From Telopea speciosissima (Eukaryota; Streptophyta; Magnoliopsida; Proteales; Proteaceae), in contig NC_057926.1 of NCBI RefSeq assembly GCF_018873765.1, positions 52,247,878 to 52,311,877 on the forward strand: a stretch of DNA of 64,000 nucleotides, given 5' to 3'. Below, piece after piece: positions 1 through 64,000 of this stretch (the first letter of the stretch is position 1; every line of letters begins with the position of its first letter). Both the position numbers and the translations under genes were made by a program. The notes beneath the pieces were generated by a model. The model was not told the origin of the DNA and made no database searches. It saw nothing but the letters and a program-made list of their open reading frames with translations.

Positions 1-1105
1 GATGCAGAAAGAGCGACAATCATAGGTCTTAAGAGAAGTGACAATTTTGAAGTGGGTTCATCTTGGCTTCATTTGTCATTGTCCACTCGCCTCATTGTCC
101 TTTAGGCATGGGAAACCATGTTGGGTGGTTAATGAAGGATATCCATTGGTTTTAGATTCTTGGAGATATTCAAAATGTCTTCTTATGAGGTCCTAGGTGT
201 CCTCTTTGGAATTTTGGACTTATTATATTTATTTGGTGTCAAATTTGAGACTAGTCAAATTTACTATCATCTGGCCTAGTTTAAACATTGATAGTGCATG
301 TCTAAACTCTTTTTTTTTTATATTTTATGATAGTGCATGTCTAAACTTAGTTTTCAACGGTCTTATTTTATTGTAGTGATTTTTTTTTGAAAAATCAATA
401 GAGGTATCACAATGTAGAAAGCTCATGAATTATACAAAAACTACAAGGGATCACAAAAAACAAACATGTAGGGCTATACTACAACAGTTTGGACCATTAT
501 TCAGTGTCCACCACCCTTGAGTTCAGTCTTTGCAGTTAGTGAACCGATAATGATGTCCACCATTCCTTATTTTAATAGCTACTTTATTTTGGTAGTTTAA
601 GTTGGTTCCAGTATTATTCTAGTTGTTTTTCTTTGGGCCTTTATTCAACAAGTCTTTTTATTACCTATCTAACCGAAGATTTCAAACGAAGTTATTTCAT
701 TTAGTATAGTTAAGGCCAAAAGATTGTTGGGTATCAATGTCCGGTAGATTTATATAGATTGGAGTTTTCCATTAATCCATTAGAATAGATTCTTCTACTT
801 CAATAGATCTCTTGATGGTGTGATGATTTGAGGCCCTCTTAGTCTGACACTTAGAGATCCATTGGTTTTACTACAACAGAACTTTTTTTTCTTTTTTTGG
901 CGGCGGGGGGGGGGGGTTTCTTTTCCTCGTTCTCTATTCTTCTTATTTTTCTGTTTATTTGTTGAAATATATTTTATCCATCCAAAATCCATCCATAGAC
1001 ACCATTACCGCCTAAACTTACAGCCAAAACTCCTACCTTAATCACCCACCTTAGATAACCCTTCAGAGCCATCGAGCTCAGTGACTCACTCCTTAAAAAA
1101 AAAGG

Positions 1106-1186
1106 CGTACCCAGTGCATGAGGCTTCCGCCACTGCGGGGTCTGGGGAGGGTCATAATGTATGCAGCCTTACCCCTGCTTACCAGT
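1106..1186 (-). repeat. partial Au-type SINE
   Basis: The plus strand reads TACCCAGTGCATGAGGC, then the GCGGGGTCTGGGGAGGGTC block, then CAGCCTTACCCCTGCTT. This is the reverse complement of the body of the Au SINE family known from many angiosperms. The tRNA-like half with the promoter boxes is missing: similarity stops near 1,186. A fuller copy lies at 2,833-2,975. Confidence 0.8.
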
Positions 1187-1326
1187 TAGAAATCACTAAA
1201 CTGAAAGGGACCAGCTTGACAACTGATGTTGTTTTATGCTTAAATGGTTTGGCTAAAGGATTTATGTTCTCTTCCAGCTTAATAACCTCCTCCTTTATTT
1301 GGGCTTTGGGATCAAGAGTGCAATAA

Positions 1327-1482
1327 ACACCATCCGAGTTAATAAGAAATGCTTTGAATGATCTAAATTTTCTTGACTTAACAAAATCTGCGGAAGGGAT
1401 TGACACACCATCCAAGTTAATAAGAAGTGCTTTGAATGATCTAAATCATCATGACTTAACATCATCTGCTTAAGGAATTAAC
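1327..1482. repeat. 78-bp tandem duplication
   Basis: Two head-to-tail copies (1,327-1,404 and 1,405-1,482), both starting ACACCATCC and containing TGCTTTGAATGATCTAAAT. They differ at scattered positions, so the duplication is not very recent. Confidence 0.8.
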
Positions 1483-1666
1483 CTCCAAAAGAAAGCTCAA
1501 AATCTAGTGTTAACTAAGGTGCTTGAAACCCAGCATACATATGGGCTACGAGTCGACCTGGTTATGATTGAGTAATTTATTGTTTTATACCTAACCTTAT
1601 TGCGAAGTAATGCTGCAAGTAATTTAGCTTAAGGATGTAATGAACAAAAATGGTTATCCTTATCAA

Positions 1667-1766
1667 CATAGTTGTCAAGGCCGGTGTCTTGGTCGCCTTG
1701 TTGGTGTTGCTTTGCGTCTAGGCCCCCTCCAATGCCTTGGGTCGCCTAGAAGCCATGACCACTATG
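1667..1766. mobile_element. 100-bp MITE with CATAGTTGTCA ends
   Basis: Starts CATAGTTGTCAAGGC and ends with an inverted, slightly degraded counterpart (GCCATGACCACTATG). The interior is rich in the GCCTAGG/CCTTG motifs of a widespread plant MITE group. Two larger relatives are at 15,740-16,021 and 47,382-47,800. No perfect flanking duplication is visible here. Confidence 0.6.
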
Positions 1767-1898
1767 CTCATAAATAACATTTCTGGTATTAGTTCTCTTG
1801 ATGTAATCCAGGTTGTAAGTGGGATAAGTATTCTGATTTCCAACCATCTATTACATGCTACAGTGCTACACTGAGTACACTTACCTTTATTTTTTCAG

Positions 1899-4800
1899 GT
1901 CCCTGCTATTGGCTACCAGTGGTTCTCTTCTTTTCCCCTGGATGACTATTTCTATGTGAAGCAAATAGCACCTTCACGAACCTTCTGCATTTATGAGGAG
2001 GTTTACTTCTAACTTTCCTCAATCTATAAGTGTATGTTTCATTTGTTTGTTGTTAGCAGGTCGGCATTGTGCAGTTAATGATGTGATGCAGTAGCTTGAT
2101 AGTTCATAAGAGTAAAAAATTGTGATATTTCAGCTTCCATTTGCTATATTTGTGCCTCGTTGGCCAATTGATATTTTTCTAGAGAATTTTAACATCTTTA
2201 TCTGCCCTCTCCCATGATTAACAGTCCCCTCCCTTCCCCCTTCCTAATAAGTAAAATAATTTCTTCAAGAAAAGAGAGAATCAAGGTAGTTAATTTCCAA
2301 AGTAGAAGGTTTTCGGGTTACTTTTTTGGCTGATGAATTGGCATCTTTCTTGTCATTTGGATGAACATGCTCATAAACATTTCTAAACTGCCATCTAGAC
2401 TAGAATATACACCTTGAGCTTTTTATACCTTGGTTTCCTTGGATCATAGGTGTCCTTTGTACAGTCTTTTTTGGATTGGATGGGAAATTTAGAATCAATA
2501 AAGACTCGTAGAAGTGAATGTAAAAAGCATTAAAAAATGTGTGAAATCAAACATGAAGAATTTATGCATTTACACTATCCCTGCAAGTTGAACAGTCAAT
2601 TATCGCAAAAACCACTGGTTTAGCCCTTTGGGCTCTTTCTAAATGGGTTTCCAATCAATAGGGTGCCCAGTTACTGCACTTTTTAAAAAATAAAGACAAG
2701 CAAAATCAAAGATTAAAAAATGGTCAATAAGGAACCGAGCTCGAAAGCAGCATACTATCTACCTTTCACTGGAAAAGACTTACAATTTAATCAGGAAAAC
2801 CTTCTAAATATTTCTTGAACAAATCCAGTAAAGGGTGTACCCAGTGCATGAGGCTCCCGCCACTGCGGGGTCTGGGAGGGTCATAATGTACGCAGCCTTA
2901 GCCCTGCTTTCGCAGAGAGGCTGTTTCCAGACTCTAATCCGTGACCACTTGGTCACAATGGAGCAACTTTACCATTACCTTACTTGAACAAATCCTGTAA
3001 TCCAGTTATTTACTGGAAATGAAATTTTAAAGCCCCAAACACTTCTAGCAAAATAATTACAATGAACAAATCGATGATTCACTTTCTTCAGCAATGAAAC
3101 TATGCTTGTTAAGGTGGTCAACTTTCTATCCTTTGTTATTGTCTATTTTCTTCTACATGATTTTTTTGGTTAAATTATTTTCTTTTAGCTTGTTCTGTTC
3201 ATTCAAATCTAAGGGATTTCTATTCATATATTTAACATTGTCCTTCAAGCCACATCTGTTGAAACTGAAGCTACATGAAAATTGCTTGTAGGTGGAGAAA
3301 TTACGCAAAGCTGGATTGATTCAAGGGGGTTCAGCAGACAATGCCCTTGTTTGTAGGTAACATGCTTCATCTATTTTATGCATTGCACTCAACAATTAAC
3401 CATCTGATTAAGATTACTCATTTGGATGGCAAGAGAAAGTATGGGAAAAGGTACAATACACTGGATGACATTGTGCAAGTCAGTCAATTGGTTTCTTTTG
3501 ATTTGCTACAAACTTTCAGTTATGATCAGCCCACAGGGTGGCTTAGTGGCAGCTCTATGTATTCATCTACAATTCAACACTCAAAAGAGAGGCATGAGGG
3601 ATTGAGGATGGGAGGTCTGTATGGGCTTGGTCTGCTTGTTATAACCTGTTTCTAGTGCGGGACAGAAATCGAAAACAGGATTGAAGGAGGTAGAAGAAGA
3701 AACCAGAGGGGGAGGGGAGAAATCACACAGAAGAAAGGAGAAGAAGGAGACGCAGCAAAAGAAGGGAGCGTTCAAGAAAGGGGGGGTGGGGGTGTGCACA
3801 CGCACAAACTCAATTTTCTTTTAATTCATTCTTGCATATCCTTATGATGGGGGGGGGGATTACATCTATTTATAAAACCCAAAAATAAAGACTATTAATT
3901 ACTTACTAAAACCAGACTAACTAAAATAGAAACCCCTAAAACTCAAATCGGAAATTTCCCTATATGTCTAATGACTACCTTAAAATAAAAGATTACATAA
4001 TAATTTCCCAAATAAAATAAACTTCCAAAAATCCTACTAGATCCAAACACTCAAACTGGACCCGGTTCAACTGGGTTTGGGTCGGTCCAATGTTGTACAC
4101 CAGTTGGGTTGGCCCGGTCCAAGATTGTCCTGCATCAACTCTCCCGATGTTGAGAAAAACTCGACCACGAGTTTAAAAAAAGGAGAGGATCAACACCACT
4201 CGATCAACATCCACGATCAACAACTTGGATGGGGTGAACGTACGAATGTAATCGTAAAGACAAGGGCGACACTCCTCAAAGTACTTCAAGGGATGACGAA
4301 TTCTACGTGCCCAACCTTAACGTCGTCGAATGTATCCATAGGGCCATATGTGTCGCCTTCCATTGTGTTTTTGACCTTCATAGTTTCAATCTTAAGCTCC
4401 TTAGGATCCTCTTGGCTGGTCACGATCATCACAGTTGTTAAAGGGCCAAGCCCCTTGGTCTCGACCTCATTGTCCACTAATGCGACCATATTGCTTTCGA
4501 CGTCTTCCACATCAGTGTCGGTAACAGGAACTTCGCGGGCTGGATCTTCCTTGAAGACAGAAATTACTGAAACTTCTTCATTCTCAATCAACGTTGCTTC
4601 AACGTCAGGCTCTTTAGGGACTGTCCTATTAGCAGGCAGCGCAGCCATTTGCATTTCATGGGTAACTGGAAGGTTTTTCAAGACCTCTCCAATCAAACGA
4701 TCCAACCGTTCAAGTCTCGAGAGCTCTTCAGCCTGTGTTGATTTGTTCGTGAAATCCCATGACCATTCAGTATTGTAGTTCAATTGTAACTCACTTAGGC

Positions 4801-7800
4801 ATGAAAATTGAATATTCAGTGTACATCATCATAAATATTACGACCTTGAAGAACATTCCTTGCTGAAACGGCACTCAGGAGTGACTGATACTGGACAAAA
4901 GCTTGACAAACAATAGCAGACTGATGAAAGATCTTGATCTTTTCAACAAATCCACGAGGAGAAAACACTTGATGCAACGCTTTCACAGTTATAGGATAGA
5001 GCAGCTGGTGGATTGTAACTAAAAGAATTCGGTTAGGTTGTGGTTTGGGGAACATTGATGGCACAATTGTAACTACAATGAAGTTTATAAGGGCGGTGGC
5101 AGAATTGTAATTATGGCAAGTGCAACAACTAACGCAAAAGGGAATGGAATCTCACGTATAAGGTGAAGGGCAAACTGGGAAGTGGGTGAATAAAAGGATA
5201 AAACATAATTAATAAAAGACTGAAGTGGGGTAATATGTGGAAATAGGTCTTAAATGAAGGGCAAATAATAGAATAAAGATAAATTAGAAGGGCAGTTTAG
5301 GAAATTGAAAAGAGAAAGACACAAAAGGGGACTTTTGAGTTTGTGTGGAAGGAGATGGGGTTGGAGTTTTCAACAGAATACCTTTTTCACTGTATCGCTA
5401 GTTAGGGTTTTGCGGGAAACAAAGGGGAAGGTGGGGTTGGTGCTGGATGTGAAGAGGGTGGCAATGAAATGGGCCGGGGAGATGGAGAGCTACCGTGAGT
5501 CGTAGTGCCAGGTTTGACTCTGATACCAGATAATGCGGGATAGAAGTCGAAAAGAGGATTGAAGGAGGTAGAAGAAGAAACCAGAGGGGGAGGGGAGAAA
5601 TCACACAGAAGAAAGGGGAAGAAGGAGACGCAACAGAAGAATGGAGCATCCAAGAAGGGGGGCTGTGCACACGCACAAACTCAATTTTCTTTTAATTCAT
5701 TCTTGCATTTCCTTATGATGGGGGGATTACATCTATTTATAAAACCCAAAAATAAAGACTATTAATTACTTACTAAAATCCGACTAACTAAAATAGAAAT
5801 CCCTAAAACTCAAATTGGAAATTTCCCTATATGTCTAATGACTACCTTAAAATTAAAGATTACATAATAATTTCCAAAATAAAATAAACTTCCTAAAATC
5901 CTACTAGTTCCAAACACTCAAATTGGACCCGGTTCAATTGGGTTTGGGTCGGCCCGGTTCGAGATTGTCCTGCATCAGTTTCTTTGTCTGTCTTTGAATG
6001 GTTAGTGGCTCTATATGTGTTTAAAAGAGAATGGGTTGCTTTAACATATTGTTCTGATCAGCAGCCAGTCAATAGAGTTTTCTTAAAATGGTCATAGTTG
6101 TTATAACTTACGGTGACTTTACTGGGCTAAAATATTCCTTTCGCTCTAAGGTCATTTTATTAAGAAAATAACTATTACTTGACTTTCCTCCTTTGGTAGC
6201 GTAACTTAGCCTAACTTCCTGGAAAATTGATGTCTTCCTCTTGGAGGAAAGAAGTGGATGTATAGAAAATCAAAAGGAATTGCCACACACTTTACAATGT
6301 CATTTGTCCCTAGATTGGTGGTTCTTTGAAGAATGACATCCTTACTGGTAAGGAAATAATCTCTCAAAGGCTTTTAAATCCATATGGATACACAACCATC
6401 TGAAGAGTTTCCAGGTACATGAATCAGCTTTATCTTCAAATATACAGTATATCTCTTTTTCCAAATGCTCCAACATTGTGCACAAGGATTTCAGAGAACC
6501 ATAAGTTTAAAGGATATGGCTCCTGTATGCCATCTGTGAAGATGTTTCAACAGTCTTTTTGTGTTCCACTGCATTCCAGATATGGTGTTTTTCCAAATAT
6601 GCTTTTCAGGAATAAATGATAAACAAGGAATCCACCACTATTCTTGCTCTTAAAATCAATTAGCTGATTTTGAGTATATCTGTGGTACTCCTTGCCACAA
6701 AAAGATTTTGTAAAGGATTGAAGTGCTCTAAATGAAGACAAGTAGAAATGGAATTCCCTAACAGGAACAAATGTATACATAAAGGAACTAACCAATAACT
6801 AATTCTTTTTTAGTTCACTTTAATTAAGAATGTCAACTCTTCCTAAGCCCTATTAATGTAGTCCTAGATAGGTAGGAGACCTACTAGAAGCCAAACAACT
6901 GGATCAAATAACAAAAGGGGCTGCTGGTTCGAATGGACAGCACTAGGATTTAGGTCAATTCCTGGGGTTTGGGTTGGATATTGGGAAAAGGGTTTATATG
7001 GTATTAATGGGCAGGTCTAGGGGGTCAATATGGTATAAAAAGGTTAGGGTTTGGATGAGTTTTGAAATTCTACAATTCTGGACAGAATTGAGTTGCAGGT
7101 TTTGGGCTTTAATGGAGTTTGGGTTTATGGGATTCAAACAAAAAATAAAGGGGATCAATTGGGGGAAAGGATTAGAGGATTAGAAGAAGAATTTTGGCGT
7201 CAAACTTACTGGAGATTCCACTGGCAGTAAGCTTCGACAGTTGTGAAGGATAAAGCCACCTTCGAATATGAAGAAGATCCTCCCAGCCGTCACGGCGTAA
7301 GGAGTCAACCGGATTCCGCCAGTCCCTTTCCCCCACCTTGATAGAACCACAAGGATGCACACTCATAAGGAGCACAGGAGCAACAACAATGGCAGCCAAC
7401 AAGCAAAAGCTTTTTTCATTAATCAAATTCGTGTACAATGCTGGCCTCCCTTACAAACTTATATAGAAGACTCAAAAATAGACTTAGACACTAAAAAGGA
7501 ATGACCTAATCCTATCCTTAACCTATTAGGTCATTTAAATTGACTAGGAAACTAAAATACTAAAGGAAATAGACTCAAAACATGGCTGGACTTATAGAGT
7601 CCTAATCCAGCCCAACTTACATCACATGACCACTTAACCAAGTCACATGATCATTTAAATTGAACCAATTGGATGCAACCAATTTGAACCGGTTCAATTA
7701 GAAAACATAAAAATAAACTAAGTATTGGGCTAATCTCGTATGCAACCTATGTACCCCTAGTTTAGGCTCATTAAAGTGGCCTAATACATAGAAAACCCTT

Positions 7801-10800
7801 GGGAACAAAGGCCCAACATGTATATAACCCAACCCTAGGCCTATTTCTAAAGAAATAAGCCAATATCTATGATGAACCTGCATCAACTCTCCCCAACTTG
7901 AAAAAATTCGTCCTCGAATTTTGCAGTGATGAGGGGGAATCAACATGTGATCAGCAACTTTGACCATCCCCAAACAAAATTCCGATTAGGCAGGAACATT
8001 GGGGATAAAGTCTTCAATGCATGGAGCTTTCTCTTCGAAGAACCATGGTGGCATAACAAACTCTATGTGTTCGCTTGTGAATCAGCGAAAGAATGTCAAT
8101 GTCTCATCCATAGAGCCTTCAGTGTTAGCAACCTTCTCATCTAATGCATGAGACACAAGCTCCACCTCTTCAAGAGCAGCATCTTGAAGGTCATTGTTTT
8201 CCTTTGGAATGCTCTCAATCAACTTTTCATCTTCTACTGGTTCAGCCTTATCTATATTGGTTTCTTCAACATAGATCACTTCAGTAGGATCTTCTGTTGG
8301 TGCATCTGCCATTGGTGAAACTTCAAACACAGTTGATGCCACTTGCGTTTGAGTTGACATGTTCGGCAGTCCCTGTGGCTGTACAGTCGATGTGGTCACC
8401 TTTGGTTGTAACCCTTTTAGAGTAAATAAATGGTATAGACGGTGTCGATCAGGTAGGACACACGAGCTGTATTCAGGTTCAATCCAACCTTGTCGCTCGT
8501 CTAACCAATCACCACCTACTGCAATAAAACTCTTTGAATGTGGTACCGGCTGACACCAAGCACCATCATGGTATGAAGAACACCCAAATTCAACAAAGAC
8601 TTTACCTGTAGGCATGATGCAAATCTCTCCTGATTGGGACCGCATATCCACCACGGATTGTGAAATAATGTTGTTACGTCGCCTCTCATCAACAATTAAT
8701 ATGGTTGTGCTCCCATTGGGTAGACGAACTCGGGTCTTAAAAACGAATGGAGGTGGGTCTTTCGAGGCTTGGTTGGAGCTTCCCTCCGCCATAGCTTTGA
8801 TACCAATTAATGTAGTCCTAGATAGGTAGGAGACCTACTAGGAGCCAAACAACCGGATCAAATAACAAAAGGGGCTGCTGGTTCGAATGGACAGCACTAG
8901 GATTTAGGTCAATTCCTAGGGTTTGGGTTGGATATTGGGAAAAGGGTTTATAGGGTATTAATGGGCAGGTCTAGGGGGTCAATATGGTATAAAAAGGTTA
9001 GGGTTTGGATGAGTTTTGAAATTCTGCAATTCTGGACAGAATTGAGTTGCAGGTTTTGGGCTTTAATGGAGTTTGGGTTTATGGGATTCAAACAAAAAAT
9101 AAAGGGGATCAATTGGGGGAAAGGATTAGAGGATTAGAAGAAGAATTTTGGCGTCAAACTTACTAGAGATTCCACTAGCAGCAAGCTTCGACAGTTGTGA
9201 AGGATAAAGCCACCTTCGAATTTGAAGAAGATCCTCCTAGCCGTCACGGCGTAAGGAGTCAACCGGATTCCACCAGTCCCTTTCCACCTTGATAGAACCG
9301 CAAGGATGCACACTCATAAGGAGCACAGGAACAACAACAATGGCAGCCAACAAGCAAAAGCTTTTTTCATTAATCAAATTCGTATACAATGCTGGCCTCC
9401 CTTACAAACTTATATAGAAGACTCAAAAATAGACTTAGACACTAAAAAGGAATGGTCTAATCCTATCCCTAACCTATTAAGTAATTTAAATTGACTAGGA
9501 AACTAAAATACTAAAGGAAATAGACTCAAAACATGGCTGGACTTATAGAGTCCTAATCCAGCCCAACTTACATCACATGACCACTTAACCAAGTCACATG
9601 ATCACTTAAATTGAACCAATTGGATGCAACCAATTTGAACCGGTTCAATTAGAAAACATAAAAATAAACTAAGTATTGGGTTAATCTCGTATGCAACCTA
9701 TGTACCCCTAGTTTAGGCTCATTAAAGTGGCCTAATACATAAAAAAACCCTTGGGAACAAAGGCCCAACATGTATATAACCCAACCCTAGGCCTATTTCT
9801 ATAGAAATAAGCCAATATCTATGATGGACCTGCATCACCTATTGCCAAAAAAATTCCATGTCTCAGTTGTTTCAGTTTTTCCCAAATCAACTGTACTGTA
9901 CTTTATTTGACCTCAAAAGTTCTGTTTGCCTTTCCATTGGCAGTTCCATATCAAATTATCTATGAAGAAGCAATCCAATTAGGATTCCTCCCCATTTGAT
10001 TGAATGAATGTATCATCCTCTCGTTGTGTTCTAAGTGTTTGTAGAGAAGTATACGAGTTCTCCCTGGATCAGCAAACTCATGTAATTAGGAGTTTTAAGA
10101 GATTCCTGTTCAGTTAGTCCCAATTTTTAATTACTTAAATTTGATTAGAGCTTCCATGCCTTCTGCAGTGCCAGCAAAGGTTGGTTGAATCCACCGTTGC
10201 GTTTCCAAGATGAACCTTGTCGCCATAAGGTTTTAGATCTTGTGGGGGATTTTTCTCTTCTTGCGCAGAATGGTAATCAAGGGCTTCCAGTTGCACATAT
10301 TGTTGCTTACAAGGTATTTTTCTTACCTTTGTTAACTGTCTTCCATATATTTGCCCCATAAATTCATTTTGCTTTTCTTTTCTGAAATAATTGATGAAAT
10401 CAAACCAAGATATAGCATCCAGCTCTCAAGAATTGTTTCCCTTGGCATTGACATTTCCTGTTTAATATTGTTTATGATGGAGGACAGGTGGTTGTCATGG
10501 TTTTTAACTCTTATTTAGGTTTTTCCCTTTATATCATAAATCAAACTGAGTTATTACAATTTTATTTGGATTTCTCTTACCCAGATGAGCTGTTAGGGTC
10601 GTTCTTATCTGAGATACTTCCTGTGTTTCTTTAGTAGACTATTTCGGGAGACATTTTGGACTTTCTTTACGGATGATATTTGAAGCCATAATGTTGAGGG
10701 CATCTATAATGGGGGAAAAATATCTTTGGAAATCATACTCTCTACAGAATGCATTAGGAAACTTTTGTGGTTAGGAAGGCTGGACATGATGATTACAAGC

Positions 10801-11550
10801 TTAATGATGAAAATAATTTTATTAATTTATTTATTTTACAAATTTACTATCCTACAATCAAACAAAGAAAAGTAAAGGAAAGAATTGGAAGCGGAGGAGA
10901 AAATAGTTTAATGTCGCTACAATTTAATGTCCCATCAAATCATTAATAGATTTCATGCGTGTAAAATACCACTCATAATATTCATCATTCATTCTCTGTA
11001 TCATGGTATAGATATTTTTTTTCCTTAAAATTTTTGTGAGTTTTAAGTTTCTTACATTTTGTATTAAACACAACCTATATCTGATTTTCCATAACGGAAT
11101 GGAGATCTATATCTTGTAATTTGCATCAGTAGGAACTTTTCCCCTAAACCTGGTTATTTGGTGTTTAGGCACAACGTTGAGATTCGAGAAACTCTGTGAT
11201 TTGCTTATGGTGCTTTTTATTTTTGATCATTTAGTTGTCGGAATCACTGCTTTAGCGCATGTTTCCTCTCTCCCCCAGAAGTTTATAATTAACATTTCTC
11301 ATTCTTGTAAATATGGTGTCTCCAACATCTAGAAATAATTAATTTGCTTTTCCTAACAACTTCCTATTGATATCCAAAAGGGCCAAAACATTGAGGGTAG
11401 GTGTCTTTTTAACAGTTACATTTTTACATGTTTGCTCTACCATCATACTAGAAGAGTCATCAAATTTTTTTTTATCATGCTTACTATATGATGCAGGGTG
11501 GTCATTCGTTGCATGCTTCATTTGTACGACGTCTGTCAGGTTTATGTTGA
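1899..11550 (+). CDS. LPXC: UDP-3-O-acyl-N-acetylglucosamine deacetylase (LpxC), 3' part, exons 1899-2000, 3292-3356, 10169-10313, 11497-11550
   Basis: Four consecutive exons give one open frame of 121 codons ending in TGA at 11,548-11,550. The first encodes [17 protein letters not shown]..., the second [18 protein letters not shown], the third a segment with [12 protein letters not shown], and the last [17 protein letters not shown]. LpxC is the zinc-dependent deacetylase of lipid A synthesis. Plants keep a nuclear copy that acts in mitochondria on lipid A-like precursors. The HK-x-x-D-x-x-GD zinc and catalytic motif and the GGHSLH histidine are intact, so this part looks functional. All junctions obey GT-AG and the phases agree (the serine codon AG|T spans 3,356/10,169). 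The N-terminal exons are outside the window. The 6.8-kb third intron is swollen by two retrotransposons. I am sure of the family and fairly sure of each boundary. Confidence 0.92.
2833..2985 (-). repeat. Au-type SINE, near full length
   Basis: Reading the minus strand, a tRNA-like head (GGTAAAGTTGCTCCATTGTG, then a box B region with GACCAAGTGGTCACGG) is followed by the Au body with CAGCCTCTCTGCGAAAGCAG and by GTGCATGAGGC... near the tail. Tail-proximal plus-strand sequence is AAAGGGTGTACCC. The SINE sits in an LpxC intron, antisense to the gene. RNA polymerase III would have transcribed the master copy; this one is inferred to be inert. Confidence 0.85.
3653..4137 (-). repeat. 3' LTR of retrotransposon A
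   Basis: Direct repeat of 5,531-5,977. It shares the GAAGGAGGTAGAAGAAGAAA block near its plus-strand start and ends with GATTGTCCTGCATCA. It is about 38 bp longer than its partner, partly from longer G runs and an extra segment near 4,085-4,115. Confidence 0.9.
4286..4783 (-). CDS. acidic open reading frame inside retrotransposon A
   Basis: A 165-codon open frame. Its beginning ([15 protein letters not shown] when read from slightly upstream) matches the end of the captured PTB RRM in the adjoining frame. The rest ([20 protein letters not shown], then a Glu/Asp-rich tail) is not a domain I recognise. Its acidic, valine-rich tail resembles in composition the C-terminal part of the 236-residue protein of retrotransposon B. 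It could be a chimeric product made when a host transcript was joined to element sequence. No start codon with clear context was found, and expression is unproven. Confidence 0.45.
   Translation of the reverse strand: MNYNTEWSWDFTNKSTQAEELSRLERLDRLIGEVLKNLPVTHEMQMAALPANRTVPKEPDVEATLIENEEVSVISVFKEDPAREVPVTDTDVEDVESNMVALVDNEVETKGLGPLTTVMIVTSQEDPKELKIETMKVKNTMEGDTYGPMDTFDDVKVGHVEFVIP
4740..5064 (-). pseudogene. captured fragment of a polypyrimidine-tract-binding protein (PTB) RRM
   Basis: The minus-strand frame contains [17 protein letters not shown], then [17 protein letters not shown], then [13 protein letters not shown]. After a one-base frameshift near 4,815 it continues [17 protein letters not shown]. 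This is the order of strands and helices in an internal RRM of plant PTB proteins, which bind pyrimidine tracts and regulate splicing. Only about 105 codons remain, introns are absent, and the frame is broken, so it is a processed fragment and not a gene. It sits between the LTRs of element A and is absent from the related element B, so I infer transduction of host RNA. Confidence 0.85.
5531..5977 (-). repeat. 5' LTR of retrotransposon A
   Basis: Second LTR copy. On the minus strand it begins TGATGCAGGACAATCTCG and is followed on its inner side by the primer-binding site TGGTATCAGAG. A TATA-like AT-rich block lies in the middle (around 5,740-5,890). Confidence 0.9.
6854..7885 (-). repeat. 3' LTR of retrotransposon B
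   Basis: Direct repeat of 8,808-9,837 with only scattered substitutions and a short indel near 7,325 (an extra CCCC). Both LTRs contain the same 69-codon open frame (6,974-7,183 and 8,928-9,137), which is a by-product of LTR sequence. Confidence 0.92.
8082..8792 (-). CDS. single 236-residue protein of retrotransposon B, function unknown
   Basis: A complete open frame begins with ATG at 8,790-8,792, immediately after the primer-binding site, and ends with TGA at 8,082. It starts [20 protein letters not shown]. The first half (to about residue 125) is mixed and looks foldable, with several Trp and Cys ([20 protein letters not shown], then [20 protein letters not shown]). The second half is acidic and probably disordered. 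There is no CCHC knuckle, DTG/DSG protease or polymerase motif. Such a position directly after the primer site is where gag normally starts, so a diverged gag-like packaging protein is one possibility. I do not recognise the family. Confidence 0.6.
   Translation of the reverse strand: MAEGSSNQASKDPPPFVFKTRVRLPNGSTTILIVDERRRNNIISQSVVDMRSQSGEICIMPTGKVFVEFGCSSYHDGAWCQPVPHSKSFIAVGGDWLDERQGWIEPEYSSCVLPDRHRLYHLFTLKGLQPKVTTSTVQPQGLPNMSTQTQVASTVFEVSPMADAPTEDPTEVIYVEETNIDKAEPVEDEKLIESIPKENNDLQDAALEEVELVSHALDEKVANTEGSMDETLTFFR
8808..9837 (-). repeat. 5' LTR of retrotransposon B
   Basis: On the minus strand it starts TGATGCAGGTCCATC and ends GACTACATTA next to the primer-binding site. It pairs with 6,854-7,885. 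Confidence 0.92.
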
Positions 11551-14450
11551 GTATGGATGGCGATCTGGGTATTGTTTTTAATGATACAAGGTTGAGGCTC
11601 CTGCGTGTAAGTGTGTGCTGCATCCCCCGAAGTGCAACCTTAGCCAAAGTATAGGAGTTTCACTAAACCTTTCACCAAAATATTGTCTGCTTTCCTTTTT
11701 CGCAGAAATAAAAAGTTATTTTTTTGTCACTCCAAAAAAATGCAATTTTAGTTATTGTTCTCCTATTTGATTTAGGTTGAAATATTATTGAAAATTTGTG
11801 AAAGTTGCAATCCTCGAAATGTGAGGCTGCCTTTTCACTCTCCCTAACTTGTCTTGGTAAGTTGAACTTTTTTGTCCATAATTAATTTGTTTATGTCAAA
11901 GTCAAATTTAATTATTATCATGAAGTTGCAATGCAGCATTGGTGGCTTGTTTTAAGCAAAACTCGCACAATTTTGAGCAATCATGAATTTGGAAAAGAAA
12001 AAAACAACAGCATGTAGCATGCTTAGGTTGGATCACATTTCAGACTTCTTTGTCAGAGAAGCTAACTTGCCCTTGCAGCACTCGCATTTGTTACACAAGT
12101 CAGCCTACTTACTCATCACTCTTGTGGTGTGGTTAAGATTCTAAAGCTCTACTAGCACACTTGGAAATGGGATTTGGAGTGATTGGAGAATGCTCAACTC
12201 TTGTTGCTTCAAATGAGGGAGGTCATTTATACTTGGAGGCCTTGCAAATAAATGGCTAGCATTTGTACATGTTTTGCAGATCCTAATGTTAAAAAATGAT
12301 CTAGAACTATTTGTATAACTAGCTCAACTATTAGATATTCTTTTACTACTATTTAAATATCTAGTTTCTCTTCTAGAGTCTTCTCCATTTCTATACTAGT
12401 GTAGACAACCCTAGATAGATAAAACCTTCTAACATTTGGGCCTTTGGACCCTTAGTTTAACGACTTTTTCCCCCTCTCCAATAATTTCAAAATTCTCCCT
12501 GATGGCTCATTTGCTTTTATGGCAATTCTACCAAGACCAGCTTTCTTGAGTTACCTTTTACAACCCTACAGTTGGAATCAAGGCAACACACTTAAAACCT
12601 TAGAGATGCTCTTGAACTATCCTAATTCTATATGAAGGCAGAAAAGAAGTGATCGAGGGGGATCAAGAGATGAATCATTCTCGAAATTTCTCTGGCTTTC
12701 AAGGGATTTATGGGCAAATTTTAAGGGCATTATTTAGTACCAAAAAAATTCCATCCATGGACAGACACCAAAAGATGTTTATTAGCTGGATAATGTCTGA
12801 GAGTTGTTTTCAAGTTCTACAGATATGACTTTTTAGGTAGTGACTGCAATGAAGGTAAAAACAGCCAGGCTAAGGTTGATGGCAATGTCCCTGGGCAAGG
12901 AAATTGATTATGCGCTATGCCAAGTAGATGAGGTTCTGATGATCACATCTATCACACTAGCAAGCCTCCATGCACCTAGGTTTCTGCTTGGTCAATGTGC
13001 AAACCATAATACTTCATGGACAATGGTCTCATAACCATATTAGAATCGGTCATGAATGTACCTGGATCTTTTTATCATTTTTTTTTTCTTTAAGTAAGAA
13101 AATATTAGAAAATTAATGAAACTTACCTTTTGTAGGCAATAATTGATTGGACAACCAGATTTGACTTGAACGAGTCATCCGAATCGAGTCAAAACATGGT
13201 CCATTTATACTCACTACAAAAAATAAACAGACTCAGTCCAAGTTGGTCCGAGTCACATGTGTCTTGGTGTTTTTACTAGTCAAATGGAATTCGGTAGAGT
13301 TTGGTCTCTCAAGTATCTCTTTCTCCCTATCTCTCTCTCTCTCTCTCTCTTTCTCACCGCCGGTGTTGAAGCCTCGTTGATGGGTTGTTGTCTGGGTCCC
13401 ATTTGTAACTGGATAACCAACACTGAAAACCATCTTTTCCTTGGATGATTTGGTGTTTTGATAATCCCTACTTTATTAATCACAACGTATGTATTTATTA
13501 TCGTCTTTGTTACTATTCTAATAGATATTGATGGTATTCGTGAATCTGTTTCTCACACAGAGCGAGATATGTTTATGTTGAAGGTAAGACTGTTATGCAC
13601 TTCTTCCTTCTACTCTCTCTAATTGCCATCTCATTTGACTCTGCCACTCCCTTCCTCTCCCTTCTCTCTTAGCCGCTCTCACCCCAAATGTTAGAGCAAA
13701 CCGAGAGAGGCGATACAAAAAAATTGGGAAGCCACGACTCAGCTTGACAAGATTTGAGTTGCCCGAGTCACCAAATTTTGAGGTCGAGTCAAATCAGAAA
13801 ACACGGTTTTCGAAACATGCCTAGATCTACAAGACTTGAATAAAAAACTCCAACAAATCAAAGATATATAAAACTGTCTGCTTCTTCCCGATTCCATTTC
13901 TCAGGTTTCTTCCAATTCCCACCAATTGCAGGTTTTAAAACATTATCATGGACTGACTCAAACTAAAGCAATTACTTGCTGCCCTCAGAATGAACAGATA
14001 TCACCCTAAGCAGCCAAGATGGCAAAACATCCAACCGCTTCTTACCTATTCTCCATTGCAAGACTCCAGGAAGCAATGGTATGGGGTTCCCGACATAACT
14101 AAAGTGAAACATGAGTTGTTTGACACCTAGGAATTTATTCAGAGTCCTCAGAACTCAGAATAGTTGCTACACTCACTCCACTCACATTAGAGTAAATGTT
14201 GAAGATTCAAATTCTGCAGTAGATCCATGAGGGGCTAATTTACATACTACAAAAAAGTTTGAATAATGATCATGTATAATCTATGCTCAAGCTGAGACTG
14301 GTTGGTCCATCAGTGGTGAGTACAGTGATCTTATACTTATATTTGATGTGAAAAGCATGTCTCACACACAAAAAACATATAAGCCTTCTAACAATAACAA
14401 AGCTCAAGACAAATTAATAATTCTGGCAAGAACACAAAATTAACCTTTTT
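11551..14450. other. intergenic space between convergent LpxC and RING genes
   Basis: The LpxC 3' UTR should occupy the first few hundred bases. The rest is AT-rich with no frame I can assign. A (CT)n run lies at about 13,329-13,352. Around 13,150-13,800 several GAGTC/GACTCG-rich phrases in both orientations suggest a decayed inverted-repeat element, but no ends or target duplications could be fixed. Confidence 0.5.
13327..13353. repeat. (CT)n microsatellite
   Basis: An almost pure CT run of about 12 units within a pyrimidine-rich stretch. Confidence 0.9.
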
Positions 14451-14696
14451 TTTTCCTGCAAAATGGGGGCCATTATATTACCCACAAGAAAAATTTTCAA
14501 GTTTAAGGGTGGGCATGGCCCCGGATGCCCCACCTTGGCTCAACCACTAACTGTGAACAACAGATCGATTCACAAAATGCAGCATCTTATATTTACTATG
14601 TATAATGGAGAGGTTCCATTCCTTCTTCCGCGATGTCTTCTTACATGTACAAAATTCAACGGGTGGACAGAGTATTACTTGCAGTTAGTTGTTTCT

Positions 14697-17600
14697 TCAG
14701 ACCTGTTCACTGTTTCCCTTGAGGATATTGTACTTGCAGAGAGGGCAAGTTGCATTAATCTTAAGCCATTTCACAATGCATGGAGCATGGAAGTGGTGGT
14801 TGCACGGAAGGGCATGGAGCTCTGCACCATCCTCATATGGCGTAAGGCAGATACAGCATTCCTGCGAAAATAAGAAAGGCAAAGTTGCTATTAACAAAAA
14901 GCCAAAAACTCCTCTTGTAGAAAATAAATAGAATGAAGAGAATTTATCATGCCCTCAACCCTGATTAGCCTGTGCTGTTTCCCAAGTCATATAAGGAGGC
15001 ATATGAAAACGTCATGAGAGGTAAGGTTGCAAAATAAATCAGAAATCAGCTATAGTTATCATTAACGACCATTAGTATATGCAGACTTGCACGTAAAGGT
15101 ACTGAGAACCTGTGCTGTTTCCCTAACTTTTCCAAGTCATATAAGGAGGCAAATGAAAACGTCATGAGAGGCAAGATTGCAAAACAAATCAGAAATCAGA
15201 TAATTATCATTAACGACCATTAGTATATGCAGACTTGCACGTAAAGGCATGTCTCAGTACTAAGGGTACAATTTGGGCTATACCGGGCTGACCATTTGAT
15301 GAATTTTGAGTAGGTTTGAGTCTAAGGCCCTGCCCAATGTGGTTCAAAGTTGGGCCTGAAGTCAGACAACATTGTTCCCTATGTGTCACCCATATTGACT
15401 CTCTCCACTAGTCCTAGTCCCAGTTAAAACTGTCCAGTAATGTTTGCAAAGGAAAATTTTTCCTACTTAACTTGGGCATGTTTTCAAGATTCTTTCCTAC
15501 TCATCCATCAAATTATTAATTCTAAATTGTTAGGATAGCCAGCTAGCAATCAGGGTTTTTTTTTCGCTCTCTCTCTTTTAATGGGATCAGAACAAACCAT
15601 GACTGGGCCCTACCACCAGGTCCCATAACCACCAGATGCAAGTTGGGAGACAGTGGATTCCCTCTTCTGAAGACCTGATCAAGTTCAGCTCCAATGAATG
15701 CTCTCTCGGAAATTCGAAAGTCTTGAAATTGCAGCCTTCCATAGTTGTCATGGCACCTAGGCGAACAAAAGTGGTGGCTGGGTGCCTTGTCACATTGGTG
15801 CCTAGGCGGTCGCCTTATACAACAAGACGGTGCTATGGGAAAGGGGGTCAGGGGCTTATACGTAATATAAGGAACTCAAATTCCTTTGTTGTAAAAAAGA
15901 AAAAGGGGTTATAAGTAGCAATCTATTTTTTTTTTAGTAAGGACACCTTGACAGTAAAGTGACCGAACGCCTTGGTTTCCACAAACCGCGTTGGCACCTA
16001 GGTGATGCCTTGACAATTATGGAGACTGGGAAGTGAAAGCCATCCTGGAACATGTGCTTGATTGCTTTCTCAGGGAAACGATTTTTTGAGAAGTGTTTCC
16101 CAAAGATGTCCAACAACATGGCTGGGAAAGGAAAGTCTTTCCTAGTTCAACCAAAACAACAATGAGATGGAACTGCCTTCCCTCAGTTTTCCCCTCCCAC
16201 ATATCTTCCTGATACAGAAACCAAAGGCAGCCTAATGAACTGAAAGAACGATTCCCGAATTCTCAGGACCTAGATTTTGTGAAAGGGCGGAAGATGACAT
16301 AGAGGGATAGTCCACGAGAACTTTCCACTCATCAGGGAGGCCCATGCTCTTGCATCTGCTTTGAACATCTGGCTTCATCGATTCCTAGAAAGCCAGAGTT
16401 CTATAGCGGACAATTAAGGGGCCCTAAGTCCATGCACGTCTATTGAGGGTTTTCCGATCCTTTGACATGTACAATGAGCTGGGAGGGATCCCTTGAGACA
16501 CTCGGATCCCCCAATGTAGGACTTTTCCACCTATTTTTGGGGCCCTTTATTTATATCTATAAGACTAACTGGTTGGTTTATATGTATAAAAATTAAATAA
16601 AGACATGATAAGACAAATACCGCATTCTCAGGTAAAAGGAGACGTTCATCTTCCAAGTATCCACTATTTGTTGCTATGGGAATCATTTTTCCAGCTCCGA
16701 CATTAGGCTTTTCATCACTCCTAATTCGGTACTTGTACTTTGGAAGGATCTTGAGATCTGCCTCCGATGCACCTTCCTATTCACTCATGTGAGAATGATG
16801 GGAAAAGTTAGCCAGAAAGAGCCATAATCTGTTAGAAAAGGATATTTCTACATTACGAATGGCCATTCCTTCTTACATACCTGGCCTGCAACAGCATAAA
16901 GAACTGCAATAATGCAAGGCAAGCAGCAGCAGAGTGCGATCCCAATCAAACATGCCAAAGCAACACAAAAGATGGCAAAAAACACATCGAACGCCAGAAA
17001 TATTACAGCCAACCTGCATAAGTTCATCATGAAATAGATACCTGAGACTGTTCACAACATATTGTAGCATGTTCATGTTGAAAGATGGATAGAAACAAAT
17101 TTATCACTAGTTAGACTAGATAGATTTTCCTGCCAATCACGTAAAAGAGAAAACCAAGCAAGACAAATCCATCAGAATGATACATAAATGAACTAAGCAA
17201 GAACAGACTCTGCTCCTGCAAATCTGTGGAATTAGCTAATGATTTCGATTATTAAAAAGAACACAGCTATCACCATAGAATGATAAGAAGTTCAGATGCA
17301 GTTTATGGAACTCTTAAGAAGTTTGAGGTATCCGCTGGAATAAATCAAATCAAATCAATCCTTTGGTCTCAGTGAAATTAATCATTAGGTTAAATTACAT
17401 CTGAGGTACCCAATATATAACAAAAGGACACTTGGGGTACCTTAGTTTCAAAAATGACATTTGAGTACCTTGTGAACTGTTTTTGTTCACAAATTACACA
17501 TTTTTTCAATTTTACCTCTCCACCGCCTCCTTACCCTCTGCCCCCCACCTTCATTTGCAGGCATCCATCCCACCACTGGCCCTCCCTTTCCCGCTTACTC

Positions 17601-20600
17601 TCCCCTCCCTCCCTGCAACCCCGTCCCACCCCCTTCCCTGCCCCACCCCCTCCCCTCCCCTCCCTGCCCCCATCCTTTTCCGCCACTGAAGTGGGAGATT
17701 GTGGAGCCTCCTTGGCTCCAATTCAAGCCAGAACCGCCAGGCTGGCCGGGAAGGGATAGGATTGACCAGGCGAGTATAGAGCGGAAGTCAAATAGTGTGG
17801 ATCTTCCCCTTTCTTTTAGACTAATAAAGAAGAAGAAGCAACAGGAAGAAGGTTTCAAAGAAGCAGGGGAGTCTTCCTACTGCTATGTGAAGAAGGCCTT
17901 TTCTTTAATGGCGTTCATCATACGTGAGCAGGGAGCTACACATCTACACGTTGCAGATGCGAGAGCTTCTCTTCTATGAAGACCTCCAGGATATTCTGGC
18001 CCGAGAAGGAGATGCAGCTTTATTCGTGTGGCTCTTCCAATAGGTGCTCTCAACACCCCGACTCTCATGGTGTATGTGATCATCCTTCTTGCAAATTTCA
18101 CTGTGCATTTCATGGGAAACAACACAGCAATCGCAGTCCCACCGCCTCAGCTGGCTGCCACCGAAATTGTAACGGTAAATGAGAACTATCCCACGAAGTT
18201 TGATTCTTCGTCGACAATGAAGATGTTTTCTGTATTGTCTTTGGTTGGGAATACGGCCTCGGTGGCAGGACAAAGTGGCGGCGGGGGAGGAAAGTTCCAC
18301 CATGTGACAAGTACGAAAGAGGGAGATGAACGGTTCAATGGTTCCTCATTAAAGTGGAGCTATCAGAGTACCATTTTGAATTAAATGGAAGCATGAATTG
18401 GGAAAGCAATCTTCTTTGACATTAGCCATTAAAGTGATGTTATCATTTAAACACAGAAAAATGATGTTATCGGTGTCATTATGTAAGAAGACAATAAACA
18501 TAAAAAATGTGGATTGAGATGGGATGGGAGTGGTTTGCGACAAGGATGGGGGCAGGTTTGCAGGGAGCATGGAGACAGGGTGGGGAGGGTGCTGGAGTGG
18601 GAATACGGGAGGAGAGGGGAGGAAAAATAGAGGGTGGGGGTGGGGATTGTGAAAGGGATAGGTAATGCAATCTGAAAATCCAGATTTGATCTTAGATGCA
18701 AGCAGGTCCAATAATCAAATCTGTGATCAGATCTGAGATAAAGGAAGCAACTTCGTTGTTAAGGGAAGAAATCAGACCGATGGAAGAAGAGGGAAGAGAG
18801 ATGAGATTGATCTTCTTGGGAAGAAGAAGAGAGAGGAAGAGAATAGAAGAAAAGAGAAGAAATCAGGTTTGGGATACCAATCCCGTATGAACTACTCAAC
18901 AACACCAAAACTCCTGGAAAAAACTCATAATGCTTTACTCAAATCATCTCTAATTAATGGGGGATGCATAACATATACACAGACCTTCTGAAATTTCTAA
19001 TTTGACTTATAAAAAGACTCTTAATCACTCTAATACACTCAATAAAGTAAATAAACTCAAAACAGAACTTGGACCGCAGATACAGAGTGAATGGGGGTTA
19101 AATTTGCATCTTTGGACTAGTAGGATATTTTAGGATTGTTATTCATTTATATTTTGGGATTAACATGTAATCTTTTATTTTGGTAGGTTAGGTAAGAGAG
19201 AGCTACTAGGATTTAGTTTCCTAATTATTTTGAGTTTCCAAATTAGAATAGGTTTCCTTTTCATGTAGGGTTTATTTTTTTATTTAAATACATGTAACCG
19301 TGCTATTAAGGTTTAGATTGAAAAAAAATAACGAGTTGAGTTAGTTGTGATTGAAGCCTGTGAGGCGTGTGTGTGCAAACCCCCCATCTCTTCTTCTTCT
19401 GCTCTCTCTCTCCTTCCCATGCGAGATACCTCCTTCTCTTCCTTCATTCTTCTTCTCCTTGTTCTTTTCTGGTTTCTTCTTTAATCCATCCCCTGTTCTG
19501 GTTCACAACAGTTCCCCACAGTTGTGAACTAACCTTCTTCATTCCTCCTTCTTCTTCCCCCATCTTCTAGGCACAGGATCACATGCACTGGTCGACCTGA
19601 ACCCCAGAATCTTAAGCCCTATTACCTCTCTTGCTGTGAGTTGGAGCTCTGCAAACAAATCTGACTTCCTCTACTGCCACCTTAAATTGTTTGTTGCTGT
19701 CTCTGGTGGCTACCACTTGGAATCAACAGGACTTAGGGTTGAGAACCTGGTCACAAAGTTGCAGAGTCATCAGAGTTCTAACGCAGGAGAAAACTCCTTC
19801 GTATTGCCTCTGTTTTACGCCTCTGCTTTGTGCTAGAGGTGAAAGACGACACCCCCTGCCCTTTTTTATCTTCTCGATATTTCTTCTCTTAACCCTTTCC
19901 CACTTAGTTTCCAAATATACTCCATCATTTTGTCTTTAATCCCATACATCCCTTTAATTGATTTTCTTCCAAGTCTATCCTCCACCTATTTATAAATCCC
20001 CTTGAATCTTCTAGTCTTTGCCTATCAAGTGAACCTCTCATATTCGATTAATTACAACCCTACCACTCTCCTTTAACTTGAGATAATTACAGTTCTGCCA
20101 CTCAAATCTTGAGTTTTTTTAGTAATTGGGTGAGCCCATAGGCGAACCTAATAGGGTATCTTGACCGGATTCCACATCATGTAGTAGGGGGTGGGACAGG
20201 AGCTGCAAATGTGGGGAGGGGAGGGGTGCAGTGGGGTGGGGTTGCAAGGAAGGGAGGGGGTAGGGAAGGGGAGAATGAGTGGGAGAGGGAGGGGGGTGGT
20301 GGGGTTGCGGTGGGCTGCTGGCTGCGAATGGGATGGGGATGGAGGATGAAGAGGAGGTGGAGGTAGAGGGGTAAAATTGAACATATGTTTAATTTGCGAA
20401 CAAAAACCATTCATAAGGTACCCCAAATGTCAATTTTGAAACATGAGGTACCCCAAATGTACTTTTGTCAAACATTAGTGTTACGTGCAAGGATACCTTG
20501 CACTAATCGGTTATTGTAATTAGTTATTAACTATTTAATTGTAATTAGTTATTTACTATTTTTTAGGGAGTTGGATAACTTGATCGGTTATTGTAATTAG

Positions 20601-23118
20601 TGGTCAGTTGTTGTAGGTGGATAGCAGTCGTAGAGAGTGGCAGGAGTTATCCTAAGTTGTAAACTGCAGCTGTATTTACTATTTAAATACATATGAATTA
20701 ATGAAGTGGAGATGAGAATATTTACCTAAAAAGTATCTATTGAGAAAAGAGGATCGGCTACCTCCAAACAAGCCAAACGTCCGGCGGCTTCGTCCGTAAA
20801 GCCCCAAACTCTATCCTATTTTCTCTTTCTATCCTTTATTTTCTCTCAACAATATCGGTGCACTTATCACATTAGGTATCTCAGGTGTAATTAGCCCCAA
20901 TCAGTGAGATAATCCTAACAACATTGTGACAAATAATTGGATCCTTTTTCCCCCCTTCTTCAATTTGTCCAACCCTAGAACAAGAGCCTTTTGAAATGAT
21001 ATTAACTTGTCACAATGAAGATCAGGCCTTTCATTTGCAGAAAAATATGAAGCAGTTGAGGACCTCCAAAATTAGAGAAATGCCTAATTTTATGCAAAAA
21101 ATCAAAATTAACATGTCATACCAGTATAGGCGTGGAGCATTCTGCAGCAGGAGTTCACCACCAGAGACCACCCAATAAAAACCAACTATCCACCAAAGAA
21201 AGGAAGCCATTGTATTGACCGATTCACATTGCTTGGAAATCCTATGCCAGTCACCACAATTAAATCAGAACAGAATGATTAAACACAAACCGTTCAACAA
21301 CTGTTAAATTATTATACAGCAAAAGATGTTGATGAAGCAGAGGGTTGAACTGTTGTACAGAAATTTGAATATGCCTTGCTTGCTCAATTGGGACTCAAAC
21401 AATCTGCCTTTCTTCAATGATTCATTATACATTAAGATTAAGGTGTAATGTACATATTAAAAGAAAAGATTATAAAGGTGATGCAAGAGCAATTCCTCGG
21501 ACTGGCCTAAACCCGTTAGGGGATCCATATGAAGATGAACCGGGTCCAATTGGTTTTTTGGTTCAGTTTGATATTTAGTTTATTTATTTATTAGGGTTTT
21601 TATTTTTATTTAGTTGGGTCTATCTTGTAATTTTATGTTTTAGTTTTAATAGGCTAAGTATTGAAAGAGTTTGAATCCAAGTTTTAATTCAGTTTAGAGT
21701 GCAAGTTACATCCCATTTTGTTTTAGTTAATGGTTAGGAGTCTCTTATTTTATCTTTAAATACTCTTGTAATCATCGTTTTATTTTCAGATTTGATGGAA
21801 GGATTTTATTTGAGTTGTGCCAGATTGCTACGATAGCAAGGTCGTGTGACCTCTTCTCTCTCCTCCTTTGAAATCTCTCTCGCATCTCTTCTTCTCTCTC
21901 CTTCCTTCTGATTCTTTCTTCTATTTCTATCTTCTTTCATGTTGAGTTAAATATTATTGTCAGTTTTGGTACTTTAGCCCATCAGTTTGGGCCCTACTTC
22001 TACCCTAAATCCTGGAGGCCTCTATACCTAAAATCCTAACTATTTAGGGTCTATTGGACAGAATTATACAGGGGTGGATTAAGTGGAGACTGGTGCATAG
22101 CGTTTTGCCTAATTGACACATCCCACTCAAACTTAGGAGGTATACATTCAAAAGATGCACATCATTTGATAATTGGTTCTCATGTAAAAGGTGCACAACA
22201 TTTCTACAAAGTGCTTGATGTACAGAAAACAAAAAGGTCTTAAACATGTCTTCATCAATTCTAATACCAGTAATAAGTTTAATTATATTTTGGACCTCAC
22301 GGAATCTCCTAGGTTCTTAAAAAAATTGGTGAAATGTTTTAGTGCTCGCCACTGGCAACACTTCTGATTGTCGGGAGATTTAGTTACTGAAGATCATTTC
22401 AGTTGATTCTGTCATTGTTCAAGATAATTAATTCATTATACTGCAAGCACAAATTTTAACCTACAATACTAAAACACATAAAGAAGGAATAAAGAAGCAC
22501 TGCTCTGATCGACAATCAGCAGAAATTCAGAAAAATCCCAATTGAAACCGAATTCAACTGCAAAGAACAAACATCAAGAGAAAAGAAGGCTGTATTCTGA
22601 AATAACTCAACGAACCTTGATCGACTCCCATTCCTATAACCTCCGCCATCTCCATCATCCTCTTCGCTATCATTCAAATCGGAATCAGACGCCCTCATTC
22701 CATCTTCAAGACCTCGAAGCCTTCGCATATTCCTCCTCTTGTATTCCAACCATACCAAAACCACATGAACCACACACTGTAACGTGTACCCACAGATCCA
22801 AACCCTAATCGGAGTATTAGGCTGTTCTTTAGCGGTACAAGAAAGCATCACAATAGCCACAACAGTAAACGCAAGGTTCCAAGCAATATCAAGCGCAACA
22901 ACAGGTTTCGAGTAACCCCAATCAGCACGTCTCTCCTCAAGCTGCAACGCCGCCGTTTCACGCACCAACATCGACGGCCCTCGCCGACCCGCTGCTCGTC
23001 CTAGCAAAACCGCAAGCGTGTTTGGTCGAGGTGTCGAATCTGTATTGTCTCCTTGCCTCGGACGTAGTAAAGGCGCAGAAGCATCGTTGACGGTTACAGT
23101 CGTTGAAGTTTCCTCCAT
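14697..23118 (-). CDS. membrane-anchored RING-H2 E3 ubiquitin ligase; exons 22616-23118, 21122-21241, 16881-17013, 16621-16776, 14697-14861
   Basis: Five exons join into an uninterrupted 358-codon frame. Exon 1 (ATG at 23,116-23,118) encodes a polar N-terminus, a [20 protein letters not shown] motif, then two membrane segments ([19 protein letters not shown] and a second around [19 protein letters not shown]). Exon 2 gives [20 protein letters not shown]. Exon 3 gives a long hydrophobic stretch ending [17 protein letters not shown]. Exon 4 is a polar linker. Exon 5 is a C-terminal RING-H2 ([11 protein letters not shown]... [10 protein letters not shown]... CPLCKYNIL) with all zinc ligands present. 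This matches the Arabidopsis At1g12760/At1g63170 ligase group. The protein should pass ubiquitin from an E2 to substrates at an endomembrane; substrates are unknown. All splice sites are GT-AG and phases agree (AG|G and TG|G split codons). Length is slightly short of the roughly 400 residues usual for the group. Confidence 0.95.
14971..15248. repeat. tandem duplication of about 140 bp inside a RING-gene intron
   Basis: Two copies starting with CCTGTGCTGTTTCCC and both ending ATATGCAGACTTGCACGTAAAGG. They share AGTCATATAAGGAGGCA and ATTAACGACCATTAGTATA, with small indels. The duplication is recent relative to the surrounding intron. Confidence 0.85.
15740..16021. mobile_element. 282-bp MITE of the CATAGTTGTCA group
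   Basis: Begins CATAGTTGTCATGGCACC and ends with the inverted counterpart GGTGATGCCTTGACAATTATG. The interior carries GCACCTAGGCG-like motifs near both ends. No flanking duplication is clear. Confidence 0.7.
17745..18385 (+). other. unidentified gene-like filler inside the MULE-like element
   Basis: Two overlapping frames are open here. One gives [20 protein letters not shown]; the other (18,028-18,384) has a hydrophobic segment [20 protein letters not shown] and then a polar tail. The sequence is less AT-rich than its surroundings and could be a captured host fragment, but I do not recognise it and stop codons separate the pieces. Confidence 0.3.
18386..20139. other. interior of the MULE-like element, no gene recognised
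   Basis: Contains a G-rich tract (18,500-18,660) resembling the C/G-rich arms of the element. From about 19,090 it has an AT-rich stretch with ATTTAAATACATGTAACC followed by pyrimidine-rich sequence, which looks like an LTR promoter region. No paired LTR or target duplication was found for it. Confidence 0.4.
20479..20869 (+). mobile_element. solo LTR with CATTAG target duplication
   Basis: A 391-bp unit starting TGTTACGTGCAAGG and ending GCACTTATCA, flanked on both sides by CATTAG (20,473-20,478 and 20,870-20,875). A TATA-like TATTTAAATACATATG is near the middle. Removing the unit and one CATTAG restores the inverted arm of the MULE-like element, so it inserted after that element and then lost its interior by LTR-LTR recombination. 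Orientation is assigned from the TATA-like box. Confidence 0.88.
21242..22615 (-). other. first intron of the RING gene
   Basis: Donor GTTCGT at 22,615 and acceptor GGCATAG at 21,242. The middle (about 21,479-22,030) starts TGATGCAAGAGC and has an LTR-like layout: an AT-rich section with TTTAAATACTCTTGTAATC, then CT-rich sequence. It may be another solo LTR, but no ends with target duplications could be fixed. Confidence 0.7.
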
Positions 23119-23230
23119 TGTTCTTACAGACACTTGCAGAGAAGAAATTGAATAGAACAAAAACAAGAAGAAGAAGAAGAAAAGGACAAGAACATGTCTT
23201 TTTAAGGTTTCAGGAAATCTTTGAACACTT
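23119..23230 (-). promoter_or_regulatory. probable 5' leader of the RING gene
   Basis: Upstream of the ATG the minus strand is pyrimidine-rich (TTCTTCTTCTTCTTG), as in many plant leaders. No clear TATA box was found, so the start site is not placed. Confidence 0.4.
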
Positions 23231-24627
23231 TTTTCTATCTCTCGGCCTTGCTTCGTTGAACTTGAAAGGTAGATGGCATCAGAGACTGAACCATCTGAAA
23301 CTTACTTCATTTCCAAATCCAAAACTCCTGTTGGGTTTTTCCGAATTAGGCCGATATACCTTCTCTCATTTGACTCGTAAATTTAAAGGTATTGGAGACT
23401 TTATCTTTTATTTTTTTTTTCCACTTTCATATCGGTGGTAAAGGAATCCAATCCGTTGGATGTGAATATATATCTTGTTGGATTGATGATTTGATGTTGA
23501 TGTTTTGGACGGCTGATGTCCTTTTAGATGGGTTCCAGAAGTGGTGGTATGCTATAAACCTATGACTGTCAGTTGGGACTGGCACTTATAATGTTGGAAG
23601 TCTAAACGATTCGTATCGGTATCACCAGGGACTGATACAGATTCCTAGTCAATTTGATATCGATTTTTAGAATGATCTAGGACCAAATCCCCCATAGGTA
23701 CACTTTTTTTTCTCTCCCAAATTTAGGGTTGGGTCGGTTTTGAATTGGTATCAATCGAGACTGATACCATATCCAATACCGATTACTAAATCCATGATAA
23801 GGAGAGCAAACCATCAATGGGGGTGGACAAATAGTATTGTATCATTTCATGTGAGGAGAAGAGAGATACACATGTAGACATGTAGGTATGTAGTATTCCT
23901 TGGCGGCTCAGAAAAACATTTTTCAAGTTTTATTTATAGGAAAAAGGAGAAATTTTCCTTCTTTTACTTCACCTATGATAAAAGGGTTCACTCATGAATC
24001 TACAATCAGGTTACTCCGTCTTATATGTTGAAGGTCCGAAATACCCTTTACTATTACCAAACATTCCTTCAAATACAATGATGGCTATCGATGTTTCTCT
24101 TGAAAATTTATCCACTCAAATGCGTAATGCACCACATTTAAGAATCTAACTGTCTACCCAACATTTGAAAGGATGAAAAGACGTCACTGCCCATGTTTGT
24201 ACGATTGGATTCTTAAGTGTGGTGCATTAGGCCCCACTTGAGAGGATGAAAATTCGTTCCTCCTTCAACATGGCTTGAGGAAAGTTTGGTCATTTATTTT
24301 AACAATTGTAAAATTGTTTTGTAATAAATAGTCATAGTGAATTTTGCAAACTAATAAAAATAATGATTATAATGATGTTGAAATGAATAAGGAAAATATT
24401 AACATCATAAAGGTTTGTGCTAATCTATAATCTGAAAATGGTGAATTATTATTGTCATAAAAGTCTACTATTTTTTCAAATGTCACAACTCATCTATTTT
24501 GCCATGTAGACAAATGATATGTCCGTTCCAACCGTTAGATAAAGAGAAAATAATCTAGATTAGACAGGTGCCAAACTTTAGAGTCTAATTCAATCCAATA
24601 CCTCATTTTGTAATTACGTGTAATCCC
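23231..24627. other. region upstream of the RING gene, no gene
   Basis: AT-rich sequence without a supported frame. It includes a short inverted-repeat element at 24,102-24,255. The RING gene promoter is expected in the first few hundred bases. Confidence 0.5.
24102..24255. mobile_element. foldback/MITE-like inverted repeat
   Basis: Left arm GAAAATTTATCCACTCAAAT, then GTAATGCACCACATTTAAGAATC. The right arm is its inverse: GATTCTTAAGTGTGGTGCATTA, then CACTTGAGAGGATGAAAATTC. The arms cover nearly the whole 150 bp. Confidence 0.75.
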
Positions 24628-24691
24628 GTGAATATTCATGCATGTGTAGTAGTTGCTTTGCCCGCCCCCCCCCCCCGCCCCCCCGGCCGCC

Positions 24692-29334
<4,643 letters not shown>

Positions 29335-30644
29335 ATCCAATTGAACAGAACTAGCAGGAATGAAGGAAAATCACTATGAGTCCCATGACTCGATCCCTCA
29401 ATCCCAGTGGATGCAGTAGAACCAATCGACATAGTTTTCATGTTGAAGAAGGAGGTAGATCTAGAAAAAAAAAAAAAAAACTTTGAGATTGAAGAACCAA
29501 CACAAAAGGACCAATAAAAAATCGAAAGAGGGATCAAAACCTTGAGAAAATTGATTGCACTCTCCCAACTCTGAGTGGAAATAGACAGTTTAGATTTAAA
29601 AAACATAAAAATGAATAGCTTAGATTTATCTTGTGATTTTCGTAAACATCACCTTCCATTATAACATGGATAATTACATACATCAAATGTTGACGCATGC
29701 CACGCGTTGTATATTTTAATGTGTTTAACAAAAAAAAGGTATATTCAAGTCTGTGTACCAGTACTGTAACCATTAGAGTATATTCCCCAAACTATTGAAC
29801 AAGAACAAACATTTTAAATTTAAAAAAAAAAAAAAAAACCAAGAAAATGGATGACTTAGATCTGTTTTGTGACTCCAATAACGATATTTTTTATTTTAAT
29901 CACAATAGAATAAGCTATTTAAGTCATAAGGCACAGGTTTCCATATCACCATATGGTCATGGTTTCATTTTTAGAAGAGTTTGACATTTCAATTTTTCCA
30001 TATGAATACTAAAATTTGCTTGGATTTGTGTAAAGATTACGGATCATTAAAATAAAATAAAAAAAAAGGTAAAACTCTATAAATTGTTTTTTTAGAAAGA
30101 AAACCCTATATCTAAAGAATTCCCCAATTATAATTAAGAATGCAAAATATCATCCACATACTACTTCATGGTTTTTGCCATTTTTTTTTGGGTAAAGGTT
30201 TTTGCAAATTGACTATTAGTTAGATTCGAAGTTTTAGAAAATAAAATCTAAAATCGAATCGTTCATTACCGATTAAGATTCAAACCAGCCAGAATCAGCC
30301 AAATTGGCGAAAAAACGTGGAGTAGATCGAATTCGTGGGAAGCGGCTAGATCAGTTATAATCGATTCCGATTCAATTCTCGATTCTTAAAACCATGGTTA
30401 AATTTGTTTTGTATATTTATTGATTAGCTATGTGTCAAAGTTCATAATGAAAATTCAATAAAACACTACCATATATGTACATGTATCCTCGTCTATTTCA
30501 ACCTATGCAAGTCTATGCACCCTTTCAAAGTAATGCTTTCGAAGGTTGAAGAAAGATTTCTTTTACTACACTGTGAAAGTTCACCACACCATCCTAGTGT
30601 TCATAAACCCCTATATTCTAAACCCACTCCCACCCCCCCCCCCC

Positions 30645-30678
<34 letters not shown>

Positions 30679-31357
30679 CTATAGGGTTTTGTATAATTTC
30701 AAAAGAACCCTCCTAGATCCCGATACCCTCATGCACCTATAACTCGCAGCGAATGAAATACCATGCACCGCGGCTGAAGGAAAACTCAGTCCAAGGTTTT
30801 ATTATAACACTTGTGAAATCCGTCTCAACTAATCTAACCTGTAGGTAGAGAAACTTGGGATTTATTAGTCCACAAATATTTGGGTCCACTGCTAACTTTG
30901 CCACATGGCAAATATCTGAGCCATTAAAATAAGTTTGACGATAATTTTCATGCACGTGCACGACTTGCATAGAGTACAGTTGGAAGGATATAAATGCCCA
31001 TCCAAAATGTCCACATTCCCCTGCCCCCTTATAAAGAAATGTTTGATGGTAGAATCTCTCGTGCACGAGTCTTGTCCCCATTATGTTTATTCTTAAATGT
31101 AACCCATTCTAGAATTATTTTGGTTTCTCAAAATATTTTAACCATTCAATTATTTATTTAGAAACCATTAATGACAAGAAAAGCCATTTCCCTCATATTT
31201 ATAAAAGGGAGGGGGGATTCTTCCCTTCAAGAGGTCATGCCCTTTATAATTCTCATAACTTATGTATGTACCTCTCTCTTTTCTCATCCACTTCCAATGT
31301 AGGAGTAGTAAGCATTACACACAAATGAATTGTCCAAAAGTAAAACCCAAGAAACTA
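29335..31357. other. AT-rich intergenic sequence, no gene
   Basis: Contains A-runs at 29,466-29,480 and 29,822-29,838. A decayed inverted-repeat stretch with AATCGATTCC-type phrases spans about 30,230-30,405. A C-run directly followed by a long A-run lies at 30,632-30,675. No frame shows coding character. Confidence 0.5.
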
Positions 31358-32332
31358 AGGGCCTGCATGATAACATTATATTTCTCTATTTCTTTGTTTT
31401 TTTGTTCCTATGAACAAAAAATAAGAGAAATCCATTTGTTGACACTGGTTCATTTTTTGGTTCTTGAAAATGAATTGGGACAAAAAAAAAATTGTTGAGA
31501 AATAGAAGGAAAAAAAGTTTCAATTTAAAGCTTCTATCTCCCAGAAATAAAAGGAAGAAACAAAGGAAGCTGGGTGGGTGGGGGGGGTGGGAGTTGCTCT
31601 TTAAAGAGAAATTTGATGGACAAAACAAGGGAGTTGCTCTTTAAAGAGAAATTTGATGGACAAAACAATAATTTCATGTTCAAATTAAAACACTACCTCC
31701 AATGCAACTTCAACCACCACCACCACCACCACCACCACCTCCATCTCCATCTCCACCTCCACCTCCACCTACACCACTACTGCCACCTCTATCACTACCA
31801 CCACCACCTCCACCACTGCCACCACCACCACCACCACCACCACCACCTCCACCACCGTCGCCACCACCTCCACTGCCACCACATCCACCACTACTACCAC
31901 CAATGCCACCATCGCCACGACCACCACCTTCACCACCACCACCACCACCACCACCTCCACCTCCACCTCCACCTCCACCTCCACCTCCACCTCTGCCACC
32001 GCCGCCACCTCCTTTGCCACTGCCACCACCACCAACACCGCCACCACGGCCACCATTGCCCCCACCACCAATATCGCCGCTACCACCACCACCAAAACCG
32101 CCACCACGTCCACCTTCACCAATTTTTTTGGTATTTAATGATATTTTTTAAGTTGTACAGAATTTCTAGAAACAGAAATGATTGTGCATAACAAACGTGT
32201 TTCTATTTCTTTTCTAACTACGAAATAGAAATTATTATGCGTTATCAAACGTATTTTTTTACCAAAAAATTTGACCTAGTAACAGAAATATAAAAAGTGG
32301 CCTAGAAATAGAAATGTTATCATACAATCCTT
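31358..32332. mobile_element. TIR element (hAT/MITE-like) with (CCA)n-rich interior
   Basis: The left end GGCCTGCATGATAACATT is mirrored at the right end by ATGTTATCATACAATCC, with matching subterminal TTTCTATTTC phrases. Related termini (AAGGCCTTGCATGATAACAC) recur at about 52,920 and 53,985 near the MLP copies. The interior contains a 40-bp tandem duplication (31,591-31,670) and a 400-bp trinucleotide-like array. No transposase frame; target duplication not determined. Confidence 0.6.
31703..32118. repeat. imperfect (CCA/CCT)n array
   Basis: About 415 bp built from CCA, CCT and occasional CCG/ACT triplets, with pure (CCA) runs such as 31,713-31,737 and 31,824-31,848. It reads open in three frames as His-rich, Pro-rich or (minus strand) Val-rich chains, which is expected of a triplet repeat and is not evidence of a protein. 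Confidence 0.9.
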
Positions 32333-32709
32333 AAAAGAACAAATTTTTTGTGGGAGGGAAAACCAAATTTTCAAAAGAAGAAAAAAAAAGATATTTTGAA
32401 ACCCGACCGTTAATAACCATTTAATACAACACGTGCGTCCGCTGAGCATATGTGCAACAGAGAACTGGGGGATTCGTATTTGGCTTGAGCTAGTCCATAC
32501 AAACTAGGGATCAATTACATGGGCCAAAGCAGGCCCACCCATCGCCATTAGCCCGTGACAACTCATCTTCTGAGCATCGTCCAAGACTTTTAATGGTCAT
32601 CGATGGCCTACCATCCCATATGTAACACCAAAAAATTTAAGACCCTCTTTCACTAAATCTTCCTTCATGCTTTTTTAGTAGTGGGCTTCATGGGCCTCTT
32701 TCTTGATGT

Positions 32710-32718
32710 TTATATACT
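32710..32718 (+). promoter_or_regulatory. TATA box of the 32,863 gene
   Basis: TTATATACT lies about 150 bp before the start codon, which would place transcription start near 32,745 and give a leader of roughly 120 bases. Confidence 0.55.
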
Positions 32719-32862
32719 CATTTTGAACTATACAACAATAGATTCCATAATTGAAGCCAAGCAAGCTCAAGTCTCAACAAGTTACCTCTCTCTAAAGCTT
32801 CATATCTAAAACTTCCTTTGCCTTCAACAACTCTTTTCATCCCTTTCCTCTTGAAGCCTTCC

Positions 32863-33459
32863 ATGGAAAGAAGAAAGCCTAACACAAGCATAGAAGAATT
32901 GGATTTCGTGAAAGCCACGGCATGGACGTGGTACCAACAAGGATCAGGCTCATTGGAAGGGAAACCGGTTCGTGAATTCAATCTCATGAGGACATGGAGA
33001 GCCCCGGGACCGTCTCGATACAAGCTAGAAGGGGCAAGGATGGCCGATGAACACACGCCGGAAGGATCATCATCATCATCATCATTATCATCAAGGTCAC
33101 CAAGCATAAGTTTAAGTCCATCTCACATAAACAATTCTCTACTTGATCCATATGAAGTTGGGAGGATCTCTAAGCATCTTGAGTATCTCTTAAAGTCTAA
33201 TAGTGGTAACTATTATAGCGATTCTTATGCCGGAAATCGACATGGGTCGTCATCGCCGGAGAATAGGAAGAACAAGAAGAAGAAGAAGAGCAAGAGATTG
33301 ATTAATATTGGGTTGTTGGTAAGGCAGAGAGGGATATGTGGTTCAAGGGGAGATGTGGTGGAAGGAATAATGCTTGGTGGGAGAAGGTTTCCACAGTATG
33401 GTTCGGTCAATATTGGATTGGCCACCAAGTGCCGGCCAAGAGCCAAAGATGGCGAGTGA
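32863..33459 (+). CDS. plant-specific protein of unknown function, 198 residues
   Basis: Single-exon frame starting MERRKPNTSIEELDFVKATA; the ATG at 32,863 has a good context (CCATGG) and there is no earlier ATG in frame. The first 60 residues (to WRAPGPSRYKLEG) are the conserved-looking block, rich in Trp and aromatic residues. Next come a Ser-rich stretch encoded by TCA/TCATCA repeats (residues about 69-90), a short helix-like DPYEVGRISKHLEYLLKS, a basic run (KNKKKKKSKR) that could be a nuclear localisation signal, and a C-terminal Gly/Arg segment. I have a general memory of such proteins in angiosperms but cannot name a family. Leader, TATA box and AATAATAAGAATG-type signals near 33,525 support a real gene. 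A transposon lies 530 bp upstream. Confidence 0.85.
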   Translation: MERRKPNTSIEELDFVKATAWTWYQQGSGSLEGKPVREFNLMRTWRAPGPSRYKLEGARMADEHTPEGSSSSSSLSSRSPSISLSPSHINNSLLDPYEVGRISKHLEYLLKSNSGNYYSDSYAGNRHGSSSPENRKNKKKKKSKRLINIGLLVRQRGICGSRGDVVEGIMLGGRRFPQYGSVNIGLATKCRPRAKDGE

Positions 33460-34500
33460 AGTGAATTATTGGTATGTTTTGGTTTGCTTGTTGTCGTCTC
33501 CTTATGGCTAAATTTTGTATGTAAATAATAAGAATGATGGCTTTTGCTATACTTGTTTGTATCTCCTTGAGCTACCTGACATTATATGATACAAACAAGA
33601 TTAATTACAAGAATATGTATATGCTGTGGGGACCTATTTTCTATTGATTTGATGCATGTGAGAAATCATTTCCAAATTAATTGCATATTTATAAATCGTT
33701 TGGTAACTTTGTATTTGCATCTTAATCTACTTTTTTGTGTGGAGTTCGAATCTTCTACCCGTATGTGGAGAGTAATACGAATATTTTCAAATTTTAAATG
33801 TCAAATATCTACTTTGAAATTAATGAGGGCGTACAATGTTTACCTGATATGTGTCATAGGAATGTGGGTCCCACTATTAATTTATTAATTTTTATTCATC
33901 ACCTTAACACGTGGCATGTGCGTATTCACTTCACGTACGTGAAGATTCTTTGGACTCGAAAATAGTCAAGTTTCCTATTGAAGATCCACTTTTATTGATC
34001 ATTCAAACTAACATTTTAGGTTGGTCTTGACCTCCCTTAAACTTGAATGTGAGTCTCTCTATTTTTAGTAATAGAATCAACAGTTGTTTAAAATTCTTTA
34101 GGTTTTCAATGTTTCGAATTTGGCGAAACATTTTAAGGATCTACTTTTTCCATTTGATTATTGTGTTTAGAATCCTTAGACATTTTATTGTTGCTCTTAG
34201 GTTTAACAATATGGGAGATACATAATTTTTTCCGTGCTTCCATGGTTGCTTCTCTCAGGGCAGGAGTGGGGTGGGGTGGGGTGGGGTGGGGTGGGGCGGG
34301 GCGGGGCGATGCAGGGGGTCAAGGTTGCAAGGGTTGAGGCGATGGTGATAGCGGCAGTAGTTGGGAGGTGGAGATGAGGGGGCAGATTTGAGAGGGATAA
34401 ATTTGAAAATTTAGATCATTTTAGAGAAAGAGGCACACAAACATCACTTTTCAAAAATTGGGCAGCTGAGGTAAAATTTACCCATAAATTGTAAAGCATA
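33460..34500. other. 3' flank and intergenic sequence, no gene
   Basis: AT-rich up to about 34,250, then a G-rich microsatellite. The first 100 bases probably form the 3' UTR of the preceding gene. No frame with coding features. Confidence 0.5.
34265..34308. repeat. (GGGGT)n/(GGGGC)n microsatellite
   Basis: Eight or so tandem pentamers, changing from GGGGT to GGGGC units. Consecutive runs of four G on one strand could fold as a G-quadruplex. Confidence 0.9.
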
Positions 34501-34668
34501 ACCTCAAGGCCGGGCCGGGCTGGGCTGGGCTTAACCCGAGGCCTCAACCTTGGCCCAGTCCGATCCTAATCTCGGGCCTGAAAATTTCAATCCTAACCCG
34601 ACCTCAAGGTTAAAAAGTCCAGCCCAAACCCTGTTCAAGCTCAAGTCGGCCAAACTTACACCCCTTAT
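34500..34668. mobile_element. truncated hAT-like MITE
   Basis: Ends GGCCAAACTTACACCCCTTA, the inverse of the terminus of the element at 56,263-56,774 (TAGGGGTGCAAGTTTGGCC). It shares the GGGCCGGGC / CCCGACC-rich interior. The left terminus is missing. Confidence 0.6.
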
Positions 34669-35944
34669 GGTGAGGGAGATAATAACACTTAGAATCATCA
34701 TCTATAGTGTCAAGGATGTCCTATATTTATAAAGGAGACATGCCCACCGGAATACCTTACCAAAAGAGCTCAAAGGATGTGTCTCTCTAAGAGAGAAGAT
34801 ATTGAAAACTAGCCATTGCTGGTGTCTAATGCATTCTAGGTAGCGTGTAACACAATAGTACTAACGCTGATGATGCATTAGATGAAGTTCATATGATAGT
34901 AAAAAGAAATTTAGAAACAAGTCCGGTCCGACAGCCAACAAAAGGAGAATCCACACACATAAAAGGCATCGTCATGCCACGCCCCAATTCAACTTGTGGT
35001 ACACAAGCGAGTGTATGAAAAAAACCCCAAAAACCCAAGACAAAAGAGCATAAGTAGCCTTCCTTTAATGGAATTCTACCTTTTCAACATAAAAACCTAT
35101 TTCATTCTCTTCCATGATAACACTTTTGTTTCTTTGTTTTTTTGTTTATAAGAACATAAAAAAAATATATAGACATACGTTTGTTACCATCGGTTCATTT
35201 TTTTGTTCTTGGGAATGAACCACTTGAAAGAAACACAATGAAAGAAGCTTTAATTTAGAAATTCTCTTTTCCGAAAAACAAAAAGGAGAAATAAGGGGGG
35301 AAAACTACCGACACTACCACCACCACCTCCATTAATGAAACTTTAACTACTGCATCCAGGAGGAAATGATGATGGTAGGATGTGAGGGAAGGGATATGTC
35401 ATGAACTTTGTCCAATAGGGGGAATTTTGATTTATGCTTTTTAGTCGGTGGATGAGTTTAGACCATAGAAAAACTTTTGCCTTTTTAAAGACAATAATTT
35501 CAATAAAAATGTAGAAAATATTATGTACACACTAATGTTAATACACACCCTTTCACACACTCTCTGCTCCTTGATACTCTCTCTTGCACTGTCTCTCTCC
35601 TGCTTGACCATGGGGGTCCCTTGTGTAGGAATCGTGAGGCACTCCCACCCATGCACCTTTTGTTTAATTTGAAAGATGCCGACAACATGTAAATCTAAAA
35701 AATTTATTATAAAGGTTTAGTGACCACATTTTTATTATAATATTCCAACATCATTACAAAAGTACATAGATATAGAGGTAATTAAGAAAACAAACATTAC
35801 CATGACACACAAGCTTCTCAACTTAGGAAGAAACAGGTACTCATAAACAAGAAACATAATCTAGAATTGCAATTTTAGTTGCAATCGATCATAAGCAAAC
35901 TGTGATCACTAATAAGCCAAGCATTTGGGTTTAACTCCTTGCTT

Positions 35945-36574
35945 CTAAGCTTGAAGAAGATGCGCGTCCAACCCCTTACAGAACTTGGTTGTAACCTCCA
36001 GATAATTAATAGGCTCAGGGACCTTCTCACTTAGCTTTTCATATTCTATGATGCATTTCACAAAGTTCTTGCCATCCTTTGTAAAGACTTGCATATGCAG
36101 CTTGTACTTGCTGCAAAGCTCTCTAACATATTCAAAGTGATTGATTTGTTCACTTCATCTAGGGCTTCCATCTTGCCTTTGGTAGAGACAACTTTATCTC
36201 CATCTGTGTTTAACAAAATGTACCAAAAAAAAGTCTTTGACATTATGAACCACAATAAAAGAATCATTTTAAACACCCCAGGGTCAGCCCATCTAGTGGG
36301 AGTACTGTTGGCGTAGGCCACTCTCCCGGACAAAGTTCTTTTCCCATAGAATAAAAAAATTCCTTAAAGGGATAATGAAAATCTTACCTAAGACATAGCA
36401 GTAGGAATTGATGGAGCCCAAGCTCTTTCCATCTCCTTCATGTACTTCAGACTTATGGACATCATCAGGAAGAGCTTTGGAAAATAGGGTCCCATGATCT
36501 ATACAACCATGAAAATACTTATTTGCAGAGGATTTGATCTCCATTTCCATTGAAAGCTTTCCACTAAGACCCAT
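35945..36574 (-). pseudogene. MLP-like (Bet v 1 family) pseudogene, exons 36388-36574 and 35945-36203
   Basis: Exon 1 (62 codons plus one base) starts MGLSGKLSMEMEIKSSANKY and ends in a normal CTTAG|GTAAG donor; the intron ends AACACAG. Exon 2 is 259 bp, 13 bp shorter than its intact sister at 55,547. The missing bases lie after the NKSITLNM region, where the sister has an ACAT...ACAT direct repeat. The deletion shifts the frame and stops it early, so the C-terminal half of the ligand-binding fold is lost. The frame beyond the deletion still reads well when shifted, so inactivation is recent. A TATAAAT box (36,686-36,692) remains upstream. Confidence 0.88.
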
Positions 36575-36685
36575 TGCTCCTAACGATCAAAAGCGAATAT
36601 TGGAGAACACAGCTCAAACTCTTATCAAGGGTGAGAGATGGAAAAGAGAAAGAAGACTATGGAGTTGAGAATTGAGAATGCACGA

Positions 36686-36692
36686 ATTTATA
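36686..36692 (-). promoter_or_regulatory. TATA box of the MLP pseudogene
   Basis: TATAAAT on the minus strand, about 112 bp before the ATG, followed by TCGTGCATTC. The same arrangement stands before the intact copy. Confidence 0.6.
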
Positions 36693-38735
36693 ATGGAAAA
36701 TTATCAATGTCACCCCCTGAGTTATCTCGTTATTACTATGTACTAAAATATCAAATCTGGACCAAAAATTAAGAGGATCATCTTTTTCTCCATAATTAAT
36801 TTAGTATCCATGATTGATTGAGAATTTTGACTAATAATTGGGAAATCTCACTAAAATATTTTGTTGTTATGTCAAAAGTGGTCTTTTTTGTCTCATTTTT
36901 CTTAACCTCATCTAAGAGTGTCCACTGGCTTCACCACTCATCAAGATATCATGTACCTATTATTATCACCACTAGCACCATCTGTGCTTGGATTGGTCCC
37001 AACTCCCAATCAATGATGCAGCCTCGTTAAAAGCTATGGACCAGGAGAGTGAAGACGCACTCTTCTAGGTGTGCTCCTGAATAACATGAATACAAAAGAG
37101 AAAGAAAACGCAAAGGGAAAAGGTACAATTCTTCTAGATTGTAGTAAAATTTTCTGTGGTTTCATGGGGAAAACTACAAATTTTCAAGAATGCAGTGAAA
37201 CTCTTTTAAGTTTCAAGGTTTAGTCATTGACTGGAAAACCAATATTGTACACTTGTTCTTTCGTGGGCAAATTTTTTTTTTAGCATAGGCCTATTTGGTA
37301 AACTTATCAAAGTGGTTCAAATAACTTCCTTGTGGTAGTAAGGGTGTCAATTGTTTCGGTCTGATGGCCTGGTTTATGTTTTGACAAGGTGTTAAGTTTC
37401 ATTGGTTTCTATTCGGTTTTTTTGTTAGTTTGTAGTGTTGATTTTGAAAGACGGTTTGCAATTCTGATTTGTAATGTGTTTAATTCTGATTCACATTCGG
37501 TTTATATAAAATTTGTAGTGTTGGTTTACATTTGATTTCACCTTTGTATCCTTTAATTCAATTTCTTTTACATCTATTCTGAGAGCATCAACAAATAAGT
37601 TTAGAATAAATAAAATTTACCATCTTGTTGATTCTCTTACTGTATATTCTACCATCATAAAAGCCACTTAAAAAATATAGTCTCATAAAAACACAGAATT
37701 AACCTTTGGTTGAAAATAAGGCAGTACTTTAACAAAAAAACATAAGGCAGTACAGAAAATTGAGTTAATTCGGTTCGATTCTTATTGGTTCCTATATAAT
37801 TTATAAATGTCGATTTTCAGGTGCGAATCAAAACCGAACCAAGAAAAAAACCTATGAAATCAAAATCGAATCATTTCTTTGTGGTCCGATCGTAAACAAT
37901 TGGTTATTGTGTTATTTATTTATTGTTTAAAATTTTATTCTAATAATGTTAAATTCTTTGTGGTTTGGAATTTAGCAAGTCAATAGAGGAGGGCTATAAA
38001 GAAGTTTCCTTGTTCATTGGGTAGAACAAGGGAGTTTCTGATGATTATTCAGTATTCTTTTTCTTTATTTCACACTGAAATGAAAAGCAAGAAATCTCTG
38101 GAAAAAAAAATGACATTTATAGAGGCATTAAATTCGAAAATTTACAGTACAATTCTTAAGTTTCAGTAAATTGGGAAACGGGAGAAGAATGGATGTCTTG
38201 AGCAAGGTTTTAAGAACCTACAATTGGGTCGGTGAATTGGCCAATTCGGATTGGAATTGATCGTGACTGATTCTGATTTCCTTTGATCCAATACGGTCAA
38301 TTCACACCCAAAAGCCATAGAAATTTTCTGGTTTTGGATCTAAAGACCACTTTTACAGTTCTTGAGCACTGACTTAGAAACGAAAGATCACTGCGAGGGA
38401 ATGCCACCCACGCCAGACAAATCGCCCTGCGACGATATAGGGGTGTGCTAAATGGCCGCCACACTCCTGGTCATTTTCAGGGTTCTAGGGGGTGTGACGG
38501 TCATTTCATGCACATCTGTGTGTCAGGGCATAGGGGTGGCATGCTGCGACCGGTGACATTCTCTTTTCAATATTTTATAGTATACCTTAAAACAGGATCG
38601 GACTCAACCTGAGATTTCAACCTTAACCTGACCCAACACTGACTCAGGGCCAAAATTTTATAGAAGGATTTCGATGGCATCTTGAACTGTTTCAGACGGA
38701 ATCGCAAGAAGAGCCGCTCTAGCTCGTTCCATTCT

Positions 38736-38827
38736 CCTTCATCCTATTCTCTCTCTTCTGCAACACTCTTATACAGCCGCACGGTGAGCAAAGATTGTCG
38801 TAGAAGAGAGAGAGAATAGGATGAAGG
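38736..38827. repeat. inverted repeat / hairpin
   Basis: Arm CCTTCATCCTATTCTCTCTC (38,736 onward, 24 nt) is matched by its reverse complement at 38,802-38,827, with one extra GA and a 42-nt loop. Confidence 0.85.
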
Positions 38828-39099
38828 CCAATGAAGCAAAGGCCGCCATTAATGGCGCTTCTTGATTCTTGAAGCTTTCTGGCTTTTTCTGTTCAAGGTG
38901 CCGAGAGATTGGAAACGAGACCGTTTTATTGTAACATTTTGATGGAAACGATAAGATACGTGGGGAACAAGATTGGTGGAGTTGAAAATGTTCGTTGAGA
39001 TTCTTTAAGAATCAGGGGTATGGTTATAGTCATAATGACTAGAATACCCCTTAAAAGCGTACTTGTTCTTTCGTGCCTTACAATTCGCATAGGGTCCGC

Positions 39100-40205
39100 A
39101 TAGTCAAATCCACTATTTGGTTCAATTTCGATTCGATTCCAGAGAGTATTGGTGTGATCCAAACTAAATCGAGAATCGAATCGGTTTTAAAATTTGATAC
39201 TTAAACCAAACCTATTCGGTTTTGGTTCTTACATGGTTCGGTTCATGTACTCGACCCATATATTATAATATACAATATATAGTATAATATAATATTATAC
39301 TATAACATTTTAGTGTAGTATAGTAGTATTATAAAATCTAATACTTTTCACAAAAAAAAAATAGTATTATAAAATCTAATACTAACATTAATAATATATG
39401 CTATAATATATTAGTATTACAATATTCTATTATCCAAATTCGGTTCAGTTTTGGTTCTAGAATTTGGTCTATGCTAGATCCGAAATCAAATCGAGAATTG
39501 AATCATTTCTAAAAATTAGGACTCTAACTTAACCGAATTTTATTCTGTTCAATTCGATTTGGCTTATTCGATCTGGTTCCGATTTCCGGTTTGCATTTGA
39601 CACCCTTAGTAAGGGTGTCATTTGCTTCGGTTCTAGTTATTCGATCCGGTTTATATTTTGACAAAGTGTAATCAAAATCGAACTGTCAGTTTGCTTTCGG
39701 TCAAGCTAAATCGGTTTTTTTTTTTTTTCCGGCTTTCATTATCCGGTTCACATTCAGTAGTACCGATTTTGAAAAACAATTTGCAATTTCAATTTATAAT
39801 ATTTTTTAATTCCGATTTACATGAAGTTTGTAGTGTTGCTCCATTCGGTTTTCACCTTTGTATTCTTTAATTTGATTTCTTTTACACCTATTTTGAGAGT
39901 ATCAACAGATAAGTTTAGAATAAATTAAACTTGATCATCTCAATATATATTGCAGATTCTCGTAATACATTCTAACATCATTATACGTCATTTTAGAGAT
40001 TATTATTGTTTTTTTTTTGGGTAAAATATTTTAGAGATATAGTCCCTTAGAAACATAGAATCAGCCTTTGCTTGAACATAAGGTAGTACAAAATATTAAA
40101 GTTTATTCGATCTGATCTTACTGGTTCCTATTCAATTTAAACCTGTCGATTTTCTAGTGCAAATCAAAACCCAACCGAGAAGAAACCCAGGAAATTAGAA
40201 TAGAG
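39100..40205. mobile_element. two abutting MITE-like repeats in opposite orientation
   Basis: At 39,596-39,620 the ends meet as GACACCCTTAGTAAGGGTGTC. The right-hand copy begins AAGGGTGTCATTTGCTTCGG and resembles 37,345-37,905 (AAGGGTGTCAATTGTTTCGG, then GTTTTGACAA and TTTACA...TTTGAGAG phrases). Both are full of CGGTTC/GAACCG motifs. Confidence 0.55.
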
Positions 40206-40214
40206 TAATTTTCT

Positions 40215-40325
40215 ACGCAGCCTTACCCCTACTTTCGCAAAGAAACTATTTCCACTTTCCAGACTCAAACCCGTAACCACTTGGTCACAATGGAGCAACC
40301 TTACTGTTGCACCAAGTCTAGTCAT
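40215..40325 (-). repeat. partial Au-type SINE
   Basis: Plus strand TACGCAGCCTTACCCCTAC...GAAACTATTTCC...CCGTAACCACTTGGTCACAA...GGAGCAACC...TTGCACCAAG. The tRNA-like head is kept on the minus strand; the distal body is missing. Confidence 0.8.
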
Positions 40326-40620
40326 CGGCCAATTTTTTGAGCTCAAGCCGCTCAGTTGTTCTCTCCGGGCTCAAAGCATGAATAACTAAGGGGTCAATTT
40401 AAAATTGGAATCGCAAACCAGAATCATAATTGGCCACTTAAAGTATAAGCTAGGGTTTGTGTTTATTAATTATAAACCAGAATCATAATTGGCACATTGG
40501 AAGATAATACCATGCTGGTCTTTTGTGAATTATTCTGTTACCACAACCAACTATTGCAAGAAGAGAGCAGTGGGAACTCATTAGACAGATCCAACTCTAA
40601 ACCTGATGGACCATTGATAT

Positions 40621-43600
40621 TCATTTTCCTTTGTCAAAAGCTGCAATATTCTGGGGTTCACATTCAGGACTAAAAAGGCGAACCAGCAAAGCAGAGGTTG
40701 AGCTCACAGTTACAGCTCCACAGGCTGCCCATCTGAGACTCCTCGGAACTGTTATCCTCGGACCTGCAATAAATATAGAAACAAGAATAAAATAAAAATT
40801 CTGAAAATTGGTCGGTGTGTGTGAGAGAGATAGAGAGAGAGAGCAAAAAATTCTCCCTCGCCAATCTGTTTTTGGATGGAAGCTTCTTCATGGTCGCCTC
40901 GCTACAGATGATTTGGTCAGGTATCCCAATTCCATCTAGGTGTGATCTCTGCCAATGAGGCTGATGAGTCAATAAATCATCTTTTTTTAGATTGCAATTC
41001 TCCTGCGATGTGGAACTCCTACATGAACTGGTTTGGTATTTCTTGGCAGCAACATTCGCCGCTTCAAGAGATGGTAGTTTGGTGGAAGAGGAAAGCTTGT
41101 AGTTTAACTTTCAAAGGTGCTTGGTCTGCAGGTTTCATTCTTATCCCCTAACTCATATGGTTGGAAAGAAACAATAGAAGGTTTGAAAGCCAGAGTAGAG
41201 TGCAGCAGATTTTCAAGATGATTTTCTTTGAGTTGAGATCTAGACCATCCCTCTCGCACGGTTCTTTTTCCTCAGTTTCAGATTTGATTTGTGCTAGAAG
41301 TCTAGGCATTCATATCTCACCTAGAAAGCAATCTTGCAGCTGGAGATTTTTTGGTGTTGCCCCCCTCCCAAGAAACTGGGTGAAACTAAATGTGGATGGT
41401 TGTTCTCTTGGTAACCCAGGAAGGTCAGGAACTAGTGGTATTTTTCACGATGAACATGCTAGAGAAATCCAATCTTTTGGAGTTTTTGTTGGCCAGCATA
41501 CTAATTTTGAATCAGAATTCTTAGGCTCTTAGCTCTCATGTATGGTCTGATTTTTGCAAAAGACTTGGGAGTTCACAAGCTGTGGGTGGAATGTGATTCA
41601 GTGGCTGTGGTGACTTCTGTTTGTTTTAATTCTATTCCCTGGTGTGTGCGCCAAGATTGGCTCTTTCTTCAGGATTTTTTGGCATCCATCGAATGGAAAA
41701 CCACTCACTGTTATAGAGAGGCTAATCTGATTGTGGATTACTTATCAAAATCAGCAGCTAAGGGTGGTGTTTCGTTTGTTATGCAGCCTTTCCCTCCTTT
41801 TATCATTAGAGAGTTGGAGGTTGATGCTTTGAGAAGACCTCGATATCGGTTTTCTTGTTAAGCTTTTGCATGGCGGGCTGCTTCTCCTACTGATGGCTTT
41901 GCCGAAGGAGGGAGTCTCGGCCTCGCTTCTTGTTTTTTTCTGTTTTGTTTTTCAGGTTGTATATTCCAACATCATTTTCTATTAATACAAAGGACAGTTA
42001 GATTTTAGGTTTAGGAGGTAAGAAGAGAGAAGGAAGAAGTTGGAGGAGAAAGAAGATAGCATGAGAAGAGAGAGACGAGAGAAGAGAATATTTGGGTTGT
42101 AATCGATTGGGTTGGAGAGGCTTCTCCATACACCTATATTAATTCAATCATAACAAATAGGAAATTACATCCACCTCCCTAGGGAGGTATAAGGGAAATA
42201 AAGAAGAAAAACATAATTACATAATAAGGCAACTAGTAATGGGACTAGTTCCTAAACTACCCCTATTGCATGACTTCTAACACTTCCCCTCAAGTTGGAG
42301 AATATATATCATGCATTCCCAGCTTGCTTAGGAAAGAACTAAACTGAGGAGAGCCAAGAGCCTTGGTGAAGATATCGGCCAGCTGATCACCAGTCTTCAC
42401 AAAAGGAGTACAAATACAGCCAGAGTCTATCTTCTCCTTGATGAAATGCCTATCAACCTCAATGTGCTTAGTCCGGTCATGTTGAACAGGGTTGTGAGCA
42501 ATACTAATGGCAGCCTTGTTGTCACAGTACAGTCTCATGGGTCCTTCAGTGTTGAATCCCAGTTCCTGAACAAGTCTTTTTAGCCAGATGAGCTCACACA
42601 CTCCATGTGCCATAGCTCTAAATTCTGCCTCGACACCTAGATCTAGCCACAACATGTTGTTTCTTACTCCTCTAGGTGACTAAGTTACCTCCTACAAAGG
42701 TACAATAGCCGGAGGTAGATCTCTTGTCTGTAATGGAACCAGCCCAATCGGCATCTGTGAAACCTTCCACTCTCAAGTGGTTGTGCCTTGCATACAACAA
42801 TCCTTTCCCTGGAGAGGACTTCAAATACCTTAAAATGCGATACACAGCATCCAAATGGCCACTCTTGGGAGCATGCATGAATTGACTGACAACTCCCACT
42901 GCATAAGAGATATCTGGCCGAGTCATAGAGAGATAGATAAGCTTCCCCACTAGCCTTTGATACTTCCCCGCATCAACAAGAGAAGGACCACAGTCCTCTC
43001 CTAGTTTGTGATTCTGCTCAATAGGAGAGTTTGCTGGTTTGCAGCCTAACATCCCTGTCTCTGTCAACAAGTCAAGGATAAACCTCCTCTGACATATGTT
43101 GATTCCTTTCTTGGTCCTTGATACTTCTATTCCTAAGAAGTACTTCAAGGGACCTAGATCTTTGATCTCAAATTGCTGTGCCAAGTAGCTCTTCAATTTA
43201 TCTATCTCAGTTGTATCATCTCCTGTGACCACGATATTGTCAACATAGACAATGAGAGCTGTGATAGTACCATTACTCCGCTTGCTAAAGAGAGTGTGAT
43301 CAGCTTGGCTCTGGGAATATCCATTCTTCAGAATAGCCTGTCGGAAGCGCTCAAACCATGCCTTTGGTGACTGTTTGAGACCATATAGAGCCTTCTTAAG
43401 GAGGCACACTTTCCCTTCAGCTAAAGGCATCTTGAAGCCTGGAGGAGTTTGCATGTACACTTCCTCTTCCAAATCACCATGAAGGAAGACATTCTTCACA
43501 TCCAACTGATATAAAGGCCAATCTTTATTGGTAGCCAAAGATAAAAGAACTCTTATTGAGTTATGCTTGGCCACAGGGGCAAATGTCTCCTGGTAGTCAA

Positions 43601-46600
43601 TTCCATAATCTTGACTGTACCCCTTGGCAACCAACCTTGCTTTGTATCTCTCAATACTGCCATCAGATTTGTACTTGATTGTGTAGGCCCATCTGCATCC
43701 AACTGGGACACGTCCCTTGGGAAGGTCTACAAGTTGCCAAGTACCATTCTTCTCAAGTGCCATCATCTCCTCAGACATGGCTTGTCTCCACTTTGGGTCA
43801 GACATAGCATCAATGACATTCTTGGGAATGGAAACAGTAGAGCTCTACAGTAATAAAGGCAAGGCCTGTAGGAGAAATTGCATCCTAGGAAACAAATTGG
43901 GATATAGGATTAGTACAAGTTCTTTTCCCTTTCCTAATAGCAATAGGAAGGTCCAAATCAGATGGAGGAGAAGAAATGTCACCTGATTGACAAGAATGAA
44001 TCTCAGGATGTGGATCTGGATCTGAAGAGGACTCTTGGTAGGTCTTCTTTCTTGTATTATACAAGCCTTCACCTTTTTTGTATGTAATGTGGTAATCCTT
44101 CTCCTTACCAGAACCACTTTCAACAACCAAATCTGTATTCCCCCTTGGTGGTTGGTCATCAACCTCAACCACATCTATAGTCCTGTGTTTCCCAATGTCA
44201 AGCATAAAAGGAGAGGTAGGTAGAGGAGAAAGAAAGAAATCATCAGTAGCCTATTCACTCCCACAATTCTCCCCCTGAAGAGGATGCTGAGAAGGGACAA
44301 AGAAAGGGACTGACTCAAGAAAGGTAACATCCTTGGAAATGATACATCGGCGGGAAGAATGATGGTAACACTTGTACCCCTTGGTAATAGAAGAGTACCC
44401 AAGGAAAAGACACTTAAGAGCTTTGGGGTCAAGTTTAGTGCAGGCAGATTTGTTAACATGCACATAACAAACACAGCCAAAGACTTTAGGAGGACGAGAA
44501 AAAACAGAGGCCTTGGAAGATAAGATGTCCAAGGGAGATTTGAAACTAAGAAGCTTGGTAGGCATATGATTGATGAGAAAGGAGGAAGTGAGAAGAGCTG
44601 CGGACCAGAAGGTCTTGGGGACATGCATGCCAAACAATAGACTATGTGTGACCTCCAGTAGATGGCGATTTTTCCTCTCAGCAACCCCATTTTGTTGGGG
44701 CGTGTCAACACACACTAGCTGATGGATAATGCCATGAGTAGTAAAGAGGGTTTGAAGGCCACCAAACATGTACTCTCCCCCTTTATCAGATCGCACAATT
44801 TTGATGCGGGTCTCAAATTGAGTAAGGATCATTTGGTAAAAATCCTGAAAGGCATCACAAACATCACTCTTATGCTTCAAAAGTACAGTCCATGTGGCAC
44901 GGGAAAAATCATTAACAAATGACACAAAGTAATGAAAAGCCAAATAAAGAAGTAGTAGGGGAAGGACCCCAAACATCAGTATGCACAATATGAAAAGGAG
45001 CAACAGCTATATTACCATGATAAGGATATGAAGACCGACAATGTTTGGCAAACATACATGGTTCATATTGAAAAACATGAGAAGAGGCAATAGAAGAAAA
45101 TAAGTGAGGCAATTGTTTCCTCATTACAACAACAGATGGATGGCCAAGACGATGATGCCATAACATAACAGAATCCACAGAACTACTATCATTATGTCCA
45201 TACACATAGGAATGAGCTGTGGCAAAAACGGATCAAAAAAATAGAGGCCTTGCTCCTCACGTCCACTACCAATAATCCTCTTCGTCACCAAATCCTGAAA
45301 AAGACAATGAGAAGGAAAATATGTGACACAACAGTTGAGAGATTTAGTCAGATGACTCACAGATAAAAGATTCAGTGTAAGGTTAGGGACATGAAGAACA
45401 GAAGAGAGGGAAATAGATGATGTCACAGAGATATTACCTTTACCAGATATGGAGGAAAGGGAGCCATCAGCTACCCTAACCTTGTCCTTACCAGAGCAAA
45501 TGGTATAGGAATCATAATAATGAGACGTACCAGTCATGTGGTTTGTGGCACCCAAGTCAATGACCCAAGACTGGGCGGCAGTAGAAGCTGAGGTGGAGAC
45601 CTGCAAAACTGAGGATGATGAGGATCCAGCCATACCAGATGTAGAAGATGTGCTCAACTGTGGCACAACCCTGCGAACCACTGCATCCATGAAGGTGGAG
45701 TCATCCTGTGGGGCATCAGCATCAGTCGCCGCCGCGGAATGAGCTCGAGCTCCCCCTCTACGACCTCCACGACCACGCATACCAGGAGGGCGACCATGGA
45801 GAGACCAACACCTATCCTTGGTGTGTCCAGTGCGACCACAATGACTACATTTAAATCTGTCTCGCCCAACTCCACTGGCACCAACTGTCTCCACAGTATT
45901 GGCTTCCTCACGGTTAGGCCTTGGGCCTCTACCACCTCCACGGGTGTCTCGAACAGAACTAGAATTGAGGGCTGACCTCTTAGATGATGCTGGTGGTGGT
46001 GCCATAGTAAGCCGCCTGGTCTCTTCACTCTGTAAGTAACTACAGACTTCACTAAGAGAGGGAAGGGGAGACCGGCCTAACAGCTGGAGTCTAACTGGTT
46101 CATAGTTAGGGTTCAGACCACCAAGTAAAGAGAAGACACGCTCCTTTTCAAGAGTCAGATACACTTTTGCTTCATCCTCTGGGTTGGTCAAATGAAGGTC
46201 CCTGTAGTGATCATACTCCTCCACAAGATTAAGGAACACACTGCAGTACTCAGAAATAGTGTTGTCACCTTGTTTCAATGAGTGAATTTTTTGATGGAGC
46301 TGATAGACCTTGGCAGTGTCACCTACTCTGTCAAAGGCCACAGAGACACTATGCCAAATAGCTTTGGCTGTTTCCTTCCTTATAAATCTTCTCCCAATCT
46401 CGGGCTTCATGGAGAAGATCAACCATGTCATAACTGTAGAATTTTCAGTCTCCCATTTATCAAAAGTAGGTGAACCAGTTGTGGGAGCCTTGATAGCACC
46501 TATGATATATCCAAGTTTTCCCTTACTCCTAAGAGAAAGTCTCACAGAATGTGACCAATCTAGGTAATTAGTACCATCAAGCTTCATAAAAGAAATCTGT

Positions 46601-48352
46601 TGGTGAGTACTCTCATAAGCCAACTGAGGGACAACAGTAGGGGGGTGTGAATCAGCAGTACCAAGCACAGATGTATCCGAATCAGGCATGATGGAAGGGA
46701 TTTGACAATAAACAAGAACACCAAAGACAAGTGGGGAGTACACACTCAACCCAAACAAGCAAAAAGTCCAATAAGCAGCCTAGGATAGCACACTGCCGAA
46801 GCAATCCTAGCAGCAAATCTCTAAGAGGACTTAAATCAAGCACTTCTAGTGCATTCCAACATCAATCCAGCAAGCAGTCCCTTATAATACTGTACCACAA
46901 AGCTTGCAAGGAGTAGTATCAACTCCAAACAAGAGGAAAGGCCTCACAAAGGCTGTGCATACACATCCCTCAACCAAGAGAGCATCAAACTGTAGCTCAA
47001 AGCAAGAAAAAAGGGTAAACACTCTCGGGTTTACCTAGGCAGAACAGAGGATCCCACACAAGAAGCAAATCTGCTCATATGGCTTCTTCAATCAGCAAGG
47101 AAGATCATAGCCATCCTCATAAGTGTCCTAGGGCGATGCAAATGAGCCTGACCAAGACACAAAAGCAATCCGAGAATAGCAGCAGCTGCAACCTGAACCT
47201 GAACCTGAACTTGGCGGAACTTGTAGCAGCAGCTGTGTGAGATCTAAACCTTCAAGAGAGCTTAAAAAACAGCTCAGGTATATCCTTCGATCATCAAAAG
47301 AGGCTAGAATGAGCCTATTCCATACTCTTTAAGCAAAGCTGTACACAGGAATCTCCTCTTTGGAATCTTTAGACACAAAGGCATAGTTGTCACGGCGATC
47401 CAAGTCAGTAGAGGGGTGTCACGTCGATATATCGACATGTCGCCCGCCATGGCGAGCATGTCAACCATGTTTTATTTTTTATTTTCTCTATTGTTAATGT
47501 GTTAATAGATGTATACTCAAGCCATGTTTTATTTTTTCTCTATTGTTTCTCAAGTTTTAAGAAGAAAATTCAGAAATCGAAGAGGGAAAGAAGATAGGAA
47601 GAAGAAATCGAAGAGGGAAAGAAGACAGGAAGAAGAAATCGAAGAGGGAAAGAAGAAATCGAAAGAAATTGAAGAGGGAAAGAAGAAATCGAAGAGGGAA
47701 GAAGAAATCGAAGACAGGAAGAAGAAATCGAAGAGGGATGCCATGGCGTAGGTCGCCATGCAACCCTCTCCAGCGCCATGGCGACGCCATAACAACTATG
47801 CACAAAGGATTTCAAAGAGAAGAAAAAGAATGAAAACAGGGACTGAACCCGACTCTCAAACCTTAAGCCTGCTCTAATACCAAGTTAGATTTTAGGTTTA
47901 GGAGGCAAGAAGAGAGAAGGAAGAAGTTGGAGGAGGAAGAAGATAGCAACAGAAGAGAGAGAAGAGAGAAGAGAATATTTGGGTTATAATCGATTAATTC
48001 AATCATACACCTATATTAATTCAATCATAACAAATAGGAAATTACATCCACCTCCCTAGGGAGGTATAAGGGAAATAAAGAAAAAAAAAATTACATAATA
48101 AGGCAACTAGTAATGGGACTAGTTCCTAAACTACCCCTATTACATGACTTCTAACAAGGACCTCTTAGCAAGAGAGAGAGAGAGTCGGTTTTCCTGTTAT
48201 GCTTTTGCTTGGCGGGCTGCTTCTCCTGCTGATGGCTTTTCCGTAGGTGGGAATCTCGGCCTCGCTTCTTGTTTTTTTCTGTTTTGTTTTCCCTGTTTTT
48301 TTTTCCAGGTTGTATATTCCATCATCATCTATTAATACAAAGGACCTCTTAG

Positions 48353-48388
<36 letters not shown>

Positions 48389-48948
48389 CTTGTCATCAAT
48401 GTTATATCACAGGATTTGACCAGAGATGAGATACATATTTATTCTTGTCTTCTTATTTAATTCTTTCTGGCCAAACATAACTAAAGAAGAAAAACTTATT
48501 GAATGAACAAAAGGATAATGGTGAACAAAACCCTGAAATAAATATGATTGGGGTTCTTCTACCTGAGCAAGTATATCATATAAAATCACATTGATTATAG
48601 CAAAAGCTATACAAAATAATACAACAATAACAACAACAACAAACTAAGCCTTATCCCATCTAAATGGAGTCGGCTACATGGATCCTTGCAAATCAAAGTA
48701 AGAGAAAAGAAGAAATGAAGACACAAGAGATGAGAAGTGCTATACAAAATAGTAATATAAAAAAAATAACACTCAAAAGTGAAGTACAAAGTCTACTTAC
48801 CATAATGCAATCGACAAAGAACCCAAAAAGCCAGTCCTCCACCTACAGAGAAAATTCCTGCTGTGTGCCTCATTAATCTTGAACATGGCTTTGCATCTGA
48901 CCTCATCAGATCCCCATCAGAAAACCCCAAAAGAGGCCTCAACGCCAT
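40621..48948 (-). CDS. probable mitochondrial complex I ESSS-type subunit, exons 48801-48948 and 40621-40763
   Basis: Exon 1 starts with ATG at 48,946-48,948 and encodes MALRPLLGFSDGDLMRSDAK, then SRLMRHTAGIFSVGGGLAFW and VLCRLHY. Exon 2 continues GPRITVPRSLRWAACGAVTV, then SALLVRLFSPECEPQNIAAF and DKGK before TGA (40,621). The 96-codon frame is intact; donor G|GTAAGT and acceptor TTGCAG|GT share a split Gly codon. One membrane segment lies near residues 30-47 and a weak second around 64-80. I recognise it as the small plant protein reported as an ESSS-type subunit of the mitochondrial NADH:ubiquinone oxidoreductase (Arabidopsis At2g42310/At3g57785 type), so a role in the complex I membrane arm is likely. 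The gene is sure; the subunit name is from memory. The 8.0-kb intron is almost all transposon. Confidence 0.88.
40817..40846. repeat. (GA)n-type microsatellite at the LINE boundary
   Basis: GTGTGTGTGAGAGAGATAGAGAGAGAGAGC directly precedes the truncated LINE. Confidence 0.85.
40860..41995 (+). mobile_element. 5'-truncated LINE remnant (zf-RVT and RNase H-like end)
   Basis: Fragments in three frames give FGWKLLHGRLATDD, then SRCDLCQ, then EADESINHLFLDC...MWNSY: the zinc-binding domain that follows reverse transcriptase in plant LINEs. From 41,161 a longer frame includes WVKLNVDGCSLGNPG, then FESEF, and after a stop near 41,530 LWVECDS and YREANLIVDYLSKSA, the RNase H-like domain with its acidic residues. 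Several frameshifts show it is dead. The 3' tail (41,846-41,995) is rich in GCTGCTTCTCCT / CTCGCTTCTTGTTTTTTTC and is cut at 41,995 by the copia insertion; it resumes at 48,157. Confidence 0.88.
41996..42282 (-). repeat. 3' LTR of the copia element
   Basis: 287-bp direct repeat of 47,883-48,156. It is longer by a stretch around 42,105-42,125 (GGTTGGAGAGGCTTCTCC) that the other LTR lacks. Confidence 0.92.
42290..46689 (-). pseudogene. copia gag-pol, inactivated by frameshifts
   Basis: The gag starts MPDSDTSVLG (46,689), with the retrotransposon gag domain and a CCHC knuckle (CSHCGRTGHTKDRC). It runs into the protease region (WVIDLGATNHMTG, with LGA where the active-site DSGA motif usually stands). 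Frames then shift near 45,200 and 44,950 through the pre-integrase zinc finger (WHHRLGHPS) and the integrase core (VNDFSRATW ... DKGGEY). Reverse transcriptase (43,805-42,672) has QLDVKNVFLHGDL but YVDN in place of YVDD. RNase H (42,655-42,290) has YCDNKAAISIAHNP and is separated by a further lesion. With the protease motif, a polymerase aspartate and several frames damaged, it cannot move on its own. Confidence 0.92.
47382..47800. mobile_element. 419-bp MITE nested in the copia leader, 8-bp TSD
   Basis: Ends CATAGTTGTCACGGCG and CGCCATAACAACTATG, flanked by CACAAAGG on both sides (47,374-47,381 and 47,801-47,808). An 8-bp duplication fits the hAT superfamily. The interior holds repeats of AAGAAATCGAAGAGGGAAAG (47,570-47,735), which make spurious Lys/Glu-rich frames. 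Confidence 0.92.
47570..47740. repeat. minisatellite of GAAGAAATCGAAGAGGGAAA units
   Basis: About seven imperfect copies with variable spacing inside the MITE. Confidence 0.85.
47883..48156 (-). repeat. 5' LTR of the copia element
   Basis: 274-bp direct repeat of 41,996-42,282, bordered on its inner side by the tRNA-Met primer site. Confidence 0.92.
48157..48384 (+). repeat. rest of the LINE tail plus a second tandem tail copy
   Basis: 48,157-48,183 continues the LINE tail interrupted at 41,995 (AGGACCTCTTAGCAAGAGAG). A second copy of the whole tail follows (48,184-48,345, same GCGGGCTGCTTCTCCT and TCTCGGCCTCGCTTCTTG phrases), again ending in AGGACCTCTTAGCAAGAGAG and a (GA)n run. So the LINE had two tandem 3' tails before the copia insertion. 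Confidence 0.8.
48622..48690 (-). repeat. (TTG)n-ended SINE/RTE-type tail
   Basis: AACAATAACAACAACAACAAACTAAGCC is followed by TTATCCCATCTAAATGGAGTCGGC and TACATGGATCC. On the minus strand this is the common plant tail with GCCGACTCC...GGGATAAGGC and a (TTG)n end, shared by some SINEs and RTE LINEs. Confidence 0.55.
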
Positions 48949-51345
48949 GCTCTGCTGTTGAATCTTAATCTAATATGAGGCTTTCACTCTCTAACTCAGC
49001 ATGCTTCGTCTTCCCAGTCTGCTAAAAGCTGTAACAAGAAAGCAAAAAATTGAGGCCACATTTTGGAGACGTTTCAAAGTATTTGCTTTTATGGTTTCTA
49101 TTGAAAATAGACATGCAGTCAAGACTGCCCAATTGAGCCTAAGAAGACTTTATTTTGGGCCATGGATGGGTTCTATGGGCCTTAGGTCACTTGTTTATGG
49201 GTTATTTGCTTATTTGTTGTATTGGGCCTCAATTAAGTGTCTATAAAGTGGTGGTGAGGTCAATACACAAAATTAGTGTCTTAATTGTTTGAGTTAGATG
49301 AGAATAGTTATTAGTAAGTAACTAAGTAAAGAATTCTAGTTTGAGCATATTTACTTATTCAGTGTGTGAGAATGATTAGGAGTCCTTTTATGAGTCAGTT
49401 TAGGAAATTTAAAAGGTTATATATATTTGAATACCTGCCTTCAGTTAAACATGATTTGAATAATACAAATTGAATATTTTGAAGAGTTCTGAGTTGTTGA
49501 GTTCTAAAAACATGGGTGAAGGTTCTTCTTCAAGCCTACTGCTGCTTCTTCTTTCTCATTTGATTTCTGTTCATCTTTCTTCTCAGGGGTGATATTTCCC
49601 TCTTCTCTTCTAATCTTCTTCTTCCTACTTATTACTTCTCTTCTATTATTCTTCTTCTAATCTGCAGTTCCCCTGTTTTCTTCCAACTTTCAGGTTGTTT
49701 TCTTTTGCATCATCTTCATATATTAGTCTGTTTTAATTCAAATTTCACACACTTGTTTCTGATTTTATTCTCCCTAAAATTCTGGTTCTGTTCCCTAAAG
49801 AATTCTGCTCAGTAGAACTGTTCTGGTTCTGCTACTTGTTTCCCTAGTAGCAGTAGGACTTCACTGAAACTCATTTATTCTGTTGTCAGGATTTCATCAA
49901 ATTCTGCAGGTCTCAAGTAGACTACCTGATCTGAATTTCAAGTCATACCAACCAGTCTTTTGCAAGATATAAATTTTCTTTCATTCATCATTAAATAAGA
50001 ACTTGCTTAGCTATTTCTCAGTTTTTCGAGATCCTGTGTTTTCAAAACAACTTTCTAGTTTTTCTAGCTTGGATTTAGAAATCCTGTGTTCATAAACCGG
50101 CAAACACCCTTAATTGTGACTATCAAACTGTCTTTCTCTCGGCCATACGATGAAGGAGAAGCAGCAGGTGAGTTGACTTTTCTTGTCTCTCTTTTATAAG
50201 TCTCCTACTTATTTGCTGCTGAAAAATCCTTTACCCCACCTTACCCTGTCCTGAAAATTTTGGTTCAGATTCTAATTCCCAGAATTCCAAATTCTTGCTG
50301 AATTCTAGAGTCTTGATTTCTTGTGAAATCCTAGTCTTGAATTCTAAGCTCAATTCTTAGAATTCCAGAATCATGTTTTGATGTACAAGCTTTGCCCACT
50401 AATTCTAACACACATAATTTTGGAAATTTTATTTGGTTCACGATTTCTGCAGACGTGTGAATCAATTCTAGGCCAAAAAAATATAAATTATGCAGCATAC
50501 TACTGACAAATTCACCAAAACAACACCAACATGAATTACAATACTTAAGTAGGAAAAAACTTGAAACAAGGAAACAACTAATAGGAAAGCCACAATTCTA
50601 TCCATTGATCAGAAGAGAAGTAAGCCACATATCCAAAACAGAAAACCACAATTTTGTCCATATGCATGCTGGTAATATCAGAACCTTTTACATGCTTGAA
50701 TTGATATAACAGAACATCATTTCAAATAAGAATCAACACAAAATTAATTCTACTTATCATGTCAAAATAATTAGGCCCATACCAATTTCAAGCATGCATA
50801 TACATAACTAGTGATAGTATTGTAAGTAACAGAACCTCTCTAGAGCTTAAATCAGTAAATTAAATCTTGATTCAAGCTATTAACCGATATGGGTTTAATC
50901 CTGAAACCTAATCCTGAAACCTAAACAAGTAAAACAATCCATGCAGCAAGATGGGCAACTAAATTAGGACCAAAGAGTCAAATTAACTGTCATTGCTAAA
51001 TTAAATGCATCAAAGCTACCCAGAAAGAAGCTAATGGAAACCGAAAGGCTTGGCAAGCATAAAAGAAATCCATCGCCATTGTTGACTGGAAATAGATAAT
51101 GAATTCAAAGGACGAAACAAAAAAGATTAAAAATGGGAGAAAGTGTAAACATGTAATGCAGCCAAGGCCATAAATTGATAGCAGAAAATCCAACAAGAAA
51201 AAACCGAATTTCAGAAACAAGAACCTAATCAGGCTAAGGAGGCCAGAGGGTGATCTATACCCAACAATGGAAACCCGAAAACCCTAGGCTAAGAAGGGAG
51301 GAATCATTCTACCCAAAATCCTAAGCTAAGAAAGGAGAGATTGTA
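48949..51345 (-). other. probable 5' UTR intron of the complex I subunit gene
   Basis: No coding frame is evident. On the minus strand, CAACAGCAG just before the ATG could be an acceptor. CGCAG|GTACAA at 51,342-51,347 could be the donor of a non-coding first exon. Inside, 49,140-49,500 has LTR-like features (TATAAAG and AT-rich blocks) without paired ends. This gene model is inference. Confidence 0.4.
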
Positions 51346-51430
51346 CCTGCGACTGCGAGCAGCTGCCGATGGTAGATCGTGGACTGCAGAGACGACGGCG
51401 GCAAACCAGTTAAGTCTCTCTCTCTTTCCC
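51346..51430 (-). promoter_or_regulatory. possible non-coding first exon of the complex I subunit gene
   Basis: A short GC-richer island (GCCGCCGTCGTCTCTGCAG on the minus strand) ends at a good donor, with a CT/GA-rich stretch (AGAGAGAGAG) upstream, as at many plant promoters. Confidence 0.35.
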
Positions 51431-52086
51431 GGCCATTCACTCCCAGTCACCCTTTTCTGATTTCTGACTGTTGACTCTCAACTCTCGTAATTGTTTGGTC
51501 CAACCATCCTACTAAAGATTCGATTCGGTTTTAATAAGTATATTCGGTCTAACAGGTTTCAACCGCTTTGAAACTGTAGGTTTAACTTGAAATGTTCAGT
51601 TTCGTTTTTTTTGACCCAGAAATTGAACAGATTATTATTCAAATTATAAATTTCAATTTAATACGATTCGGTTTCAATAAATAGTTTTTAGGGAAAAAGA
51701 ACGCTACCTAGTCGTGTGGCCGTTGCGTCTAGATATTGGAGCCCGCAAAATTACCACCCCACTTCCTATGATATAAAAAAATCCATCCATGTTGATGCCC
51801 CTATGTGTGCTATCATTGGCTTCTGCATTGGTGCAAAGGCTACACGGCCAGGCACTGATCTCGTGCCTATAGTTTTGATTTGGTTTTGACACTCTTTAGA
51901 TGCTCGTGCTCAATTTTTATATTCGTCATAGCAAATTTGTAACATTTGAGGATCTTTCTCTATTGTTCTTAACATGTGGATTTGTTTCTATTGAGCATAA
52001 GAAGGAATGGCGAAAATTCTCCTTACTCATGATTAATGGGTTCACCCACAAATCTACCATAATTAATATTCTCCCTATATGTTAAA
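51431..52086. other. AT-rich spacer, no gene
   Basis: Includes a stretch with TTCGGTTTTAATAA repeated (51,525 and 51,668) that resembles the CGGTTC-rich MITEs elsewhere. Nothing coding is visible. Confidence 0.45.
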
Positions 52087-52252
52087 GAAAGGATGTACTC
52101 AATGCACAAGGCTCCTGTCGCTGTGGGGTCCAGGGAGGGTCATAATGTACTTAACCTTACCCCTGTTTTTGTAAAGAGGCTGTTTCCAAAGACTCGAACT
52201 CGTGACCACTTGATTACAACGGAGCAACCTGATCGTTGCACCAAGGTCCACT
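52087..52252 (-). repeat. Au-type SINE, near full length
   Basis: Plus strand AAGGATGTACTCAATGCAC, GGGAGGGTCATAATGTAC, AGAGGCTGTTTCC, CGTGACCACTTGATTACAAC and GTTGCACCAAGG: the whole Au layout in reverse. It is more diverged than the copy at 2,833. Confidence 0.82.
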
Positions 52253-52299
52253 CTGTTATTCCCCCTTTATGCTGAAGGTCAAAAAAATGCTCTTTACTA

Positions 52300-53882
52300 T
52301 TCCCCTATGTCCATTCAAATACAATAATAGACATTGGGGAAGAAATTCCTCCATCACTATGTCTCTGTAAGAGAGAAGACACTGAAGACTAGCCATTGCT
52401 AGCATCCAATGCATTTTGGGTAGAGCGCAACGCAATAGTGTTGACGCTTTAACGATGCATTAGACGAAGTTCATATGAGTTGCCAACTAAAATAGAAACC
52501 ACACACATAAAAGGCCTCGTCATCCCACATCTTGGTTCAGCTTGGCGCACATGCACGCATGTGTGAATATCTAATTATAAAACTTATGTTTCTGTGTTAT
52601 TTTTAATATCTAAGAACTAAAAATAAATAAATAAAAATAAAAATATGTTTATTACCATCGGTTCATGTTTTTGTTCTTGGGAATGAACCATTTGTTGAGA
52701 AACACTAAAAATTGCTGAGAAACACAAAAAGAGAAGCTTCAACTACCTCATCTAGGAGGTCATGATGATGGTAGGAAGAGAGGGGACGGATAAACCTACT
52801 GAGACCCCGGGAAAGAAGACAAAGACAGATGCCTTCTTTTAATGGGAATTCAATCCTTGTAGTTCCCATTTCAATATAAAAACCTACTTCATTCTGTTCC
52901 ATTTCCAATGTGGGATTAAGGCCTTGCATGATGACACTTTTGTTTCTGTGTGTTTTTTGTTTGTAAAAACGAAAAAAAGAATAGAAATAAGTTTGTTATC
53001 ATCGGTTCAGTTCATTTTTTTGTTCTTAGGAATGAACCATTTGAAAGAAACACAAAAAAAGAACTTTAATTTGGAAATTATCTTTTCTGAACAATAAAAG
53101 ACAGAAATAAGGGGAGGGGAAGGGGGGGGGGGGGGGAACTACCGACACTACCACAACCACCTCTATTAATGCAACTATAAGTACCTCATCCAGGAAGTAA
53201 TGATGTCAGTAGGATGTGAGGGGAGGGATATGTCAAGAACTTTCAACTTTGTCCAATAGGGGGAGTTTTGATTAATGCTTTTTAGTCTGTGGATGAGTCT
53301 AGATCATAGAAGAACTTTTACCATTTTAAAGACAATAATCTCAACAAAAATGTAGAAAATATTATGTACACACTACGTACTGTTAATACACACCCTCTCA
53401 CACACTCTCTCCTCCTTGATACGTTCTTGCACTGTCTCTCTCCTGCTTGACCATGTGGGCTCCTTGTATATGAATCGTGAGGCATTCCCACCCATGCACC
53501 TATTGTTTGGTTTGAAAGATGCCGATAACATGTAAATCTAAAAAATTTATTACAAAGGTTTAGTGACCACATTTTTATTATAATATTCTAAAATCATTAC
53601 AAAAGTACATAGATATAGAGGTAAGAAAACATACATTACCATGACAAACAAACTTCTCAACTTAGGAAGAAACAGGTACTCATAAACAAGAAACATAATC
53701 TAGAATTGCAATTTTAGTTGCAATCATAAGCAAACTGTGATAACTAATAAGCCATGTGTCAAGGTTTAACTCCTTGGTTCTAAGCTTGAAGAAGATGCAC
53801 GCCCAACCCCTTGAAAAACCTGGTTGTAAGCTCCAGATAGTTAATCGGCTCAGGGACCTCCTCACTTAAAACCGCCCAAGGC
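52300..53882 (-). repeat. MLP duplication unit 2a, incomplete
   Basis: Repeats the downstream flank of the MLP unit (ACTAGCCATTGCTAGCATCC near 52,390, then AAAATATTATGTACAC at 53,354) and runs into exon 2. It then breaks at about 53,869, where a new unit starts (AAGGCAAAAGAGCATAAGG). A G-run at 53,124-53,137 is low-complexity. Confidence 0.75.
53780..53868 (-). pseudogene. 3' fragment of an MLP exon 2
   Basis: The stop codon (53,780-53,782) and about 29 codons before it match the end of the intact MLP at 55,547 (GCTTGAAGAAGATGC, then CAGGGACC). The rest of the gene is missing: similarity ends abruptly at about 53,868 in sequence belonging to the flank of the next unit. It looks like an unequal-crossover or deletion scar. 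Confidence 0.82.
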
Positions 53883-54372
53883 AAAAGAGCATAAGGAGCC
53901 TTCCTTTAATGGAATTCTACCCTTGTAGTTCCCATTTCAATATAACACCTACTTCATTCTCTTCCATTTCTAAAGTGGGACTAAGGCCTTGCATGATAAC
54001 ACTTTTGTTTATAAGAACAAAAAAAGAATAGAAATACGTTTGTTACCACCAATTCATTTTTTTTTATTCCTGAGAATGAACCACTTGAAAGAAACAAAAA
54101 AAAAGAAGCTTTAATTTGGAAATTGTCTTTTCCAAAAAACAAAAAGGAGAAATAAGGGGGGAAAACTACCGACACTACCACAACCACCTCTATTATTGCA
54201 ACTATAAGTATCCCATCCAGGAGGTAATGATGTCGGTAGGATGTGAGGGGAGGGATATGTCAAGAACTTCGTCAAATAGGGGGAGTTTTGATTAATGCTT
54301 TTTAGTCTGTGAATGAGTCTAGATCATAGAAAAACTTTTACCATTTTAAAGACAATAATCTAAACAAAAATG

Positions 54373-55110
54373 TTTTTTTTTTTTTACAAAGATAATTTAT
54401 TAACGATGGAACAAAGTTCCAGAAGAGTTAGAGAACAACTGAAGTAAAATACAATAAGGGGGAATCAAATTGAAATAAATCCTGTTGAGCCGAAGCAGCA
54501 AGAGAAGCAAGGCCGTCGGCCACTGAATTGGCCTCCCTGAGAGTGTGTTTGAAAATGATGTCTGCAAACAAAGAACTAAGCTGTCGACAATCCTCGGTAA
54601 TAGTAGTAATTCTCCACGGGGGCATTTTCATGCCATCTTTGAGAAGATCGACAACCAAAAGATTATCGCTCTCGATAATCAAATAATTATAGCCTTGAGA
54701 AATTGCAATCACCATAGCACGCCGAACTGCCATCGCTTCCGCAACCAGAGCAAAATTCCATCCAATTCCTTGAGCGAAACAACATAAGAAAGCTGCATTG
54801 GAAGTTCTGCAAACACCGCCTATGCCTGCACTGCCCGGATTACCATGACTAGCCCCATCAATGTTGAATTTAACATATGGATCTGGAGGAGCGAACCATT
54901 TGACTGTTCTCACAGCCGGGCAAGGTGAACGATAGCAAGCTTGAACCTGTTCCGGTCCCTGGCATTTGAGATAGCTCTAAGAGAGATGATATTCGGATTG
55001 AAAGGAGTTTGTCTGAAGATGAGGTCCCAATAACCATTCCAAATGAACCAAAGAGTGCTGCAGAAAAGGGCAGCCTTGAATCTGTTTACCTTGCTGTGAA
55101 GGCTAGAAAT
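54373..55110 (-). mobile_element. 5'-truncated LINE with poly-A tail and 15-bp TSD
   Basis: The plus strand shows T13 at 54,373-54,385 (the poly-A tail of a minus-strand copy). ATCTAAACAAAAATG (54,358-54,372) and ATCTCAACAAAAATG (55,111-55,125) are the target duplication with one mismatch. Other copies of the MLP flank have the uninterrupted site. This is a textbook target-primed insertion. Confidence 0.93.
54428..54913 (-). pseudogene. LINE ORF2 C-terminus, RNase H-like domain
   Basis: The minus-strand frame has VKFNIDGASHGNPGSAG, then LVAEAMAVRRAMVIA, then IIESDNLLVVDLL and LREANSVADGLASLA. These are the D, E, D and D positions of the RNase H-like domain at the end of plant LINE ORF2. Upstream, ALFCSTLWFIWNGYW and RAISNARDRNRFKL belong to the preceding region but lie in another frame, so the copy is broken as well as truncated. 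This domain is fully open and could be mistaken for a host gene. Confidence 0.9.
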
Positions 55111-55314
55111 ATCTCAACAAAAATGTAGAAAATATTATGTACACACTACTGTTAATACACACCCTCTCACACACTCTCTCCTCCTCGATACTTTCTTGCA
55201 CTGTCTCTCTCCTGCTTGACCGTGTGGGTCCCTTGTATATGAATCGTGAGGCACTCCCACCCATGCACCTATTATTTGGTTTGAAAGATGCCGACCACAT
55301 GTAAATCTAAAAAA

Positions 55315-55320
55315 TTTATT
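55315..55320 (-). terminator. probable polyadenylation signal of the intact MLP gene
   Basis: AATAAA on the minus strand about 230 bp after the stop codon. The same block is preserved in the other MLP units. Confidence 0.45.
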
Positions 55321-55546
55321 ACAAAGGTTTAGTGACCACATTTTTATTATAATATTCTAAAATCATTACAAAAGTACATAGATATAGAGGTAAGAAAACA
55401 TACATTACCATGACACAAACTTCTCAACTTAGGAAGAAACAAGTACTCATAAACAAGAAACATAATCTAGAATTGCAATTTTAGTTGCAATCATAAGCAA
55501 ACTGTGATCACTAATAAGCCAAGCATTAGGGTTTAACACCTTGCTT

Positions 55547-56120
55547 CTAAGCTTGAAGAAGATGCGCGTCCAACCCCTTACAGAACTTGGTTGTAACCTC
55601 CAGATAGTTAATAGGCTCAGGGACCTGTTCACTTAGCTTTTCATATTCTATGATGCATTTCACAAAGTTCTTGCCATCCTTTGTAAAGACTTGCACATGC
55701 AGCTTGTACTTGCTGTAAAGCTCTCTAACATGTCCTTCAAACATGTTCAAAGTGATTGATTTGTTCACTTCATCTAGGGCTTCCATCTTGCCTTTGGTAG
55801 AGACAACTTTATCCCCATCTGTGTTTAACAAAATACAGCAAAAAAATTTCTCATAAAAGATAAAAAAAAAAAAAATCAAATTGAATAAATAGAATAAAAA
55901 ATTCCTTAAAGAGGGTTATTAATTAAATCTTACCTAAGACATAGCAGTAGGAATTGATGGAGCCCAAGCTCTTTCCATCTCCTTCATGTACTTCAGACTT
56001 ATGGACATCATCAGGAATAGCTTTCGAAAATAGGGCTCCATGATCTATCCAACCATGAAAATACTTATTTGCAGAGGATTTGATCTCCATTTCCACTGAA
56101 AGCTTTCCACTAAGACCCAT
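55547..56120 (-). CDS. MLP-like protein (Bet v 1 superfamily), intact; exons 55934-56120 and 55547-55818
   Basis: Exon 1 encodes MGLSGKLSVEMEIKSSANKY, then FSKAIPDDVHKSEVHEGDGK and SLGSINSYCYVL. Exon 2 continues DGDKVVSTKGKMEALDEVNK and ends KFCKGLDAHLLQA. The joined frame is 152 codons, the usual size for major-latex-protein-like proteins, with the glycine-rich GDGKSLGS loop of the Bet v 1 fold in place. The single intron (115 bp) follows codon 62 plus one base, as in the family, with donor G|GTAAG and acceptor CACAG. MLP proteins bind hydrophobic ligands in a large cavity and are linked to stress and defence responses; the ligand here is unknown. A TATAAAT box is 98 bp upstream, and a MITE has inserted about 40 bp beyond it. 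Its sister at 35,945 is broken. Confidence 0.93.
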
Positions 56121-56217
56121 TGCTCCTAATATTCTTCAAAAGCAAATATTGGAGGGTGGGAGATGGGAGATGGAAAAGGGAAAGAAGGTTGTGAAGTTTA
56201 GAATTGAGAATGCATGG

Positions 56218-56224
56218 ATTTATA
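56218..56224 (-). promoter_or_regulatory. TATA box of the intact MLP gene
   Basis: TATAAAT on the minus strand, followed by CCATGCATTC; conserved in the pseudogene copy. It predicts a leader of about 65-70 bases. CATGCA downstream is an RY-type motif, of uncertain meaning at this position. Confidence 0.6.
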
Positions 56225-56262
56225 CAATTTGGCTCTCCTCCAATCGTGGTGGGAGCTGGAGG

Positions 56263-56774
56263 TAGGGGTGCAAGTTTGGCCCTGTCGGTCCGAATCCGCC
56301 CTGGCCCGTCTTGAGCCCAAATAGGGCCTGGGCTGAGATATTTGGCCCTGAGTTAGGGTCGAGTCGGATTAGGGTTGAAGCCTCGAGCTAAGCTTGGCCC
56401 GGCCCAGCCCTACCATGATTTAAGTTGTACTATAAAATATATATTGATATAATTTATACATTATAAACTTTAAATTTCACCCATATTTTTTTATATAATA
56501 TATTATATATGAAGACAATAAGGGTTATAATATATTTTATTATATTATTATTTCATGTAAAAATGATAATGTTCTTCTCAGTCCATTCCAGCCCATGCAT
56601 TTCTCTCCTCCTCCCCATGATCAGGGCCAATCAGGATCAGCCCAACCCGACCCTGAGGGCGAGTCAGGATTGGATTTTTCTGGCCCTGAGTCAGGCCTAG
56701 TCCCAACTAAGGGGACTTATGGTTGGGCTAGAGTTCTATAAAGTCCGGCCTAACCCGACCCTGTTACAACCCTA
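56263..56774. mobile_element. 512-bp hAT-like MITE in the MLP promoter
   Basis: Ends TAGGGGTGCAA and TTACAACCCTA in inverted arrangement. The flanks GCTGGAGG (56,255-56,262) and GCTGAAGA (56,775-56,782) are a probable 8-bp duplication with two changes. The interior is full of GGCCC/GGGCC and CCCGACCC phrases plus an AT-rich centre. A truncated relative lies at 34,500-34,668. Confidence 0.75.
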
Positions 56775-57390
56775 GCTGAAGAGTCCAGTCCAACAAAAAC
56801 CCTCAAAAATAAGGGTGGTTTTGATCATTTCACAAGTGGGACCCAAGTGGGCCCTATGAAATGACCATTACCCCCTGTTTTTTAGTGTTTTTTCTGAACT
56901 GGACCCTCCACCTCCCGCCACCGCTGGAGGAGAGCCAGATCCGGATTTATAATACAATCTACCAAATTTGGTTTCATTAAATACTCTTATCCAAACTTTC
57001 CCCTTTCATGCTAATTCTATCTCTTGGAGGTTGAGACCTGATCTTGGTCTCTATAAGTTTATTAACTAATTTAATATCCATGATTGATTGAAAAATTTTA
57101 CTTTTTCATTGGGAAATCTTACTAAAATATTTTGGCAATTAATGCCAAAAATTGTCCTTTTTGTCTCATTATTCATTACCTTGTCTAAGAGAGCCCACTT
57201 GCTCCACCACTCACCAAGATATAATGTGCCTATTATTATCTTTTTTTTTTTTTTTTTGGTAAGAAGTGCCTATTATTATCACCACTTGCACCATCTGTGC
57301 TTAGATGGGTCCCAACTCCCAATCAATGATGCAGCTTCGTTAAAAGCTATGGATCTGGAGAGGTAAGACACTCTTCTAGCTATTCTATGG

Positions 57391-59540
57391 ATAAAAAATT
57401 AAATAATAAAGACCTAAATCCTATGGTTGAGAATTCAAATAGAAAAAAAACCAAAATAAAATCCAAAATTCCCAATTATCAATAAGGACTATCATGTTGG
57501 CCCTTGAATTGATAGGACGTGAAATCCAGGCTTGCATCAATCATTAATTTAGAGGAACTTGAGAAAGATCAGATCAAAGTGAATGATCTTCACCATGCAT
57601 TGGCCACCTCAGGAGATAGGAGATATTCGGTGGCGGGTCCAAGTCCAATAGGGTCACATATATGGGTCTGAAAGCTAGAACAATTATGATTATAAAAAAA
57701 CCATCAAATCTAATTAAGTGTATTAATTTGGAGAAAGAACGCTATTTGGTTGCGTAGGTGGTGCATTTTCCACGTTGACAGTATTCTTACCGTTGGATTA
57801 TGATTATCCATTCAAGACCCTTGATATAATTAAGACAATAAAAAATAATCAATTAAACTAATTAAATATTTCATTCTGATGTGAATATTATTTTTACCTT
57901 GTAACCCGTAACCGATTGATATAATTACAGTTTAGCAAAAAGAAAATTGATTTAATTAAGTCAAGATGTTTCTCCCATAAAATCCGTCTCCCCCATAACC
58001 CCTAGGTATCTTCATTTTAATGTTCTTCTCCTTTCGTTAACTTTCTTTCTTACCTTTTTTTTTGGTTGGGGGAATTTCTTAGATCTACGAGATTAAAAAA
58101 AGAATTACACGATAAGTATATTTTAAATTTGTTTTATATTTATAAATTTGGATTTTGAAAAGATTTACCTAATCCTCAGATTATAGTGTTCGTCTCGTCC
58201 AACAAGAAAATATAATTAAACTTACTAAAATACCCTTTGACATCACTTTTTTCCTTAAAAAAAGGCTAATGATAATTAATCCTTAATAGTTTAACGGTTT
58301 GCACAACTCTCATTGAGTTCCCGGGCTGGCTAAGTGCAAGGTGCTTCACTCTATCTTGTTATCCCTCTTTCATTGGTTAATCACCTTCATGAGTCCTTGA
58401 TTCCTTGTTTTAATCCTCTAGTGGTTATCACAGGTAGAACAAGTGAGTATTTGCTCTTTCTCTGCCCCTAGAGTAGCTTTTTTTTCCCCCCCCCTTCCTT
58501 GTAGAGGTTTGCTTGCTTAGAGGGGGGTAATTCCGCCATCAACAGGGTAACGGCGTCCAGAAAACTCCATTAATGGCAGCATAACTAGTCAAATATCAGT
58601 AGTTTGACAATGGAGCACTCTTGACAGCGACTCCCTCTCTTTGTATTTTACAACACGAGTCTGTTCCCTCTCTCTCTCTCCTCCCCCACTCTGCTTCCCC
58701 CGCTCTCTTCTGTTGTAAAGTTTCATCAACAGTAGCTTTTGATTTCTTACATAGCTATTATTATTATTATTTTTTCCGAAATCCCTTTGATAAAGCTGGG
58801 ATTTCAATCAATGTCGCTAAGGCAACAAGCCTTTCTGGATGAAGAGCTGATTTCCACAATGTTAATGGCAAGAATCCCTTGAAAATAGAAATTTTGGTGA
58901 TCTCAAGATCTGACCTGGAACCAGCGTTCCCCTAGGTTGTCCTTCGAGGTGTAAATCTTGAGTTTCTTGGTTCAAATGTGTCCTTTCTTCATGTAGTTCA
59001 TTTTAATCAGCGGAACTAGTTTTTGATAGAATTCTCGAGTGTGATCTGTGATCATGCTTCGTAGAATATAATGAGCCGAGAGCAGGATTGTTCACCGACT
59101 CGCAGGGTTTAAGGTGGAATTCTTTCCGGTGCAAATATAGAGCTCGCAAGTGAAACCGCATGGTAGCTGAAGGAGAACGCTTGTACGCCACCAGGCACCG
59201 AGTACATCATGCGTATCCCATAACCACCATGACCCGACATCGCAAGGGTGCATGGTTATAGGTGCTACTGTACCTCTCGCACTCAAGCTTGGTGAGGTTT
59301 ATCACAGGGAAGGCCTCGAATGGGCACAACGGGGAGGGGAAGCCCGACACGGAGAAGAAGTGGAAAAAAAGAAAGCTAAAACAAGGGTAGAGAGAGAGAG
59401 AGAGAGAGAGAGCCAATACTTACCAGTTTTTCTATGATAACCGGTAAGGAAACAAAATGATGTTAGAGGGTATTTTAGGAAGCCTAGTTATATTTTCTTA
59501 TTGAATGGGAAGAGAACTAACTAATTTGGGGATTAGATAA
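57391..59540. other. intergenic sequence, no gene recognised
   Basis: AT-rich with C/T-rich patches (58,487-58,497 C-run; 58,660-58,700 CT-rich) and a (GA)n run at 59,390-59,412. No frame shows coding features; the 58,700-59,100 stretch is more balanced in base composition but has stops in all frames. Confidence 0.45.
59390..59412. repeat. (GA)n microsatellite
   Basis: Eleven GA units in a row. Confidence 0.9.
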
Positions 59541-59549
59541 ATCTTCTCA

Positions 59550-60475
59550 AAGTGGACATCGATCGAGCCTACATGTGTTTTCTTTGGTGCTCATGATGAA
59601 TCCCACTGGCATCTCTTTCTATCTTATGAATGGACTAAGCGTATCTGGGCCTGCGGACCCCTCGGACTTAGAACTGAGCACCTAAGAAGCTCTAGTCTGG
59701 CACAGCTTTGTGCTACCCTCTTCCAATCCAAGACCATGGACAAACCAACAGCTATTTGTTTTTTTTTCAGTTTTCATTATTAACTATTATTTCATTTGGA
59801 TTGTAAGAAACAAAGTAATCCACAAGATGGAATCAGAAGACCCTACCCCTGTACTCAAACTTGTTACCAAATGGATTAAAGATCTTCATTTAAGACCACC
59901 ATTGGTGCACAACCACATACTTGATAACATTGTGAATACATACAATGATGTAGATGCATCTACTAACGCTAACCAGGTTATGAACTTACTCGTTTTATGT
60001 TGTGTAGGTCTTTCTGAAACAAATGTAGGCCTAATAGGATGGGCTTACTGCATTTTGCTAGAAAACCAGAGTGTTTTAACATCTGCAGGGTTTGCTACTT
60101 CAACTGACGAAATGAAGGCTGAGCTAATTGGAATCTTGCAGGGGTGGAAACACGCTGTGAATGATGGAATCCAACTAAAAGAAATCTGGATCACTAACAA
60201 GAACCTTCATAACTTTTTGGTTGCCAAGCAAATCAATATCACCATTCCTTGGCAAATTGTTCCGAGTTTTTTTGAACCAGCTGAACAAACCTCAAACTTT
60301 ACAAGTGTACAGATTAACTATAAAAATAATATATGGACCAGTAGAATGCGCTCCCTAGCTACCTTCTCTATCACCAATAGGAATGTTATCCCCCCCTTAC
60401 TCTATGATGTAAATATGTTTTTCTCACTCTAATGTTAATACAAGTATTGTTTCCATAAAAATAAAAAAAAATTAA
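59550..60475 (+). mobile_element. LINE remnant of a second family (zf-RVT and RNase H-like end)
   Basis: 59,563 onward reads IEPTCVFFGAHDESHWHLFL then EWTKRIW, the zinc-binding domain with some cysteines lost. After a frameshift in a T-run near 59,765, a frame to 60,432 includes YFIWIVRNKVIHKM, GLIGWAYCILLE, then KAELIGILQGWKHAV and KEIWITNKNLHNFL, a weakened RNase H-like domain. An A-rich tail follows at 60,458-60,475. It differs clearly from the LINEs at 40.9 and 54.4 kb. Confidence 0.75.
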
Positions 60476-60549
60476 ATTATACTTATCTTATAATTCTTTT
60501 TTTAATCTCGTAGATCTAAGAAATTTCCTTTATTTTCCTTCTCTCCCCT

Positions 60550-60995
60550 CTTTTTATAGGATTCTCTCTCCCTCTCTCTTACCTGGCTGATTACCACGAA
60601 ATAGGTAAGTGATATATGCGCGTCCAATCTCTCTCTCGCTCTCCCCTATGTCTCTTCGAGTTCAGATCTGCTACTCACATGGAGGATGGGTGGGGACCCT
60701 CAGATCTGTCCCCATCCGTCCCCATGTTCTGTAATCTTCTTCTCCGTCCGTTACTTCTCTTTCTTACTTTTTTTGTTTTTTCCCTCTCTACCCTCTTTTT
60801 ATAGGAATCCCTCTCCCTCTCTCTTACCTGGCTGATTGCCCTGATATATGCGCGTCCAATCACTTTCATGCTCTCTTTCTCTCCCTCACTCCTTATAACG
60901 AATCCGTTTCCCTCTTTCTTACCTGGCTGATTGCCACGAAATAGGTAAGTGTTATATTCACACGTCCAATCTCTTTCTTGCTCTCTTTCTTATCT
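60550..60995. repeat. three tandem copies of an approximately 100-bp pyrimidine-rich unit
   Basis: Copies at about 60,550-60,650, 60,785-60,880 and 60,895-60,990 share CCCTCT(C/T)TCTTACCTGG, CTGATT(A/G)CC and the (A/C)CGTCCAATC phrase. Two copies carry CACGAAATAGGTAAGTG; the middle one lacks it. TTACCTGG...GGTAAG forms an inverted pair within the unit. Confidence 0.75.
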
Positions 60996-61471
60996 CCCTC
61001 ACTAAACCAATTAAGCTGCAACTGGAATGTGAAGAAGCGGTCATGGCTGCAAGAATGGGCCGGGATAGGCTTGAAGAAGAAAAAGATTAAGATGAAAATA
61101 CGTAGGGGATAAGAGAGAGAAAAAAAAAAAAAGTGGACGGATTTTCTAGGAGAGAATCATGTCTTAATTAATTCAAAATTTTTTTTCTAATGCTAAACCT
61201 TAATTATATCAACCGATAAAAGTAGTATTCATATACAAATGGAATACTTATTTAATTCAAGGGAAATTTACACATACCCCCCTGAGGTTTAACGAAAGGA
61301 TATTTTCAACCCCCAGGTTTGAAAAATTCTGCGTACCCCCCTGAGGTTTGCAAATGGTAACAGATAGGTCCATTCCGTCAGTTCATGACTAACATTGTTA
61401 AAATTATGATATGAAGTGACCACATTGCCCTTGTAAGAAAACAAAAAAAAAAAAAATTTAATAAAATCTGT

Positions 61472-61509
61472 AACTCATCTTCCCCAAATCGTTTGGGGGA
61501 AGATGAGTT
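61472..61509. repeat. hairpin at the inner edge of the left TIR
   Basis: AACTCATCTTCCCCAAA and its reverse complement with a 2-4-nt loop. A matching hairpin is at 62,395-62,434. Confidence 0.85.
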
Positions 61510-61639
61510 GCTAGAACAGAAGAAAACACAAATAAAATAAGGGTAAACTCCTCCTCCAGATCTGATGTTTCTGAAATTAAATAATCAAAACAGATAAATA
61601 GAAGAAACTTCTACTTTTCATTAAAATTTCGTTTTCATT

Positions 61640-62340
61640 ATCACAATCTATTCAATAATCGTGCCAGAGCACCATCACTTCTCCGTGTTAATTCGATTCG
61701 CAAATCCTATCAGATCCATGAAAATGAATTTTAATCCGAAGTGTGGGCATCGGATCTCCGCTGAGTAAGGGGAAATCAATTTTCTTCGCTTCATCTTCAA
61801 TCTTCGAACCATGATCGGGTTCACCTAAACCCATCATCACCAGCCATTAATCACAGCCAACTCCTAATCCCAAATCCATCTCTTAGCCACCGAAATCCAC
61901 AATCCCAAAACCATTACACCGTTTCTTCTTCCCACTTTCTAAATCCACCGAATGAAGTTCTCTTAATTTTCCATTTCCATCCCCACTTACCCATTTTTTT
62001 CTTCTTCCCTTTATTTCCTTCTAAAACCCTGACCGAGAATCCCTGTTCCTATTTTCTTTCCCTACCATCAAAACCTACAAGAACTCATCATCCTCGATCT
62101 GCTTCTTCTTCTTCGGATCCATGGCCAGATTACGGAATGTGGCTCGGTGTTGGAAAGCGACATAATCCCAGAATGTGGAGTACTATTGGCGATGAACATA
62201 AACATCCGATGATGGAGATGGATGGAAATTTCGATTTGGATTTTTCCCCAATTTCAAACCCTAAATTTCTAAAGAGTTGAAAAATGTTTTGAAACCCAAT
62301 TGCCTAGGGTTTTCCAGTTTAAAACCCACTCCTTTTATTT
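61640..62340. other. possible captured host sequence inside the MULE
   Basis: A stretch rich in CCATC/AATCC and TTCTTCTTC, including GATCCATGGCCAGATTACG, resembles a plant 5' leader and start codon region. No long frame follows. A Pack-MULE origin is possible but unproven. Confidence 0.35.
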
Positions 62341-62394
62341 CTTTTAATCATAATTACAGAAACAAAAGAAAAATCCTTATGGTTTTGAAACCTG

Positions 62395-62434
62395 CAACTC
62401 ATCTTCCCCAATCGAATTGGGGAAGATGAGTTGC
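62395..62434. repeat. hairpin at the inner edge of the right TIR
   Basis: CAACTCATCTTCCCCAATCG is followed by its inverse, ending GATGAGTTGC; it is almost a copy of 61,472-61,509. Confidence 0.85.
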
Positions 62435-63060
62435 ACGTTTTTTTTTCTTTGTAAGGGTAATTTTGTCCATTTACCTCTTATTTTTTTTGGATTCTTCTTA
62501 GAAGGGCAATTCCGTTAGTTCAAGTCTAATTTTTAACAGTGTTAGTCATGAATTAACGGAATGGGCTTATGTGTTATCGTTTGCAAACCTCAGGGGGTAC
62601 GCAGAATTTTCCAAACCTGGGGAATAAAAATATCCTTTCGTCAAACCTCAGGGGGTATGTATAAATTTCCCTTAATTCAATTAGTCTTTTCTTATTGCCT
62701 TAATTATATCAAAGGTCTTAAGTGGATAATCCTCCTCATCTGATGGTAAAAAAATTGTTTGCGTGGAAAATGCATAAACACACAAGAGGAGATAGTGAGA
62801 GGGAGAAAATGACCCTTAATCATCATCTAAATCGTCAAGGACGTCATATATATTTGTATAGGACAAATGCCCATTGGAAACACCTTTTCAAAAGAATCCA
62901 AAGGATGTGTCTCTCTAAGATAGAAGACACTGAAGACTAGCCATTGCCAGCATCCAATGCATTATGGGCAGAGTGCAACACAATATTGTTGATGCCAGCG
63001 ATGCATTAGATGAAGTTCATATGAGTTGTCAATTAAAAAAAAAACCACACACATAACAGG

Positions 63061-63076
63061 CCCCCCCCCCCCCCCC
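63061..63076. repeat. C16 homopolymer
   Basis: A run of 16 C in the unit-3 flank. The equivalent place in unit 1 has ordinary sequence (GGCATCGTCATGCC), so the run may be a local sequencing error. Confidence 0.7.
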
Positions 63077-63583
63077 AAAGACAAGAGAACGAGCATATAG
63101 TGAGCCTTCAATGGAACCCTACCGTTCTAGTTCCCGTTTCAATATATAAACCTCATTTCATTTTTTTTTCCATTTCCAATCTGGGATTAAGGATAACATA
63201 AACATGATAACACTTATGTATCTATGTTTTTTTATTTCTTAGAACAAAAAAAGAAAGAATAGAAATACGTTTGTTACCTTCGTTTCATTTTTTATGTTCC
63301 TAGGAATGAACCACTTGCTGAGAAACACAAAAAGAGAAGCTTTATTTTGAAATTTCTCTTTTTCAAAAAAATTAATTAGAGGAAAAAATAAGGATAAAAA
63401 ACTATCAACATTGCCACCATCTCTAATGCAACTTCAACTATCGCATCTAGAAAGTAATGATGACGGTAGGAAGAGAGGGGACGAATATGTCAAGGACTTT
63501 ATCCATAAGGGGAGTTTTGATTAATCCTTTTTAGTCAGTGGATGAGTAGATCATAGAAATTTTTTTGCCTTTTTAAAGACAAT

Positions 63584-63791
63584 ACTCTCAACAAAAAGTT
63601 AGAAAATATTATGTACACTCTCTCCTCACTAATACCCACTTGCATTTTCTCTCTCCTCTTTGATCATGTGGGCCCTTTGTATTCAATACTCTCAACAAAA
63701 AGTTAGAAAATATTATGTACACTCTCTCCTCACTAATACCCACTTGCATTCTCTCTCTCCTCTTTGATCATGTGGGCCCTTTGTATATGAA
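63584..63791. repeat. 105-bp tandem duplication in unit 3
   Basis: CTCTCAACAAAAAGTTAGAA to GTGGGCCCTTTGTAT occurs twice in tandem (starting about 63,584 and 63,688). The other units have it once. Confidence 0.85.
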
Positions 63792-64000
63792 TTGTGAGAC
63801 ACTCCCACCCATGCACCTATTGTTTTGCAAATCTAAAAAATTTATTACAAAGGTTTAGTGACCACATTTTTATTATAATATTCTAAAATCATTACAAAAG
63901 TACATAGATATAGAGGTAAGAAAACAGACATTACCATGACATACAAACTTCTCAACTTAAGGAAGAAACAGATACTCATAAACAAGAAACATAATCTAGA

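Follow-up and report, generated by a model that had tools for sequence, protein, structure and literature searches.

The window, by which we mean the whole 64,000-nucleotide stretch of DNA analysed here, contains at positions 3653–5977 an LTR retrotransposon of 2,325 bp, which lies on the minus strand. Its 5′ LTR (447 bp, 5531–5977) pairs with its 3′ LTR (485 bp, 3653–4137), and the two have diverged by K80 0.058. Copies of a 5-bp TSD, GTTTC, stand on both sides of the element, at 3648–3652 and 5978–5982. Beside the 5′ LTR lies a primer binding site (PBS, TGGTATCAGAGTC, 5516–5528, minus strand), which we take to be of the initiator-tRNA-Met type; many other copies have a similar site after their 5′ LTR. 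A purine-rich polypurine tract (PPT, 4138–4147, minus strand) adjoins the 3′ LTR and has the same position in a GAG-bearing relative. The sense 3′ end of the 3′ LTR is a polypyrimidine tract, the last 189 nt being 70% pyrimidine. With two LTRs, TSD, PBS and PPT, the element is confirmed as an LTR retrotransposon, as the original prediction had claimed.

The internal part, all on the minus strand, begins with a 5′ leader (5035–5515), which is 66% pyrimidine with the PBS counted in. Inspection by eye revealed no conserved ORF in this leader, and no shared long ORF in the leaders of 12 other copies; leader length was about 0.9–1.3 kb in the other copies measured. The leader is followed by an intronless fragment of a PTB-type RRM2 (4735–5034), whose frame is broken by a stop at 4816–4818, and by the acidic C-terminal tail of a chimeric ORF (4286–4734; open frame 4286–4825), for which Pfam gave no match. 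No gag-pol with its reverse transcriptase and integrase was seen in the element, whose two internal ORFs scanned match either RRM families or nothing, and it does not belong to the autonomous Ty3/gypsy or Ty1/copia elements.

The captured RRM and its donor

The ORF at 5151–4816 (minus strand) matched Pfam RRM_8 with E 2.9e-12, and its top matches among solved structures were hnRNP L-like (4.3e-10) and PTBP1 (2.3e-8). The rest of the RRM2 sits in another frame and matched PTBP1 weakly (E 0.036), because of a frameshift in the window copy, whose RRM stretch measures 300 nt, whereas the copies closest to it (L041–L043) have 304 nt. The window copy is a dead member of its family, and its RRM is truncated. 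Host exons were 75–90% identical at the DNA level to the three copies compared, and the assignment to plant PTB made in the original prediction held. Chance similarity is excluded, because the stretch can be matched, one exon after another, to two host genes that contain introns.

These two genes, paralogs on contigs C7 and C1, make the donor visible. The reading of each gene covered about 1 kb. In the C7 gene, which was read to the end of the captured stretch, four introns interrupt it (L069); in the C1 paralog the first three introns were seen, together with the fourth splice donor, after which the read stretch ends (L070). The element copies carry none of these introns. The exact absence of all four indicates that a spliced mRNA was captured, and the proposed transduction of a host gene is thereby borne out. 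One further candidate host exon, C9:28404528, was rejected; it belongs to another copy of the element, whose RRM is interrupted by an insertion (L048).

A dispersed family

RRM_8 was found at about 72–74 non-host places, spread over many contigs of the same 823-Mb genome; genome scans gave 80 protein matches among 87 scored candidates and 83 RRM_8 matches among 84. In 31 of 35 RRM copies tested a pair of direct repeats flanks the copy, one of these pairs (L011b) consisting of ORF-tail sequence and not of LTRs, so that LTR-like repeats stand on both sides in 30 of 35. A perfect TSD of 5 bp, the copy's own, was present at the computed borders of 11 of the 35. The copies are thus dispersed, with distinct insertion sites, and the LTR-flanked copies by which the original prediction wished to recognise a family do exist. 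No relatives were confirmed in viral contigs, prokaryote genomes or phage records.

Counted from the RRM start, the frame is open for at least 100 codons in 30 of 56 copies and falls short of this in the remaining 26. In six natural ORFs of 279–356 aa the RRM_8 profile was covered from positions 9–11 to positions 85–86 of 89; these six ORFs had no gag match and only one RRM each, whereas three or four RRMs per protein are a trait of the PTB family. In many copies that represent independent insertions, RRM and acidic tail form one continuous reading frame. Four RRM types could be told apart by eye, every type with open members, and the open types differ in length by whole codons, a regularity conditional on the choice of open copies. 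RRM types and tail types are reassorted among copies. From copy to copy, third codon positions vary far less than LTRs and leaders do, a pattern that speaks for cassette exchange no less than for constraint.

The acidic tail and the GAG-bearing relative

Another element of the genome (L072/L073) is homologous to the RRM elements in its tail, its PPT and the start of its LTR. The L072 ORF begins with a Retrotrans_gag domain (9e-9, 35.9 bits, cut-off 24.1), and its tail is closely followed by the PPT and then by the LTR start TGATGTAGGACAA, leaving no space for pol. Compared with the L072 tail, the tails of L041 and L020 scored 41.2 and 25.8 bits, respectively, the maximum of 60 shuffles being 21.2; for the second tail type (L052) similarity was not detectable (15.8 bits). 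A further relative, L071, had a gag match just below the Pfam cut-off and, close to where the shared tail begins, one stop; its tail matched with E 2.1e-4, and the part compared in the shuffle test scored 15.4 bits. BLASTP gave no match between the window tail and a 250-aa ORF in the window's second element; a match is seen for the end of the tail, which lies beyond that ORF.

The RRM occupies the place of the relative's GAG domain, which was unexpected; the view that it replaced GAG relies mainly on L072/L073, the one relative whose reading extends to the LTR start, L071 being weaker. An ORF followed by PPT and LTR without pol, as in TR-GAG elements, was seen both in the window element and in L072/L073. 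The other TR-GAG trait, a GAG domain in the single ORF, is missing from the RRM elements.

CU-rich RNA and possible selection on the RRM

PTB proteins are described as binding CU motifs through their RRMs (PMC5803842). CU motifs number 46.6 per kb in the leader and 59.8 in the LTR, compared with 21.7 in genomic flanks (sd 12.3, maximum 53.6) and 24.3 in the LTR of the neighbouring RRM-less element. Genomic flanks served as the pyrimidine and CU background, since some 1-kb windows of the 64-kb stretch are pure pyrimidine and unusable. The enrichment is consistent with an RRM that might bind the element's own pyrimidine-rich RNA, as the original prediction suggested.

On internal branches of the element tree the RRM had an omega of 0.58 (p 0.022). 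None of 81 neutral simulations gave a value as low and one reached the likelihood ratio; the bootstrap interval of the internal omega (60 replicates) extends to 1.05. On terminal branches omega was 0.65 (p 0.006 against 1). Equality of internal and terminal omega was compatible with the data (p 0.72), and terminal omega was not above internal. The low terminal value, although inserted copies should drift, implies that the choice of open copies or a mutation bias may depress omega. The tail omega, 0.93, did not differ from 1. A count of N/S over 32 copies, broken ones included, gave 0.68 of expectation for shared and 0.92 for singleton changes (Fisher p 0.37); the shared values in the wrong frames were 0.83 and 1.03. 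In the dN/dS check that the original prediction had proposed, omega on internal branches was below 1 and the count with broken copies included was not significant. Weak selection on the RRM is suggested by these values, not proven.

Interpretation

We think it probable that these elements form a non-autonomous plant LTR family with a chimeric single ORF, mobilised in trans, whose RRM may bind the element's own RNA. The N-terminal half of the chimera is RRM2 of a host PTB protein, perhaps acquired through a template switch to PTB mRNA within a particle; a TR-GAG-like element would account for the acidic tail that makes up the C-terminal half, with the RRM in the GAG position. An autonomous relative would mobilise the element. 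The RRM–tail protein would bind its own RNA at the CU-rich U5 and leader and might help to stabilise or package it; such a role is proposed as the reason why the RRM reading frame is loosely kept.

A substantial possibility, if the less probable one, is that a PTB piece was captured once and hitch-hiked as a passive passenger, the open frames being residual and omega below 1 a product of choosing open copies. The 26 copies with short frames, the indistinguishable terminal and internal omega, the non-significant count over all copies and the tail omega near 1 agree with it. The internal RRM omega, unmatched in the neutral simulations, argues against it, as do the in-frame RRM–tail fusion in independent insertions and the four RRM types, each with open members and whole-codon length differences, open copies having been chosen.

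A stronger version of the family reading, in which the lineage exchanged GAG for the host RRM as an RNA-binding, RNA-selecting substitute for its CU-rich transcript and relies on an autonomous relative for capsids and enzymes, is in our opinion tentative and rather unlikely. An anti-host role, in which a shortened PTB-like protein would compete with host PTB or alter the splicing of element RNA, would agree with the single RRM kept in the ORFs scanned and with the CU binding of PTB proteins; binding in cis accounts for the CU enrichment equally well, and we regard such a role as improbable. A PTB processed pseudogene inserted separately within the LTR element is least credible, for although the copy is intronless, it is partial, shows by eye neither poly-A nor a TSD of its own, and in many copies continues in frame into the tail (the presence of the RRM piece in all compared copies has no bearing here, as they were chosen by it).

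The chimeric family, as we read it, raises the question whether a non-autonomous element can replace its packaging domain by a host RNA-binding domain. An RRM in the GAG position at about 70 places, in several types and with many open frames, would allow a clean test of such a replacement, and one genome holds the donor gene, several captured types and the GAG-bearing relative side by side.

Comparison with known systems

The capture of host genes by plant LTR elements is known, and the pieces have mostly been regarded either as passengers or as raw material from which host genes are built. RRMs are also encoded by other retroelements: LINE ORF1 proteins carry RRMs considered to bind the element's own RNA. 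LINEs, unlike the present family, are non-LTR elements, and their RRM is no recent PTB capture. In the titles and abstract openings of the literature on retrotransposon capture, RRM, PTB and TR-GAG we found no LTR element with a captured PTB or RRM.

Turmoil-1 of C. elegans is described as a transposable element with a captured host RRM, transduplicated from rsp-2 (PMC2572040), but it is an element of a different kind, whose RRM lies in the inverted terminal repeats, whereas here it forms part of an LTR element's ORF. Bs1 of maize is an LTR element reported to have transduced host gene segments, which form a hybrid ORF as they do here (PMC13317346, PMC7264820); the present case differs from these accounts in that the segment is an RNA-binding domain, which occupies about 70 places of a single genome and has several diverged types. 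The RRM elements resemble TR-GAG elements, as these are described (PMC8704663), in having LTRs, PBS, PPT and a single conserved ORF without pol, and they have their acidic tail and 3′ end in common with a GAG-bearing relative, but in place of a GAG domain they carry a host PTB-type RRM2.

Structure of the window element

The element at window positions 3653-5977 (minus strand) consists of a 5′ LTR (5977-5531), a PBS (5528-5516), a leader between the PBS and the captured PTB-type fragment, the fragment itself (5034-4735), an acidic tail extending to about 4286, a PPT (4147-4138) and a 3′ LTR (4137-3653), all on the minus strand. With the PBS and the PPT present and the TSD GTTTC on both sides, the original prediction of an LTR element with a 5-bp TSD around a PTB-type fragment was borne out. 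The PTB identity of the fragment also held: the ORF 5151-4816 (minus strand) matched Pfam RRM_8 (2.9e-12) and RRM_1 (2.8e-5), and its best-matching solved structures were hnRNP L-like and PTBP1. The rest of this PTB-type RRM2 lies in another frame, with a weak PTBP1 match (E 0.036). A frameshift cuts the RRM of the window copy short (its RRM stretch has 300 nt, that of its closest copies 304 nt). K80 between the two LTRs is 0.058, compared with 0.015 to 0.073 in 14 other copies measured, which places the window copy among the older ones.

The element is inserted antisense to a plant LpxC-like gene, within one of its introns; the exon of that gene at 10170-10313 matched Pfam LpxC at 2.6e-11; the exon at 3292-3353 was recognised by eye. 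Elsewhere in the window there is an array of 9-15-nt units (31635-32147; 31 overlapping register matches), and some 1-kb windows past 10 kb read as pyrimidine throughout on one strand. Three stretches, 34780-36583, 52360-56129 and 62908-63959, hold long direct repeats in multiple copies (60-98% alike), with spacings of about 17.8 kb and 1-2 kb.

The RRM elements form a family

The window copy is one member of a family and not an isolated case. An initial DNA search of its own genome revealed many copies, with only 40 of 1308 candidates scored, and a protein search yielded 80 matches, all 87 candidates being scored. Of 84 candidates scored in the RRM_8 scan, 83 matched, and four of these rows fall in two host genes (on C7 and C1). 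Removing the host rows and joining apparent pieces of one copy left about 72-74 non-host places, a count that includes C4:29748987, perhaps something else; a few protein-search places, e.g. L048, were absent from the scan. At the C4 place (29748987-29749184) RRM_8 matches weakly (22.0 bits), with an open frame of 273 aa; the place was not found by the element-RRM search and is possibly another host RRM gene.

Copies whose RRM region is near-complete were compared, 56 in all (36, window copy included, plus 20); the set excludes four loci with RRM insertions or large gaps (L019, L028, L032, L034) as well as L036, which has no RRM match. A flanking direct-repeat pair was present in 31 of the 35 copies tested; the pair of L011b is ORF-tail sequence, so 30 remain, and other LTR-flanked copies in the genome carry the fragment. 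The TSD was a perfect 5 bp at the computed borders in 11 of the 35. The RRM is open for at least 100 codons in 30 of the 56 copies (17/36 and 13/20). Six natural ORFs (279-356 aa) cover the 89-position RRM_8 profile from 9-11 to 85-86 and continue in frame into the tail.

Capture from a spliced PTB-type mRNA

Four introns divide the captured stretch in the C7 host gene (L069). In the C1 host gene (L070) the first three are visible, and the fetched stretch stops past the fourth splice donor. The element copies lack these introns and join the host exons exactly, indicating that the source was a spliced mRNA; PTB capture by an LTR element, predicted as intronless host gene transduction, is confirmed. 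DNA identity to the host exons is 75-90% for the three element RRMs compared. The second tail type reaches further into the host linker (PSEQKDR vs PSEQKGR in the host). Judged from RRM2, both loci, of which about 1 kb each was read, are probably whole PTB genes and may resemble Arabidopsis PTB3.

The RRM occupies the position of GAG in a relative

The acidic tail had no Pfam match. A genome search with the tail, in which 150 of 179 candidates were scored, found the RRM copies strongly and another ten places weakly (31-46% identity); two of these ten, L071 and L072, were read. The L072 ORF begins with Retrotrans_gag (35.9 bits, 9e-9), followed by a tail similar to that of the RRM copies (41.2 bits with L041 and 25.8 with L020, the maximum of 60 shuffles being 21.2); L052, which has the second tail type, scored only 15.8 bits. 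About 150 bases past the tail ORF, L072 has a PPT and an LTR start, TGATGTAGGACAA, the corresponding start in the window element being TGATGCAGGACAA; the PPT/LTR junctions are 74% alike over 66 bases (39.7 bits). L071 contains a gag-like stretch just below the Pfam cut-off (23.0 vs 24.1 bits); a stop interrupts its tail match (E 2.1e-4), of which the part compared scores only 15.4 bits. A GAG-tail element and an RRM-tail element, both without pol, thus have their 3′ ends in common. In the simplest history, PTB RRM2 would have replaced GAG in a pol-less GAG-tail element. That the RRM occupies the position of GAG in a relative goes beyond the original prediction.

The same LpxC intron harbors a second LTR element (6854-9837, minus strand), with LTRs of about 1 kb, which agree at 97-98% in the compared stretches, and the TSD CCTAT. 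Its ORF 8082-8834 had no Pfam match above cut-off; the frame beyond contains the end of the RRM-family tail (36.2 bits vs a shuffled maximum of 22.7), and the N-terminal part is different again from RRM and GAG.

Module exchange and possible selection

In 28 pairs of eight copies the LTRs are 63-87% alike, the RRM 81-97% and the tail 84-94%, and the leaders align over only 13-70% of their length. Each of two RRM types is found with each of the two tail types (L041, L052, L020, L065), the types having been distinguished by eye. Template switching between co-packaged RNAs would fit this mixing, and could account for the PTB capture too. For the first, second and third codon positions, copies differ pairwise by a mean of 0.118, 0.105 and 0.143 within the RRM, and by 0.135, 0.109 and 0.126 within the tail, less than the LTRs of most pairs do. 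Given module recombination, ORF conservation owes partly to exchange.

The one-ratio omega was 0.66 for the RRM (p 0.013, 17 open copies) and 0.93 for the tail (p 0.66, 11 copies). A branch test of 30 open copies and two host sequences (90 codons) gave an omega of 0.58 for internal element branches (p 0.022; 0.36-1.05 in 60 bootstrap replicates). Terminal element branches gave 0.65 (p 0.006), and the pair of host branches pooled with the host-element stem gave 0.26 (p 0.0006). When internal omega was set to 1 in 81 simulations, no run gave a value as low as 0.58, and a single run attained the observed likelihood ratio. Against selection, internal and terminal RRM omega did not differ (p 0.72), and a simpler N/S count of 32 copies, broken ones included, was not significant. 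Relative to expectation, N/S in the RRM was 0.68 for shared changes and 0.92 for singletons (Fisher p 0.37), with 0.83 and 1.03 for shared changes in the wrong frames; the shared and singleton values were 0.89 and 1.26 for the tail (p 0.13), and 0.82 and 1.71 for its last stretch (p 0.09). Weak purifying selection on the RRM is suggested, not proven.

A possible RNA-binding role

Read in the sense direction, the LTR ends in a polypyrimidine tract. Over 150 nt, pyrimidines make up 75-81% in 10 of the 12 other copies, with fractions of 0.61 and 0.65 in the remaining two; the 5′ LTR of the window element has 79%. CU motifs per kb number 46.6 in the leaders (31.3-60.7) and 59.8 in the LTRs (11 copies), compared with 17.0 downstream of the RRM, 27.4 in shuffled leaders, 21.7 in the flanks (sd 12.3, maximum 53.6, 44 readings) and 24.3 in the neighbouring RRM-less element's LTR. 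A functional role of the captured RRM is our inference: with leader and LTR CU-rich, and CU motifs being bound by PTB RRMs (PMC5803842), it is plausible that the element RRM would bind the element's own RNA.
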